A stretch of DNA of 64,000 nt, taken from assembly GCA_037178675.1 (NCBI GenBank), contig JAYMGJ010000206.1:186001-250000 (forward strand), in the 5' to 3' direction. The notes beneath the pieces are model-generated. The model saw nothing but the letters and a program-made list of their open reading frames with translations. It did no database searches and was not told the origin of the DNA. The stretch comes from Scleroderma bovista (lineage: Eukaryota > Basidiomycota > Agaricomycetes > Boletales > Sclerodermataceae). Below are positions 1-64,000 of the stretch, piece after piece. How positions within the stretch are numbered: the first letter of the stretch is position 1; each line of letters begins with the position of its first letter. The position numbers were made by a program, and so were the translations under genes.

Positions 1-2
1 CT

Positions 3-2636
3 TCTACAGCAGCACCGACACCAGGACAAGCCTCAGCGCCCACATCCAAACCATCCACTCCACCAGCGCGTGTCTCTGCACCACCCTCCGCGCCAACCAC
101 ACCTCCCGCGCAGCGTCCCGTTGCGTCATCCCATTTGACATCCACCACGCATCTTCTGCTACATCCGCTAGTCCAGCAGTCCCAGTCGAGAGCGGTAAGA
201 ATCCCGCAGATGTCTGGGCCGAACACGCACGCGCCAGAAATGTCACTGCGTCTCTTGAAAGTCAAGGTGCACCTGCACAGGAACGCATAGTATCCCAGAA
301 ATAGTCCTTGGGGTCCTCCATTCGTACTACGTAGGCCCGGGTCGTCTTCGTCGTATGGTACACCATTCGCACCGGGTGCTTTGCAGAGCAGGAAAGCGAG
401 CCGCAGTTCGTTCCAGCCGCGCGAGTACCTATACCTGGGGCAATTCGAGCCATATTGGGTTCCATCAGGGGGCCCCTACTGAGCAGGTTTCCTGCACCTC
501 CGTTTGCAATTGGAGTATGAACTGAAGGGTGTCGTGGGTGATTAGTGTCCAGGATGACCCATTTGCTGACCCTAAGCGTGCGCCAGCCCAACCAGCTGTA
601 CCAGAGCAGGCTGCTGTGGCTCTCTCACCTGCTGAGACAATCCATGTACCAGAGTAAGCCCCGTCGCGTGTGTGTGTATGCGCGTTTCTACCGAGCTTGC
701 AGACCATTCGACCCACGTTCACCAAGAGACGACACGATGATACCAGCAACTGAACCAGTAACAATCCCACTTCGCCCATTCCACGAAGTCATTTCGACCC
801 AGGTAAGTCTTTAATATCCTCCGCGGGTGGTCCGGTAGTTGACGCACTCATAGACCCTTTTGTCAGCCATCTGGATACAGTACTGGCGATCGTAGGGACT
901 ACCTCAGCAAGAACCAGGCAGAGTACGCACTTCCCCGAATTCTACCGCACCTTTCTTGACATCCCTTTTCAGCGAACGTTGTCCCCTCATATCCCGTCCC
1001 TCAATGCCAATTTCCGCTTCTCCAACCCCCCTGTCACGCAACCAACTCCCCGATGGGCACAACCACCCCGATTACACGTCAACGGATCCGCAAGGAACTA
1101 CAGCTGCGGGTCATTTACGACGCCCTACGACGACCGCGGATGGTTCGAGCACATACTTCCCCACGGACTCAGATACTTCGGCAACCCTCGTAAAAGCGCA
1201 ACGGCCGACCTCGATCTGCGAAACTTTTTCAAACTCGATCAAGTAACGAGTGCTATTGATACGGTGGACAGTTATACCGGGGGGATGCGAGATATGGGTT
1301 AGGCCGAGCTACAAGGCAATGGGATGGAGGAGACAGAAGGCGCCCGGACAGCGTCATTTATTGGGTGGACCATAGGTACTATCGGATTCTGAAACGAGAT
1401 GCCTTCCGATGACCTGCCTGTCGGGAGAAGGTGATAGTGGGTTTTCGTACCTACTTCGTTGATGTTGCAGATGCTCATGTTTTACAGGGCTCGATGATGA
1501 GTACAGATACTGGTCCTACGTTGAGATTGGCATCTTGCTCATGTCATTCTTACACGCCCGTCAACACAGGAGGCCGCCGACACCCTTCATTGGTCGTATA
1601 CCTATCAGCTTCTTTCGCATCCCCAGCCCATCCAACCTCCCTTTAGCCAGGAGGAATGTCAGGAACTCATCAGACTACTCAATGGTGCGGCGTGCATCCT
1701 ACATTGCCTTGCCGTTTTTGATGGTTCCTCTACAGATCCTGGCCAGTAAGACTTTCATACATGCGCATGGTCGTGCGAATCCTATTACGAGTCGGTGCGT
1801 TCTGTTTTTGCATCGACTGCACGGAATCCCCGTCTTATCTTGTACACGCAGTACATTGGCGCCAGGTCCACTTCAGACCGCACAGACCCCTACCCCGCGA
1901 CATTAGTCATGTACACCGCAAGGCACACCGGTTCCGTACAGTGCTGGAAATCGTCGTCGGGATTATGGCTTGGAATTCTGTTCCTCTTCGTCGACAGAGC
2001 GAGGCACAGTAGTCATTTTGACGTGGAGAACAATACAGCTACGCCGAGCAGCGCTTCGCTATTCGTCATCGGCGGATGTGCATGTCTCGTGAGGAGGGCC
2101 GCATTCATGTTGTTGAAAGTCATACTCATCTCCTAACTATTGCATATGCCTAGTCGGCCATCATCCTCAGTGTTTTGGTGACGCTCATGACCCTGCCAGA
2201 ATTGGATAGTATAGCCCGGATTGGAGGTTTGGTCGCCATCTTATGCTCTGTGCTGAGCATGATCACATCTTTCGTATCTATTTTCCGGTATAAATCAGAA
2301 ATGGCACAGGGTGCAGCACAAACTGCTGGAGAAGGGTTTGTTCTGCTTCCTGTAAGCGTCATCCTTTGTTTAGGACCCTTTCGCCAGTCACTGACGACGG
2401 ATCTTTCAGCGCCGGAGCACCATGCTTTCGCTTCTGCTCGTGTTCCTTACGTATGCTTCGCTGGATTCATCACGGGCGTCGTCATATACTCGTTTAGGAG
2501 TGCTACCATCAACTTTGCTCATGCAGGAATGCCTGTCGCCTCCAAGTTTGATGAGTATGCGCGGTGGATGGTGATTGGTGTTCTTGGAGCTCTGACGGGG
2601 GTGTTGATCGCTTCTGTAATGGTGTCGAGGAGGTAA
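3..2636 (+). pseudogene. Frame-broken multi-exon gene, C-terminal membrane protein of unknown function
   Basis: Several open segments on the plus strand look like exons of one gene. A Pro/Ser/Thr/Ala-rich stretch covers about 3-290. A segment at about 840-1303 continues past a run of G near 1276 only after a frame change (VDSYTGG then CEIWVRP). A WVDH motif lies near 1370. A segment at about 1508-1750 includes FSQEECQELIRLLNG, and 1840-2040 carries HWRQVHF and PHRPLPRD. The last segment, 2175-2636, has three hydrophobic helices and ends ARWMVIGVLGALTGVLIASV. A likely intron of 58 nt sits at 2352-2409, and another frame slip occurs near 2451 (LSLLLVFLTYA then FAGFITGVVIYSF). It resembles a basidiomycete-specific family that I recall only loosely, so no function is assigned. 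Several frame changes outside plausible introns suggest a pseudogene, though assembly indels could also explain them. Confidence 0.5.
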
Positions 2637-3244
2637 TTAAGTGATTTGTGTATCTGTAGGTTCGTGATATATCCTTCCGTCCACATGACAACTTTATCAT
2701 AGTTGAATCGTCACAAGTTACCATCTCTTCGTACCATCGGAGGCCTCGTAAACTTATTTCAGGCTTGCTGCCGAACGCAATAGGGGATTTGAATTTCTAC
2801 GTATGCGACCGGGTTCCTCAGCGGAACTGGTTGAAAGCTTTGCGATGGCTGGAGCTCAGACTTCTAAGGTACTGTGTCTAAGTTTGCGGTAGGTTTTGCA
2901 TATTATACGGTGATAATAACCTAGTCTTTCTCGACAACTAGTATGTTAGCATAACGCACTGCTTCTCATAAGTACACACGCGGACGCGTCTGCAAATCAG
3001 TTGCACAACGCTAGCTGCTGTGTTTCTGTCCTTGCCATAGGTACCAGATATCGGATACGTGTCTTGCACAATAATTGCATGGCGAGAATAAAACATTGTA
3101 GTTCCACTAGCGCCCATGGCCCCAGATGGTATGAGCGAGGCGATGCACTGATACTCGTGTCATCCGTGCGACTCTTGCAAGTCTCAGCCTTGTACCCTAA
3201 CCACCACCTACCTCTACTCGACACGCTACATTTTCGCGATCACC
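2637..3244. other. Intergenic stretch
   Basis: No open segment with convincing coding character was found between the membrane-protein remnant and the GTPase start. It presumably holds the 5' flank of the GTPase gene. The ORFs on both strands here are short and overlap each other. Confidence 0.4.
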
Positions 3245-4735
3245 ATGGCTCTTCAACCCACTGAGAAGCTTCAGCCTCGCTCAAGTTCCAATGCGAGTAA
3301 GTTTAGGCTCAATATCATGCATGCGATAGTAGTGATCGAACACTCTAGGTACTAAAACAGCACTTCGCACGGATCCTGTCGACCAGAGGGCTTGTACTAG
3401 TACTGTTGAAACTGGATTTCGCACCGATGCCACCAAGAATGTCCCACGCGACTCTACGGGAAGTATCCCTCGCATGGACCCTGCGATCGCCAGAAAGCAC
3501 TTCAATCGCATTGGCCGTTTTAGAATCCTTGTCATCGGCAGATCCAATGCTGGTAAAACAACACTCTTACAGCGCATTTGCAACACCACCGAGCTCCCGG
3601 AGGTCTTCAATTCCAAGGGAGAAAAGGTATGGGTATATCGTCCCACATTATAATTTATCATTCATTACATCAACTTGCTGAATATGCCAATTCCCAGATT
3701 GATCCTAAGGTTGTGCAGGGATCTCTGGAGGTGAGTTCATGACCTGCCCGTTACACCAAGTCACTTACTGTCCTCAGAGAGGAGAACATAACATTGAAAA
3801 TGAATTGATTTTTCGGAGCAATACAGGCTTCATCTTTCATGACTCCAGAGGATTTGAGGCTGGTTCCAAGGAGGAGGTAAAGCTGATGAAGAATTTTCTC
3901 ACAGACTGTGCAGCCGCAACGAAATTAGAAAGGCGAATCCATGCAATATGGTAAGGTCATGTAACTGAGTAACAGATAACTGATGCTAAGTGGAGCAGGT
4001 ATTGTATTCCATTGACTGATTCTGCAAGGCCAATTGTGGCTGCAGAAGAGCTCTTCTTCAATGAATGCAACACAGGAAAAGGTGAGATAGTCTGTTATGG
4101 TGATGGTGAAGGGTTCTGAAAATACATGGGATAGTTCCTGTGATTGTGGTGTTGACAAAGGCTGATGCGATGGAGTTAGAGGCAATTGGGCAGCTCAGGG
4201 ATAATGGATTGACAATGAAAGAAGCAAGGTCACAGGCAGGGGAATTAGTCAAACAACTGCTGACAGAGGTGAAGGCACGAATTGAAGACCAGTTGGCAGA
4301 GTGCAAGCACCATCCTAATGACTGTTTGGCACTGTTTGGGGGGTATCAATTCATTTAGATCTAGGCTTGTGCTGACTTCTCTCATTCATGCAGGTATGAA
4401 TAAAGCCAATGCAGATGGTGATCCACTTCTAAGGTGCACAGCAAATGCACTGGATGATATAGAACTGCAACACCTTTTGATATCAGCACAACAAGTCAAT
4501 TTCAACCTGAACATTGAATATGCTATCAAGTAAGAAGAAGATTGCCTTCCTGTGGCTGTTATATAATGGAACTTGGATCATTTGTAGATACATTATGAAG
4601 AAAGCAGATGGTCCATTTGACAAGAAAGCACTGGAATTGGGGATTCTGGATTGGATGCCATATGTAGAGGTATTGTCACCATTGGTGTTGCTTGTCATAT
4701 TCATGTAGATTTGTTTATAGGTGATTGTCTGGTGA
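3245..4735 (+). CDS. P-loop GTPase-domain protein, nine predicted exons
   Basis: Predicted exons are 3245-3296, 3349-3626, 3698-3730, 3778-3950, 3999-4081, 4135-4342, 4394-4529, 4588-4669 and 4721-4735, about 350 residues in all. The G1/P-loop (ILVIGRSNAGKTTLLQ) lies in exon 2, a G3-type DSRGF in exon 4 and the G4 motif TKAD in exon 6. This matches the expanded family of small cytosolic G-domain proteins with AIG1/septin-like P-loops common in agaricomycetes; substrate and partners are unknown. Exon 6 ends in six G (4338-4343), one more than the frame allows to join exon 7 (MNKANADGD), so the gene carries a one-base homopolymer shift or sequence error. The start is the first ATG in frame. The stop at 4733-4735 is uncertain, because an alternative donor at 4732 would feed the transcript into the adjacent repeat array. 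The 3' exons are more AT-rich than the 5' ones. Confidence 0.75.
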
Positions 4736-4802
4736 ATGCATTGGAAGGCAGCTAATGATAAAATGGTACATGGATTGCTATTGTGGCCTGTTTATTTGAC
4801 AG

Positions 4803-7800
4803 TCTGTGAGTGATTTCATGGCAGGTCCAGCTGGGTGTCTTCTCACAGTTTCACTCCCATCCTGGTCCTGTTGCCTTGACAGTGGGTGAGTGATTTCATG
4901 GCAGGTCCAGCTGGGTATCTTTTCACTGTTTTCACTCCCACTCTGGTCATGTTACCTTGATAGAGAGTGAGTGATTTCATGGCAGCTCCAGCTGGGTGTC
5001 TTCTCACTGTCTTCACTCTCACTTGGTCCTGTTTCCTTGACAGGCTGTGAGTGATTTCATGGCAGGTCCAGCTGGGTGTCTTCTCACTGTCCTCACTCAC
5101 ACTCTGGTCATGTGACATTGACAGAGAGTGAGTAATTTCATGGTAGGTTCAGCTGGGTGTCTTCTCACAATCCTCACTCCCACTCTGGTCATGTTACCTT
5201 GACAGGCTGTGAGTGATTTCATGGCAGGTCCAGCTGGGTGTCTTCTCATTGTCTTCACTCCCACTCTGGGCCTGTTGCCTTGACAGTCTGTGAGTGATTT
5301 CATGGCAGGTCCAGCTGGGTGTCTTCTCACTGTCCTCACTCACACTCTGGTCATGTGACATTGACAGAGAGTGAGTAATTTCATGGTAGGTTCAGCTGGG
5401 TGTCTTCTCACAATCCTCACTCCCACTCTGGTCATGTGACATTGACAGAGAGTGAGTAATTTCATGGTAGGTTCAGCTGGGTGTCTTCTCACAATCCTCA
5501 CTCCCACTCTGGTCATGTTACCTTGACAGGCTGTGAGTGATTTCATGGCAGGTCCAGCTGGGTGTCTTCTCATTGTCTTCACTCCCACTCTGGTCCTGTT
5601 GCCTTGACAGTGGGTGAGTGATTTCATGGCAGGTCCAGCTTGGTGTCTTCTCACTGTTTTCACTCCCACTCTGCTGCTGTTGCCCTGACAGGATGTGAGT
5701 GATTTCATGACAGGTCCAGCTGGGTGTCTTCTCATTGTCTTCACTCCCACATTGGTCATGTTGCCATGACAGGAAGTGAGTGATTTCATGGCAGGTCCAG
5801 CTGCATGTCTTCTGACTGTCTTCACTCCCACTCTGGTCCTGTTGTCTTGACAGTTTGTGAGTGATTTCATGGCAGGTCCAGCTGGGTGTTTTCTGACTGT
5901 CTTCACTCCTACTCTGGTCCTGTTGCCTACACAGTCTGTGAGTGATTCCATGGCAGGTCCAGCTGGGTGTCTTCTCACTCTCCTCACTCACACTCTGTTC
6001 CTGTTGCCTTGACAGTCTGTGAGTGATATCATGGCAGGTCCAGCTGGGTGTCTTCTCATTGTCCTCACTCCCACTTGGGTCATGTTACCTTGATAGAGAG
6101 TGTGTGATTTCATGGCAGGTCCAGCTGGGTATCTTCTCACTGTCTTCACTCCCACTCTGGTCCTGTTGCTTTGACAGTGGGTGAGTGATTTCATGGCAGG
6201 TTCAGCTGGGTGTCTTCTCACTGTCTTCACTCCCACTCTGGTCCTGTTGCCTTGACAGTGGGTGAGTGATTTCATGGCAGGTCCAGGTGGGTGTCTTCTC
6301 ACTGTCACTCCCATTCTGGTCATGTTGTCTTGATAGTCTGTGAGTGATTTCATGGCAGGTCCAGGTGGGTATCTTCTGACTGACTTCACTCCCACTCTGG
6401 CCATGTTGTCTTGACAGCAAGTGAGTGATTTCATGGCAGGTCCAGCTGGGTGTCTTGTCACTATCTTCACTCCAACTCTGATCTGGTTTCCTTGACAGAA
6501 AGTGTGTGATTTCATGGCCTGAGGCCCAGCTGGGTGTCTTCTCATGGTCTTCACTCCAACTCTTGCCCTGTTGTCTTGACAGTGGGTGAGTGATTTCATG
6601 ACAGGTCCAGTTGGGTGTCTTCTCACTGTTGTCACTCCCACTCTGGTCCTGTTGCCTTGACAGTCTGTGAGTGATTTAATGTCAGGTTGAGCTGGGTGTC
6701 TTCTCACTGTCTTCACTTGTACTCTGGTCCTGTTGCCTTGACAGGAAGTGAGTGATTTCATGGTTGGGCCAGCTGGGTGTCTTCTCACTGTCTTCACTCC
6801 CACTCTGGTCCTGTTGCCTTGACAGTGGGTGTGTGATTTCATGGCAGGTCCAGCTGGGTGTCTTCTCACTGTTTTCACTCCCACTCTGCTGCTGTTACCC
6901 TGACAGGATGTGAGTGATTTCATGACAGGTCCAGCTGGGTGTCTTCTCATTGTCTTCACTCCCACTTTGGTCCTGTTGCCATGACAGGATGTGAGTGATT
7001 TCATGGCAGGTCCAGCTGGGTGTCTTCTCACTGTCCTCACTCATACTCTGGTCATGTGACATTTACAGAGTGTGAGTGATTTCATGGTAGGTTCAGCTGG
7101 TTGTCTTCTCACCATCCTTACTCGGACTCTGGTCATGTTACCTTGACAGGCTGTGAGTGATTTCATGGCAGGTCCAGCTGGGTGTTTTCTGACTGTCTTC
7201 ACTCCCACTCTGGTCCTGTTGCCTTGACAGTGGGTGAGTGATTTCATGACAGGTCCAGCTTGGTGTCTTCTCACTTTTTTCACTTCCACTCTGCTGCTGT
7301 TGCCCTAACAGGATGTGAGTGATTTCATGATAGGTCCAGCTGGGTGTCTTCTCATTGTCTTCACTCCCACTTCGGTCCTGTTGCCATGACAGGAAGTGAG
7401 TGATTTCATGGCAGGTCCAGCCACTGCATGTCTTCTGACTGTCTTCACTCCTGCTCTGGTCCTGTTGCCTTGACAGTTTGTGAGTGATTTCATGGCAGGT
7501 CCAGCTGGGTGTTTTCTGACTGTCTTCACTCTTACTCTGGTCCTGTTGCCTAAACAGTCTGTGAGTGATTCCATTGCAGGTCCAGCAGGGTGTCTTCTGA
7601 CTGTCTCCACTCCCACTCTGGTCCTGTTGCCTTGACAGTGGGTGAGTGATTTCATGGCAAGTCCAACTGGGTGTCTTCTGATTGTCTTCACTCCCACTTT
7701 GGTCCTGTTGCCTTGAAAGGATGTGAGTGATTTCATGGCAGGTTCAGCTGAGGGTCTTCTGAGTGTCTTCACTCCCACTCTGGTCGTGTTGCCTTGACAG

Positions 7801-9775
7801 TCTGTGAGTGATTTCATGGCAGGTCCAGCTGGGTGGTGTCTGTCTCACTCCCACTCTGACTCCATGACACCCTGGTCCTGTTCTCACTGTCTTCACTCCC
7901 CTTGACTGTTGTCTTGGAAGTGAGTGATTTCATGACAGGTCCAGCTGGGGGTCTTCTCACTGGCATTGTTCCCACCCTGGGGGTCTGACAGCTCACTTCA
8001 TTGGGTCCCACTCTGGTCACTATTGCTTGACAGGAAGTGAGTGATTTCATGACAGGTCCAGCTGGTCTGGTGTCGTGATTTCTCATTGTCATCATTTCTG
8101 GCAAGTCCAGTTACTCTGGTCACTCTTGCCTGTTTTTCAGAGGTTGAGGTGAGTGATGCCTTCATGATTTCAGGTCCAGCTGGGTGGCTTCTCACTCTCC
8201 TGACAGTCTGTGAGTGATTTCCAGTCCCTGGGTGTCTTCTGTCTTCACTCCCACTTTGGTCCTGTTGCCTTGAAAGGATGTTGACAGGAAGGGTGAGTGA
8301 TTTCATGACAGGTCCAGCTGTCTTCTCACTCTCCTGACTCCCACCCTGGGTCAGGAAGTGAGTGATTTCCTCACTTCATTAACTCCCACTCTGGTCCTAT
8401 TGCTTGACAGGAAGTGAGTGATTTCATGACAGGTCCAGCTGGGTGTCTTCTCATTGTCATCACTCCCACTCTGGTCCTCTTGCCTTTTCAGAAGGTGAGT
8501 GATTTCATGACAGGTCCAGCTGGGTGGCTTCTCACTCTCCTGACTCCCACCCTGGTCCTGTTGCCTTGACAGGAAGTGAGTGATTTCATGACAGGTCCAG
8601 CTGTGTCTTCTTATTGTCTTCGCTCCCACCCTGGTCCTGTTGCCCTGACAGGAAGTGAGTGACTTCATGGCAGGTCCAGCTGGGTGGCTTCTCACTGTCA
8701 TCACTCCCACTCTGGTCCTGTTGCCTTGGCAGTTTGTGAGTGATTTTATGGCATGTTCAGTGGGGTGTCCTCTCACTGTCTTCACTCCCACTCTGCTCCT
8801 GTTGCCTTGACAGGCAGTGAGTGATTTCATTGCAGGTCCAGCTGGATGTCCCCTCACTGTCTTCATTCCCACTCTGGTCCTGTTGCCTTGACAGGCTGTG
8901 AGTGATTTCAAGGCATGTCCATCTGGGTGTCTTCTCACCCTCCTCACTGCCAATCTGGTCATACCTTGATAGAGAGTGAGTGATTTTATGGCACATTCAC
9001 TTGGGTGTCTTCTGACTGTCTTCACTCCCACTCTGGTCCTGTTGGCTTGGCAGTATGTGAGGAATTCAAGGTCATGTTGAGCTAGCTGTTTTCTTATTGT
9101 CTTCACTGCCAATCTGCTTTTGTTACCTTTCCAGGAGGTGAGTAATTTCCCCTTGTGTCTACTACTGAGTACCTTTTTGATTGTTTATTCCTCCCACTCC
9201 TGTCTTGTTATCTTGATAGTTTGTAAGGAATTTTGTATCACATCTGAGTGTCTTTTCACTCACTTAAACTCCACTCTGCCATTCCTATATCCACAGCTGG
9301 TGAGTGAACTACCACATATCTGACTGGGCATATTTCCTCATTAGCACACTGTCTTTACTATGGTGCCATTTTCTTGATAGAGTGTGAGTGCTTTCATCCC
9401 AGGTCTAGCTTTGTGTTTTCTCACTGTTATTTTCCCCACCATCATTGTGGTTTGTCAACAGACAGTGAGTGATGCCATGTATATATCATTGTACTCTCAC
9501 ACCAATGCCCTGCCTTTTCATCTCTTTAGCAAGTCAGTCGATTTCCATCATTAGCCTCTGATGGTCATTATTGTGCACTTTTCTTACATCACTTTTTAAG
9601 GATGTTAGTCATTTCTATACCTTCTTCACACCACCTATCCTTTACTTATTTCACATTTTATAGGCAGTAAGTTATCATTTTCCCATTCACTGATATGTTT
9701 CAATGTGTGTCCTTAGAATCTGGTATGTTTTTGTTTTCTGTCCATCATATCTCCATCATATCTCCCACATAGCAT
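4803..9775 (+). repeat. Tandem intron-like array with three-base spacers (AG-NNN-GT), about 63 units
   Basis: The homogeneous part (about 4803-7850) has an 81-bp period. Each unit starts GTGAGTGATTTCATGGCAGG and ends CCTTGACAG. Three bases then precede the next GTGAGT. The 78-nt block has a consensus 5' splice site, a pyrimidine-rich 3' half and AG, as in a fungal intron; some units carry CTGAC, a branch-point-like word. The triplet varies (for example TCT, TGG, AGA, GCT, GAT, GAA, TTT, CAA, AAA) and I found no TAA, TAG or TGA among the units. From 7850 to 8400 the array is scrambled, with some units longer, shorter or missing AG. From about 9120 to 9775 the bodies no longer resemble the consensus, yet AG-NNN-GT recurs every 63-114 bp near 9135, 9220, 9295, 9380, 9461, 9530, 9600, 9664 and 9773; one unit near 9717 has six bases. 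Function is unknown. It starts about 70 bases after the GTPase gene. Confidence 0.9.
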
Positions 9776-10004
9776 GTCAGTCAATTTTTCATGGTTTTAC
9801 CCTTAGCTTATGGTTGTCATTGCAACAAAGAAAATACTTTTCATCAATGGTTTTGAAATACCTGTTTTGTGCCCATCTCACATGGAGTCTTCTGTGCAGC
9901 AGTGGATAATACATGGTGCTGGTGAGGCACATCCAGTCTTTGTCCATAATTTCTGAATATTTCAAAGGATGTATCCTCATCTTTGAGTACTCCTACTTCT
10001 ATTT

Positions 10005-10917
10005 ACAAGCAATAGCAGATCAGAAGAACATCATTGCACTTGCAGTTAAGGAATACCAAGAGTCTAGCATTCAAAGTACTGTTGTTGTGGCCCTTCAACA
10101 CACTATCCAAGAACATAATAAAGATCATATGAAATTACAGCAGGCCATTTTTGATATCATTGTGGAAAACCGCATGTGTAAGTTTGTATTATTTATAAAT
10201 ACATGAAATCTTGAATCAAGTTTTGTCTCAGCAAACAAATTCAATTTGGCACAGCAGTCAACAAATCAGGCTTGATCACACCAGATTTTCTGTTGATAGG
10301 TATATTTTTGTCCATGCTATCATTCCAAAATGAATGTATATTAATACCTTTATCTAGTACAAAGCATCTTTCTCCTCAATGTCAACTGTCCAAATAGGTT
10401 GTGTGTTTTTGAAGGAAGCATATCCTTCATGGTTTTTGAATTTTATTTGCATGCATAGTGCATACATAGAAGAAACAAAATGCACAATCAGATAGCAGTA
10501 CCTTTTACAGGGGTAGGGATTGTTTATTTTGTACCTCTGTACCCTTATGCCACAACCCCTGATACCCCTCTGTACTGTGCACCTGAATTACTCCCAAGCA
10601 CTGTGGCTTGACACATCCTGTATGGTTGCTTGTCAATCCACATTTCAACATCATCTGCACTCCCACCAGCCAGGTTTTCCCAATTATCTCTCTTGCTTCT
10701 CACAATTATGTTCTTAAAAAGGATTTCTTGACCCACAGAAAATGCTCAAGCATTACAGGAAGAATGCCAACATAAATGTACAACTCATGCTATGGATAAC
10801 ATGATTGATCAACACAAAAGATGTAGGACAGAGGCAAGCACAACAACTAATCAGCTTTCACCACAGTCTGTTGAAGCAATACCTATATACGTAGAGGAAC
10901 TGCTACTCCAACTCACC
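10005..10917 (+). pseudogene. Coding remnant downstream of the array, cut by a copia LTR
   Basis: Two open segments look like exons. One is at about 10005-10177 (it includes QEHNKDHMKLQQAIFDIIVE and ends at a GTAAGT donor). The other is at about 10737-10917 (it includes ENAQALQEECQHKCTTHAMD), after an acceptor CCCACAG. The composition is polar and helical. I recognise no domain, and the phase between the two segments is unresolved. The second segment stays open until 10917, where a copia LTR begins, so its 3' end is lost. The remnant may be the continuation of the gene that contains the AG-NNN-GT array, since no other promoter or start is evident; that link is inference. Confidence 0.4.
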
Positions 10918-11136
10918 TGTTGGGTGGAGTGCACAACCTGAGATGGTAGTGGTAGCTGGTTAAGAGCTGTTGTATTATATAAGCGATGTCCGCTGTTTAT
11001 ATACAACAAATAGTGTGACATGTGACATGTAACATCTACTCTAAAGAGGACTATTACTAAGTCTACACTAATATGGGTCGCAGTCTTGTGCGCACTTTGT
11101 CGATGGTTTACGCTGGGTGCACATGCAACTTCAACA
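10918..11136 (-). mobile_element. Copia 3' LTR
   Basis: On the minus strand the repeat begins TGTTGAAGTTGCATG and ends CACCCAACA, so it has TG...CA ends and 219 bp. Immediately upstream of it on the minus strand is the purine run GAGGGGGAG, the expected polypurine tract. The copia coding region lies directly beyond. The matching 5' LTR is absent from this locus. Confidence 0.8.
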
Positions 11137-12994
11137 CTCCCCCTCGCTGTGCTGCACGTAGAGCACTTCAATGAATAAGGCACTAGATGCTGCCAGAGGG
11201 AAACTGTAAGCCTAGTTGAGCTCTGAACTTTGCGAATTTCTCGCGGAGTAAGTTCTTGGTGAGCAGATCAGCAGAATTTTCAGCACCATCAATGAAGAAT
11301 AGTTCCACGTTACCTTTCGTGACTGACTCACAGATTCCATGGTAGCAGATATTGATGTGCTTGGAGCGAGGCTCCATTACGGGGTTGGATGCCATGAATA
11401 TGGACCCCTGATTATCACCCACGAATCGGGATAGCATTCAGCTTATAGCCGAGCTCACCAAGTAAGCTTTGAATCCAGGTAACTTGGCGAGCGCAATCAC
11501 TCAAAGCCATGTATTCAGCCTCAGTGGATGAGTATGCAATAGTCTTCTGCACATGAGAAGTCCAACTGATCAAGCCATCTGCAAGCTTCAGGTAGAAACC
11601 TGTCTGCGAGAGGTGAAAGGTAGGGTCTGATCCCCAATCTGAGTCCGTGCATGCAATCAGGCCAGCACCAGATCCACTGTTGTATACTAGGGAGTATGTA
11701 GGTGTCCCAATTAAATAGCGACAGATATACAGTGCTTTGTTTAGGTGGTCCTGGGATGGGTTTGCGGCATGGTGCGAGAGGTGTGTGACTGCAAAAGCAA
11801 TGTCAGGCCTAGTGCCTAACATGAGATACAGAAGGGACCCAATAACCATCTGGAAATGGGAGCGGAGTTCCACATCAACAGGCTCTGTGTTCTTGGTGGC
11901 ATAGTAGCCAGCTGGCAGTGGGGTGCTTGTGGACTTTGCATTTAGCATGCCGCAGCATTCAATGACCTTTTGTAGGTATGCACATTGATCCAGGTGGATA
12001 GTGTGACCCTTGTGAGTGATTCACATTTGGAGGAACTCATTTGGTTCTCCAAGGTCTCTGCACTCCCATTTGCACATGAATTGTGCTTTGATGGCATCAA
12101 CAACAGCCTTGTTAGGGCCACAGAATAGAGCATCGTCAACATAGATAATACCAATGATGATGTTGGTGCCCTTCTTCTTGTAGAAGAAGATGCCTGCTTC
12201 AGACTTAAGGCGCTCAAACCCGAGCTCTTTGAGAGACTCATTGAGTGTGTGCCACCAAGCTAGGCCGGCCTGTTTAAAGCCATAGAGGGCATGCCAGAGG
12301 TGGAGCACTTTGTGCTCTTGCCCAGGAACTGCAAACCCTTTGGGTTGTTCCATGTAGATCTCTTCGTCAAGCTTGCCATACAAGTAGGTGCTCCGAACAT
12401 CGAGTCCAGTGATATACCAGTTTTCTAGTGCAGCAAGTGCAAGCATAAGGTGCACTGTTTCAAAGCACACTACTGGTGAGAAGACCTGGTGGAAATCCAA
12501 TCCCTCGACCTGGGAGAAGCCTTTCACTACTAGGTGGGCTTTCTTGTGGCCATCTGACTTAATGTCGAAGACCCATCAATTCTTAATGACCTTCCGGTCT
12601 CAGGGATGGTCAACTAGCTCAAAGACCTTGCACTTTTGCAGCATGTTGAGCTCTTCTTGGCAAGCAAGTCACCAGAGTTTCTGCTCAGCTTGGGGTAAGT
12701 GAGTGATGTCCTTGTAGGACCAATTGCAAATGCTCTCATATTGAGGCTCACAGGTTTCGAGGGCTTTGCCCATCAGGAAACAGACTAGGTTTGCTCCCCC
12801 TTCCTCGCACATCTTTTGCACATCTTCCTCACTGAGCGTTGCAGAGGTGTTGGGGAAACCACCAGGGATATGGTCTGGTGTGTCTGGTTGTGGGGGCCTA
12901 GAGGCCTCACCCACTGTTTGTTGCCATCGAGAGGCACTTTCAATATCCTGGAGTTGCTCAATGGGATGTTGCCGCTCACCATACATGTTACTGG
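11137..12994 (-). pseudogene. Truncated Ty1/copia polyprotein (RT and RNase H)
   Basis: Minus-strand segments in three frames together give a copia pol C-terminus. At 12541-12669 there is a KN*WVFDIKSDG block where copia normally has KNRWVF (CGA to TGA). At 12021-12527 lies the RT core with DFHQVFSPVV, LDVRSTYLYG and the catalytic YVDD. At 11415-11948 are GTRPDIAFAV and the RNase H region with TDSDWGSD and SSTEAEYMALS. At 11183-11437 is the ending NSADLLTKNL. Frame shifts near 11420, 11945 and 12240 and the nonsense codon show it is dead. Gag, protease and integrase are missing; the 5' side stops at an L1 LTR at 12995. Confidence 0.85.
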
Positions 12995-14326
12995 TGTCAT
13001 GCACCAAATGTGTTTGGTACTGTGGACATGGAGAAAGTTAGCCGATGAAATTAATGCGAAGAACACACCCAAGATCTGTTGAAAGATTGTCCCGACTTGA
13101 GGGATACAGACAGCCCTCGCTATCCATATCACACAAAGTCAAGACTATCCTTATGCAAAGAATGAATACAAGCTCATTGTAGCCATCTATCACACAAGAA
13201 TGACTATCCTGGAGCAAGAGATGACTGCTGACGTCCAGCAGTCATCCCTCACATGAGAACTGCCAAGAAGCAGAAGAATCCAAGGATTGATGATCATTTC
13301 AGTATGAGAGAGGAATGCAACCTACTGCAGTCCAACTCCCATACCAGAACAACCAAAGAAGCAGAAGAAACAATAGAGAAACAAAGGAGAAAAGGAAGAA
13401 TCATTTTTAGCACCCAAATGTCAAATTTAGGCACCCAGTGCTGGCATTCCGATATTTTGAATAGCTCCGCCATTTTTGAAGCTATCAATCATGTGACTAT
13501 ACTATCATGGAGCCTAGACCGTGGTCTATCTGCCTGTCAAGTTCCGACGTAAATCTGTTTATTTCCCACGGAGATATTCCACCCGCAATCCAGACACCTG
13601 CTTCATCACTCACTATGGAGTCCACATTTTCTCTGGAACGTTTCTCCGCTATTGCAACAGACCTCAACTATGTCCTGCTCTTGGGACAGCCTCTCCATGA
13701 TCTCCTGTGTACTGTCTGGTACATATCTTCCCAGCCTGCTCCCTCAGTCCCTGTTGTTCTCAGTCAGCACGTTCTCCTCATCAGTCCTGCATTGTGCACA
13801 TACTTTGGTCGTCTCAAGTCTATCGTTAGACTTGAAAATTCATACCTGGTCGTCTCTGTGTCTCCTGAGTCCTCTGCATATGGTCCTTTCATCCCAGAGT
13901 CCTGTCACATCCATCTCCCTCTATCATTCATCTTGCTTCCCTGGACATGTCGAATCTGCTATTCATGTTTCACTTCGCTGCTATCCCGCAACAAACACAA
14001 ATGAAACAGTGCTCTAGAACACTTCTTAGGAGCCCTAATAGAGTACAGAACCTTCCCCTTACTGCTCAAGGGAAGACTGCACTTTGGGAGCACCAAATTT
14101 CGCATTTTTGCTCTACAGAAGCTCAATCCAAGGGATTTGTGACACTCTGTGACCAGCTGTGACTCTACTTGTCATTCCAGGCCCCCTGACACTGCTCTTC
14201 TGGTCGGATCAATTCTTTTATTATCCCCCAGCCACTCCCATCAGTGGCACTGCTTCAGAAGCTCATCTCCAGATCTAAAGTTCAATCAATCACAGGTTGT
14301 GCTTCCCTTCTGTCTGAGTCACACAC
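12995..14326 (+). mobile_element. L1-family LTR, 3'-truncated copy
   Basis: It starts TGTCATGCACCAAATGTGTTTGGT, the palindromic terminus shared by all L1 copies in this window, and follows the minus-strand copy at 14639-16980 closely. Similarity ends abruptly after GAGTCACACA at about 14326, so roughly the last 1 kb of the LTR is missing. It interrupts the copia remnant on its left. No right-hand target duplication can be tested. Confidence 0.8.
13507..14004 (+). CDS. LTR-borne 165-codon ORF, unknown function (L1 copy 1)
   Basis: The 165-residue frame begins MEPRPWSICLSSSD and contains FISHGDIPPAIQT, YVLLLGQPL, SSQPAPSV and SPESSAYGPF. Counterparts stay open in two other L1 copies (15972-16469, 34134-34631) and three L2 copies (18513-19001, 20131-20622, 38174-38662). 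The L1 and L2 versions differ at many positions by conservative or third-base changes, without frameshifts. It has no signal peptide, transmembrane segment or zinc motif that I recognise. It is rich in Ser, Pro, Leu and Val, and no known domain is evident. It lies in the 5' half of the LTR, upstream of the TATA-like box and AATAAA. It could be an LTR-encoded protein or a chance ORF kept by recent spread. Confidence 0.4.
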   Translation: MEPRPWSICLSSSDVNLFISHGDIPPAIQTPASSLTMESTFSLERFSAIATDLNYVLLLGQPLHDLLCTVWYISSQPAPSVPVVLSQHVLLISPALCTYFGRLKSIVRLENSYLVVSVSPESSAYGPFIPESCHIHLPLSFILLPWTCRICYSCFTSLLSRNKHK

Positions 14327-14638
14327 ATCTGCAAGACGACTGAAATGAAATATGCGCTCAGCAGAGATTTGACTCACAGCGGCTAACCATTTGCAGGTTC
14401 TTCTTCAAGCTCTGAAGGCTGTACAGAAGATGTCCGATGGGTGTGGATCACAAGGGATTGCCCGCATCGTGTGGTAGGGGGAGTATGGGCTTGTGGAGCC
14501 CTTGGTGAGCATTCTGCTCCTTGCACTTGTGACTAACATTTGTAGGTTGTGTTTTGAGTCTTCCGTGTTGATGCCTGGGTCCAATGACCCTATAGGAATG
14601 TTGCGGGTCGTCCCCACGTGGCTGCACGATCAGATCGC

Positions 14639-16980
14639 TGTGCGCCTAAGTGAGGGAAGAGGTCAGAACAACCAACAACCAACACCAAATGACAGCAATA
14701 TGCGAGTGGTGGTCTTCCTTTGCATTTCTGGTATTTAATGTCCTCAGGGGGATGTGCTGCACGCCTTCAGGCAGGATGCAGGAGGGAAGGGAAGGGCTTC
14801 TGATGGGGATGGGATGCGACTTGGGATGGTATTGACTCCTCTTCAGCCTACCACAGTGGTTAGGAAGAGTCCTGGGATAGAAGAGTGATGATAGATTGAT
14901 GATAGGGGTGATACAGCAGTGATGGGGCAGAGGGGAAGCAAGGGGACAGGGTTCCTGCTTCAAAAATGCGATGAACAGTGATGGGATGGAGTGGACAGAG
15001 ATGCTAGACTGCGCTTGAGCCTAGAGAAATGATCAGATACAAGATATATCTGATAAACAGCAATATAGGAGCTTTAGGCCAGCACTGAGTGACCTACAAG
15101 TCCAAAGACAGAGATAGAGCTTATAAACAGTGAGGGAGAGTGAATGTGGTCGCTTTATTGAGGGGGAAGCAGACACTTCCTTGCAGCCTTTGGCTGCTGG
15201 TTTATATACAGGAGGGGCTGTGGCCCTGTAAGCACAAATGACTAAGTGCTTGGTAAGAGATTGGTAAGAAATTGGTAAGCGATTGATAAGCAGTGTAATC
15301 AGGCTGAGTCATCAATGGGGAGAGCCTGAACAAGCTGCTGAGCCAAGGGAAAGAGCAAAAACATAGGTAAAAAGGGGTGTATAACCAAGAATATGGAAAA
15401 ATCATTGCATGGGGCCCAAAAGAGAGGGGGGGAAAGCATGGGATGAGTAGATTGAAGCTAAATGAGCATATGCGATGACATAATGCATATGAATCATAGG
15501 GGCATGAGTCATGAATTGATAAGCAGCATGATAAGCATGATTTGAAGGATGATTGGTAAGTGATTGGTAAGGGGAGTAATGGGGATTAGTAATGCCAAGA
15601 GGGGATGAATAATGCGCAGCAGAGTGAGTCAGAGTGAGCCAGAGTGACTCTGTGTGACTCAGACAGAAGGGAAGCACAACCTGTGATTGATTGAACTTTA
15701 GATCTGGAGATGAGCTTCTGAAGCAGTGCCACTGATGGGAGTGGCTGGGGGATAATAAAAGAATTGATCCGACCAGAAGAGCAGTGTCAGGGGGCCTGGA
15801 ATGACAAGTAGAGTCACAGCTGGTCACAGAGTGTCACAAATCCCTTGGATTGAGCTTCTGTAGAGCAAAAATGCGAAATTTGGTGCTCCCAAAGTGCAGT
15901 CTTCCCTTGAGCAGTAAGGGGAAGGTTCTGTACTCTATTAGGGCTCCTAAGAAGTGTTCTAGAGCACTGTTTCATTTGTGTTTGTTGCGGGATAGCAGCG
16001 AAGTGAAACATGAATAGCAGATTCGACGTGTCCAGGGAAGCAAGATGAATGATAGAGGGAGATGGATGTGACAGGACTCTGGGATGAAAGGACCATATGC
16101 AGAGGACTCAGGAGACACAGAGACGACCAGGTATGAATTTTCAAGTCTAACGATAGACTTGAGACGACCAAAGTATGTGCACAATGCAGGACTGATGAGG
16201 AGAACGTGCTGACTGAGAACAACAGGGACTGAGGGAGCAGGCTGGGAAGATATGTACCAGACAGTACACAGGAGATCATGGAGAGGCTGTCCCAAGAGCA
16301 GGACATAGTTGAGGTCTGTTGCAATAGCGGAGAAACGTTCCAGAGAAAATGTGGACTCCATAGTGAGTGATGAAGCAGGTGTCTGGATTGCGGGTGGAAT
16401 ATCTCCGTGGGAAATAAACAGATTTACGTCGGAACTTGACAGGCAGATAGACCACGGTCTAGGCTCCATGATGGTATAGTCACATGATTGATAGCTTCAA
16501 AAATGGCGGAGCTATTCAAAATATCGGAATGCCGGCACTGGGTGCCTAAATTTGACATTTGGGTGCTAAAAATGATTCTTCCTTTTCTCCTTTGTTTCTC
16601 TGTTGTTTCTTCTGCTTCTTTGGTTGTTCTGGTATGGGAGTTGGACTGCAGTAGGTTGCATTCCTCTCTCATACTGAAATGATCATCAATCCTCGGATTC
16701 TTCTGCTTCTTGGCGGTTCTCGTGCGATAGATGACTGTCAGCATTGGCATTCATCTCTTTCATCAGGATAGTCATTCTCATGCAATAGATGGCTATGACA
16801 AGCTTGTATTCATTCTTCGCATAAGGATAGTCTTGACTTTGCGTGATATGGATAGCAAGGGCTGTCTGTATCCCTCAAGTCGGGACAATCTTTCAACAGA
16901 TCTTGGGTGTGTTCTTCGCATTAGTTTCATCGGCTAACTTTCTCCATGTCCACAGTACCAAACATGTTTGGTGCATGACA
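14639..16980 (-). mobile_element. L1-family solo LTR, full length (2,342 bp)
   Basis: Read on the minus strand it runs from TGTCATGCACCAAACATG at 16980 to CTTAGGCGCACA at 14639. It contains a TATA-like box (TATATAAACCAG), AATAAA near the middle and tandem TTACCAAT words. The flanks TCGC (14635-14638) and TCAC (16981-16984) fit a 4-bp target duplication with one C/T change. Removing the LTR and one flank copy joins CGA TCA GAT CGC to ATC TCA and restores the host exon frame. No internal retroelement domain is present. Confidence 0.8.
15972..16469 (-). CDS. LTR-borne 165-codon ORF (L1 copy 2)
   Basis: This copy is almost identical to the one at 13507-14004; a CGT replaces TGT near the C-terminus (PWTRR for PWTCR). 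It is full length and sits inside an LTR that has a target duplication. Confidence 0.4.
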   Translation of the reverse strand: MEPRPWSICLSSSDVNLFISHGDIPPAIQTPASSLTMESTFSLERFSAIATDLNYVLLLGQPLHDLLCTVWYISSQPAPSVPVVLSQHVLLISPALCTYFGRLKSIVRLENSYLVVSVSPESSAYGPFIPESCHIHLPLSFILLPWTRRICYSCFTSLLSRNKHK

Positions 16981-17677
16981 TCACATCTCAGGTAGGCCAT
17001 TTTGCCATTTTGTGTTGGGCTGACATTTATCCACTCAATTGTAGGTATCCCGTGTCGATGGATGGGTGTGTGGACCCTGTGGAAACGTTTTGAAGGGTTT
17101 CTGTGTAGTTGCATGGTGTGTGCACACGCTAGGTGAGTCATTTCAATTTTCTGCCCTTTGCTGACGATTTTGTCGTTTATTTGCTCAATCTTGAGTGATC
17201 CGTGTCAACAGTGATGTGTAGCGGGTCCATATGGATGTTCTGCGTGGTTGGTGGGTGGCCAGGACAACACAGGTAAGTCGTCGTTTCGTGTTCTTCGACT
17301 CTGGCGCTTGAGCTGACTGTCTATAGCCAGCAGCGCCTTCTTCACTTGTTTCGAGTGAACGTGGCCACTGCTCATTGTGCCGTGCATGTCACCGTCACCT
17401 CTGTTTCGGTTGCCATCACCATCACCAGCCGTCTCATCGACAGTGTTCCCCGTCATCCCCTCTCCTGCACTCTCAACCTGTCCGAGCACAAATGTTCAGT
17501 TCACGGTGCCTACGGCTTTGACTGGCATGTTTGACAGTATGTATGCATCTCTGTCACCTGTGCTAACCCATTTCCTTTGATAGGTGGACTCGGGCATCGT
17601 GACTTTGCACCTATGAGGTGAGTTTCGCGATTTCGAGCCGTTTTGACATGTTTTGACACTTTCTGCTCTGTCAGCAG

Positions 17678-18380
17678 GTGTTCTTGTGTTCTCCACAATG
17701 CTTTGCACATCTGTGTGCATGCTTGATGTACCTGCATAGTGGCCGAGTCCGTTTGGCTCGTCTGGGTGGTGTTTAACAGCCCAAGTAGGTGAGTTCTGTG
17801 TGTTCGAGTCATATTGACGTGTTCTGACAGCTTGTGGCTTGTTGCCAGGTATTAATGCGTTCATTTTGATGCTGTGGGCATCCGTACGCACAGTCGACGT
17901 ATCCATGTGGTCTCCGCAGGTGTTTGGCTTGCCTGAGTGCTGCCATGTGGCCTTGTTAGGTGAGTCTGGCGGTTTTGAGTCTGTTTGACGTGTTCTGTTC
18001 CATTTTCAGCCCTTCGCGTGTCGTTCCCAATGCTCTGCACGTGCGTGCATGCACTCGACGTGTCTGCACAGTTTCCCAGTCCGTTTGAGTGGTCTGAGTG
18101 CTGTTGCTTGCTCTCCACAGGTGAGTTTGGCCTTTTCGCCTTGATTGGGTGCATACTGATGTTTCCTACTTCGTCAGCAGGTGTTATCATGTGTGTATGA
18201 ATGCTTGGGACCCCCATGTGGCTTCCAATGCCATCCGTCTCATCAACAGCATGTTTTGTGTCTCCAATAGGTGGGTTTTGCGATTTTGAATCATTTGGGC
18301 GTGTTCTGATGGTTTCTGGTGGGTTTCCAGGTGTTATCACGTCTGTCTTGACGCTTGGGACCTCTGTGAGTCCACTTGAC
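17678..18380 (+). repeat. Exon-intron tandem repeat: 111-nt exons and 50-60 nt introns
   Basis: Donors at 17618, 17789, 17960, 18121 and 18271 are spaced 171, 171, 161 and 150 bp. The exons between them are 111, 111, 111 and 90 nt, and the introns 60, 60, 50, 60 and 60 nt. In phase 1 the exons encode related peptides: TMLCTSVCMLDV, LMLWASVRTVDV and PMLCTCVHALDV, followed by PSPF or PQVF and then an ECC-type ending in two units. Lengths divisible by three mean copies can be added or lost without breaking frame. The minus strand also has long ORFs here, but it lacks the splice-site logic. Confidence 0.75.
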
Positions 18381-19437
18381 ACACTAAGGTATAGTGCATG
18401 TGTTCTAGCGCCGCTGAAGCACAACTATGGGCTCCCTTGACGAGCTCTCTTCTGGGAAAGAACGAGAGAGGGTTCTTCTTCCTAATAGCACTATAAAGTG
18501 GGGGAATAACTGTCATGGTGCTGGGGGATGTCGTCTGAAAGTAGGGAAGGGGATAGAGTATTGAATTCGACGCATCCAGGGAAGCGAGTCAAATGACAGA
18601 GGAAGATGAACATGGCAAGTATCTGGGAGGAAGGGACCATAGGCTGAGGGCTCAGGGGACACAGAGACAACCAGAGAAGACTTCTCAAGCTTGACAATAG
18701 ACCTAAGATGACCAAAGTACATCCTTAACGCAGGACTGATGAGGAGAATGCGCTGACCAAGAACGAGAGGGACTGAGGGAGCAGGCTGGGAAGATATGTG
18801 CCAGGCAGTGCACGGGAACTCTGGGAGAGGCTGTCCTAAGAGCAGGACATAGTGGAGATCTGCAGCAATAGCAGAGAAATGATCCAGAGAAAATACGGAC
18901 TCCATAGTGAGCGATGAAGTGAACGTCTGGATTGCGGGGGGAATATCTCTGTGGGAAATGAACGGATTTGCGTCGGAACTTGACAGGCAGATAGACCACA
19001 TTCTAGGCTCTCTGACGGTATAGTCACGTGCCTGATAGCTTCAGAAATGATGGAGCTATTCAGAATATCAGAATGCCGGCACTGGGCGCCTAAAAATGAC
19101 ATTTGGGCGCTAAAAATCATTTCTTCTCTTTCTCCTTCGTTTCTCCATCAATTCTTCGGCTTCTTTGACCGTTCTGGTATGGGAGTTGGACTGCAGATGT
19201 GTGCATTCTTTTCTCATACCACAATTTACATTGTTCCTTCAGTTTCTTCTGCTTCTTGGTGGTTCTCATGCGATAGATGACTGTCTGCATTGGCATTCAT
19301 CTCTCGCATCAGGATAGTCTTCTTGTGTGATAGATGGCTACGATGAGGGTCCGTTGTGCTTATCCTTTGCATAAGGATCATTCAATATAGGTGTTATCTT
19401 CCATGTCCACTGTACCAAACCTGTTTGGTGCGTGACA
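18381..19437 (-). mobile_element. L2-family LTR, truncated copy
   Basis: It begins on the minus strand at 19437 with TGTCACGCACCAAACAGG and matches the L2 copy at 36999-39098 until about 18381, where it abuts the repeat-exon gene. About half of the LTR is missing. The right flank is gypsy integrase sequence, so this LTR lies within the gypsy element whose remnants continue at 19438. Confidence 0.8.
18513..19001 (-). CDS. LTR-borne ORF, L2 version, 162 codons
   Basis: This is the L2 counterpart of the L1 165-codon frame. It shares SLTMES, YVLLLGQPLP and SSQPAPSVPLVL but starts at MWSICLSSSD and ends at FRRHPPAP. It is open throughout. Confidence 0.4.
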   Translation of the reverse strand: MWSICLSSSDANPFISHRDIPPAIQTFTSSLTMESVFSLDHFSAIAADLHYVLLLGQPLPEFPCTAWHISSQPAPSVPLVLGQRILLISPALRMYFGHLRSIVKLEKSSLVVSVSPEPSAYGPFLPDTCHVHLPLSFDSLPWMRRIQYSIPFPTFRRHPPAP

Positions 19438-20130
19438 GCAGTTGAACCACGAAATCAACCAGTACCTCTGAACCTATGTTAGCAATCATCAAAACGATTG
19501 GGCTAAGTGGATCAAGATTGCCCAGTTTGTCTGGAACAACACAGTCTTGGAGGTTACTACTGATTCCCCATTTGGAATTACCAGGAGTTATTCCCCGTGC
19601 ATGGGTGTAGAGCCAGTGCAGACAGTAGCCCCAGCGGCTAAGGACTTTGCTGCCATATTTAACAAAGTTGTTGAGTCTTCTGAGAAGGCTAAACACAACA
19701 TGAAGCTTGAGGTGGTGTCATGCACCAAACAGGTTTGGTACAGTGAACATGGAAGATAACACCTATATTGAATGATCCTTATGCAAAGGATAAGCACAAC
19801 GGACCCTCATCATAGCCATCTATCGCACAAGAAGACTATCCTGATGCGAGAGACGAATGCCAATGCAGACAGTCATCTATCGCACAAGGACCGCCAAGAA
19901 GCAGAAGAAACTGAAGGAATAACGTCAATTGTGGTATGAGAAAGGAATGCACACATCTGCAGTCCAACTCCCATACCAGAACGATCAAAGAAGCTGAAGA
20001 ATTGATGGAGAAATGAAGGAGAAAGAGAAGAAATGATTTTTAGCGCCCAGTGCCGGCATTCCGATATTTTGAATAGCTCCATCATTTCTGAAGCTATCAG
20101 GCACGTGACTATACCGTCAGAGAGCCTAGA

Positions 20131-20622
20131 ATGTGGTCTATCTGCCTGTCAAGTTCCGACACAAATCCGTTCATTTCCCACAGAGATATTCCCCCCGCAA
20201 TCCAGACGTTCACTTCATCGCTCACTATGGAGTCCGTATTTTCTCTGGATCATTTCTCTGCTATTGCTGCAGATCTCCACTATGTCCTGCTCTTAGGACA
20301 GCCTCTCCCAGAGTTCCCGTGCACTGCCTGGCACATATCTTCCCAGCCTGCTCCCTCAGTCCCTCTCGTTCTCGGTCAGCGCGTTCTCCTCGTCAGTCCT
20401 GCATCAAGGATGTACTTTGGTCATCTTAGGTCTATTGTCAAGCTTGAAAAGTCTTCTCTGGTCGTCTCTGTGTCCCCTGAGCCCTCAGCCTATGGTCCCT
20501 TCCTCCCAGATACTTGCCATGTCCATCTTCCTCTGTCGTTTGTCTCGCTTCCCTGGATGCGTCGAATTCAATACTCTATCCGCTTCCCTACTTTCAGACA
20601 ACGTCCCCCAGCACCATGGCAG
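20131..20622 (+). pseudogene. LTR-borne ORF, L2 version, cut by the LINE
   Basis: This is the same frame as at 38174-38662, open from MWSICLSSSD to the LINE insertion point at 20622, where it runs into the T-tract. About 160 of 162 codons remain. Confidence 0.4.
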
Positions 20623-23600
20623 TTTTTTTTTTTTTTGAATCAAATTATAGTGCGTCGAAGCATGAAGCCTCATATTGCACTCTACTGGCTAAAGTCTATC
20701 ATAGGGCCCCCTGTGGCCAAACACCTGGTCCCCGGACGCGTGAATGCCCCAACCGGCTGGGACATAAGGTCCCCCGGTGGTCCGCTTCGTTCCCGCCACG
20801 TGTTTTAGACGCGCCGTCCTGACTTTGGGGGGAGGGGTGTGTAGTGGTTTATGTCTGCTTTCGTCTGTACGAACACGGTCTTGGCTGCCTCTGTAGAGGC
20901 GCACAGGACCAAAGGGAGGGCAAGGGTGCATGTAACGTAGTCTGGTGCTAACTGGGTCGCATGTTTGTTTGGACTGACTACATGTGTTGTGGTCTGTAGG
21001 CGGTGGCAGTAGCATATGGTAACTATGTTTTGCAGTGAGCTTGTTGCGGTGTTGACCGCTTTCCCTTTGGTGTTGCGATAGGAAGGTTGTGGCTTTCGAT
21101 CTGCTGCGAGTTTGTGCCGACTGGGTTGTTTGTGTCTTCCGGCGTAGGAGTGAGAGGTGTGGGATGGCATATGCATGTGCATGTTCGTGGAGAGCTGTGG
21201 CATAGACATGTCAGCCGGGTTTTTCTGGCGGTAGAGGAATTTCACCGAATGTGGCTTTAAGTCATTTAGTTTCATTGATGTATATGAACAGCGCTCGTTG
21301 TGCCCGACTATCTGCAAGCAGACATTGTAGGGACAACGCTTTCTGGCCGATCTTGGTTCGTAGTGTGTGTCTCTCTCTGTCGTATCTTGGGCACTCGAAC
21401 AGGAAGTGGTGAACTGATTCTGGGTGTTCGTCATTGCATTGTAAGCATAGTGGGGTGTCACTGCACTTGAACCGGTAAAGGTGCTTGTTGAGCGGTACGT
21501 GCCCTGTCCTGAGTTGAACGTAGATCAATGATTGTTTCTTGCCTAAATACTTCGTCAGTTTTGTGAACGCTTTGGAGGGAGAGGATGGGTCTATAGTTGC
21601 CATATGGTCATATCGCGGTGATTGTTTCCATATACTCAGCCATCTGTTTTGCAACTTGGCATTGTGGTCTTGCTTTGCTGCTGAAATACTTGCCGGGAGG
21701 GGTTTGCGTAGAATCTTGGGTAGTAGATGTCGGAGTGTCGCATTGGTCGGGCTGGATGCTGCAAGTTTTGCTTCTCTGTCTGCTAATTCGTTGCCTAGAA
21801 TGTCTGCGTGGCCAGCTATCCAGTTTAGTGACAGGGCTTCATGATCGACATTTTTCTTGTTCTGTAGGCGTTTCATTAGTTTTCTGAAGTGGATTAGCAA
21901 GTAATGTCCCGGCTTAGCCATGGGGTGGGAGCTGGATTGTATGGCCACCTGGTTGTCAGCAAATATCATCGCTGGAAAGGTGACTTCTCTCCTCTGGGTG
22001 AGTAGGTGGGCTGCGAGGAGGAGTCCGACTGCTTCAGCTTCGAATACTGTGTGTTCAGTTGCCTTTCCTAGGTGATGGCGTAATGTTGCGATGTGGTTGT
22101 GATCAATGAACAGTGCCGCTGCAGCTCCTACTAGGCCGTTGTGACTTGATCCGTCCGTGAATATCATCGTGTGACTTGTGCAATTTTGAAAGTCTACTAT
22201 GGCTTCTTCCTTTGAGCTGGCGATGTCTGTGATGAACGGGGTTAGTGATGTGGGGTGGACGGGATGTGGGGAAATAGTCTCTATTTTCTCCAGGTTTATC
22301 CTGAGGCTGTGGAAGAGGTGGTGGAGCACTGTCTTGTGGCGTTTGATGTTACACTTGGCCGCGCATTTGACTAATGCATGTAGCGGGTGCGATTGCGGTC
22401 TTGATGCTAGGCGTAGGGCGGCGTTGTGAAGTAAGTGCTGTAGGAGTAACGGCATTGGTAATAGATTGGCGTGAATTTCTAGTGAGTCTGTTGGGGACGT
22501 CTTCATGGCTCCTGTAATAACTAGGGCTGCCATTCTCTGGGCCTGCGTCATTTTCCTGGTTACCCCCTGCGATCCTCTTAACGGGGTGTTAGAGTCCCCG
22601 CTGAAAAGCGGTTTGATCCAGACGCTCGCGGCATAGAGCATTTTTGGGACGGCTATTGTGCGGTATAGCTGACGTATGAGTCTTGTTGGGATGCCGTGGG
22701 CTGGTCTTGAGAGGCATCTGAGCAGCGCTGCGTAGCCAGCACCCTTGGCTAGGGCGTAGGCTGCATGTTCTTTCCATCTGAGTTCCTGATCTACAACTAC
22801 ACCTAGGAACTTGTGTGAAGGTGCTGGCATGATGATGTTTCCACAGATTGTCATGGGTGGGCGTGGTTTGGACTTGCTGAGGGTGAAGTCAACTAGGCCG
22901 AATTTACTGGTTTTGAAGCGAGAGTTGTGGTCGGCTGACCACTCGTATGTGCCGCCTTCTCTTTCCAACATGTCGCCGAGGATCCTGTGGGTGTCTTGGA
23001 ATGACTTGGCTATTGCGAGTAGTATGGTGTCGTCTACAAAGGCGAGGGTTAGTTCGTCTTTGTTTTTTGCTACTGTTACCAGATCCGAGTCGTAGACAAT
23101 GTATAAGAGCATGGAGAATGGGTCGCCTTGGCCGATGCTGTTTGTGATGTCGAACCATTCTGACGTGTGGTCGTCAAAGCGTAGTCGTGTTCTCCTGTTC
23201 TTCAACATCTCTTGAACGTAGTTGATTATTTCGCTCGGGAGTCTCTTTTTCCATAGGTTGTGTAGGAGGCGTTCCGTGACTGCGTTGGGAAAAGCGCCTT
23301 CTATGTCTAGGAACAAAGCGGAGACGACCTTGCCTTGCCTCCAGGCGTTGCGGACCGTGCTTTCGAGCAAGTGCAACAAGTCTTCTGTTGTGCGTCCGGG
23401 TCTGCCTCCGAAGTGTGTGGCGGGTAGCAGGTTGTGGGCTTCCAGGATGTAGGATGCCCTGTCTGTGACTATCGAGGATAACAGCTTCGCGGTGGTGTTC
23501 AGCAGAGCTATGGGGTGGTAAGCTTTAGGTAACGAGTAGTCAGGCTTGCCTGGTTTGCGTAGTATGACAGTGATGGATTCTCTCCAGGGGTCGTATTGTG

Positions 23601-24070
23601 TGCGCAGTTTGACTGCGGCATTGAACAGGGGGAGGAGGTAGTCAAGCAGCTGGCGGCACCTTTGGAACACTACGTTGGCGATGCCGTCTGGTCCTGGTGC
23701 TTTGTACGGGCTAAGTTTGTTGACAGCGGTCACGAGTTGATCTTGCGTGATCTCCATCCATTCTTCTACTGGTTCAGGGTACTGGTAGTCGGCTGGGACC
23801 GACGACAACGTTGGGGGGGATGGGAAGAGGGTGTTTGCCAGGAGGGCGCTTTTCTCTTCATTGGTGGCTGCAAGTGTCTCGCTCCCATCTGCAGACCGGC
23901 TCTTGAGGGTGGGTATGCAAGATTTCCCGCCGTCTCCTCCTGGGTTTGTGATGTACTTGCTCGCAATCCATATGTCGTTGCCTGCCATCTCTTCTAGCCA
24001 GTCTTTCCAGTGTGTCTCCTTGGTCGTGTGGATCTCTTTGTCTAACTGCTTTTCTTTCTCCTTCAGACGG

Positions 24071-24352
24071 TGAAAAGACAACAATGTGTTTGGGTGGCTG
24101 CTCCCTCAGATGAGGTGCATTCGACCCAGGAGCTTCTGGAGGTCTGGCAAGACTCCCAAGGGACAGGGAGACTAAGAGAAGTAGGGAGAGTAGAGGTGTT
24201 CAGTCACTCCAGGACTGAGCTCAAACATATACAGAGGAAAGAGGGAGATTGCTTAGTAAGCTAATACAAGCCTACATAAGCTAAGGTAGAGAGTCCAGTG
24301 TCAGTACTACTATCAGCAACTCTACACACCTAGAGACAGGACAGTCTCTACA
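24071..24352 (-). mobile_element. 282-bp solo LTR inside LINE ORF2
   Basis: On the minus strand it begins TGTAGAGACTGTCC and ends GTCTTTTCA. Flanks ACGG at 24067-24070 and 24353-24356 are perfect 4-bp target duplications. Removal gives the ORF2 reading VSHTRLKEKEK. The start resembles that of the 1,095-bp solo LTR, so the two belong to related families. Its strand is inferred from that similarity. Confidence 0.85.
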
Positions 24353-25045
24353 ACGGGTGTGGCTGACGTCGTCAGGTATTGCTCTGAACCTGTACACTTG
24401 CTTGCGCAAGTATTTGAGTTCGTCTACTCGTTTGGTGAGGTCCTTGGTCCACCATCGCTTCTGGTGTGGGTGTGGTCTGGTCTTCGGGACCACCTCTTCG
24501 ACTGTGCTGCACAGGGCTGCGTCCAGGCTGTGAGCTGCTGCTTGGAAGGATTCCACCGTGTCTAGGGGGGAGGGGGGGTTTACGTTAGACAGCACCTCAT
24601 TGATAGCAGAATTGAACTTCTCCCAGTCCACCTCGCGGTAGTTCCACAACAGACTATCTGCCGATGCCGCTAGGGACATGTCAAACTGGGTGAGAACCGG
24701 GACGTGGTCCGTGTTGGGGCCTCTTCTTCCTGGGTCCGTGTCGCACATGATCAGGGTGCCGCACATGTGGTCTGTACAGAAGACGTTGTCCGGGCGTGTC
24801 CAATTACCGGAGTTTGTCGACTGGAGAGTCAGGATGTCTTTGGGAAGGATCTGTGTTAGGCCGTAGTCTGCTAGGATATCAATCAGTTTCTGCGACGCTT
24901 CAAGGGCTGCTCCTGTGAAGAGATGGCTGTTCCTTTCTTCGTCCCAGAGCGGGTGGTGGCGGTTGAAGTCACCAAGCCACACCAGGTGGTCCTGCTCTGT
25001 GGGGTGAAGGGACGGCAGGTGTCCTGGGAGGAATCTCTCTAGCGC

Positions 25046-26140
25046 TGTAGAGACGTGTGCGTCTCTAGGTGCGTATCTGTGCATTAGAGCTTGTTTGGCC
25101 AGGAGCTATGGAGTGCAGGTACCCGTGTGCACTGGAGGCACTCTAGCGCATGCAGGACTCCCTGTTAGGTGTGCATACATCAGTTCCACAGAGCTATGGC
25201 CTTCCATCCATGTCTCGAGCTCCTTTGGTCACCTGCAGCAGTGTCTGCATGCTCAGTGTGCACCAGGCCTTCATCCACGCTACTCAGCACAGCCACGCGC
25301 GCACTCCACGTGCACTCCTGCACCTGTTAGCATGCTCTCCAGCCCACAGTGCTGCGCGTCAGGGTCCTGCCCCCTCCAGTGGTCCCCCAGGCTGGTCCGA
25401 TGTCATCAGGGACAGTATCTGGCATGTTCTGCCTCGTGTCTCCATTCCGCTCCTTCCCTCTTCTGTGTGTCACCTTTCCTGGGCTTGTTCCTGCTCCTGG
25501 TGCCTCGGGGCATGTGCGCTTTTCCTTATTTAGAAGGATGCCATCACTATTGGTCCGTTATTTGCTCCCTATTCGTTTCCGCATCTCTCTCTCTCGTTTT
25601 ACGTTCTAGCAGTGCCAGGGTCCACACTACCACTCCCCATTTAGCTAGAATCATCGCTTCTGTGCGCTTCTTGCGTGCTTTCCCTTATTTAGCCTTCCCA
25701 TCATGTACCTACACTTGTTTCACTATATAGGCCTCATCCACACAAAAATAAGAAGTTTTTTTCGGCCCCCATCTGAGTCTTAGTGTGTGTCTTGCCGCAT
25801 TTCCTGTGTCCTGAGGTTTCCCCTGTGTCCTGCCATTCTTTTCCTGTGTTCTGACGATCTCTGACGACCCCTGCTCTCGCGCTCTGGTGATACCCTGCGG
25901 TTTCCGCTACTTCTGCTCTTCCTTGCGCGTGTCTACATGTTCCAGGCAACCCCCAGACTCTCTAGTCGTGCATACCCTGCACATTTGGCTGCGCTTCTCA
26001 CCCCCTCTCTGCTCTCTCGACTCACAGGTCCCTTGAGCGCGCTCCTGCGCTCTATATCTCCTAGCTCCCCTAGTCCAGCCAGACCAAGTCTCCTCGGGCG
26101 AACACCTATTTTCGCGCCTTCAAGGGACTTACCCTCTACA
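25046..26140 (+). mobile_element. 1,095-bp solo LTR inside LINE ORF2
   Basis: It begins TGTAGAGACGTGTGCG and ends CCCTCTACA, an imperfect terminal inverted repeat. Flanks GCGC at 25042-25045 and 26141-26144 are perfect 4-bp duplications. Removal restores ORF2 as TISALERFLPG. The plus strand is pyrimidine-rich and has a TATA-like word (CTATATAGGCC) near 25725. Long ORFs inside it look fortuitous. Confidence 0.85.
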
Positions 26141-26775
26141 GCGCGGAGATGGTGTCATCATGGGTACAGTCGTTATAAATGTTAAATATGGTACACAGCC
26201 CCTGCGACGTCCGGAGCTGGACGACCATGACGTCTGCCGACGGGAACTCGACCTGCTTCCAAGCGTCAGTGCTAATTCTGGAACTGATTAGTGTTACCGC
26301 TCTGGGTTTGTCTCCGTTGGTGTATTTGGCTGTGGGGTAGACTACTCTCCAGTGAGTGTTGGCCCTCGTGTTTCCCAGCAAGTTGAGCGACGGTTCTTGT
26401 AACGCTAGGATGTCCCAGTCTCCTGGGGGGGTACTGTTGACGAGTGTCAGTTGCGCGATGTGGGACTTGTTGAGGTTTTGTTGCCATATTCGAAGTTTGT
26501 CCAGCATGGTATAATCGGGTGTGTCCATCATAGGGATTCAGGGGAGTGAGGGGGCTCGGACTCTGTTGGGGCATCATGGGGAGTTGGAGTTTGAGGGGGA
26601 GGGGACGGAGTGATATTTATACGCAGAGGGGAGAGAGGGGGGCCGATCTTGGGGGTTGGCGGGAGGGAGAAGGGATAGGTGTACGATGAGGTCTTTGGCT
26701 TATCAGTGTTGTTGGGAACGGTCTCTTTGGGGTTGTGTGGGGCAGTGGCTGTATTCGGGAGTCTCTGCTGAATGG

Positions 26776-28533
26776 TTAGGACACCTGAGGAGGATTTGCC
26801 GAGTGTCTGTTGGAGCTGGGGGCGGTGGTGGTGGTGGGGGTGGTGACGAGACGTGTCCTGGGGTTGTGGGGGGGTCTTGTTTGGGTTATGGGTGCGTGTT
26901 GACTTGGTGGGAGAGTTGCGTGGGTCCATGGTTCATTGGTCGGGAAGTATGGGGTGGCGTTTTCTGGGATCTTGGCGTTTAGTTCCTCTAGTCTCTTCGT
27001 GTAGTCGGGGCAACCTTTGTCAGAACTGCCGTGTGAGGTGGACTTGCAGTTTACGCAGTAGTTAGTCTGGTAGGCGTTACATAGGTGTTCGCAGTGGGGG
27101 CCTCTGCAGGCCCCACAGGTGTCCTTCTCCTCTTTGCAGTCTTTTGAGAAGTGTCCCCATCTCTGGCATTTGAGGCATCGTAGGGGTTCTTTTTTGTCTT
27201 TGTGGGCTCGGAGCTTGGAGTGATTGAGGTAGAGTCTGATGCTGATGATTTTGTTCGCAGCTTGTGGGGAGGTCAGCGAGAGGAGGACATGGGCTACGTG
27301 TTGCTTGAAACTTCGGCGGGCTGGGTCCTTGATCCATTTGATGCCATTGACCAATTCCTCGGGGAGCCCGTTCTCTTGTTCGATTTCCCGTAGAATGTCT
27401 GGATTCGTGAGGTCAGTGAGAACTGGGACAAAGGGGACTACTACGTTGAATAGTCTGTTTTTGATTCGTGCTTTCCCGTCTAGTTTCTTGAGGAAGAATT
27501 CTTTCCTAGATGGCTCTCTTATCCAGTTGACTGCCTCGGCGCTAGGGAGTTTGAGTACGAGTCCTCCGTTTCTGAGCTTGGTTAGGGCTTTGATCTTAAG
27601 GGAGGGAGCGGAGTTGTCTTCCAGGGGGGTGAGCGCTTGCTGGAGGAATTTAATTACTTCGTTTCTGGGGGTGTCTTCTCTGATGTTAGGATGATCTGGG
27701 TTGATGTCCACCAGGAGTTGTCTTTCTTTTATCGTGGCATTTCCTCTTGCATAGTCTGAGATGGGGTATTTGAGGGGGGGGTTGCTGTCGTCTGTTGGGA
27801 GGGGGGGGGGATCCGCTAGGAGGATCTCCTTGTATGTTGCAGCGGGGGGGTGGGGCGCGGGGGCTAGTTGACGAGGTAGGTCTTCGATCTTGGCTAGGAT
27901 CTGTGGGGAGAGTGTGATTAGTTCCTCTATAGATTCGTTGATTACCTGGGCTGATGTCTGTAAGTCGTTGCTCGCTATGTCGACTGCTCTCGTCATCATT
28001 TCTGCCGCTTCTTTGTTGATTTGCGTAGCGTCCTGGATTTCTTGTATTACTTCTTTTAGGCAGAGCATCTGATTCTCAAAGTCGGCGAGGCGTGCTGCAT
28101 CCAAATTGGAGGGATGGGCGACAGGGTGGGGGGGGAGCAGAGGCGACGTGGTGTCGAGGATGATTGCTACGGCACGTAAAACCTCCGCTATGATGGCTGT
28201 GATGCCTGGGCCCGCAGAGGCTATATTAAGTAGAACTAAGCTAAGCGTAGAGTGGTCGGGGTCCAGGTTTGGTGTGATCAGCAGGTGTTCAGCTAAGTGT
28301 CTCAGGGCGTGGTCTCTGGTGCTCATGGACGTGGAGAATTTAGGATTGTTGAGCAGGTCTTCCTTGGTTCTGCCTGTCGCGAGCCTGCTGAATGTCGAGG
28401 TCTGGTGTCTGGTGTAAACTGTAGTCCTTGGGGGAGGGACCTGGGAGGAGGGGGTTGATGCCTTTGGGGTACATGTCGGTGGGGCCGGTGTTATGTTAGG
28501 CGGTTCGCTGTCTACTACTAGAGGAAGGGACAT
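26776..28533 (-). CDS. LINE ORF1: nucleocapsid-like protein with zinc knuckles (585 aa)
   Basis: The N-terminal third is Pro/Ser/Thr-rich. A helical region follows, then an RNA-binding middle section (residues about 260-430). Cysteine-rich knuckles start at CLKCQRWGHFSKDC and continue through CGACRGPHCEHLC and CVNC...HGSSDKGC. Such proteins coat LINE RNA with the RT in a cytoplasmic particle. The C-terminus is low complexity. ORF1 is intact, and ORF2 begins about 245 bp downstream of its stop on the minus strand. Confidence 0.85.
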   Translation of the reverse strand: MSLPLVVDSEPPNITPAPPTCTPKASTPSSQVPPPRTTVYTRHQTSTFSRLATGRTKEDLLNNPKFSTSMSTRDHALRHLAEHLLITPNLDPDHSTLSLVLLNIASAGPGITAIIAEVLRAVAIILDTTSPLLPPHPVAHPSNLDAARLADFENQMLCLKEVIQEIQDATQINKEAAEMMTRAVDIASNDLQTSAQVINESIEELITLSPQILAKIEDLPRQLAPAPHPPAATYKEILLADPPPLPTDDSNPPLKYPISDYARGNATIKERQLLVDINPDHPNIREDTPRNEVIKFLQQALTPLEDNSAPSLKIKALTKLRNGGLVLKLPSAEAVNWIREPSRKEFFLKKLDGKARIKNRLFNVVVPFVPVLTDLTNPDILREIEQENGLPEELVNGIKWIKDPARRSFKQHVAHVLLSLTSPQAANKIISIRLYLNHSKLRAHKDKKEPLRCLKCQRWGHFSKDCKEEKDTCGACRGPHCEHLCNAYQTNYCVNCKSTSHGSSDKGCPDYTKRLEELNAKIPENATPYFPTNEPWTHATLPPSQHAPITQTRPPHNPRTRLVTTPTTTTAPSSNRHSANPPQVS

Positions 28534-30017
28534 GTTAGTAGTGTACTGGGCGAGTCTACGGAGTAGGTGGAACAGGGTGGTATTATGCTGCTTAACATCG
28601 TATCGTGTACGACGGGCTCAACAACCGGCGGGGTGACAAGTTTTGAACTTGCTGGTCCGGGGTCCTAGTCGGGGTGCCACGTGGAGCGGAGTCAAGGAGC
28701 GTTTCGCACCATGACAGTTATTCCCCCACTTTATAGTGCTATTAGGAAGAAGAACCCTCTCTCATTCTTTCCCAGAAGAGAGCTCGTCAAGGGAGCCCAT
28801 GGTTGCACTTCAGCGGCGCTAGAACACATGCACTATACCTTAGTGTATGCTGACCCCCCAAAAAGACCTTTGGACCCCTGGTACCCTTCTTGTGGCTGTT
28901 TTGTCTCGGATCAATCCCTCTATTAATCTCAGATTTTCCCCATTGTTGTCCCATCAAATTCCTGATGGTACACAGCCCCCCATCAAACTTCTTAGGCTGT
29001 GCATCAATGACTCCTTCTGCTGTGCAGTGACTCATCCCTTGCTTACTGATGCTCTCTTGTCATCAGTATTACTCTATCCCTTTCGCATTTTTGGTATATT
29101 ACTCAGCTGATGACTCACTCCCTTACCAATCAATCTTGTCATGCAGCTTACTCATTCCTTTACTCAGCAGCTTATTCATGCTTCCTATGCTTACTCATTC
29201 CTGCTTATCCCTTGCTTACTGATAGCTTACAAACCCCTTACAAAGCTCTTACCAACCCCTTACCAATCCTTGACAAATTCTGCTTACTCCCTTCTCTTTT
29301 TGTACTTTAATGCTGTGCCCCCCCATGTATTTAAACCCCTGGGCTCAGCCCAGTGAGAAGACCGAATTGCACGAAATTATCCCTCTCTCAGACTCTCTCA
29401 ATCAGTATCTCTTCAGTCTTTGAGTCCTTGTAGGCTTCAGTGAAGGTCTAAAGGCTCAATATTGTCAAGTTTATCCAAGTTATTCAAGATCTATTCTTTA
29501 TACTAGGCTCAAGCGGAGTCTAGGCTTCATACCAGTCAATCTTCCTCGCCTCTGGACATCAGAGGCATCCCTGCCCCTTTGCTGCACCAATCTCTAGGTG
29601 TAGTATCGCTGTTTCAGTCTCAGTCTACCCAATCCCCGCTTTGACACTTCCTAGGCTTTAGGAAGAGTCCAGACCCCTATCCCCTTCGTCTTCTATTACT
29701 CCTGTACCCCAGGAGTATCCTGCATCACCGTCTGCATCACCCTGTTGGTGTAGATCCCCTTCCCCCCTCCTCAGCACATCCTCTCTGGACACCGCGGAGG
29801 TAAACCACCACTCGCACTTTTTCGTAGTCCTTTGTTGGTGTTGTGTTTGGGTTATTACTCCGACCCAAATCCACACTTTGACTCACAGCGGATAAGCATC
29901 GAAATCCAGCCCTGGATTATACTATCGGTCAGCAAGTCTGGCTTTCAATGGACAACCTTTGCATGTTGAATCACACTTCTAAGAAGCTCACAGAGAAATG
30001 GATTGGCCCCTATGAGG

Positions 30018-30588
30018 TGTAAGGAACTAACACGATTTAGCTACGCAACTACGATATATTTCGACATACGAAGCACTCGAGAGGGCCCAGGCGTTGGTGA
30101 GGACACCTTCCACGGACCTTGGGGTGAGTTATGATCGGTACCGGGTAACTGGTATCGATCGTCCTGTGACCGGCAAGACCCACAAAGGGCAGGGCGGACG
30201 TATGTTATCTACGACGCACCGAAGCGGCCAGGTTAGATCCCACGCCCTATGTCCTTAGGCACGGCCCTCTCAGTGCTTTACCGCCCCTTGTATTTTAGCT
30301 TTGACACTCTCTTTGTACCTTAGATACATTGTCTGCTCGGACGTCGAGCCACTCGCGCTTTGACGTCATTAGTACTGTACTTAAGCCGCCTGTAGCAGCC
30401 TCGAGCTGCAGCAATCCGATTCCCCCCCAGTTCCGCATTTCACGTCCAAAGTCGTCAGTCTAGCTAAGAAGTCACAAGTTCCTGCCGTATCTACAGCATT
30501 CACTGTCCGAGTCCCAAGTCTCTTCCGTCTCTCTTCTCCTTCCCACTTCCTGTCCTCTCGAACACCTGAACCCGCACCTTCCCCTACA
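30018..30588. mobile_element. 571-bp solo LTR inside the gypsy remnant
   Basis: It begins TGTAAGGAACTAACACG and ends CTTCCCCTACA on the plus strand. The 4-bp target duplications are GAGG at 30014-30017 and 30589-30592. Removing it joins PYEV to THVTPNAVELK in frame. Internal orientation is not established. Confidence 0.85.
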
Positions 30589-31043
30589 GAGGTCACTCAT
30601 GTAACCCCAAATGCAGTTGAGCTTAAGCTCCCGAAAACTCTTCAGATTCACCCGGTAGTGAATGTTTCCTGAGTTAAACCTTATTTGGGTCCACTCCCTG
30701 GACAACCCATTTCCTAGCCTGGCCCAGTACACATCTCTGAAGAACGCGATGAAGAATACAAAGTTGACTATATTGTAGTGTCTCGTATTTATAGATGTCA
30801 GCTCCAGTATCTGGTACATTGGAAAGGGTATGAGGACCATGAGAGGACGTGGGAACCCTCGTCAAATCTGAAGAATTCTCCTCTGGTAGTTGAGCATTTT
30901 TATAAAAGCAACCCCTCTGCCACTCACAAACTTCACATGGTGCAGTCAGACTTCAACTCACTATTTACTCGGATTCCCAAGAACCTCACCATCTGCGAGC
31001 CTACCTTTTGCAGTCTGGAATCCTGCACTTAAGGGGGGAGTAG

Positions 31044-31420
31044 TGTAACGGTCTAACTTTTTATCTTATCTAATCTGTGATTAGATGACATCTTATCTTA
31101 TTGTAGCATAGTATCTTATCTAGTGCATCTTATCTGTAGACCTGTCTGGACCACAGCCTCATGCTGTGCATGCTGTACCCATTGATGTCATTAGCATAGC
31201 CTTACCACAGGATGGCAGCTGTGTTCACTGCCTCGTATAGCATACAGCCTCATGGATAGCCTCACACAGGACACGTGTAGTGTAGTATATATACTGCTGT
31301 AATCCAGCACCCAGAGGCTCTCCATTCGAGCTCTCTTTTGGTTTTCGCTCTAAGACACTTGCATCCTATCCTTCCCTCCTCAGAGTCCCTTGTGTGGTAG
31401 TTCTTTGGGTTTTTCCCTTA
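31044..31420 (+). mobile_element. 3' LTR of the chromodomain gypsy, partial
   Basis: It begins TGTAACGGTCTAAC directly after the purine run AAGGGGGGAG (31031-31040), which itself follows the polyprotein stop. It has CTTATC-type repeats in its first 100 bp and a TATA-like GTATATATACTGC near 31290. It stops where L1 sequence begins at about 31421. Confidence 0.7.
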
Positions 31421-32694
31421 AACCTTCCCCTTACTGCTCAAGGGAAGACTGCACTTCAGGAGCACCAAATTTCGCATTTTTGCTCTACAGAAGCTCAATC
31501 CAAGGGATTTGTGACACTCTGTGATACTCTGTGACCAGCTGTGACTCTACTTGTCATTCCAGGCCCCCTGACACTGCTCTTCTGGTCAGATCAATTCTCT
31601 TATTATCCCCCAGCCACTCCCATCAGTGGCACTGCTTCAGAAGCTCATCTCCAGATCTAAAGTTCAATCAATCACAGGTTGTGCTTCCCTTCTGTCTGAG
31701 TCACACAGAGTCACTCTGGCTCACTCTGACTCACTCTGCTGCGCATTATTCATCCCCTCTTGGCATTACTAATCCCCATTACTCCCCTTACCAATCACTT
31801 ACCAATCATCCTTCAAATCATGCTTATCATGCTGCTTATCAATTCATGACTCATGCCCCTATGATTCATATGCATTATGTCATCGCATATGCTCATTTAG
31901 CTTCAATCTACTCATCCCATGCTTTCCCCCCCTCTCTTTTGGGCCCCATGCAATGATTTTTCCATATTCTTGGTTATACACCCCTTTTTACCTATGTTTT
32001 TGCTCTTTCCCTTGGCTCAGCAGCTTGTTCAGGCTCTCCCCATTGATGACTCAGCCTGATTACACTGCTTATCAATCGCTTACCAATTTCTTACCAATCT
32101 CTTACCAAGCACTTAGTCATTTGTGCTTACAGGGCCACAGCCCCTCCTGTATATAAACCAGCAGCCAAAGGCTGCAAGGAAGTGTCTGCTTCCCCCTCAA
32201 TAAAGCGACCACATTCACTCTCCCTCACTGTCTATAAGCTCTATCTCTGTCTTTGGACTTGTAGGTCACTCAGTGCTGGCCTAAAGCTCCTATATTGCTG
32301 TTTATCAGATATATCTTGTATCTGATCATTTCTCTAGGCTCAAGCGCAGTCTAGCATCTCTGTCCACTCCATCCCATCACTCTCCATCACATTCTTGAAG
32401 CAGGAACTGTCCCCTTGCTTCCCTGTTGTCCCATCACTGCTGTTACACCCCTATTGTCAATCTATCATCGCTGCTCAATCCCAGGACTCTTCCTAACCAC
32501 TGTGGTAGGCTAAAGAGGAGTCAATACCATCCCCAGTCATATCTATTCCCCATCAGAAGCCCTTCCCTTCCCTCCTGCACCTTGCCTGAAGGTGTGCAGC
32601 ACATTCCCCTGTGGAGATTAAATACCAGAACCACAAAGGAAGACCACCACTCACTTTTGTTGTCATTTGGTGTTGGTTGTTGGTTGTTCTGACC
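31421..32694 (+). mobile_element. L1-family LTR, truncated at both ends
   Basis: It matches the 3' half of L1 from AACCTTCCCCTTACTGC to GGTTGTTCTGACC, including the TATA-like TATATAAACCAG near 32152 and AATAAA near 32200. The first ~1.05 kb, including the LTR-borne ORF, and the terminal ~20 bp are missing. Confidence 0.75.
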
Positions 32695-32801
32695 ACGTGT
32701 AGATTGTGTGGTAGCCTTGTGTCTTCGCGGTTGCGTTTATGCTGTGTTATGGTACAGTACAGTGCCAGGTGCATTTTGCAGCATTAAAACAAGTTTACCA
32801 C

Positions 32802-35134
32802 TGTGCGCCTAAGTGAGGGAAGAGGTCAGAACAACCAACAACCAACACCAAATGACAGCAATATGTGAGTGGTGGTCTTCCTTTGCGGTTCTGGTATTTA
32901 ATCTCCACAGGAGAAGGTGCTGCACACCTTCAGGCAGGATGCAGGATGGAAGGGAAGGGCTTCTGATGGGGATGGAATGCGACTTGGGATGGTATTGACT
33001 CCTCTTCAGCCTACCACAGTGGTTAGGAAGAGTCCTGGGATAGAAGAGTGATGATAGATTGATGATAGGGGTGTAACAGCAGTGATGGATCAACAGGGAA
33101 GCAAGGGGACAGGGTTTCTGCTTCAAAAATGCGATGAACAGTGATGGGATGGAGTGGACAGAGATGCTAGACTGCGCTTGAGCCTAGAGAAATGATCAGA
33201 TACAAGATATATCTGATAAACAGCAATATAGGAGCTTTAGGCCAGCACTGAGTGACCTACAAGTCCAAAGACAGAGATAGAGCTTATAGACAGTGAGGGA
33301 GAGTGAATGTGGTCGCTTTATTGAGGGGGAAGCAGACACTTCCTTGCAGCCTTTGGCTGCTGGTTTATATACAGGAGGGGCTGTGGCCCTGTAAGCACAA
33401 ATGACTAAGTGCTTGGTAAGAGATTGGTAAGAGATTGGTAAGCAATTGATAAGCAGTGTAATCAGGCTGAGTCATCAATGGGGAGAGCCTGAACAAGCTG
33501 CTGAGCCAAGGGAAAGAGCAAAAACATAGGTAAAAAGGGGTGCATAATCAAGAATATGGAAAAATCATTGCATGGGGCCTAAAAGAGAGGGGGGGAAGCA
33601 TGGGATGAGTAGATTGAAGCTAAATGAGCATATGCGATGACATAATGCATATGAATCATAGGGGCATGAGTCATGAATTGATAAGCAGCATGATAAGCAT
33701 GATTTGAAGGATGATTGGTAAGTGATTGGTAAGGGGAGTAATGGGGATTAGTAATGCCAAGAGGGGATGAATAATGCGCAGCAGAGTGAGTCAGAGTGAG
33801 CCAGAGTGACTCTGTGTGACTCAGACAGAGGGGAAGCACAACCTGTGATTGATTGAACTTTAGATCTGGAGATGAGCTTCTGAAGCAGTGCCACTGATGG
33901 GAGTGGCTGGGGGATAATAAAAGAATTGATCCGACCAGAAGAGCAGTGTCAGGGGGCCTGGAATGACAAGTAGAGTCACAGCTGGTCACAGAGTGTCACA
34001 AATCCCTTGGATTGAGCTTCTGTAGAGCAAAAATGCGAAATTTGGTGCTCCCAAAGTGCAGTCTTCCCTTGAGCAGTAAGGGGAAGGTTCTGTACTCTAT
34101 TAGGGCTCCTAAGAAGGGTTCTAGAGCACTGTTTCATTTGTGTTTGTTGCAGGATAGCAGGGAAGTGAAACGTGAATAGCAGATTCGACATGTCCAGGGA
34201 AGCGAGATGAATGATAGAGGGAGATGGATGTGACAGGACTCTGGGATGAAAGGACCATATGCAGAGGACTCAGGAGACACAGAGACAACCAGGTATGAAT
34301 TTTCAAGTCCAACGATAGACTTGAGACAACCAAAGTACGTGTGCGACGCAGGACTGACAAGGAGAATGCGCTGACCAAGAACAAGAGGGACTGAGGGAGC
34401 AGGCTGGGAAGATATGTACCAGACAGTACACAGGAGCTCAGGGAGAGGCTGTCCCAAGAGCAGGACGTAGTTGAGGTCTGCTGCAATAGCGGAGAAACGT
34501 TCCAGAGAAAATGTGGACTCCATAGTGAGTGATGAAGTGGGTGTCTGGATTGCGGGTGGAATATCTCCATGGGAAATAAACAGATTTACGTCGGAACTTG
34601 ACAGGCAGATAGACCACGGTCTAGGCTCCATGATGGTATAGTCATAGCTTCAAAAACGGCGGAGCTATTCAAAATATCGGAATGCCAGCACTGGGCACCT
34701 AAATTTGACATTTGGGCGTTAAAAATGATTCTTCCTTTTCTTCTTTGTTTCTCCATCATTTCTTCTGCTTCTTTGGTTGTTCTGGTATGGGAGTTGGACT
34801 GCAGTAGGTTGCATTCCTCTCTTATACTGAAATGATCATCAACCCTTGGATTCTTCTGCTTCTTGGCGGTTCTCATGCGAGGGATGACTGCCAGACGATG
34901 GCATTCATCTCTTGCTCCAGGATAGTCATTCTTGTGTGATAGATGGCTATGATGAGCTTGTATTCATTCCTCGCATAAGGATAGTCTTGACTTTGCGTGA
35001 TATGGATAGCGAGGGCTGTCTGTATCCCTCAAGTCGGGACAATCTTTCAACAGATCTTGGGTGCGTTCTTCACATTAATTTCATTGGCTAACTTTCTCCA
35101 TGTCCACAGTACCAAACATGTTTGGTGCATGACA
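32802..35134 (-). mobile_element. L1-family solo LTR, full length (2,333 bp)
   Basis: The minus-strand ends are TGTCATGCACC (35134) and CTTAGGCGCACA (32802). Target duplications CCAC at 32798-32801 and 35135-35138 are perfect and 4 bp. The interrupted copia frame is restored on removal. It is nearly identical to the copy at 14639-16980. Confidence 0.9.
34134..34631 (-). CDS. LTR-borne 165-codon ORF (L1 copy 3)
   Basis: This is the same frame as at 13507-14004, with substitutions such as LPELLC for LHDLLC, VVLSQ to LVLGQ and LISPALC to LVSPASH. It is fully open. Confidence 0.4.
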   Translation of the reverse strand: MEPRPWSICLSSSDVNLFISHGDIPPAIQTPTSSLTMESTFSLERFSAIAADLNYVLLLGQPLPELLCTVWYISSQPAPSVPLVLGQRILLVSPASHTYFGCLKSIVGLENSYLVVSVSPESSAYGPFIPESCHIHLPLSFISLPWTCRICYSRFTSLLSCNKHK

Positions 35135-35629
35135 CCACTATCTACATGGCACGACAGACACCCATCTCATTTACAGGAAGACATCAGAAATGTCCCTACT
35201 GGGCTATGTTGATGTGGACTGGGCTGGCGACGTCAATGATCGCCACTCAATTTCTGGCTACACTTTTGTTACAGCTGGAGCAGCTATCAGCTGGTCATTG
35301 AAGAAGCAACCATCTGTCACTCTCTCGAGCACAGAAGCTAAATATATGGCTGCCACTGCAGCAGTGAAGGAAGCCACCTGGCTAAAGCTATTATTTTCAG
35401 AGATCGAGTCATCACTCTCATGCACACCCGTCAAGCTATTAATTGACAATCAGTCAGCAATGTCTCTTGCAAAAAATGCCACTTTCCATGATCGGACAAA
35501 GCACATCACGATTCATCATCATTACATCAGGGAGAAGGTAGATGAGGGAGAAATCATTCTGGAGTACCTTTCATTTTATAGAAGGTATGGGTTTGATTGT
35601 TTAAAAAGGACTATCTCGTTGAGTGGGTG

Positions 35630-35880
35630 TGTTGAAGTTCCTGGTCCCTACAGTACTGTTTCCCTTTATTCTTAGTATGGACATGCCAAGCATTCCTTAC
35701 ATAATCATAATCACAGTTGTTCCTCATAGAATGTTTTCTTTCGTTTTGTACCTCAGTCTCTGTTTGCACAGAAGTACTGAGGTAAGACTATTTTACACAC
35801 TCTTTTACTATCATACTGACCCATGTAGTCTGTTCTGACTCTTGTCTAGTGTCGAGCTGCGCCAGTTCACCCCTTCAAAA
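35630..35880 (+). mobile_element. Probable copia 3' LTR start
   Basis: The start TGTTGAAGTTCC resembles that of the copia LTR at 11136 (TGTTGAAGTTGC) and follows a purine-rich tract. The right end was not found; the listed end is arbitrary, where the TCTGA-rich repeat begins. Confidence 0.45.
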
Positions 35881-36340
35881 CTGAGAGGTACTGGTGTTCT
35901 GCCACTCTGCCACTCTGCCACTCTAATACTCTGGGACTCTGAGAGTATCTGGCAGTCTGCTGTTCTAAATGTCTGACAGTCTGATAGTGCTGAGCATCTG
36001 CTTCCTGACTGGCTGATTGTCTGAAATTCTGAGGATATCTGATCACCTGCTGTTTTGATTGTCTGACTGTCTGAAAATCTCTCAAAAATTCTGAGAATAT
36101 CTGAAGATCTACTGGTCTGACTGGCTGATCATCTGATGGTCTGAGAAAATCTGGAAGTGAGATCTGATGATCTGAGAAAGTCTGGAAATCTGCTGGTCTG
36201 AGATCTGGTGATCTGAGAGTCTGAAAATTTCTCTCAGATCACCAGATATTCAGATCAGAAGACACCCAGTTTTTTTCAGTATTTCAGATCTATGTTACTG
36301 ATATCAGATTTTTTCAGATGATCAGATTTTCTCAGACCTT
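35881..36340. repeat. Degenerate TCTGA/ATCTGA-rich low-complexity tract
   Basis: The stretch is made of loosely repeated words such as TCTGAGA, GTCTGA, ATCTGA and CTGGTCTGA with no fixed period. Both strands hold only short ORFs. Nothing gene-like was seen. Confidence 0.7.
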
Positions 36341-36539
36341 CAGAACTTTTGTCAAGTTGCTGATGTTCCATAAACTTCACTGAGAATACAATTAGTGTGC
36401 AGGACAGATTGATCTAGACAAGTGTTTACTATAAGCCTTTTTAAATATTTCCCTTACAAGTAGCTGCTGGGATTTTAGGTCCAGGCCCACTCAGTCAGGC
36501 AACCTTGGGTTGCCAAATCTGAACCCAACAGTGTGCATA

Positions 36540-36770
36540 GTGTCACATCCATGCCAACCCCTACACATCTCCTACTTGCTCCGATGCATCTTCTCTTTGC
36601 TCCAACATCTCTCCTACCAACTCCGATGTCTCTCCTACCAACTCTGACGTCTCTCCTATTTGCTCCGACACATCTCCTACCATCTCTGACATCTCTCCTA
36701 CCAACTCCGATGTTTCTCCTCCAAACTCCTACTCTGTTCCTCCGGCCCATCCGGCCCACTTCTGTCATAC
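36540..36770. repeat. 21-bp minisatellite (CTCCGACATCTCTCCTACCAA-type)
   Basis: About ten copies of a roughly 21-bp unit occur, with variable second halves (CAACTCCGATGTCTCTCCTAC and variants). The plus-strand frame across it encodes seven-residue repeats such as LLPTPMS, but nothing suggests a real gene. From 36341 to 36539 and from 36771 to 36998 I see no gene; the right-hand part has a TATA-like word (GTATATAAGCC) and may be retroelement sequence. Confidence 0.65.
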
Positions 36771-36998
36771 CTCCAGGTACATACCCTGTTTCCTTCCTGT
36801 CACTTAGTACTTGTCACCCTGTTGCTACTTACTCCTTCCTTGTGTTTACCCCTTTCATGTGTTTCCTCCTCTCATGGGTTTCTCCTACTCTGCCTTTCAC
36901 ATGTCTTGTGTTTATCACAAGGATCCTGTCCTTTCAGTTAGTATATAAGCCTCTGTGTATTTCCTTGTATCTTAGTATGAATATCAACAAAGACCCGT

Positions 36999-39098
36999 TG
37001 TGAGTCAAAGTGTGGATTTGGGTCGGAGTAATAACCCAAACACAACACCAACAAAGGACTACGAAAAAGTGCGAGTGGTGGTTTACCTCCGCGGTGTCCA
37101 GAGAGGATGTGCTGAGGAGGGGGGAAGGGGATCTACACCAACAGGGTGATGCAGACGATGATGCAGGATACTCCTGGGGTACAGGAGTAATAGAAGACGA
37201 AGGGGATAGGGGTCTGGACTCTTCCTAAAGCCTAGGAAGTGTCAAAGCGGGGATTGGGTAGACTGAGACTGAAACAGCGATACTACACCTAGAGATTGGT
37301 GCAGCAAAGGGGCAGGGATGCCTCTGATGTCCAGAGGCGAGGAAGATTGACTGGTATGAAGCCTAGACTCCGCTTGAGCCTAGTATAAAGAATAGATCTT
37401 GAATAACTTGGATAAACTTGACAATATTGAGCCTTTAGACCTTCACTGAAGCCTACAAGACTCAAAGAGCTGAGGGGATACTGACTGAGAGAGTCTGAGA
37501 GAGGGATAATTTCGTGCTATTGGGTCTTCTTTCACTGGGCTGAGCCCAGGGGTTTAAATACATGGGGGGGCACAGCATTAAAGTACAAAAAGAGAAGGGA
37601 GTAAGCAGAATTTGTCAAGGATTGGTAAGGAATTGGTAAGAGCTTTGTAAGGGGTTTGTAAGCTATCAGTAAGCAAGGGATAAGCAGGAATGAGTAAGCA
37701 TAGGAAGCATGAATAAGCTGCTGAGTAAAGGAATGAGTAAGCTGCATGACAAGATTGATTGGTAAGGGAGTGAGTCATCAGCTGAGTAATATACCAAAAA
37801 TGCGAAAGGGATAGAGTAATACTGATGACAAGAGAGCATCAGTAAGCAAGGGATGAGTCACTGCACAGCAGAAGGAGTCATTGATGCACAGCCTAAGAAG
37901 TTTGATGGGGGGCTGTGTACCATCAGGAATTTGATGGGACAACAATGGGGAAGATCTGGGATTAATAGGGGGATTGATCCGAGACAAAACAGCCACAAGA
38001 AGGGTACCAGGGGTCCAGAGGTCTTTTTGGGGGGTCAGCATACACTAAAGTATAGTGCATGTGTTCTAGCGCCGCTGAAGCACAACCATGGGCTCCCTTG
38101 ACGAGCTCTCTTCTGGGAAAGAACGAGAGAGGATTCTTCTTCCTAATAGCACTATAAAGTGGGGAAATAACTGTCATGGTGCTGGGGGACATCGTCTGAA
38201 AGTAGGGAAGCGGATAGAGTATTGAATTCGGCGCATCCAGGGAAGTGAGACGAACGACAGAGGAAGATGGACATGGCAAGTATCTGGGAGGAAGGGACCA
38301 TAGGCTGAGGGCTCAGGGGACACAGAGACGACCAGAGAAGACTTCTCAAGCTTGACAATAGACCTAAGATGACCAAAGTACGTCCTTGACGCAGGACTGA
38401 CGAGGAGAACGCGCTGACCGAGAACGAGAGGGACTGAGGGAGCAGGCTGGGAAGATATGTGCCAGGCAGTGCACGGGAACTCTGGGAGAGGCTGTCCTAA
38501 GAGCAGGACATAGTGGAGATCTGCAGCAATAGCAGAGAAATGATCCAGAGAAAATACGGACTCCATAGTGAGCGATGAAGTGAACGTCTGGATTGCGGGG
38601 GGAATATCTCCGTGGGAAATGAACAGATTTGCATCGGAACTTGACAGGCAGATAGACCACACTCTAGGCTTTCTGACGGTATAGTCACGTGCCTGATAGC
38701 TTCAGAAACGACGGAGCTATTCAAAATATCGGAATGCCGGCACTGGGCGCCTAAAAATGACATTTGGGCGCTAAAAATCATTTCTTCTCTTTCTCCTTCG
38801 TTTCTCCATCAATTCTTCGGCTTCTTTGATCGTTCTGGTATGGGAGTTGGACTGCAGACGTGTGCATTCCTTTCTCATACCACAGTTGACGTTATTCCTT
38901 CAGTTTCTTCTGCTTCTTGGCGGTTCTCGTGCGATAGATGACTGTCTGCATTGGCATTCATCTCTCGCATCAGGATAGTTGTCTTGTGCGATAGATGGCT
39001 ACGATGAGGGTCCATCGTGCTTATCCTTTGCATAAGGATCATTCGATATAGGCGTTATCTTCCATGTTCACTGTACCAAACCTGTTTGGTGCGTGACA
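36999..39098 (-). mobile_element. L2-family LTR, full length (2,100 bp)
   Basis: The minus-strand ends are TGTCACGCACCAAACAGG (39098) and TTGACTCACA (36999). Flanking 4-mers CCGT and TCCA do not match, unlike the other solo LTRs. It lies 121 bp downstream of the gypsy pol at 39220 in the same orientation, but no polypurine tract precedes it. It could be that element's own LTR after rearrangement, or a separate insertion. Confidence 0.85.
38174..38662 (-). CDS. LTR-borne ORF, L2 version, 162 codons
   Basis: This is the full-length L2 form, starting MWSICLSSSDANLFISHGD, nearer the L1 form at that segment than the copy at 18513-19001. It is open throughout. Confidence 0.4.
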   Translation of the reverse strand: MWSICLSSSDANLFISHGDIPPAIQTFTSSLTMESVFSLDHFSAIAADLHYVLLLGQPLPEFPCTAWHISSQPAPSVPLVLGQRVLLVSPASRTYFGHLRSIVKLEKSSLVVSVSPEPSAYGPFLPDTCHVHLPLSFVSLPWMRRIQYSIRFPTFRRCPPAP

Positions 39099-39219
39099 TC
39101 CACAGGCGACATGAAATGCAATTGTCCCCGATTGCGAACAAGGAGGGTGGGACAACAAAAAGAGCTGGGAAGACTGGCATGGGGGAGCATAGACGAGGAA
39201 GCATAGGGCATATTGGGCA

Positions 39220-42200
39220 TCATGATGAGTCGTCAGAGTCATAATCTTTTTCTCCATTTTCATCGGCATTTTCATCATCACTTTCATCATCGTTAGGGAG
39301 AATAGAGTCGGGCAAAGGAGTGTGTCGGGAATAATAAGGGATAAGGCGGAATGCAGCTATGCCTCGAGCTGAAACAGTTCCATCCATTTCCTTCAGGACG
39401 TATGAGCCACCTTGAGTGCGACGAACAACTTCAAAGGGGCCAAGGTAACGTGGCTTTGATTTACGATCTAATTCTTTCTCCACTTGGCTGTTGCGAACCA
39501 GGACAAGGTCTCCAGGCTGGTAGGAGGACTTGAATAGACGTCTGGTATATCTCTTCTCAAATTGGGCTTTGGAACGGAGGCGGGTCTTCTGTAGAGTAGT
39601 AAATGCATCATGGAAATTGTCTGGTCTTTTCTCCAATTGTCTGATGCGCAGGGAAAGAAGCTCCTCTGAGGTCATCTCAGAGTAGAAGCCTTCAACAAGA
39701 TAGGTAGCCTCAAAGAGATCAAATGGGAGGACGGGATCGAGACCATGAAGGAGGTAGTAGGGGCTGAATCCAGTAGAACGACGGGTGATGACTTTGTCTG
39801 CAAAGAAAGCGTGATGGACCTTGGTGGGCCATAGATTGAGATCGCCTTCACAGGACTTAATAGCTTCGCGGATAGTAAAGTGTCCACGCTCTACAACTCC
39901 ATTGGCTTTGGAATTATAGGGGGAGATGTGGATTTGGGGAATAGAGTATCGCTGCATGAGTTTCTCGAATGCACCCTTGACCTCACTGCCATTGTCAGTG
40001 ACGATCTGGGCAATAACTCCGTAACGGCAAATAATTTCTTCCCAGAAAAACTTGGCTAGGCTGTCTGAACTGGCATGCTTGAGAGCACGGCCTTCGGCAG
40101 CAAGGGAGAGATCATCGCGAGCAGCAACAAGATAGCGATAGCCACGAGCTTTTGGCATGAGCATGACATCAACATAGATCTTCATGAAGATTCGGGGAGA
40201 TGGAGAGACAGTGAGGGGAATTTCAACTTTGCGAGTGCTGCGAATCTGGCATTCATGGCAAGAACGAATGTGGTGGGCAACGTCTGAGTACATCTGTGGC
40301 CAATAGAAGCGATCCCTGACAGCTTGAAATACTCCAAATACTCCGCAGTGCCCAAGGTCTTCATGGGCTTGATTGAGAAGTTGCGCACGGAGATCAGGAT
40401 CAAAGATGACTTTAGTTGGAGTACGAGGGCCTCGACGTTTGAACAGTTGGCCAGAATGAATAAAGAATTGAAGGGAGCGTCTGATGAAACGTTTACGAGT
40501 GGTGTTGGAGGGGAATGATGGGAGTTGAGTCGTTTGGAGGAAGTGGAGAATTTGTCGTAGAATAACGTCTTGAGTCGTATCTTGAGACAGGAATGAAGGG
40601 AGCGTAATGGGGTCATAAGAAAGAGGGTGGGCGGCAGTACAAAACAAAAGATCTTCTAGCCATTCATCAGCGTCTTCGGCATCTCTTTCACCATCTTCTA
40701 TCTCCTCTTCAGAGGGCTGATGCCTAGAGAGCGCATCAGGTCCTTGGTGACGAGCGGCTGGAACGTGAATTAGTTTAAAGTCGAATAAGAGTATACCTTC
40801 GATCCAGCGATTGATAGTAGCGTTAGGTTGGAGGTCAGGATCGTTAAGCATACCCTTGATGTACTTTGCATCGACTTCAACATGGAGGTTCTTGACACCG
40901 TAAAGAAAGAGACGATAGTGACGAAGTGCACGGAATAGACCATATAACTCGAGTTTGGGCTGACTATAGCGAGATTCGCGTTCATTGATAGGAAGTGAGC
41001 CATAACGAGCAGGACGTTTGTGACCAGACTCATCATACTGGGACAGGATGAATCCGATGGCAATATAGCTGGTGTCGACTGAGAGAATGACAGGGAGATC
41101 TGTGGAATAGTCGATGGGATGAAGGGAGGGAGCGGAAGAGACAGCGATCTTCAAGGCATCGAAAGCGTCTTGCTGGGGGGTGTCCCAAACGAAAGGAGTG
41201 TCTTTGCGGTAGAGATTGATGAGAGGACGAGCGAGGAGGGAATAGTTGGCAATCCAAATGTGCACAGTGCCGCAGAGACCTAGAAATGAGCGCACATCCT
41301 TCGGCGTTGCAAGGGGAGGCCAATCTAAGATCTTCTTGACTTTGCCATGGTCGGGAGAGCGACCATCAGGATGGCATTCTTGGCCAAGAATCAAAACACG
41401 AGGACGGCAGAGTTGGGTCTTTGGACCAGAGAACGTTCCGCCTGCATGCGCAAAGCGATGCATAATCCGGTGCACATCTACAGCATGTTCCCAAATGAAG
41501 CGACGAATCCCTGGGTTGGCTGGCAGGGTTTCAGCGTTGCCTTTGGCATTGTTATAGCGCGTTTCTGGGCCTTTGATGGGAAGATCGTCAATGAATACAT
41601 TGGCTACATGCGGGATCTCATCCTGTAAGATGAAACTAGTACAATTCTGGAATTCGGAAGGAGAGTTGGTGTAGCCTTGTGGCATGGCGGTATGTCGTAA
41701 GAGACCGAGGGGAGTCATAAATGATGTGAGATCTCGACTATCGGGATGCAGTTGGCGGGCATCAAATCCAGAAAAGAGATCAAAGACCGTGTAACATTGC
41801 CGACCGGCGAATGGTTCGACAAAGTCATCCAAAATAGGTGGAACTCCGGCATCTCTGATTGTAACCTTATTGAGAGGTTGCAGATCATGGACAATCCGGA
41901 TCTTTCCATTCTTCTTCATAACACAGAACCACTTGGAGCGATACGACGACTGGGCAGGTTCATAGAGTCCGGCTGCGATCTTGTCTCTAAGCAGCTGGAT
42001 AACACGTTCGCGGATGCCAGGAGGGATAGGGATGTTGCGGTACTCCCATGGCTCATGGGGCAGGACTGGGATGATGTAAGGGGAGAAGTAGTCTGAGCGA
42101 AAATTGCCGCGTTCCGATTCGTCAAAGGCTAGCGCCGCTTCATTAAGCTTCATGACATGCGCAAAAAGTTTTTCTTCTTCTGGCCAGAGGAAGCCATCAG

Positions 42201-42693
42201 AGTTAAGTTTCATAGAAGCCAGGCGCTCATTGGTAAGCTTCTTCGTGGGAATGAAGTCGGGTGGCAGGGGAGTGAGTGGAGTGAGTGAGTCGAGGGGATT
42301 TTCGGGGAATTGACGATGAACGTGGGCGTCTTCTGGATAGCGACCGGGAACCAGTTTGACTTTCCGATCCACACGTTTGTAAGCGCCAAGGCACCATTGG
42401 CCTAATTCATCGTCAAGATCTTCAGAGTCAGTACAAATACAGCGCCTAAAGTACAGTAAATCACAAAAATCATTGAAAGTGAAGAAAGGCTGGGATAAAT
42501 GTAAGTCAACTGGAGCGGGAGCGGGGTGGGATGAAGAACAACTTGGAACAACAGAGGTAGGCAAAAGATCAGCATAAAATGAATCAAAATAGGATCGGGA
42601 TACTTGGGAAGAGTTCGGTAGTTTTACGACATTCCGGTCAAAGTGAGTATAAAGACCATTGGTAGTACAAAAAGAATCAAAAACATGTGGCAT
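39220..42693 (-). CDS. Ty3/gypsy pol: reverse transcriptase, RNase H, integrase
   Basis: The frame from MPHVFDSF at 42693 to the stop is about 1,157 residues and uninterrupted. The RT has RIVHDLQPLNKVT, YTVFDLFSGFDARQ, MPQGYTNSP and the catalytic FIDD. RNase H follows (LPVILSVDTSYIAIGF, LELYGLFRAL, VDAKYIKGML). The integrase has the HHCC zinc finger (HEDLGH ... CHEC), then a DDE core: YVDVML, TDNGSE and NGVVERGH. The C-terminus has a DLVLVRNSQVEKELDRKSKP module and an acidic tail. The frame stays open upstream to 43107, but that part overlaps another ORF and is Leu-rich, so I treat it as a shadow. With intact catalytic residues it may have been active recently. Confidence 0.9.
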   Translation of the reverse strand: MPHVFDSFCTTNGLYTHFDRNVVKLPNSSQVSRSYFDSFYADLLPTSVVPSCSSSHPAPAPVDLHLSQPFFTFNDFCDLLYFRRCICTDSEDLDDELGQWCLGAYKRVDRKVKLVPGRYPEDAHVHRQFPENPLDSLTPLTPLPPDFIPTKKLTNERLASMKLNSDGFLWPEEEKLFAHVMKLNEAALAFDESERGNFRSDYFSPYIIPVLPHEPWEYRNIPIPPGIRERVIQLLRDKIAAGLYEPAQSSYRSKWFCVMKKNGKIRIVHDLQPLNKVTIRDAGVPPILDDFVEPFAGRQCYTVFDLFSGFDARQLHPDSRDLTSFMTPLGLLRHTAMPQGYTNSPSEFQNCTSFILQDEIPHVANVFIDDLPIKGPETRYNNAKGNAETLPANPGIRRFIWEHAVDVHRIMHRFAHAGGTFSGPKTQLCRPRVLILGQECHPDGRSPDHGKVKKILDWPPLATPKDVRSFLGLCGTVHIWIANYSLLARPLINLYRKDTPFVWDTPQQDAFDALKIAVSSAPSLHPIDYSTDLPVILSVDTSYIAIGFILSQYDESGHKRPARYGSLPINERESRYSQPKLELYGLFRALRHYRLFLYGVKNLHVEVDAKYIKGMLNDPDLQPNATINRWIEGILLFDFKLIHVPAARHQGPDALSRHQPSEEEIEDGERDAEDADEWLEDLLFCTAAHPLSYDPITLPSFLSQDTTQDVILRQILHFLQTTQLPSFPSNTTRKRFIRRSLQFFIHSGQLFKRRGPRTPTKVIFDPDLRAQLLNQAHEDLGHCGVFGVFQAVRDRFYWPQMYSDVAHHIRSCHECQIRSTRKVEIPLTVSPSPRIFMKIYVDVMLMPKARGYRYLVAARDDLSLAAEGRALKHASSDSLAKFFWEEIICRYGVIAQIVTDNGSEVKGAFEKLMQRYSIPQIHISPYNSKANGVVERGHFTIREAIKSCEGDLNLWPTKVHHAFFADKVITRRSTGFSPYYLLHGLDPVLPFDLFEATYLVEGFYSEMTSEELLSLRIRQLEKRPDNFHDAFTTLQKTRLRSKAQFEKRYTRRLFKSSYQPGDLVLVRNSQVEKELDRKSKPRYLGPFEVVRRTQGGSYVLKEMDGTVSARGIAAFRLIPYYSRHTPLPDSILPNDDESDDENADENGEKDYDSDDSS

Positions 42694-42730
42694 AGTAAGC
42701 AAAGGCGTACGTGAGGGCAAGCATAGTAGT

Positions 42731-43522
42731 TCAGCGAAATAAATTGACAAGATAGTTGACTTCAGCAGGGCGTAAGAGGAGTGAAGGGTCATCCTCGGGA
42801 GATGATGGAGTATTGTCATTAGAGATGACAGCTGGGGATGGAGTAGGATGGGCATCCTGGGTAACCTGATCAACAGCAGCGACAAGAAGTTGCAGTCCAG
42901 AGATGGGGAAATCATGAGTCGATAGGAGAGTAGTCTGCTCTTCTTCTTCCAAAGTGAATACAAGGATAGGGGGAGTAGGATCGGTGGCAGGAGCAGGTAC
43001 AGAGTCAGCAGAATATGATGGAGGAGGATCATCGTTACTGGATGAGACAGGGGGCTCTGGAGCTTGAGCAGTAGGTTCTTCAGCATCAGAGTTGTCCATA
43101 TGAGCATGCAAGTAGATCAAAAGGTTAAGCATGGAGCGTCTCTCTTCCTCACGAATCTGGGCACAGAGATAGGCAATAGCAGGGTGAAGTGGCTCAACAG
43201 CATTGTCACCGACAGCTTCAATATGCCTGGCAACAACACGGAGAGCTTCATCGAGAGTAGGAGACTGGTTGGCAGGTGCACTGGTAGGAACAGGAGGAGG
43301 AGATCTGCATTGCACTCTTACTACCAGTCCTCTAGATTTTCCCGTGGGAAGATTGGTAACAGAGAAAGCACTTTGCACCATGTGCAAGGTAGAACTGAGT
43401 TGACATCCTTGTTCTATATTAGGTAGGTTCCCTCTCCGGCAACTCATCAATTTACCGGGTATGCAGCCAATTTTTCTTAACTTCAGATTCCGTCCACTGA
43501 AAAGTACACCACATGCCAACAT
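42731..43522 (-). CDS. Gag-like or linker ORF upstream of gypsy pol (263 aa)
   Basis: The frame has an acidic, Pro/Ser-rich C-terminal half and a helical middle (TLDEALRVVARHIEAVGDNA, IREEERRSMLNLLIYL). No zinc knuckle or protease motif is visible. It ends 38 bp before pol MPHVFDSF in another frame, so pol would need a frameshift, an intron or its own start. The first ~60 residues differ in character and may be flanking DNA. It could be the gag of this element; the rest of the 5' end and the 5' LTR are absent. Confidence 0.5.
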   Translation of the reverse strand: MLACGVLFSGRNLKLRKIGCIPGKLMSCRRGNLPNIEQGCQLSSTLHMVQSAFSVTNLPTGKSRGLVVRVQCRSPPPVPTSAPANQSPTLDEALRVVARHIEAVGDNAVEPLHPAIAYLCAQIREEERRSMLNLLIYLHAHMDNSDAEEPTAQAPEPPVSSSNDDPPPSYSADSVPAPATDPTPPILVFTLEEEEQTTLLSTHDFPISGLQLLVAAVDQVTQDAHPTPSPAVISNDNTPSSPEDDPSLLLRPAEVNYLVNLFR

Positions 43523-43651
43523 CCATCTCTCTCTGCTTCCTGGAATCCAAAACTACCTTCACTGTGGATCGCTGACTAAACGCAACTGACAATCTGACAT
43601 ATTCTGCAGAGACTTTCCTCGTCTGGCAAGCATTGACCTGAAACGACCAAT

Positions 43652-46293
43652 ATGGCCCTGCACGCTCCATGCAAGAAACCGAGAATTCACTTCGACGATG
43701 ATGACGGTCCTAGAAGACCCCATACCATTAACTTGAGCCCCCTTCAGAAACAGCGTGAGCAGCTGCCAATTGCCAAAGGTCAGTATACTTTTTTCGTTCC
43801 CTTCACAGACGGAACTCACGTGCTGGCAGGGCGCGAGGCCCTCATCCGCGAAATCCGCGAAAACGATGTTACGATTCTTCTCGGCGAAACGGGTTCCGGA
43901 AAAACTACTCGTACGTACTAGCGCTGCCCGCGGAACCTGGACCACCGCCAACTGTGTGTCGCTCACCTGCACGTTTGAAGCACAGAAGTCCCTCAATACA
44001 TTCTCGAGGCAGGGCTTTCCGGCAAGGGCTTGATCGCGGTAACGCAGCCCCGTCGTGTTGCTGCTACATCTCTTGCCGCACGTGTCGCCGCGGAGCAAGG
44101 TGTGAAACTGGGCGGTCTGGTTGGGTATTCCGTCAGGTTCGACGAGACCTGCGGCGTAGAGACCAAAATAAAATATGTCAGTGACGGCATGCTCGTGCGC
44201 GAGCTTCTCTCGGACCCGGTTCTGTCCCGGTACAGCGTTATCATCCTCGACGAGGCCCACGAGCGAACACTCAGAACGGACTTTTTAATCGCGAACCTGA
44301 AGACGATACAGGCAAAAAGGAAACAAGCCACCGACGCTAAAGGCAAGGGAAAGGGTGCTGCTTCCGAGACGAGTCCTCTCAAAATCGTTGTCATGAGCGC
44401 TACACTCGACGCGGAGAAATTCAGTCGATTTTACAATAAGTCAGTCCTTGTGCTCACGATCAGGTGAAGAGACTGAGCTTCGTGCAGCGCTAAGATATTA
44501 TATGTAAAAGGTCGTCAACACCCTGTCAAGACATTTCATACGGCCGTGGGCCAAACCGATTATGTTGATTCCGCTTTACGGACATTCTTTCAAATTCATA
44601 TCGACCAACCACCAGGGGACGTCCTCATTTTTCTGCCAGGTAATCCGGTCCGCGGTTTATTAGATCATTTGGGCTAAAACCCATTTCCCAGGTCAAGAAG
44701 ATATCGATAGCCTGGAAAAATCTATCAAAATGTACGCCCGAAGGCTCCCTGTCAGTTGTATGAATGTACGTGCCTATTCCCATATGTCCGAGGAGTGAAC
44801 GCGGGCGCTCGCTCAGGATCAACCGTTTCGTCACCGCAGTCCAACCTGACCAGAACCACGCACGCAGGTTTTAGTATTCCCGATGTACGCATCCCTACCG
44901 CCCTCCCTACAAGCACGCATATTTTCCGCTACCCCTTCAAAATCGAGGAAATGTATATTGGCTACTAACATTGCCGAAACGTCCATTACAATACCTGGTA
45001 TTAAGTATGTTATCGACACCGGAAAATGTAAAGAGAAGAGATATCTATCAAAAAATACTGGGGGTGGTAAGATTGCCGAGTTTGGCATGTAGTCACAAAC
45101 TTATTCCAATCATAGGTTTTGATACGTTGTTGACACGGGATATTACAAAAGCATCGGCCATGCAGCGGGCCGGTCGTGCTGGCCGTGAGGTATGTGTGAA
45201 CTGGCCACCTTGCAGCGAATCTCTGAATCTTCTCAGGGGCCCGGGTTCTGTTTTCGTCTGTATACGGAAGAGGCATTCAACGGCCTAGCAGCAGCAGCAG
45301 AGCCCGAGATTCGGCGGTGTAGCTTGACGCAAAGCGTGCTCGAGCTGAAATGTCTCGGCCAGGACTTTGAAGCGGTCGAATTTATGGATCCACCTGACAT
45401 AAATTCAGGTGTGCTATTTAATAATGCTCATAGCGGATTCTTGCTTAACTGCACTGCAGTGGTAGCCGCCCTAAAAACACTTTGGATATTGGGTGCATTG
45501 AACAATTCGAAGGCGTTAACACCTTTAGGTCGACAAATGGCATCTTTCCCCGTAGAGCCCTATCTTGCATGCATCATCCTTGCGTCGAATAATCACGGGT
45601 GCACCTCCGAAGTGATCGACATTGTATCCCTGATCTCATCGTCTTCCACTCTTTTCCTCGATGTTACCGACCAACGTGACGCGATTGCCGATACGCGCAG
45701 TAAATTTCGCCATCCCAGCGGTGATCACTTGACCATGTTAAACGCTCTTCGCGCTTATCAGGAAATGGCACAGAGCGGGAGCAAAGGCTCGCGACGGGAC
45801 TGGTGTAGGCAACATTTCCTGAACGAGCGGACATTCACGGAAGCCCTCAAGATCAGGGATCAACTGCGACTGACATGTCAGAGAGCTAAACTGGATTGGC
45901 GAGCTTCAAAAAAAGACAACGAAGAGGCTATACTGCGGAGTTTTACGGCAGGGCTTATACAGAACTCGGCGTTACTCCAGCCCGATGGAACATATAAGCA
46001 ATTAATGGGCCATTCCGTAAGTTCTATTCCGTCCTGATTGGACAGGTGTAACAAAATTTTCGGCCCGCTTCAGGTTGTTAAAATTCATCCCGGTTCGACG
46101 TTGGCCGATAAAAAGGTGCCAGCAATTATATTTGATGAACTGGTACGTGCCTTTTTGTGACTGGCATCGAAAATCGTCATTCTCGGTCACAATTTGACAG
46201 GTGTATACGAGCCAGATTTACGCTCGTGGGGTTTCGTCTGTACCGAGGGGTTATTTCAGTGGTGCCACGCCCGCACTGCCCAATGGATCATAA
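43652..46293 (+). CDS. DHX33: DEAH-box ATP-dependent RNA helicase, DHX33-like
   Basis: Ten predicted exons: 43652-43778, 43809-43910, 43986-44439, 44488-44639, 44692-44765, 44868-45066, 45116-45189, 45237-46016, 46074-46142 and 46201-46293, 707 codons plus stop. That matches the usual DHX33 length of about 700. Motif I is GETGSGKTT, motif Ia TQPRRVAA, motif II DEAHER, motif III MSATLD, motif [14 protein letters not shown] and motif [10 protein letters not shown]. The winged-helix/ratchet and OB-fold regions follow ([23 protein letters not shown]). DHX33-type helicases act in the nucleolus on pre-rRNA. Fungal Dhr2 is a close relative, so the exact orthology is inferred. All introns are GT-AG, 30-102 nt. 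The start is 130 bp from the gypsy-associated ORF. Confidence 0.85.
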
Positions 46294-46983
46294 TATAATA
46301 TGTGGTTTGTTCTTCGGCCTATGAGGGACGATATGGGATCATAGCCCCTTCCGTTAGTCCGACTGATTATCGCCTCTACAACGGTGCTTTGCATCAGGAA
46401 CTTGCCAGGAACGTGAAGAAATTTGTTCCGTGAGCTGCCTCCGCTCCGAAAATCAACGACGCGATCACTGCTGTACATGAGAGTACAGCTCCTCGCGCCA
46501 ATATGAGAAGACCTGACATTTCCATATATCATGACCTACGGGCCGGAAAGTACTAAATGGATGTTGAGATGTGAATCTGGAAGAGTGCTAGTGCTGGATC
46601 TGTGACAACATTTGTGTGCGAGTGATATCGGTCTCAGGAGGTCAACACTCGGAGGCAACTCGCAGTCGTTCACTTGAACAGATTTGAAAGGTGGTGTCAG
46701 GGGTCTTACTACCGAGGGCCGAAATACCGAAACCTTTGCCCCGCCAATTGCATTTTACTGCACACATAACTCTCCATGCTACCTGAACTTCATCCATGAG
46801 TCCTCCAGTCGATGGACTTGAAGCAGCATCTTTGTGGTATGACATATAGACGTTGTCTTGCCCAGAGCCAGTCTTGACTTCATCAGTTCCCACAAGAACC
46901 GCCATCATGGGCGATTATCAAAGCGCTTCTGAGTACTGTTGCCGACACTTCGTACTAAACTCCAGAGCCTGCCAGGTGCTGCT
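46294..46983. other. Intergenic; no confident gene
   Basis: Plus-strand fragments near 46355-46440 (TDYRLYNGALHQELARNVKK) and 46435-46555 are open in different frames and could be exons of a small gene. On the minus strand 46642-46908 is an 88-codon ORF (MMAVLVGTDEVKTGSGQDN...). I cannot link any of these to a family. Confidence 0.3.
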
Positions 46984-47907
46984 ATGTCGATAGAACGATC
47001 GAAAATCTTGGAGTCTCTGCCACCAGTCGCCACCCACAATGTTCCAGGGAACGCCTCCGCCACCACAAAAGGTAAAGCTGGTTCATTTTCTGGAATGACA
47101 CTGACAGCACGCGGCGCTCCATTCTACACACGACGCCCGTCATATCATAGCCCGCGTGGCAAAATGGCTCTATGTATTGTCCAACAGCGGCTTCGGTGCC
47201 CGGTCTGCAAAAGCACTGGAACTAGTCGATGTGTCGATTCTGCCCAAGGCTGATGAGCCACTGAGACAGGAAGCACGGGTTGTTCTGGAGACGACTGTGA
47301 CGGACGGTATGTGAATAGTGGCCTCAAGGAGCGGTGTATGTATGTACGTCCACTGACGGGCCTGATCCATGCATGCATTGCCCCCAGAGATGCTCGATTC
47401 GTATGGAAAGATGCACGGAGCGTGTATCATCCATTTGGTTGATATGTATGTAGCCGGTTTGTTTCTCGGGAATCCAAGAGATAAATGATGACACATCTTC
47501 ACACCAGTTGTTCGACGCTCCCTGTAATTGCAATGTCGCATGCACAGGGAGGGCCGGGGAGCCCAGGGGTGTCCCAGAACATCAGTACCGTATTCCATGC
47601 CCCTGCTAGCTTGTACGTATTTTTCCCGCGCTCCTTCTCCGTCTCTTACTACTATCATATGTCCCTGCGACGGCTTCGTAATGTCGTTTATACAGGGGCG
47701 ATAAACTTAAGCTTGTTACCACGAGCAAAACAGTGGGACCGCATACCGCAAGCGCACAAATAGACGTAAGATACTAATTCGAGCCCCGTGCCTCGAATAT
47801 TATCGATCTCACTGGGCTATATCGTGTAGATCTGGGATACAACCCACCATCGCCTCGTCGCTTCTGCTACGCAGGTCAAGATGGAAGCATCACCATCAAA
47901 ACTTTGA
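46984..47907 (+). CDS. Hotdog-fold (4HBT) acyl-CoA thioesterase-like protein
   Basis: Six predicted exons: 46984-47071, 47151-47306, 47388-47445, 47508-47612, 47696-47765 and 47830-47907, giving 184 residues. The core motif is KMHGACIIHLVD followed by CSTLPVIAM and VSQNISTVFHAPASLGD, the arrangement of PaaI/ACOT13-type hotdog thioesterases. These hydrolyse acyl-CoA, and their substrates vary widely. The C-terminus DIWDTTHHRLVASATQVKM completes the hotdog sheet. The start is the first ATG after stops in frame. Joining the exons keeps frame at every border, which supports the borders chosen. Confidence 0.8.
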
Positions 47908-48200
47908 TTTTTTTTTCTCTCCGTGCATGGATCTTGATACCTGTTTCCCGAGATATCACATAACACAAACGGAGTTGTTATGTACGTTGGTGTACTCCCC
48001 CGACCATCGCTGTGATAGAAGGACAACGTGTAAATATATATAAAATCTTGTTTCACGTGGAACGGGACGACAATAGCTCAGGTACCAAACAGATGCAAAT
48101 TGATCGGAGGGAGAGATGAGATAATGACTGGACATAGCCTATCCGAGCATCGGGACCACCCAGCGCCTTCGGAAGTGACACACTAGACAGAAACGCGCAC

Positions 48201-50976
48201 ATGAACCTCGATACCATCGAGGCGATTCAAAAATCCTTGCTCCTTGGGAGATGGGACTCGAGTCTCCATGCAGGGACGCACCCCGTTGCAGATCTCGCTA
48301 AAGCAGTCGTCTATGGCGACTTGCGAACCGTGTTGACCTCGTCTTATGCGCAGGAGATGTTCACAGTCAGCCCACAGGCGTCCGCTGACCAGCCCTGCAC
48401 AGATCTGTTTTCATGGGGCTTAGTACCGTCCGCGATCGACGGACATGACCGAGAACTTGTGCAGCTTATACTAGGTGTGGCCTGCCTACACGCGTTCATA
48501 CAGGCCAACTGGACGGGCCCCAACCTTAACTTCGAACCGTCCGATATCATCTCCTCCATTCCCCGCGATCAATCGCCTGTGACTACCGAGCAGGCATCAT
48601 GGTGGACAGCAAAGGCGATCGCCGAGCTCGCATACGGGGGTGAACCTGCATACCATCTCGCGCGATTTCCGATATTATTCCGGTTCGCTCAGATCATCCT
48701 TGGTCTTCCTTACGTCCATATCAGATATGCTCCGTGGTGGAGATTGCGAGCGGCGATCGTGCATGAACACCTTTTAGACGAACCCGCTCCACTGCCATCC
48801 GAGGTTCTGGATTCCCTCGAACCGCTAATGGGAAGCACCACTTCCGACCCTGATCTCACAGGTCGACTGTTGCTGGAGCGGGGGCTGCTGGAGCACATCT
48901 TTTCTCATGACAAGGCAGCAGCAGATCTCTTCGTGCGCGCAGCCCGTGCAACTGGGTTGCAGTACGAGCTCACGGGGGCTCTGGGAAAACGAACCAAGTT
49001 CCAGCAGACGGAATTGAGTCAGCTTGTGCTTCTTGCGGAGAGCCGGAAAAGAGATGACTCTCCGGTACAGAGTGATCCCGCTGATACGATGAACGGCTCT
49101 TACGCAGCAGCTGATGGTGCGACGAGTCGCGAGGCCAAACTGCCTGAAACCCTTTCATTGAATGATGACACACTACTCGAACGAACAGAATTTACTTCGA
49201 CGTCCGCTGCGCCCGGGAAGTCGGCTCTTAGTCACTTGGATCCATCGTTACAGCCACCACTCCACCCCCTCGACCAATGTATCCTATTATCGCTTTGTCT
49301 GAATGTGCGCAACACTTCGCCTTCACATGGTCTCACAACAGAACAGATGTCGCCATATGTTGCGCGCGTCATCTCACACCCGCGGAACTGGTCTGTCCAT
49401 ACGATGGCGCTTCTCCTCCGGTCTCGCCTCGAGGCATCGAGAACCCGGACCGTAGAACGTTCCACCCTGCAACTCCAGGCCTTAATAGACCAGATGCCGA
49501 CGGCCGACTCAGAGGTATCAGAACGGCTGCTATATTTCCATTCGATACCGATGCCCAGCAAGTGGGAGATGGAACGTGAGCTCGCGCTCCGTTTCCTCTC
49601 TCTCGGAGTGGTCAAGTCCGCGCTCGAGATTTTTGAGAGGCTGGAGATGTGGGAAGAAGTGGTGAAATGCTGGCAGTCAATGGAAAGAAACGATAAGGCG
49701 ATCGCTATCGTGCGCGATCTTCTCGAGGGTCGCAAAGAGGAAGCGGACAGTGTCATCGCTAAAGGAAAGGATCTGTCCACGAGCCGGAGGGCATCCATGG
49801 ATACGGTCAGGGAGGCCAAGCTTTGGTGTCTGCTGGGTGATCTTGAACCCGATAAAGCCGTGGACCATTATGAGCGAGCATGGAAACTATCCAAGGAGAC
49901 GTCTGGCCGCGCGATGCGTTCCTTGGGGGGTTACTACTTTTCTCGAGGGGAATTTTCCAATGCCATCACCTGCCTGAAGCGGGCGGTCGCCATAAATCCA
50001 TTGATGAACCGTACGTGGTTCGTCCTTGGATGTGCGTACGTCCGACTGGAGGATTGGGAGGGGGGACGGGACGCATTCAGCCGCTGTGTCGCCATCGACG
50101 AGGAGGACGCAGAGTGCTGGAACAATCTGGCAACCATGTACCTCCGCTTGGACGAAGCGGGGAAAGGGTCTCAGAACGGACCGGTAGGTTTGACCCCACG
50201 TTCTGACAGCCCAATCGGCTACAATTAATTTTATTTGTCAGGGTGGCAGACCGTCCGATAAAGCTGTGGCCTTTTCGAATAAAATGATGGCGTTCCGCGC
50301 TCTCAAGCAAGGGCTGAAGTACAGCTATGACAATTGGCGGATGTGGTCGAATTATATGATTGTCGCTGTTGACGTGGGGGAACTATCGGAAGCATGCCAA
50401 GCTCAGGCCCGGATTGTGGAGGAACGTTCTGACAAGGTGGGTGCGGAGAGCGTGGACGAACAGGTCCTCGAGCGTCTCGTCAATGCCGTGACGCAAGGGC
50501 AAAGCGACAGCTCTGAAGATACAGAGACGGCCGAAAACAAAGGGGACATGGCGAGTGATGTAAGGAATCCAAATGAAGATCGTGGTTTGCTCGGGAGGGT
50601 CTCGAGTCTTCTCGAACAGACAATTCTTCCACGAGTGTCGTCTGCTCGTATTTTCCGCACTTACGCCCGCCTGCTTACTTGGCAATCTCGGTGGGAAGAT
50701 GCATTAAACGCTCATCTTAATGCATACCGGTGCGGGCCGGCTGGGACGTTTGAAAAGGGGGAAAGTGATATTGAGAAGTGGCGTGAGGCTGTGACTGAGG
50801 TTGGTGAGATGGTGGATGTCTTGATCAATTTTGGGCCGCGGGTGGAGGGCTTCAATTGGAGGCATCAGGGCCGAAGTATTTTGAGGACTTTTATCGGACG
50901 ATCGAGGGACTTTGAGGACGAGCCAGAGTGGACACGATTATCGGAGATGGTGGATTGGCTACGGAACGCAGAATAA
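48201..50976 (+). CDS. TTC27: TTC27/Emw1-like tetratricopeptide repeat protein
   Basis: Two exons, 48201-50183 and 50242-50976, with one 58-nt intron, give 905 residues, close to yeast Emw1 (about 900). The N-terminal half is helical (SWGLVPSAIDGHDRELVQLI, HIRYAPWWRLRAAIVHEHLL). The C-terminal half has TPR units, such as KLWCLLGDLEPDKAVDHYER, LGGYYFSRGEFSNAITCLKR and AVAINPLMNRTWFVLGCAYV. Emw1 is essential for yeast cell-wall integrity, and TTC27 is a cytosolic TPR protein, possibly a co-chaperone. The start is an ATG in a MNLDTIEAI context with stops upstream. Confidence 0.85.
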
Positions 50977-51180
50977 AAACAGCTGAGATAAGATGATAGC
51001 AAGGACACAAAGCATAGTAGTTCTGTACCGTAAACGCTGGACGGAGTATTAGTGCGTAGAGATACTATTGTGGTAGAGGGCAAGGGCAGAGCCATATATA
51101 ATACAGCCGAAATGCATGTGGATACAAAAGTGATGCTGAGAAACGAGGCTGGTTGGGCTGTAACGGCCCGATGGGGACTG

Positions 51181-51924
51181 CTACGCGTACCAATTTAACT
51201 GCAGTGCCATGCGATTGAGGATAAGGGTTGTGACGAGTTCGGTAATGTAGCTGAGAGTGGAGTGCTGCAAGGTAAGGCGTGCGGAGGATCCATCTTGGGA
51301 TTCACCGGGTACCCATACCGCGACGATCGAATGGTTGTCTATACACTGCAAGAAATGAACACACGAGCAGCGACGGGGAGGAGTATGCATACCTCCATCT
51401 TGTCCGGGAAGAGCTTCCATTTGAGTTCTTTGCCTGTTAGCGTTGTGAAATATCGCGAGCTGAATTTTGTGGTTATTGGACTACCTAAGTATACCTTTGA
51501 TGATCAGAAACTTACGGGCTACCTTGGCTTTTCTGGCGAAGGTAATTGGCCATGTTAACTTCGTCACCGTTCCCGTACACCATATATCCACGTGCACTGC
51601 CTGGGCCGAGGTACAAGAAGGCGTTCTCGGGGCCCATGATGTCTGGGTGCTGCTGGCTCCACTGGGCCTCGCGAGACACCTTGATGACGGGATTGGCATT
51701 TTGGTCGATCTGGAAGAAATAAATGACGGATCAGTTGGGCCTGTCTCGCCTGGGTTAGCTTAGGGACGAACAGTTATTCTGAACGGTGGACGGCGTCGTT
51801 AGCGGAGAAAGGAGGCAGTGGGGCGTCAAGCTTACACAGTGAAGGCTTGTCTCTCCTGCAAGTCCTGGAAGCAGAGGAACATGGGATCGGACCCCATTTG
51901 GAGGAGGGTATAATAGCTGGACAT
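51181..51924 (-). CDS. Small protein of unknown function, possibly DUF6593-like
   Basis: Four predicted exons on the minus strand: 51924-51838, 51709-51523, 51433-51393 and 51345-51181, 159 residues. The N-terminus is MSSYYTLLQMGSDPMFLCF. The middle is IDQNANPVIKVSREAQWSQQ and AFLYLGPGSARGYMVYGNGD, and the end HSTLSYITELVTTLILNRMA. The order of short beta-type segments and a hydrophobic C-terminal helix recalls the agaricomycete DUF6593 family, but I am not certain. The first donor is GTGTAA and the second GTAGCC, both weak; they are chosen because the exon frames join. Confidence 0.6.
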
Positions 51925-52452
51925 GTTGGCTGGCAGACAAGTAGTGGAGGGGGGGGAGAAGGGGACTTGGCTACTGGCGGCTGGTGAGGGATGTTGCCTT
52001 TTTCACTTACAAGGGTGTCTGGATCGGGAATCGGGGGAACATAAGATTAACACCGCCACCGAAATGAAGCCACGTGGGCCATGCGATCACGAAGCGGGCC
52101 ACGTGGCGACGAGCCAGTCTTTTTTTATCGGAAGAGGCGTTCCGACGCCGAGATGCGTCGTCGACAGCTGGCAAGATTCGATCTTGGGAAGGACTGGAGA
52201 TGAGCACGGAAAAACAAGTGGATGGACGAACGCAGCACAGACATGCGTGGTCGTCGTGGCTCGGGGTGCGGTGGGGACATGGGATTCGACAATCATCTAC
52301 GTACAGCAAGTCAGACAATGAGCCGGTCCTACGTCCTTATTTTGTCATCTTGGTGGCAGAGGCGTACACGTGCCTTGCCAACCCACAGCGCCATTCACTC
52401 GTACACTTGGAGGCCGGTTAGATGACCGCCCTACTAGGAAAAAAACACGTAC
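51925..52452. other. Gap between the small protein gene and EMC6
   Basis: It should hold the last exon and 3' UTR of EMC6. A TGTACGCC near 52371 read on the minus strand could give an ending HVY, but no acceptor precedes it. Nothing else coding was found; ORFs on both strands overlap and are low in coding character. Confidence 0.3.
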
Positions 52453-52820
52453 CATGGACGACGCCTGGGATAAAAAAAATGAGAAGCGGACAAACACCAG
52501 ATCTCAGACATACCGTAAAATAATGTCCATACGAGGATGAACGTGAAGATGTTATCCTGACCAGGGTTCACCAGCTCGCCAAAACTACCAGAGAAATATC
52601 GCGTAGGCTTGCCCTTGCAGTTGACGGCATAGATCGCGAACGACGTTAAGAGGACCGAGCCAGCAAACAGGGCGAACCCTAGCCAGTTCTCCAGCCCAAG
52701 GATCCCTGCCACAGCGCCCGCGAAACAAGCGGATATGAACTTGACGGAAGTGAGACACTGATTGTGGACGATGTTGGGCGCGAAATACAGCTGGGCATTT
52801 GGATCCGTGGCCAATGCCAT
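52453..52820 (-). CDS. EMC6: ER membrane protein complex subunit 6
   Basis: The first exon is 52820-52514 and a 12-nt exon lies at 52464-52453; the terminal exon is not resolved. The protein has YFAPNIVHNQ, a first hydrophobic helix (ISACFAGAVAGILGL), a second (LGFALFAGSVLLTSFAIYAV), then GKPTRYF and a third helix ending FTFILVWTLFYG. These match the Rab5ip/EMC6 family of about 110 residues. EMC6 is a core transmembrane subunit of the EMC, which inserts tail-anchored and multi-pass proteins into the ER. A further ATG at 52954 (MSSNATANGYG) could be a spliced first exon, but the candidate donor GTTGAC is weak. Confidence 0.75.
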
Positions 52821-53583
52821 CTGGAGCGAAAACGAACTGCGTTGAGCGTCAAGACGAGAGCTGGGCGCGTCGGCGGTGCTCGACGGTTCCCACGGTCAAC
52901 CAACTTAGACTCTTCAGCCAAACCGTATCCATTTGCTGTTGCATTGCTACTCATTGCACCTTAATCTATCCCCCTTGGAGGCGACCTGCACATATGCTCA
53001 GGCCCGTCAGGGTCATCAAAACGTACTTTTGCACCCGGTGTATCCTTGTCGCAATGGTGGATTGGCAACGTATTACCTTCCCCCAAAAGGGTGCATCAGT
53101 GGGACTGTTGTAGCTTGGTGGGTGTCTGCGACGACTGAAATTAAAGCTGAGGGAATGTTTGTCTTCCATCGAGTCCTTTGGTTTGCCTGGGGGGAGAGGG
53201 GGTTACTTACAGCTTAGAGCAAAAATGGCCTGCATTGGATGTTGATGAACCGAATTAGCACAACATGCACGGCATCGGAGAGTATTCCTTCCTACAGCCT
53301 CCACTCTGCCCTCAGCACAGGCTATGATAACAAGCAGACAACAGACCACCGTTCACCCACGTATTCGACAGGGGTGGTACCAGCAAGAACTATGAATTAT
53401 TGCTCATAAGTTCGTATTTAGGATGAGGTGAGGAATTACTGCAGCAGCATGTCAAGTAGAGAGCTACACTGATTTTGTTATCAAGGAGTACATAATAAAC
53501 CGACCCACATAGCATGTCATCATAGCATTGAACCATGGCACGATCCACTGGAACCTGTCGCATCCGATGGCTTCTATCACAAC
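52821..53583. other. Gap between EMC6 and the VWA gene
   Basis: It includes the EMC6 5' side and the 3' flank of the VWA gene. ORFs here are short, overlap on both strands and lack recognisable motifs. No repeat or RNA gene was seen. Confidence 0.4.
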
Positions 53584-54852
53584 TTACACTCGAAGACCCA
53601 TCACTGCCTCTGCGCCACGATGGTCAACCCGACGATTGATACCGCCAATCAGTATTTTGATCAGCATATCCGATGTCAATTTTGCATGATAGGGAGTAGT
53701 GTCAACCATGTCCTGCGAAAATTGTTAGTGTACAGGTCATAAATGCTTCAGAACAGGTCTCACTCTTATGCTATACCTGTTGCTCAAAGCATCATCCAGC
53801 TCTCTTAGAAATGCCGTTGCTTCCTTTGAATTGCCGATTTGCACGAACTGTATTCCAACCTGTTGCACCCGTGTGAGAGGATATAACCAAATCGTTTCAC
53901 GAACACCTGACCTGAGAGAGCGGAAAATGTCCCAAATCTAACCTCCTGGCGGCGGCAACAATGACGCTCTTTGGCTCATCCGCTATTATCAGGAGAGTAT
54001 TAGCTTATCGTGGGAGTGGTGGGAGTGCAACAGACATACTGGGCGCACCGTCAGTGATTACGATAAAATTGACCGGTTTGATCTGCTCGAGTGTGGAAAT
54101 GTGCATGCCAAGATCATGCTGGCGTTGCACCGACTCTAGCCTTCGAATATAGCTTGATAACAAGGCATCCAGTTTATCGCCGATGGGGGTGGGCCCTCTT
54201 GGCTGTACCTTATCAAATAACGCGTTCACCATGGCAGAGTTCTACAAATCACGTCAATACATCGAACTTTCAGAGGGGATATAATAACTTGCCGTGAGAC
54301 CCAGTCCGGCCTTAGAATGGTTCAAGAAGTGGATATCGAGACCATCCGAGTCGTATCCTGCAGCAACGCGGGCCAAGCCAGAAAGTGCATTTTTTGCCTG
54401 AAATAACACGCATAAGACAATGTCAACTCCCTTGTACGCAATACATGTCGACGAATGAGAGCGCCAACCTCTTCCCATCGATGGCCCTGCATAGAGCCGG
54501 AGTCGTCTACAACGAGAACAGTGTCGTATTTCCTCAACGTTTCCAAAGCATCCTCCACTGACTTGCGTTTGCGCAAGGATGGCTTCAGGTGATCTAGGTC
54601 TTTGTACCGATCAACAAGAGGAAACGTGGGGGCCCCATGGAAAAGCATAGACCCATGAGTGTGATGGGACTCATGTAGTTCAGGCGCCATGCGACCCACG
54701 CCTTGATAGTTTGTGGAATAAGGGGGTAGCGTATCATGTTCAGAAGACACCTTGGGAGTTTCTTTGTATTTCGATGCGGAGTCGCGGGCAGTGTCATTGG
54801 AACACCTCGACGCCCCCCGCCGTTTTCTCCAGTTTGAGAAAAAGTTCCCCAT
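53584..54852 (-). CDS. von Willebrand factor A-domain protein
   Basis: Six predicted exons on the minus strand: 54852-54469, 54397-54293, 54241-54040, 53982-53912, 53859-53764 and 53712-53584, 328 residues. The VWA domain has the MIDAS DDSGSM (VLVVDDSGSMQGHRWEE), then INFIVITDGAP-type VNFIVITDGAPTDEP and VGIQFVQIGNSKEA. A C-terminal block RDMVDTTPY precedes KILIGGINRRVDHR. The protein begins MGNFFSNW; the glycine at position 2 could accept myristate. The intron after 54293 appears to use a GC donor (GCAAGT). This layout is common in agaricomycetes and its ligand is unknown. An ATG farther upstream (54978) exists but lies outside the conserved start context. Confidence 0.8.
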
Positions 54853-55780
54853 AAGATCTGTGTGTATCGCAGTCACTGTTTTGTCAAAGAGGGGCTTTGT
54901 AGCGTCTGGAGCTGCAGTGAGTATTTTGGTTTGAAGTCTAATGAAGGTGCCAGTCCGCGCTGCATTTAAGTAAGACACGTAGGGAAACCAAGGCCCTCCA
55001 TGCTCCAGTCAGGCCTTAATGCGTGGGGCCTCCATCAATCGCCCGTTTTCGATAGTGAAGGGATGCTCACCGGAGGACAGAGCGGCAGCTCTCCAACTGT
55101 CTGGCCAACAAACCTACTTCGAAATGGCTGCTGTACTCCCAATATGTGAATCTGACCTCCGCACTGCATGCCATGGAGGCTTTCCATACAGTGTCAACTT
55201 GCTACATATGGGCAAATTCTGATCCCATGTCCAAATTTCGATCCTTGGCTTTCCTACAGCAATATGCATAAAGGGCCATCCAACTCCCTGCAACGAAAGA
55301 TTTGCCAACGACTGGTACGTCACCGCCCGATAGTCAAAGCGAACAGTGGAACATTTGTACACACAGATTAAGCGGTGTGCATGTAGGGTTTGGGTTTGAT
55401 ACGAGATCTAAACAGCCAAACTGGTGGGCTTTTGGATGTGTCACACGAGCATCGAAATCGTCGGAGGCGTAACATGGCGTACTCAAATGTGAAGGGTTTC
55501 GGAGGGGTTCCATCCGACCAACGTCAAGTGCCCTCCTAGTAAATGTCTCCGCTTGTGTAAACTTTGGGTTAGAATTGCTGTAGAGACTTGTTATGTGTGT
55601 TTCAATAAATGGATAACCTGGTCGACTCCTAATATGGCAAGCCAATCCGCATCACTATCGCATCATCAATCTCCTAGTTGTTAGATAGGCTCCACTCGAC
55701 GCTCGTGTGAGTCAAGTCCACCACCTCCCTAGCATCCATTTACCCACTCTTGATATCCAAAGAGTACCAGCACATCTGCC
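54853..55780. other. Intergenic region between divergent VWA and ASADH genes
   Basis: This stretch lies between the divergent starts of the VWA and aspartate-semialdehyde dehydrogenase genes and should contain both promoters. I see no gene: ORFs at 55019-55222, 55114-55362 and 55334-55645 overlap on opposite strands and show no motif. Confidence 0.5.
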
Positions 55781-57008
55781 ATGTCCAACTTACATAGGGT
55801 ATTGGAGGAAAAAAAGGCCAAAGTGGGCATACTAGGCGCGACAGGCACCGTTGGCCAGCGCTTTATCACTCTCCTGGCAGATCACCCATGGTTCACTATT
55901 CAAGCCCTCGGCGCATCTCCTAGATCTGCCGGGAAGCAATATGCCAAAGCCGCCAACTGGAAACAGACAACACGGATACCCCCCATCGTCCGTGAGATGA
56001 TAGTGCACGAATGCAAACCAGAGCACTTCAAAGACTGCGTGATCGTCTTCTCTGGATTAGATGCAGACGTTGCTGGCGACATAGGTGAGCGGATTGATGG
56101 ATCGTGTCCCCCTCCTAGCGCGATGTGCTAATGCAGTCTTGATAGAGGGTGCATTTAGAGCGGCGGATCTCGCTGTCTTTTCCAACGCTAAAAATTATCG
56201 GCGAGATCCCTCGGTTCCCCTCATCGTCCCTCTCGTAAACGCTTACCATCTCTCCATGGTCCCCCAACAACAAGCCCTGCACAATCCCCCCCTCCAGAAG
56301 GGATTTATCCTTACCAATGCCAACTGCTCCACCACTGGTCTCGTTGTACCTCTCCGCGCCCTCGAAAAATCCTTCGGGCCCTTGGAGGCATGCTTCGTGA
56401 CCACCATGCAAGCCATCTCCGGCGGCGGATACCCAGGTGTACCCAGCCTCGACATTGTCGATAACGTTGTTCCCTACATCGGCGGGGAGGAAGAAAAAAT
56501 GGAGTGGGAGACCCTCAAGATCCTCGGCGGCATTTCCGATGATGGCGATGGAAAAAAGTCCTTCGACATGCACGCATCTCGTCCCCTCCGCGTTTCTGCG
56601 TCGTGCAACCGTGTTCCGGTCATCGACGGCCACACAATGACAGTCTCAGTACGCTTCTCACGCAGACCACCCCCTAGCCCACAACAAGTCCGTGAAGCAC
56701 TTGTGGCTTATACCCCTGAGGCGCAATCCATGGGTTGCCCTTCTGCCCCCGTTCATGCTATCTTCGTGCATGAGGAGCCAGACCGTCCACAGCCTCGCTT
56801 AGATCGGTACTACCAGGACGGTGCTGGCGTCTCAGTCGGCCGCGTGCGACAGTGCCCCGTCCTGGATATTAAGTTTGTCGTGCTGGCTAATAACGTCTCC
56901 ATTGGTGCTGCGACTAGTAGCATCATCAATGCTGAGCTTGCCGTCCTTAAGGGTGTCGTGAAGCTGCCAGCTTATTATTTTAACCAACGACTGTGCCAGG
57001 AGGATTAA
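55781..57008 (+). CDS. HOM2: Aspartate-semialdehyde dehydrogenase
   Basis: Two exons, 55781-56084 and 56137-57008, with a 52-nt intron, give 391 residues, slightly longer than the yeast enzyme (365). The NADP-binding motif is GILGATGTVGQRF. The active-site cysteine lies in NANCSTTG, and SGGGYPGVPSLDIVDN and the late block DGHTMTVSVRF follow. The enzyme reduces aspartyl-4-phosphate to the semialdehyde, the branch point toward homoserine, threonine and methionine; in fungi it acts in the cytosol. The C-terminus ends NNVSIGAATSSIINAELA. The family position is clear, and the frame joins across the intron as GDIVLIEGAF. Confidence 0.92.
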
Positions 57009-57191
57009 TAGAAATGTACTTTGGATGGAATAGGTCTCTCAAGCAAATGTGTCCTTACGCATGGATTGGATCTCTCTTATTACTGTATTGTGAAAATATA
57101 CTTTAACATACAGCAACATACGGTTGGAACGTGCAAAGCATTAACGTATTCTAGCGTACAATATTACACACCTGGATTACAGGCAGAAAGT

Positions 57192-62045
<4,854 letters not shown>

Positions 62046-62229
62046 GGCTGCTGCGTTCGTCGCGGCCGCGTCGATATTGGGGAAGAAGAGAGCGTGGATT
62101 GCCCAGGCTCATTTACGCGCTCCACGTTAGGGCAGGCAATTTCGAGAATAATAAGCCAGGGATGTATTAGACTTTTGATGTACATACACGCTATCTCATG
62201 TAGCGTACACGGCAACGACGGTAGCGACT
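62046..62229. promoter_or_regulatory. Shared promoter region of SMC5 and the adjacent gene
   Basis: SMC5 starts leftward at 62045 and the acidic-protein gene rightward at 62230, leaving 184 bp between the start codons. Both promoters must fit here, or overlap the coding regions. No specific motif is identified. Confidence 0.55.
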
Positions 62230-63202
62230 ATGAGCATCCGCCGACAGAGTACCACACACGACCTTGCCGCGCTCCGCCTCCACCCTGATGGCTCGCGTGT
62301 CCAGCAGTCCTCCGCCAATGCCAGACAGCGCACCGCAAAGTGCACCGTTGTCGATGCGAGAGGCAACTGGATTGCACAGGACGCTGGCGGACGAAGCTCG
62401 GTCAAGAAACGGAAGAGCATCAGCAAAGCGATGGACGACGGACAAGAATGCGAGACCATCAGACTGTCCCCCGATGACAATGACACTGATGAGGATACCA
62501 AGCGTGCAAGGGTACGCAGGAGACGTTCGCGCAGCAAGGGAAAGCAATGCGCCGTAGAGGGAGGAGAGCAGGAGTCTGGCATCGAGCGCGAGCAGCTGGA
62601 TGCAAGGACGAAACACAGGCTTTCTTTCATGGAGGATTTGAGTTTCTTGGATCCCCCCCAAGAGCTCGTCTCCGAGCTAGACGACCCCAGTGGAATATCC
62701 TTTCCTCCACCTGCATCAGTACGTCTACTCAAGTGTATTCTCTCCATCGTTGACGGCCTCGTAGGAACTATTAAAGAGCATCCATCACTTTGCCAGTTGC
62801 TACTACCGTGAGCGTGGCCAACTGTCCAACAGCGGCAGGTTTTACCGTGAGGAAAAGAAAAAGAAACGACACAATGTCCATGTCCTCGCTACTGACAAGA
62901 TGAAGCAAGAGTCACTCGGGACCGACGAGGATACGTGGAAAGGTGCAGAAGAGGAAAGTGGTGGAGATGATGCCGAGGACGGTGGAGATGACGCTCCTGA
63001 CGACCAGGGCACCTTCACGGACGATCCGGATACAAAAGACATGTATAAGGCATTTGATGGCTCTGCCCTCATGGCTATAGGTTGGGTGTGTTAGCTTGGA
63101 GACTGGCTGTTACTAAAATGAAATGCAGGCATTGTGCTGCAAGAGCAAGTTGCGCACCTACTTGCGACATCAGCAGGGGCGCATGCCAGGTCAGAAGGAT
63201 GA
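62230..63202 (+). CDS. Acidic and basic low-complexity protein, unknown function
   Basis: Three predicted exons: 62230-62732, 62779-63080 and 63129-63202, about 292 residues. A basic stretch (RARVRRRRSRSKGK) is followed by a helical block (IHHFASCYYRERGQLSN). An acidic run (GDDAEDGGDDAPDDQG) comes next, then a conserved-looking end DMYKAFDGSALMAIGIVLQE. The mixture of basic and acidic tracts suggests a nuclear protein. I recall similar basidiomycete proteins ending ALMAIG-type, but no name. The first intron (46 nt) is inferred, because the reading frame LLKC must be re-entered as N-IHHFAS; its borders are the least certain. It is divergent from SMC5. Confidence 0.6.
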
Positions 63203-63472
63203 TCGCCACAAGTGAACTCGTCCTGCTCTACCACTGACCTCTAGCACGAATGAGCATCATGTTCAAAGTACGTGTCTATACCATGGTACGTTGAACAGGT
63301 GAGCTGCACTGTCTGTGGGGGGCACTATGGTGAAATCACATTCCAGTGGCCATGTCCACCTTGCAGTTACTCGAAGCTATCTTGCCTCAGTAGTAGTAGA
63401 CAACTCGTACATAGTTATCGAATAGGGTCTTACATGTCCTTTTGAGGGGTTCATCACTTTTGACCTCGTACT

Positions 63473-64000
63473 ATGAAACTACAAACACTCCTACCCAGTC
63501 TACTCGCGATTGCGGGGCTCGCTAATGCCCAGTACTTCTCAGCAGGCTGGACACCCGGACAGCCCATTCCAACACAGTCATCCCCGCCCCCACAGACCCA
63601 ACCACATCCAGCCAATCCTGCAGTCACCGTTTCCAACTTCTTCGATGCACTCCTCACAACGGGCCCCCTCTCGGCGCTCGCGTCGCTCGTTGGGCTGAAT
63701 GTTTCCGCACCGCAGGAGACGGCCTGGGACGACCGGATACCGCTCATCACGGATAGCAATTATGCAGACGTTATTGTTCACGAGTCGATGACGCCCGAGG
63801 AGGAGAAACAGCGATTATGGTTCTTGGTGATGTCCGTGTGTCCCCCCATTCTAAATGGCCTCTATGCTCATTCACCCACAGCACAGTCACCTCCGGACAG
63901 CCAGACAGCTTGTCCAAGTACATAGACGACGTGTTCGACCAGACATTCAACTACACCGTCGAACAAGGCGGTCTACCACACGTCCGGTTCGGGAGAATCG
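63473..64000 (+). CDS. Secreted or ER protein, thioredoxin-like, partial at the window end
   Basis: Exon 1 is 63473-63831 and exon 2 starts at 63882, running off the window. The N-terminus MKLQTLLPSLLAIAGLANAQ is a typical signal peptide. A Pro/Gln-rich linker (about residues 22-50) follows, then a domain with SNYADVIVHESMTPEEE, WFLVITVTSG and DDVFDQTFNYTVEQGG. The WFLVxVT pattern suggests a thioredoxin-like fold, but no CxxC is visible in this part. The exon join uses a GTCCGT donor and gives FLVITVTSG. No function is claimed. Confidence 0.65.

What the first reader, a model, noticed from the sequence alone, without database searches (positions are those of the whole stretch)
4803..9775. Tandem array of about 63 intron-like units separated by exactly three bases (possible single-codon exons)
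Each unit is a near-perfect fungal intron (GTGAGT ... AG) and the next begins after exactly three bases. The triplet varies between units while the AG and GT on either side are kept. The triplets seen are AAA, AAG, ACA, AGA, AGT, CAA, CAT, CTG, GAA, GAG, GAT, GCA, GCT, TAT, TCT, TGG and TTT; none is a stop codon. In the right-hand part (9120-9775) the intron bodies no longer resemble the consensus, but AG-NNN-GT is still kept in nine of ten units. A plain minisatellite would not be expected to keep that spacing while losing everything else. The closest known parallel is the micro-exon genes of schistosomes, which use symmetric exons, but not single codons. Joined triplets are stop-free in phase 0 over the array and in phase 2 over about the first 40 units; phase 1 has stops. 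An array of introns with no exon function (for example tandem introner-like duplication) is the main alternative.
Basis: partly seen in the sequence, partly recalled or inferred. Interest (0 to 1): 0.9.

Follow-up and report, generated by a model that had tools for sequence, protein, structure and literature searches.

The report
Fungal genes with single-codon exons
In a mushroom relative of earthballs, a family of GTPase genes appears to carry long stretches of protein spelled one codon per exon, each codon separated from the next by a small intron, and in most copies studied the introns are nearly identical while the codons differ.

Summary
Window 4803-9775 is a chain of about 60 three-base exons in a P-loop GTPase gene of a Scleroderma-like fungus. 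The unit pattern occurs 898 times in this genome (reversed control 0); 24 of 25 arrays studied lie between matches to the same two gene parts, the 25th at a contig end. In 25 arrays, 899 triplets hold no stop (about 146 expected), although triplets are over ten times more variable than introns. In a distant paralog AG-NNN-GT persists although the introns are no more alike than shuffled sequence. Terminal single-codon exons CAA and GAT are kept in 21 of 21 aligned copies. P0001, a protein of a related species on a contig too short to be genomic, runs from the GTPase into an array-like peptide and then one unit intron in frame. Most likely each codon is an exon and the gene encodes a GTPase with a hypervariable peptide, introns serving as homology for codon shuffling. 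Splicing is inferred, without reads from this species; peptide function is unknown. Ten literature searches listed no parallel.

The parts
3333..3629 (+). GTPase exon with P-loop (GRSNAGKTT), tblastn extent
   Evidence: C206:189333-189629; Pfam MMR_HSR1 at its cut-off on this ORF
3775..4092 (+). GTPase middle exons (contains intron; tblastn extent)
   Evidence: C206:189775-190092
4128..4340 (+). GTPase exon VPVIVVLTKAD..., tblastn extent
   Evidence: C206:190128-190340
4393..4530 (+). exon MNKANADGDPLL...NIEYA, tblastn extent
   Evidence: C206:190393-190530
4588..4669 (+). last large exon before the array (YIMKKADG...WMPYVE); donor after 4669 is in phase 0
   Evidence: sequence; same exon matched before the six subfamily A arrays; phase read by eye
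4670..4802 (+). intron(s) leading into the array; holds AG|GT at 4719-4722, a possible zero-length exon or recursive splice point
   Evidence: alignment of paralogs; inference
4803..7803 (+). regular part of the array: 38 three-base exons (TCT 4803-4805 to TCT 7801-7803) separated by introns of 75-81 bp, mostly 78
7804..8354 (+). rearranged stretch: some units broken (near 7919 the acceptor is lost); intact triplets GAA 8034-8036 and TCT 8207-8209
8355..9137 (+). second regular part: 11 single-codon exons, GAA 8355-8357 to GAG 9135-9137
9220..9775 (+). diverged units with single-codon exons TTT, CTG, AGT, ACA, CAA (9530), GAT (9601), GCA (9664), the two-codon exon AATCTG (9717-9722) and CAT (9773-9775)
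   Evidence: CAA and GAT the same in 21 of 21 rows of three subfamilies
9807..9921 (+). exon after the array (LMVVIATKKILFINGFEIP...WIIHGA), ends in phase 1
   Evidence: paralog alignments and ORF list; boundaries inferred
9968..10177 (+). C-terminal exon (CILIFEYSYFYLQ...IVENRM)
   Evidence: 41 genomic matches, whose query began with 11 residues that I now take for intron; boundaries inferred from paralogs

Best explanation
The array is a run of about 60 consecutive single-codon exons within one GTPase gene. The spliceosome removes each roughly 78-base intron (GTGAGT ... ACAG) and joins the triplets in phase 0, so the mRNA carries a peptide of about 60 residues between the GTPase domain and a conserved C-terminal part. 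Each unit of intron plus codon adds exactly one residue and cannot shift the frame, so gain, loss, conversion or exchange of units between arrays rewrites the peptide in whole-residue steps. Shown by sequence: spacing, lack of stops, kept splice sites and terminal codons, the place in one gene family, codons far more variable than introns. Supported by one cDNA-like protein of a relative: splicing. Inferred: that the window's own array is spliced throughout, that unit exchange within and between arrays drives the diversity, and that selection for a diverse peptide keeps it. What the peptide does is not known; by eye many arrays read like helical segments and some are rich in Gly and Tyr.
For: 898 exact units genome-wide, reversed control 0. 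Gap from acceptor to donor exactly 3 in 708 of 752 donors in 21 arrays. 899 triplets from 25 arrays: 0 stops; 146.1 expected from base frequencies; 2000 within-array shuffles gave a minimum of 119. Other phases have 8 of 839 and 56 of 839 stops. Triplet heterozygosity 0.63/0.63/0.54 against an intron mean of 0.048 and maximum of 0.153 in 741 units of exactly 81 bp. In L017, 25 of 26 exact units have the same 78-bp intron while the array uses 10 codons. In L033 23 of 26 strong donors have a YAG exactly 3 bases upstream (shuffle mean 0.10, maximum 2), although its intron cores are 56.0% alike against 53.8% for shuffled ones; L034 48 of 65, intron cores 65.2% against 54.6%. CAA and GAT kept in 6/6, 9/9 and 6/6 rows of subfamilies A, B, C (one C row, L026, dropped), then one codon, a two-codon exon that varies partly by synonymous changes, and one codon (one C row has a gap there). 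Triplets that would compete as splice sites are rare in the arrays: NAG 4 of 304 Q/E/K codons against 522 of 1000 in large exons. P0001: GTPase ORF aligned over all of the joined-exon query, then a 79-residue tail with 7 Trp (8.9%; arrays 7.8%, large exons 0.5%), then VSDFMAGPAGC, the unit intron read in frame 0; its 2346-nt contig cannot hold 79 units of 81 bp. Pisolithus proteins P0092 and P0108 contain stretches that by eye are translations of a similar intron.
Against: No RNA reads of this species were available. P0001 is one protein from another species; its DNA and exon boundaries were not seen, and part of its tail could come from ordinary longer exons. That its source code 'lgn' means assemblies of public reads is recalled. 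A search with its tail found only itself, so there is no second array transcript from Scleroderma. The window's array has a rearranged stretch (7804-8354) with broken units, so this copy may be partly defective. Units counted were chosen by likeness to a consensus of the intron ends, and by the 3-base gap, which lowers intron variation and raises GT/AG constancy somewhat. NAG avoidance is not strict: AGA (37 of 899) holds AG, and 5 of 6 C rows have CAG as a terminal codon. Splicing 60 introns with 3-base exons has no precedent that I know of. The diversification mechanism is inference: the link between a triplet and its intron is only partial.
Confidence: 0.9

Rival explanations
1. A tandem intron array (minisatellite or introner-like) with no exon function: the whole array is removed as one long intron or by serial splicing in which the triplets are lost.
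For: Units are repetitive and some are broken in the window. Fungal introner-like elements are known (start of abstract of PMC4457414; abstract of PMC9860276). Several deposited proteins of relatives end soon after the homologous exon or go on without an array-like tail (by eye).
Against: 0 stops in 899 triplets against 146 expected; diverse codons between identical introns; spacing kept where introns have lost their likeness; CAA and GAT conserved; P0001 carries a peptide between GTPase and unit intron. The TTG unit, matched 100 times, lies 3' of a family GTPase exon on the same strand in all 100 cases (my comparison), unlike introners spread over many genes.
Confidence: 0.05
2. The minus strand encodes a protein of 27-residue repeats with one hypervariable residue per repeat.
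For: The period is 81 bp and two minus-strand frames are largely open (ORFs up to 350 aa in the window).
Against: In the frame where the triplet is a codon, 82 of 741 exact units hold a stop, and 35 of 741 in the other open frame; unit lengths other than 81 do not respect 3 (32, 29 and 36 by remainder). It does not explain GT and AG kept in diverged units or P0001.
Confidence: 0.02
3. Single-codon exons are real, but the diversity comes from reverse splicing or intron-only conversion that homogenises introns while leaving old codons untouched, not from shuffling of whole units.
For: Introns identical between different codons; weak link between a triplet and neighbouring intron variants.
Against: Same-triplet pairs share intron variants more than different-triplet pairs on both sides (mean difference per site 0.035 against 0.053 and 0.034 against 0.053); multi-unit blocks recur with their codons, as in L014 and L020; each array uses nearly one codon per amino acid (19 minority synonyms of 899), as expected if units are copied whole. 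L017 and L024, whose neighbouring DNA is 99.3% identical over 5.8 kb, have codon orders that align hardly better than shuffled ones (14 of 200 shuffles as good).
Confidence: 0.25

Closest known systems
Single-nucleotide and other ultra-small exons (Arabidopsis APC11, PMC4674806; Fusarium CYP621A, PMC12940212)
   Same: Exons of one to a few bases can be spliced, in a fungus too (starts of abstracts; passages of PMC12940212).
   Different: Those are single micro-exons; here dozens follow each other, each exactly one codon, and the codons are hypervariable.
Micro-exon genes of schistosomes (recalled)
   Same: Many short symmetric exons; possible generator of protein variation.
   Different: Recalled: exons there are several codons long and variation comes by alternative splicing; here single codons between near-identical introns and variation between gene copies in DNA.
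Introners / introner-like elements (PMC9860276, PMC4457414)
   Same: Many near-identical introns in one genome.
   Different: As far as checked, confined to one place in one gene family, in tandem at every codon, and not scattered through genes.
Hypervariable repeat proteins, for example fungal NLR repeats or nematode HYP effectors (recalled)
   Same: Tandem units homogenised except at positions that vary between copies.
   Different: The homogenised part is removed as intron; only the variable codon stays in the mRNA.

Membership tests
Micro-exon gene | series of internal exons far below normal size, in phase | tested here: met
   exons of 3 bases (one of 6), read in phase 0
Micro-exon gene | exons shown by RNA to be spliced in | tested here: inconclusive
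   only P0001 from a relative; no reads of this species
Micro-exon gene | alternative splicing of the micro-exons | not testable with these tools
   no RNA data
Introner | near-identical introns with splice sites | tested here: met
Introner | copies dispersed in unrelated genes | tested here: not met
   100 of 100 TTG-unit matches lie 3' of a family GTPase exon on the same strand (compared by eye); the 898 matches were listed only in part
Introner | target-site duplication or terminal inverted repeats | not tested
   -
P-loop GTPase family of Boletales (MMR_HSR1-like) | P-loop and G-domain match | tested here: met
   PF01926 over its cut-off in P0001 and P0093, below it in P0087, at its cut-off in the window exon; 1555 homologs, 120 listed
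Minisatellite | all positions of the unit drift alike | tested here: not met
   triplets over ten times more variable than introns

The most novel reading that the evidence does not exclude
These genes are a codon-by-codon peptide writer: an array in which the coding letters are single-codon exons carried on interchangeable intron cassettes, so that recombination between identical introns inserts, deletes and reorders single residues without ever breaking the frame, producing a different peptide in nearly every gene copy, perhaps every strain, for recognition between individuals or with the plant partner.
Probability: 0.5. Interest if true: 0.97.

Novelty: categorically new. Interest (0 to 1): 0.94.

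Why it matters
If confirmed, it is the extreme limit of exon size used systematically: dozens of single-codon exons in a row, which gene finders and short-read aligners would be expected to miss. It would show that intron definition alone can splice such chains, give a natural test of the minimum exon, and reveal a way to vary proteins residue by residue by recombination inside introns. One pair of arrays with near-identical introns and neighbouring DNA has nearly unrelated peptides, which raises the question of what selects for the diversity.

Tried and rejected
Rejected: plain minisatellite, minus-strand coding, array as one long intron (see rivals). A search for proteins carrying the window's C-terminal part found none at E <= 0.001 among 233 candidates (its region included 11 residues that I now take for intron). 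A search with P0001 residues 318-453 found only P0001. No viral contig holds the unit. No Rfam match at gathering score in the window. The AlphaFold model of P0001 is weak (mean pLDDT 61.8); it draws the tail as long helices, 344-381 and 384-431, and its fold matches are GTPases with TM-scores to the query of at most 0.36 in the 50 rows listed of 696. A sequence search of solved structures gave only weak GTPase matches. P0090 may be a second cDNA-like protein, from a Pisolithus relative, but this was not tested. The BLAST listing of flanks was cut to 120 rows for each side, and the output was cut in its C part. Ten literature searches listed no array of single-codon exons; four of them returned no paper, and searches listed only part of their hits. 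Papers were seen as listings with the start of abstracts, plus passages of PMC12940212 and the outline, abstract and opening of PMC9860276.
Full report
Observation. Triplets flanked by AG and GT run from 4803 to 9775. A chain search that did not bar stops gave 62 nodes, 61 of three bases and one of six (AATCTG); two in the rearranged stretch 7804-8354 are not credible splice sites, one of them holding the only stop. The diverged right-hand part keeps the spacing: 7 of 8 strong donors have a YAG exactly three bases upstream, shuffle mean 0.04.

Genome. The assembly has 51.8 Mb in 850 contigs. The strict pattern AGNNNGTGAGTGATTTCA occurs 898 times, its reversed control 0 times. I fetched 20 further arrays and six more family loci in smaller pieces. 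Best named protein relatives of the gene are Scleroderma yunnanense, then S. citrinum, Imleria, Pisolithus and Astraeus (120 of 1555 listed), so the organism is a Scleroderma-like member of the Boletales; its species is not known to me.

One gene family. The flanks of 22 arrays show three subfamilies, A (window, L009-L012, L016), B (L013-L015, L018-L020, L023, L027, L028) and C (L017, L021, L022, L024-L026, L029) (listing cut, lists assembled by me). The exon YIMKKADG...WMPYVE precedes the six A arrays; the C-terminal query has 41 genomic matches. Of the 25 arrays studied, 24 lie between a GTPase match and a C-terminal match (my comparison); the 25th, L014, runs to a contig end upstream. In A, B and C the donor before the array is in phase 0 by my reading of the alignments. 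All 100 matches of the TTG unit lie downstream of a family GTPase exon on the same strand (compared by me); 98 also lie upstream of a C-terminal match on that strand, one of these 22.6 kb away, and two on C442 have none.

Triplets as codons. In 25 arrays I read 899 triplets of 32 kinds. None is a stop, where base frequencies predict 146.1 and 2000 within-array shuffles never gave fewer than 119. In the other two phases the joined triplets hold 8 of 839 and 56 of 839 stops. No triplet ends in C (0 of 899; 20.0% of 5149 codons in large exons), and NAG is 4 of 304 among Q/E/K codons against 522 of 1000 (96 in-frame matches in 23 of 27 loci). Avoiding NAG is what a splicing code needs, since it would add a competing acceptor; but AGA is used 37 times, and 5 of 6 C rows have CAG as a terminal codon. 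The lack of NNC I do not explain.

Codons vary, introns hardly. In 741 units of exactly 81 bp, within-array heterozygosity is 0.63, 0.63 and 0.54 at the triplet and on average 0.048 in the intron, at most 0.153. These units were chosen by likeness of the intron ends, so intron variation is somewhat underrated. In L017 25 of 26 exact units share one identical 78-bp intron while the array uses ten codons. Each array uses nearly one codon per amino acid (19 minority synonyms of 899), and different arrays choose different ones (AGA or CGA for Arg, GCT or GCA for Ala). L017 and L024 have neighbouring DNA that is 99.3% identical over 5806 columns; their introns agree at 99.6% but their codon orders align hardly better than shuffled ones (14 of 200). 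Four other pairs keep some codon order (0 to 4 of 200 shuffles as good), and L010/L011 does not (36 of 200). RNA polymerase Rpb2-type matches lie on two contigs, which gives no sign of a doubled assembly but is one weak test; the L017/L024 pair may be alleles or a recent duplication.

Diverged paralogs. In L033 23 of 26 strong donors have a YAG exactly 3 bases upstream, no other gap up to 40 occurs more than twice, and shuffles give 0.10 on average; its intron cores are 56.0% alike against 53.8% for shuffled cores, so the repeat likeness is gone. L034 is intermediate: 48 of 65 donors against a shuffle mean of 0.59, intron cores 65.2% against 54.6%. Their chains have 28 and 58 nodes without a stop. 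At the 3' end of the arrays the single-codon exons CAA and GAT are kept in 6 of 6, 9 of 9 and 6 of 6 rows of A, B and C (L026 dropped from C), followed by one more codon, a two-codon exon (AATCTG, AAYTTG and relatives, GCATTA) and one more codon, with one gap in C.

Transcript-like evidence. P0001 (453 aa, contig of 2346 nt) covers all of the joined GTPase exons at 82% identity, then continues with a tail of 79 residues rich in K, E, S, L and W, then VSDFMAGPAGC, which is the unit intron GTGAGTGATTTCATGGCAGGTCCAGCTGGGTGT read in frame 0. A genomic copy would need about 6 kb for that tail, so the contig must be cDNA-like. At 82% it comes from a relative. Pisolithus proteins P0092 and P0108 include stretches that by eye resemble the translated unit intron (VSEFMASLAGCLLTGLTSTVLWF; VSELMAGLTGCVLNVLTCTL), so arrays probably exist there too, read through by gene prediction.

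Mechanism. Most likely each intron is spliced on its own by intron definition, and each unit adds one residue. Identical introns are homology for unequal exchange and conversion, which copy whole units, codon included; same-triplet units share intron variants more than others and blocks of units recur. Selection for a diverse, stop-free peptide would keep the codons apart. These last steps are inference. The AlphaFold model of P0001 draws the tail as helices at low to moderate confidence; some other arrays read as Gly/Tyr-rich (L018, L028), so one common fold is unlikely.

Known and new. Ultra-small exons are known singly, one base in Arabidopsis and Fusarium. Introners give many similar introns. 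Ten full-text searches listed no case of arrays of single-codon exons. I therefore rate the architecture as categorically new, subject to RNA proof.

Noticed in passing
window 11183-12575, minus strand: ORFs that read like a decayed Copia-type retrotransposon polyprotein (ORF list; label recalled).
   Followed up: no
window 4719-4722: AG followed at once by GT, 82 bp before the first triplet, present in 6 of 6 subfamily A rows and in the 8 B rows that have sequence there: a zero-length exon or recursive splice point.
   Followed up: partly
window 15250-15290, 15620-15663, 31695-31738, 32068-32108, 33413-33453, 33782-33825: The same two minisatellites appear in pairs at three places, one of them inverted, which suggests three copies of one larger element.
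   Followed up: no
window 36554-36729: Tandem array of 21-bp units (consensus CTCCGACGTCTCTCCTACCAA), a multiple of 3, so possibly coding.
   Followed up: no
G000 C127:106376-130700: A family copy whose C-terminal match lies 22.6 kb beyond its TTG unit, where the matching C298 copy has it within 3 kb: probably a large insertion.
   Followed up: no
25 arrays: No triplet ends in C (0 of 899), and Ile, Asn, Val, Thr, Met and His are nearly absent; competing splice sites explain only part of this.
   Followed up: partly
window 2154-2636: ORF of 160 aa that by eye reads like a membrane protein, upstream of the GTPase gene; no Pfam match over cut-off.
   Followed up: no
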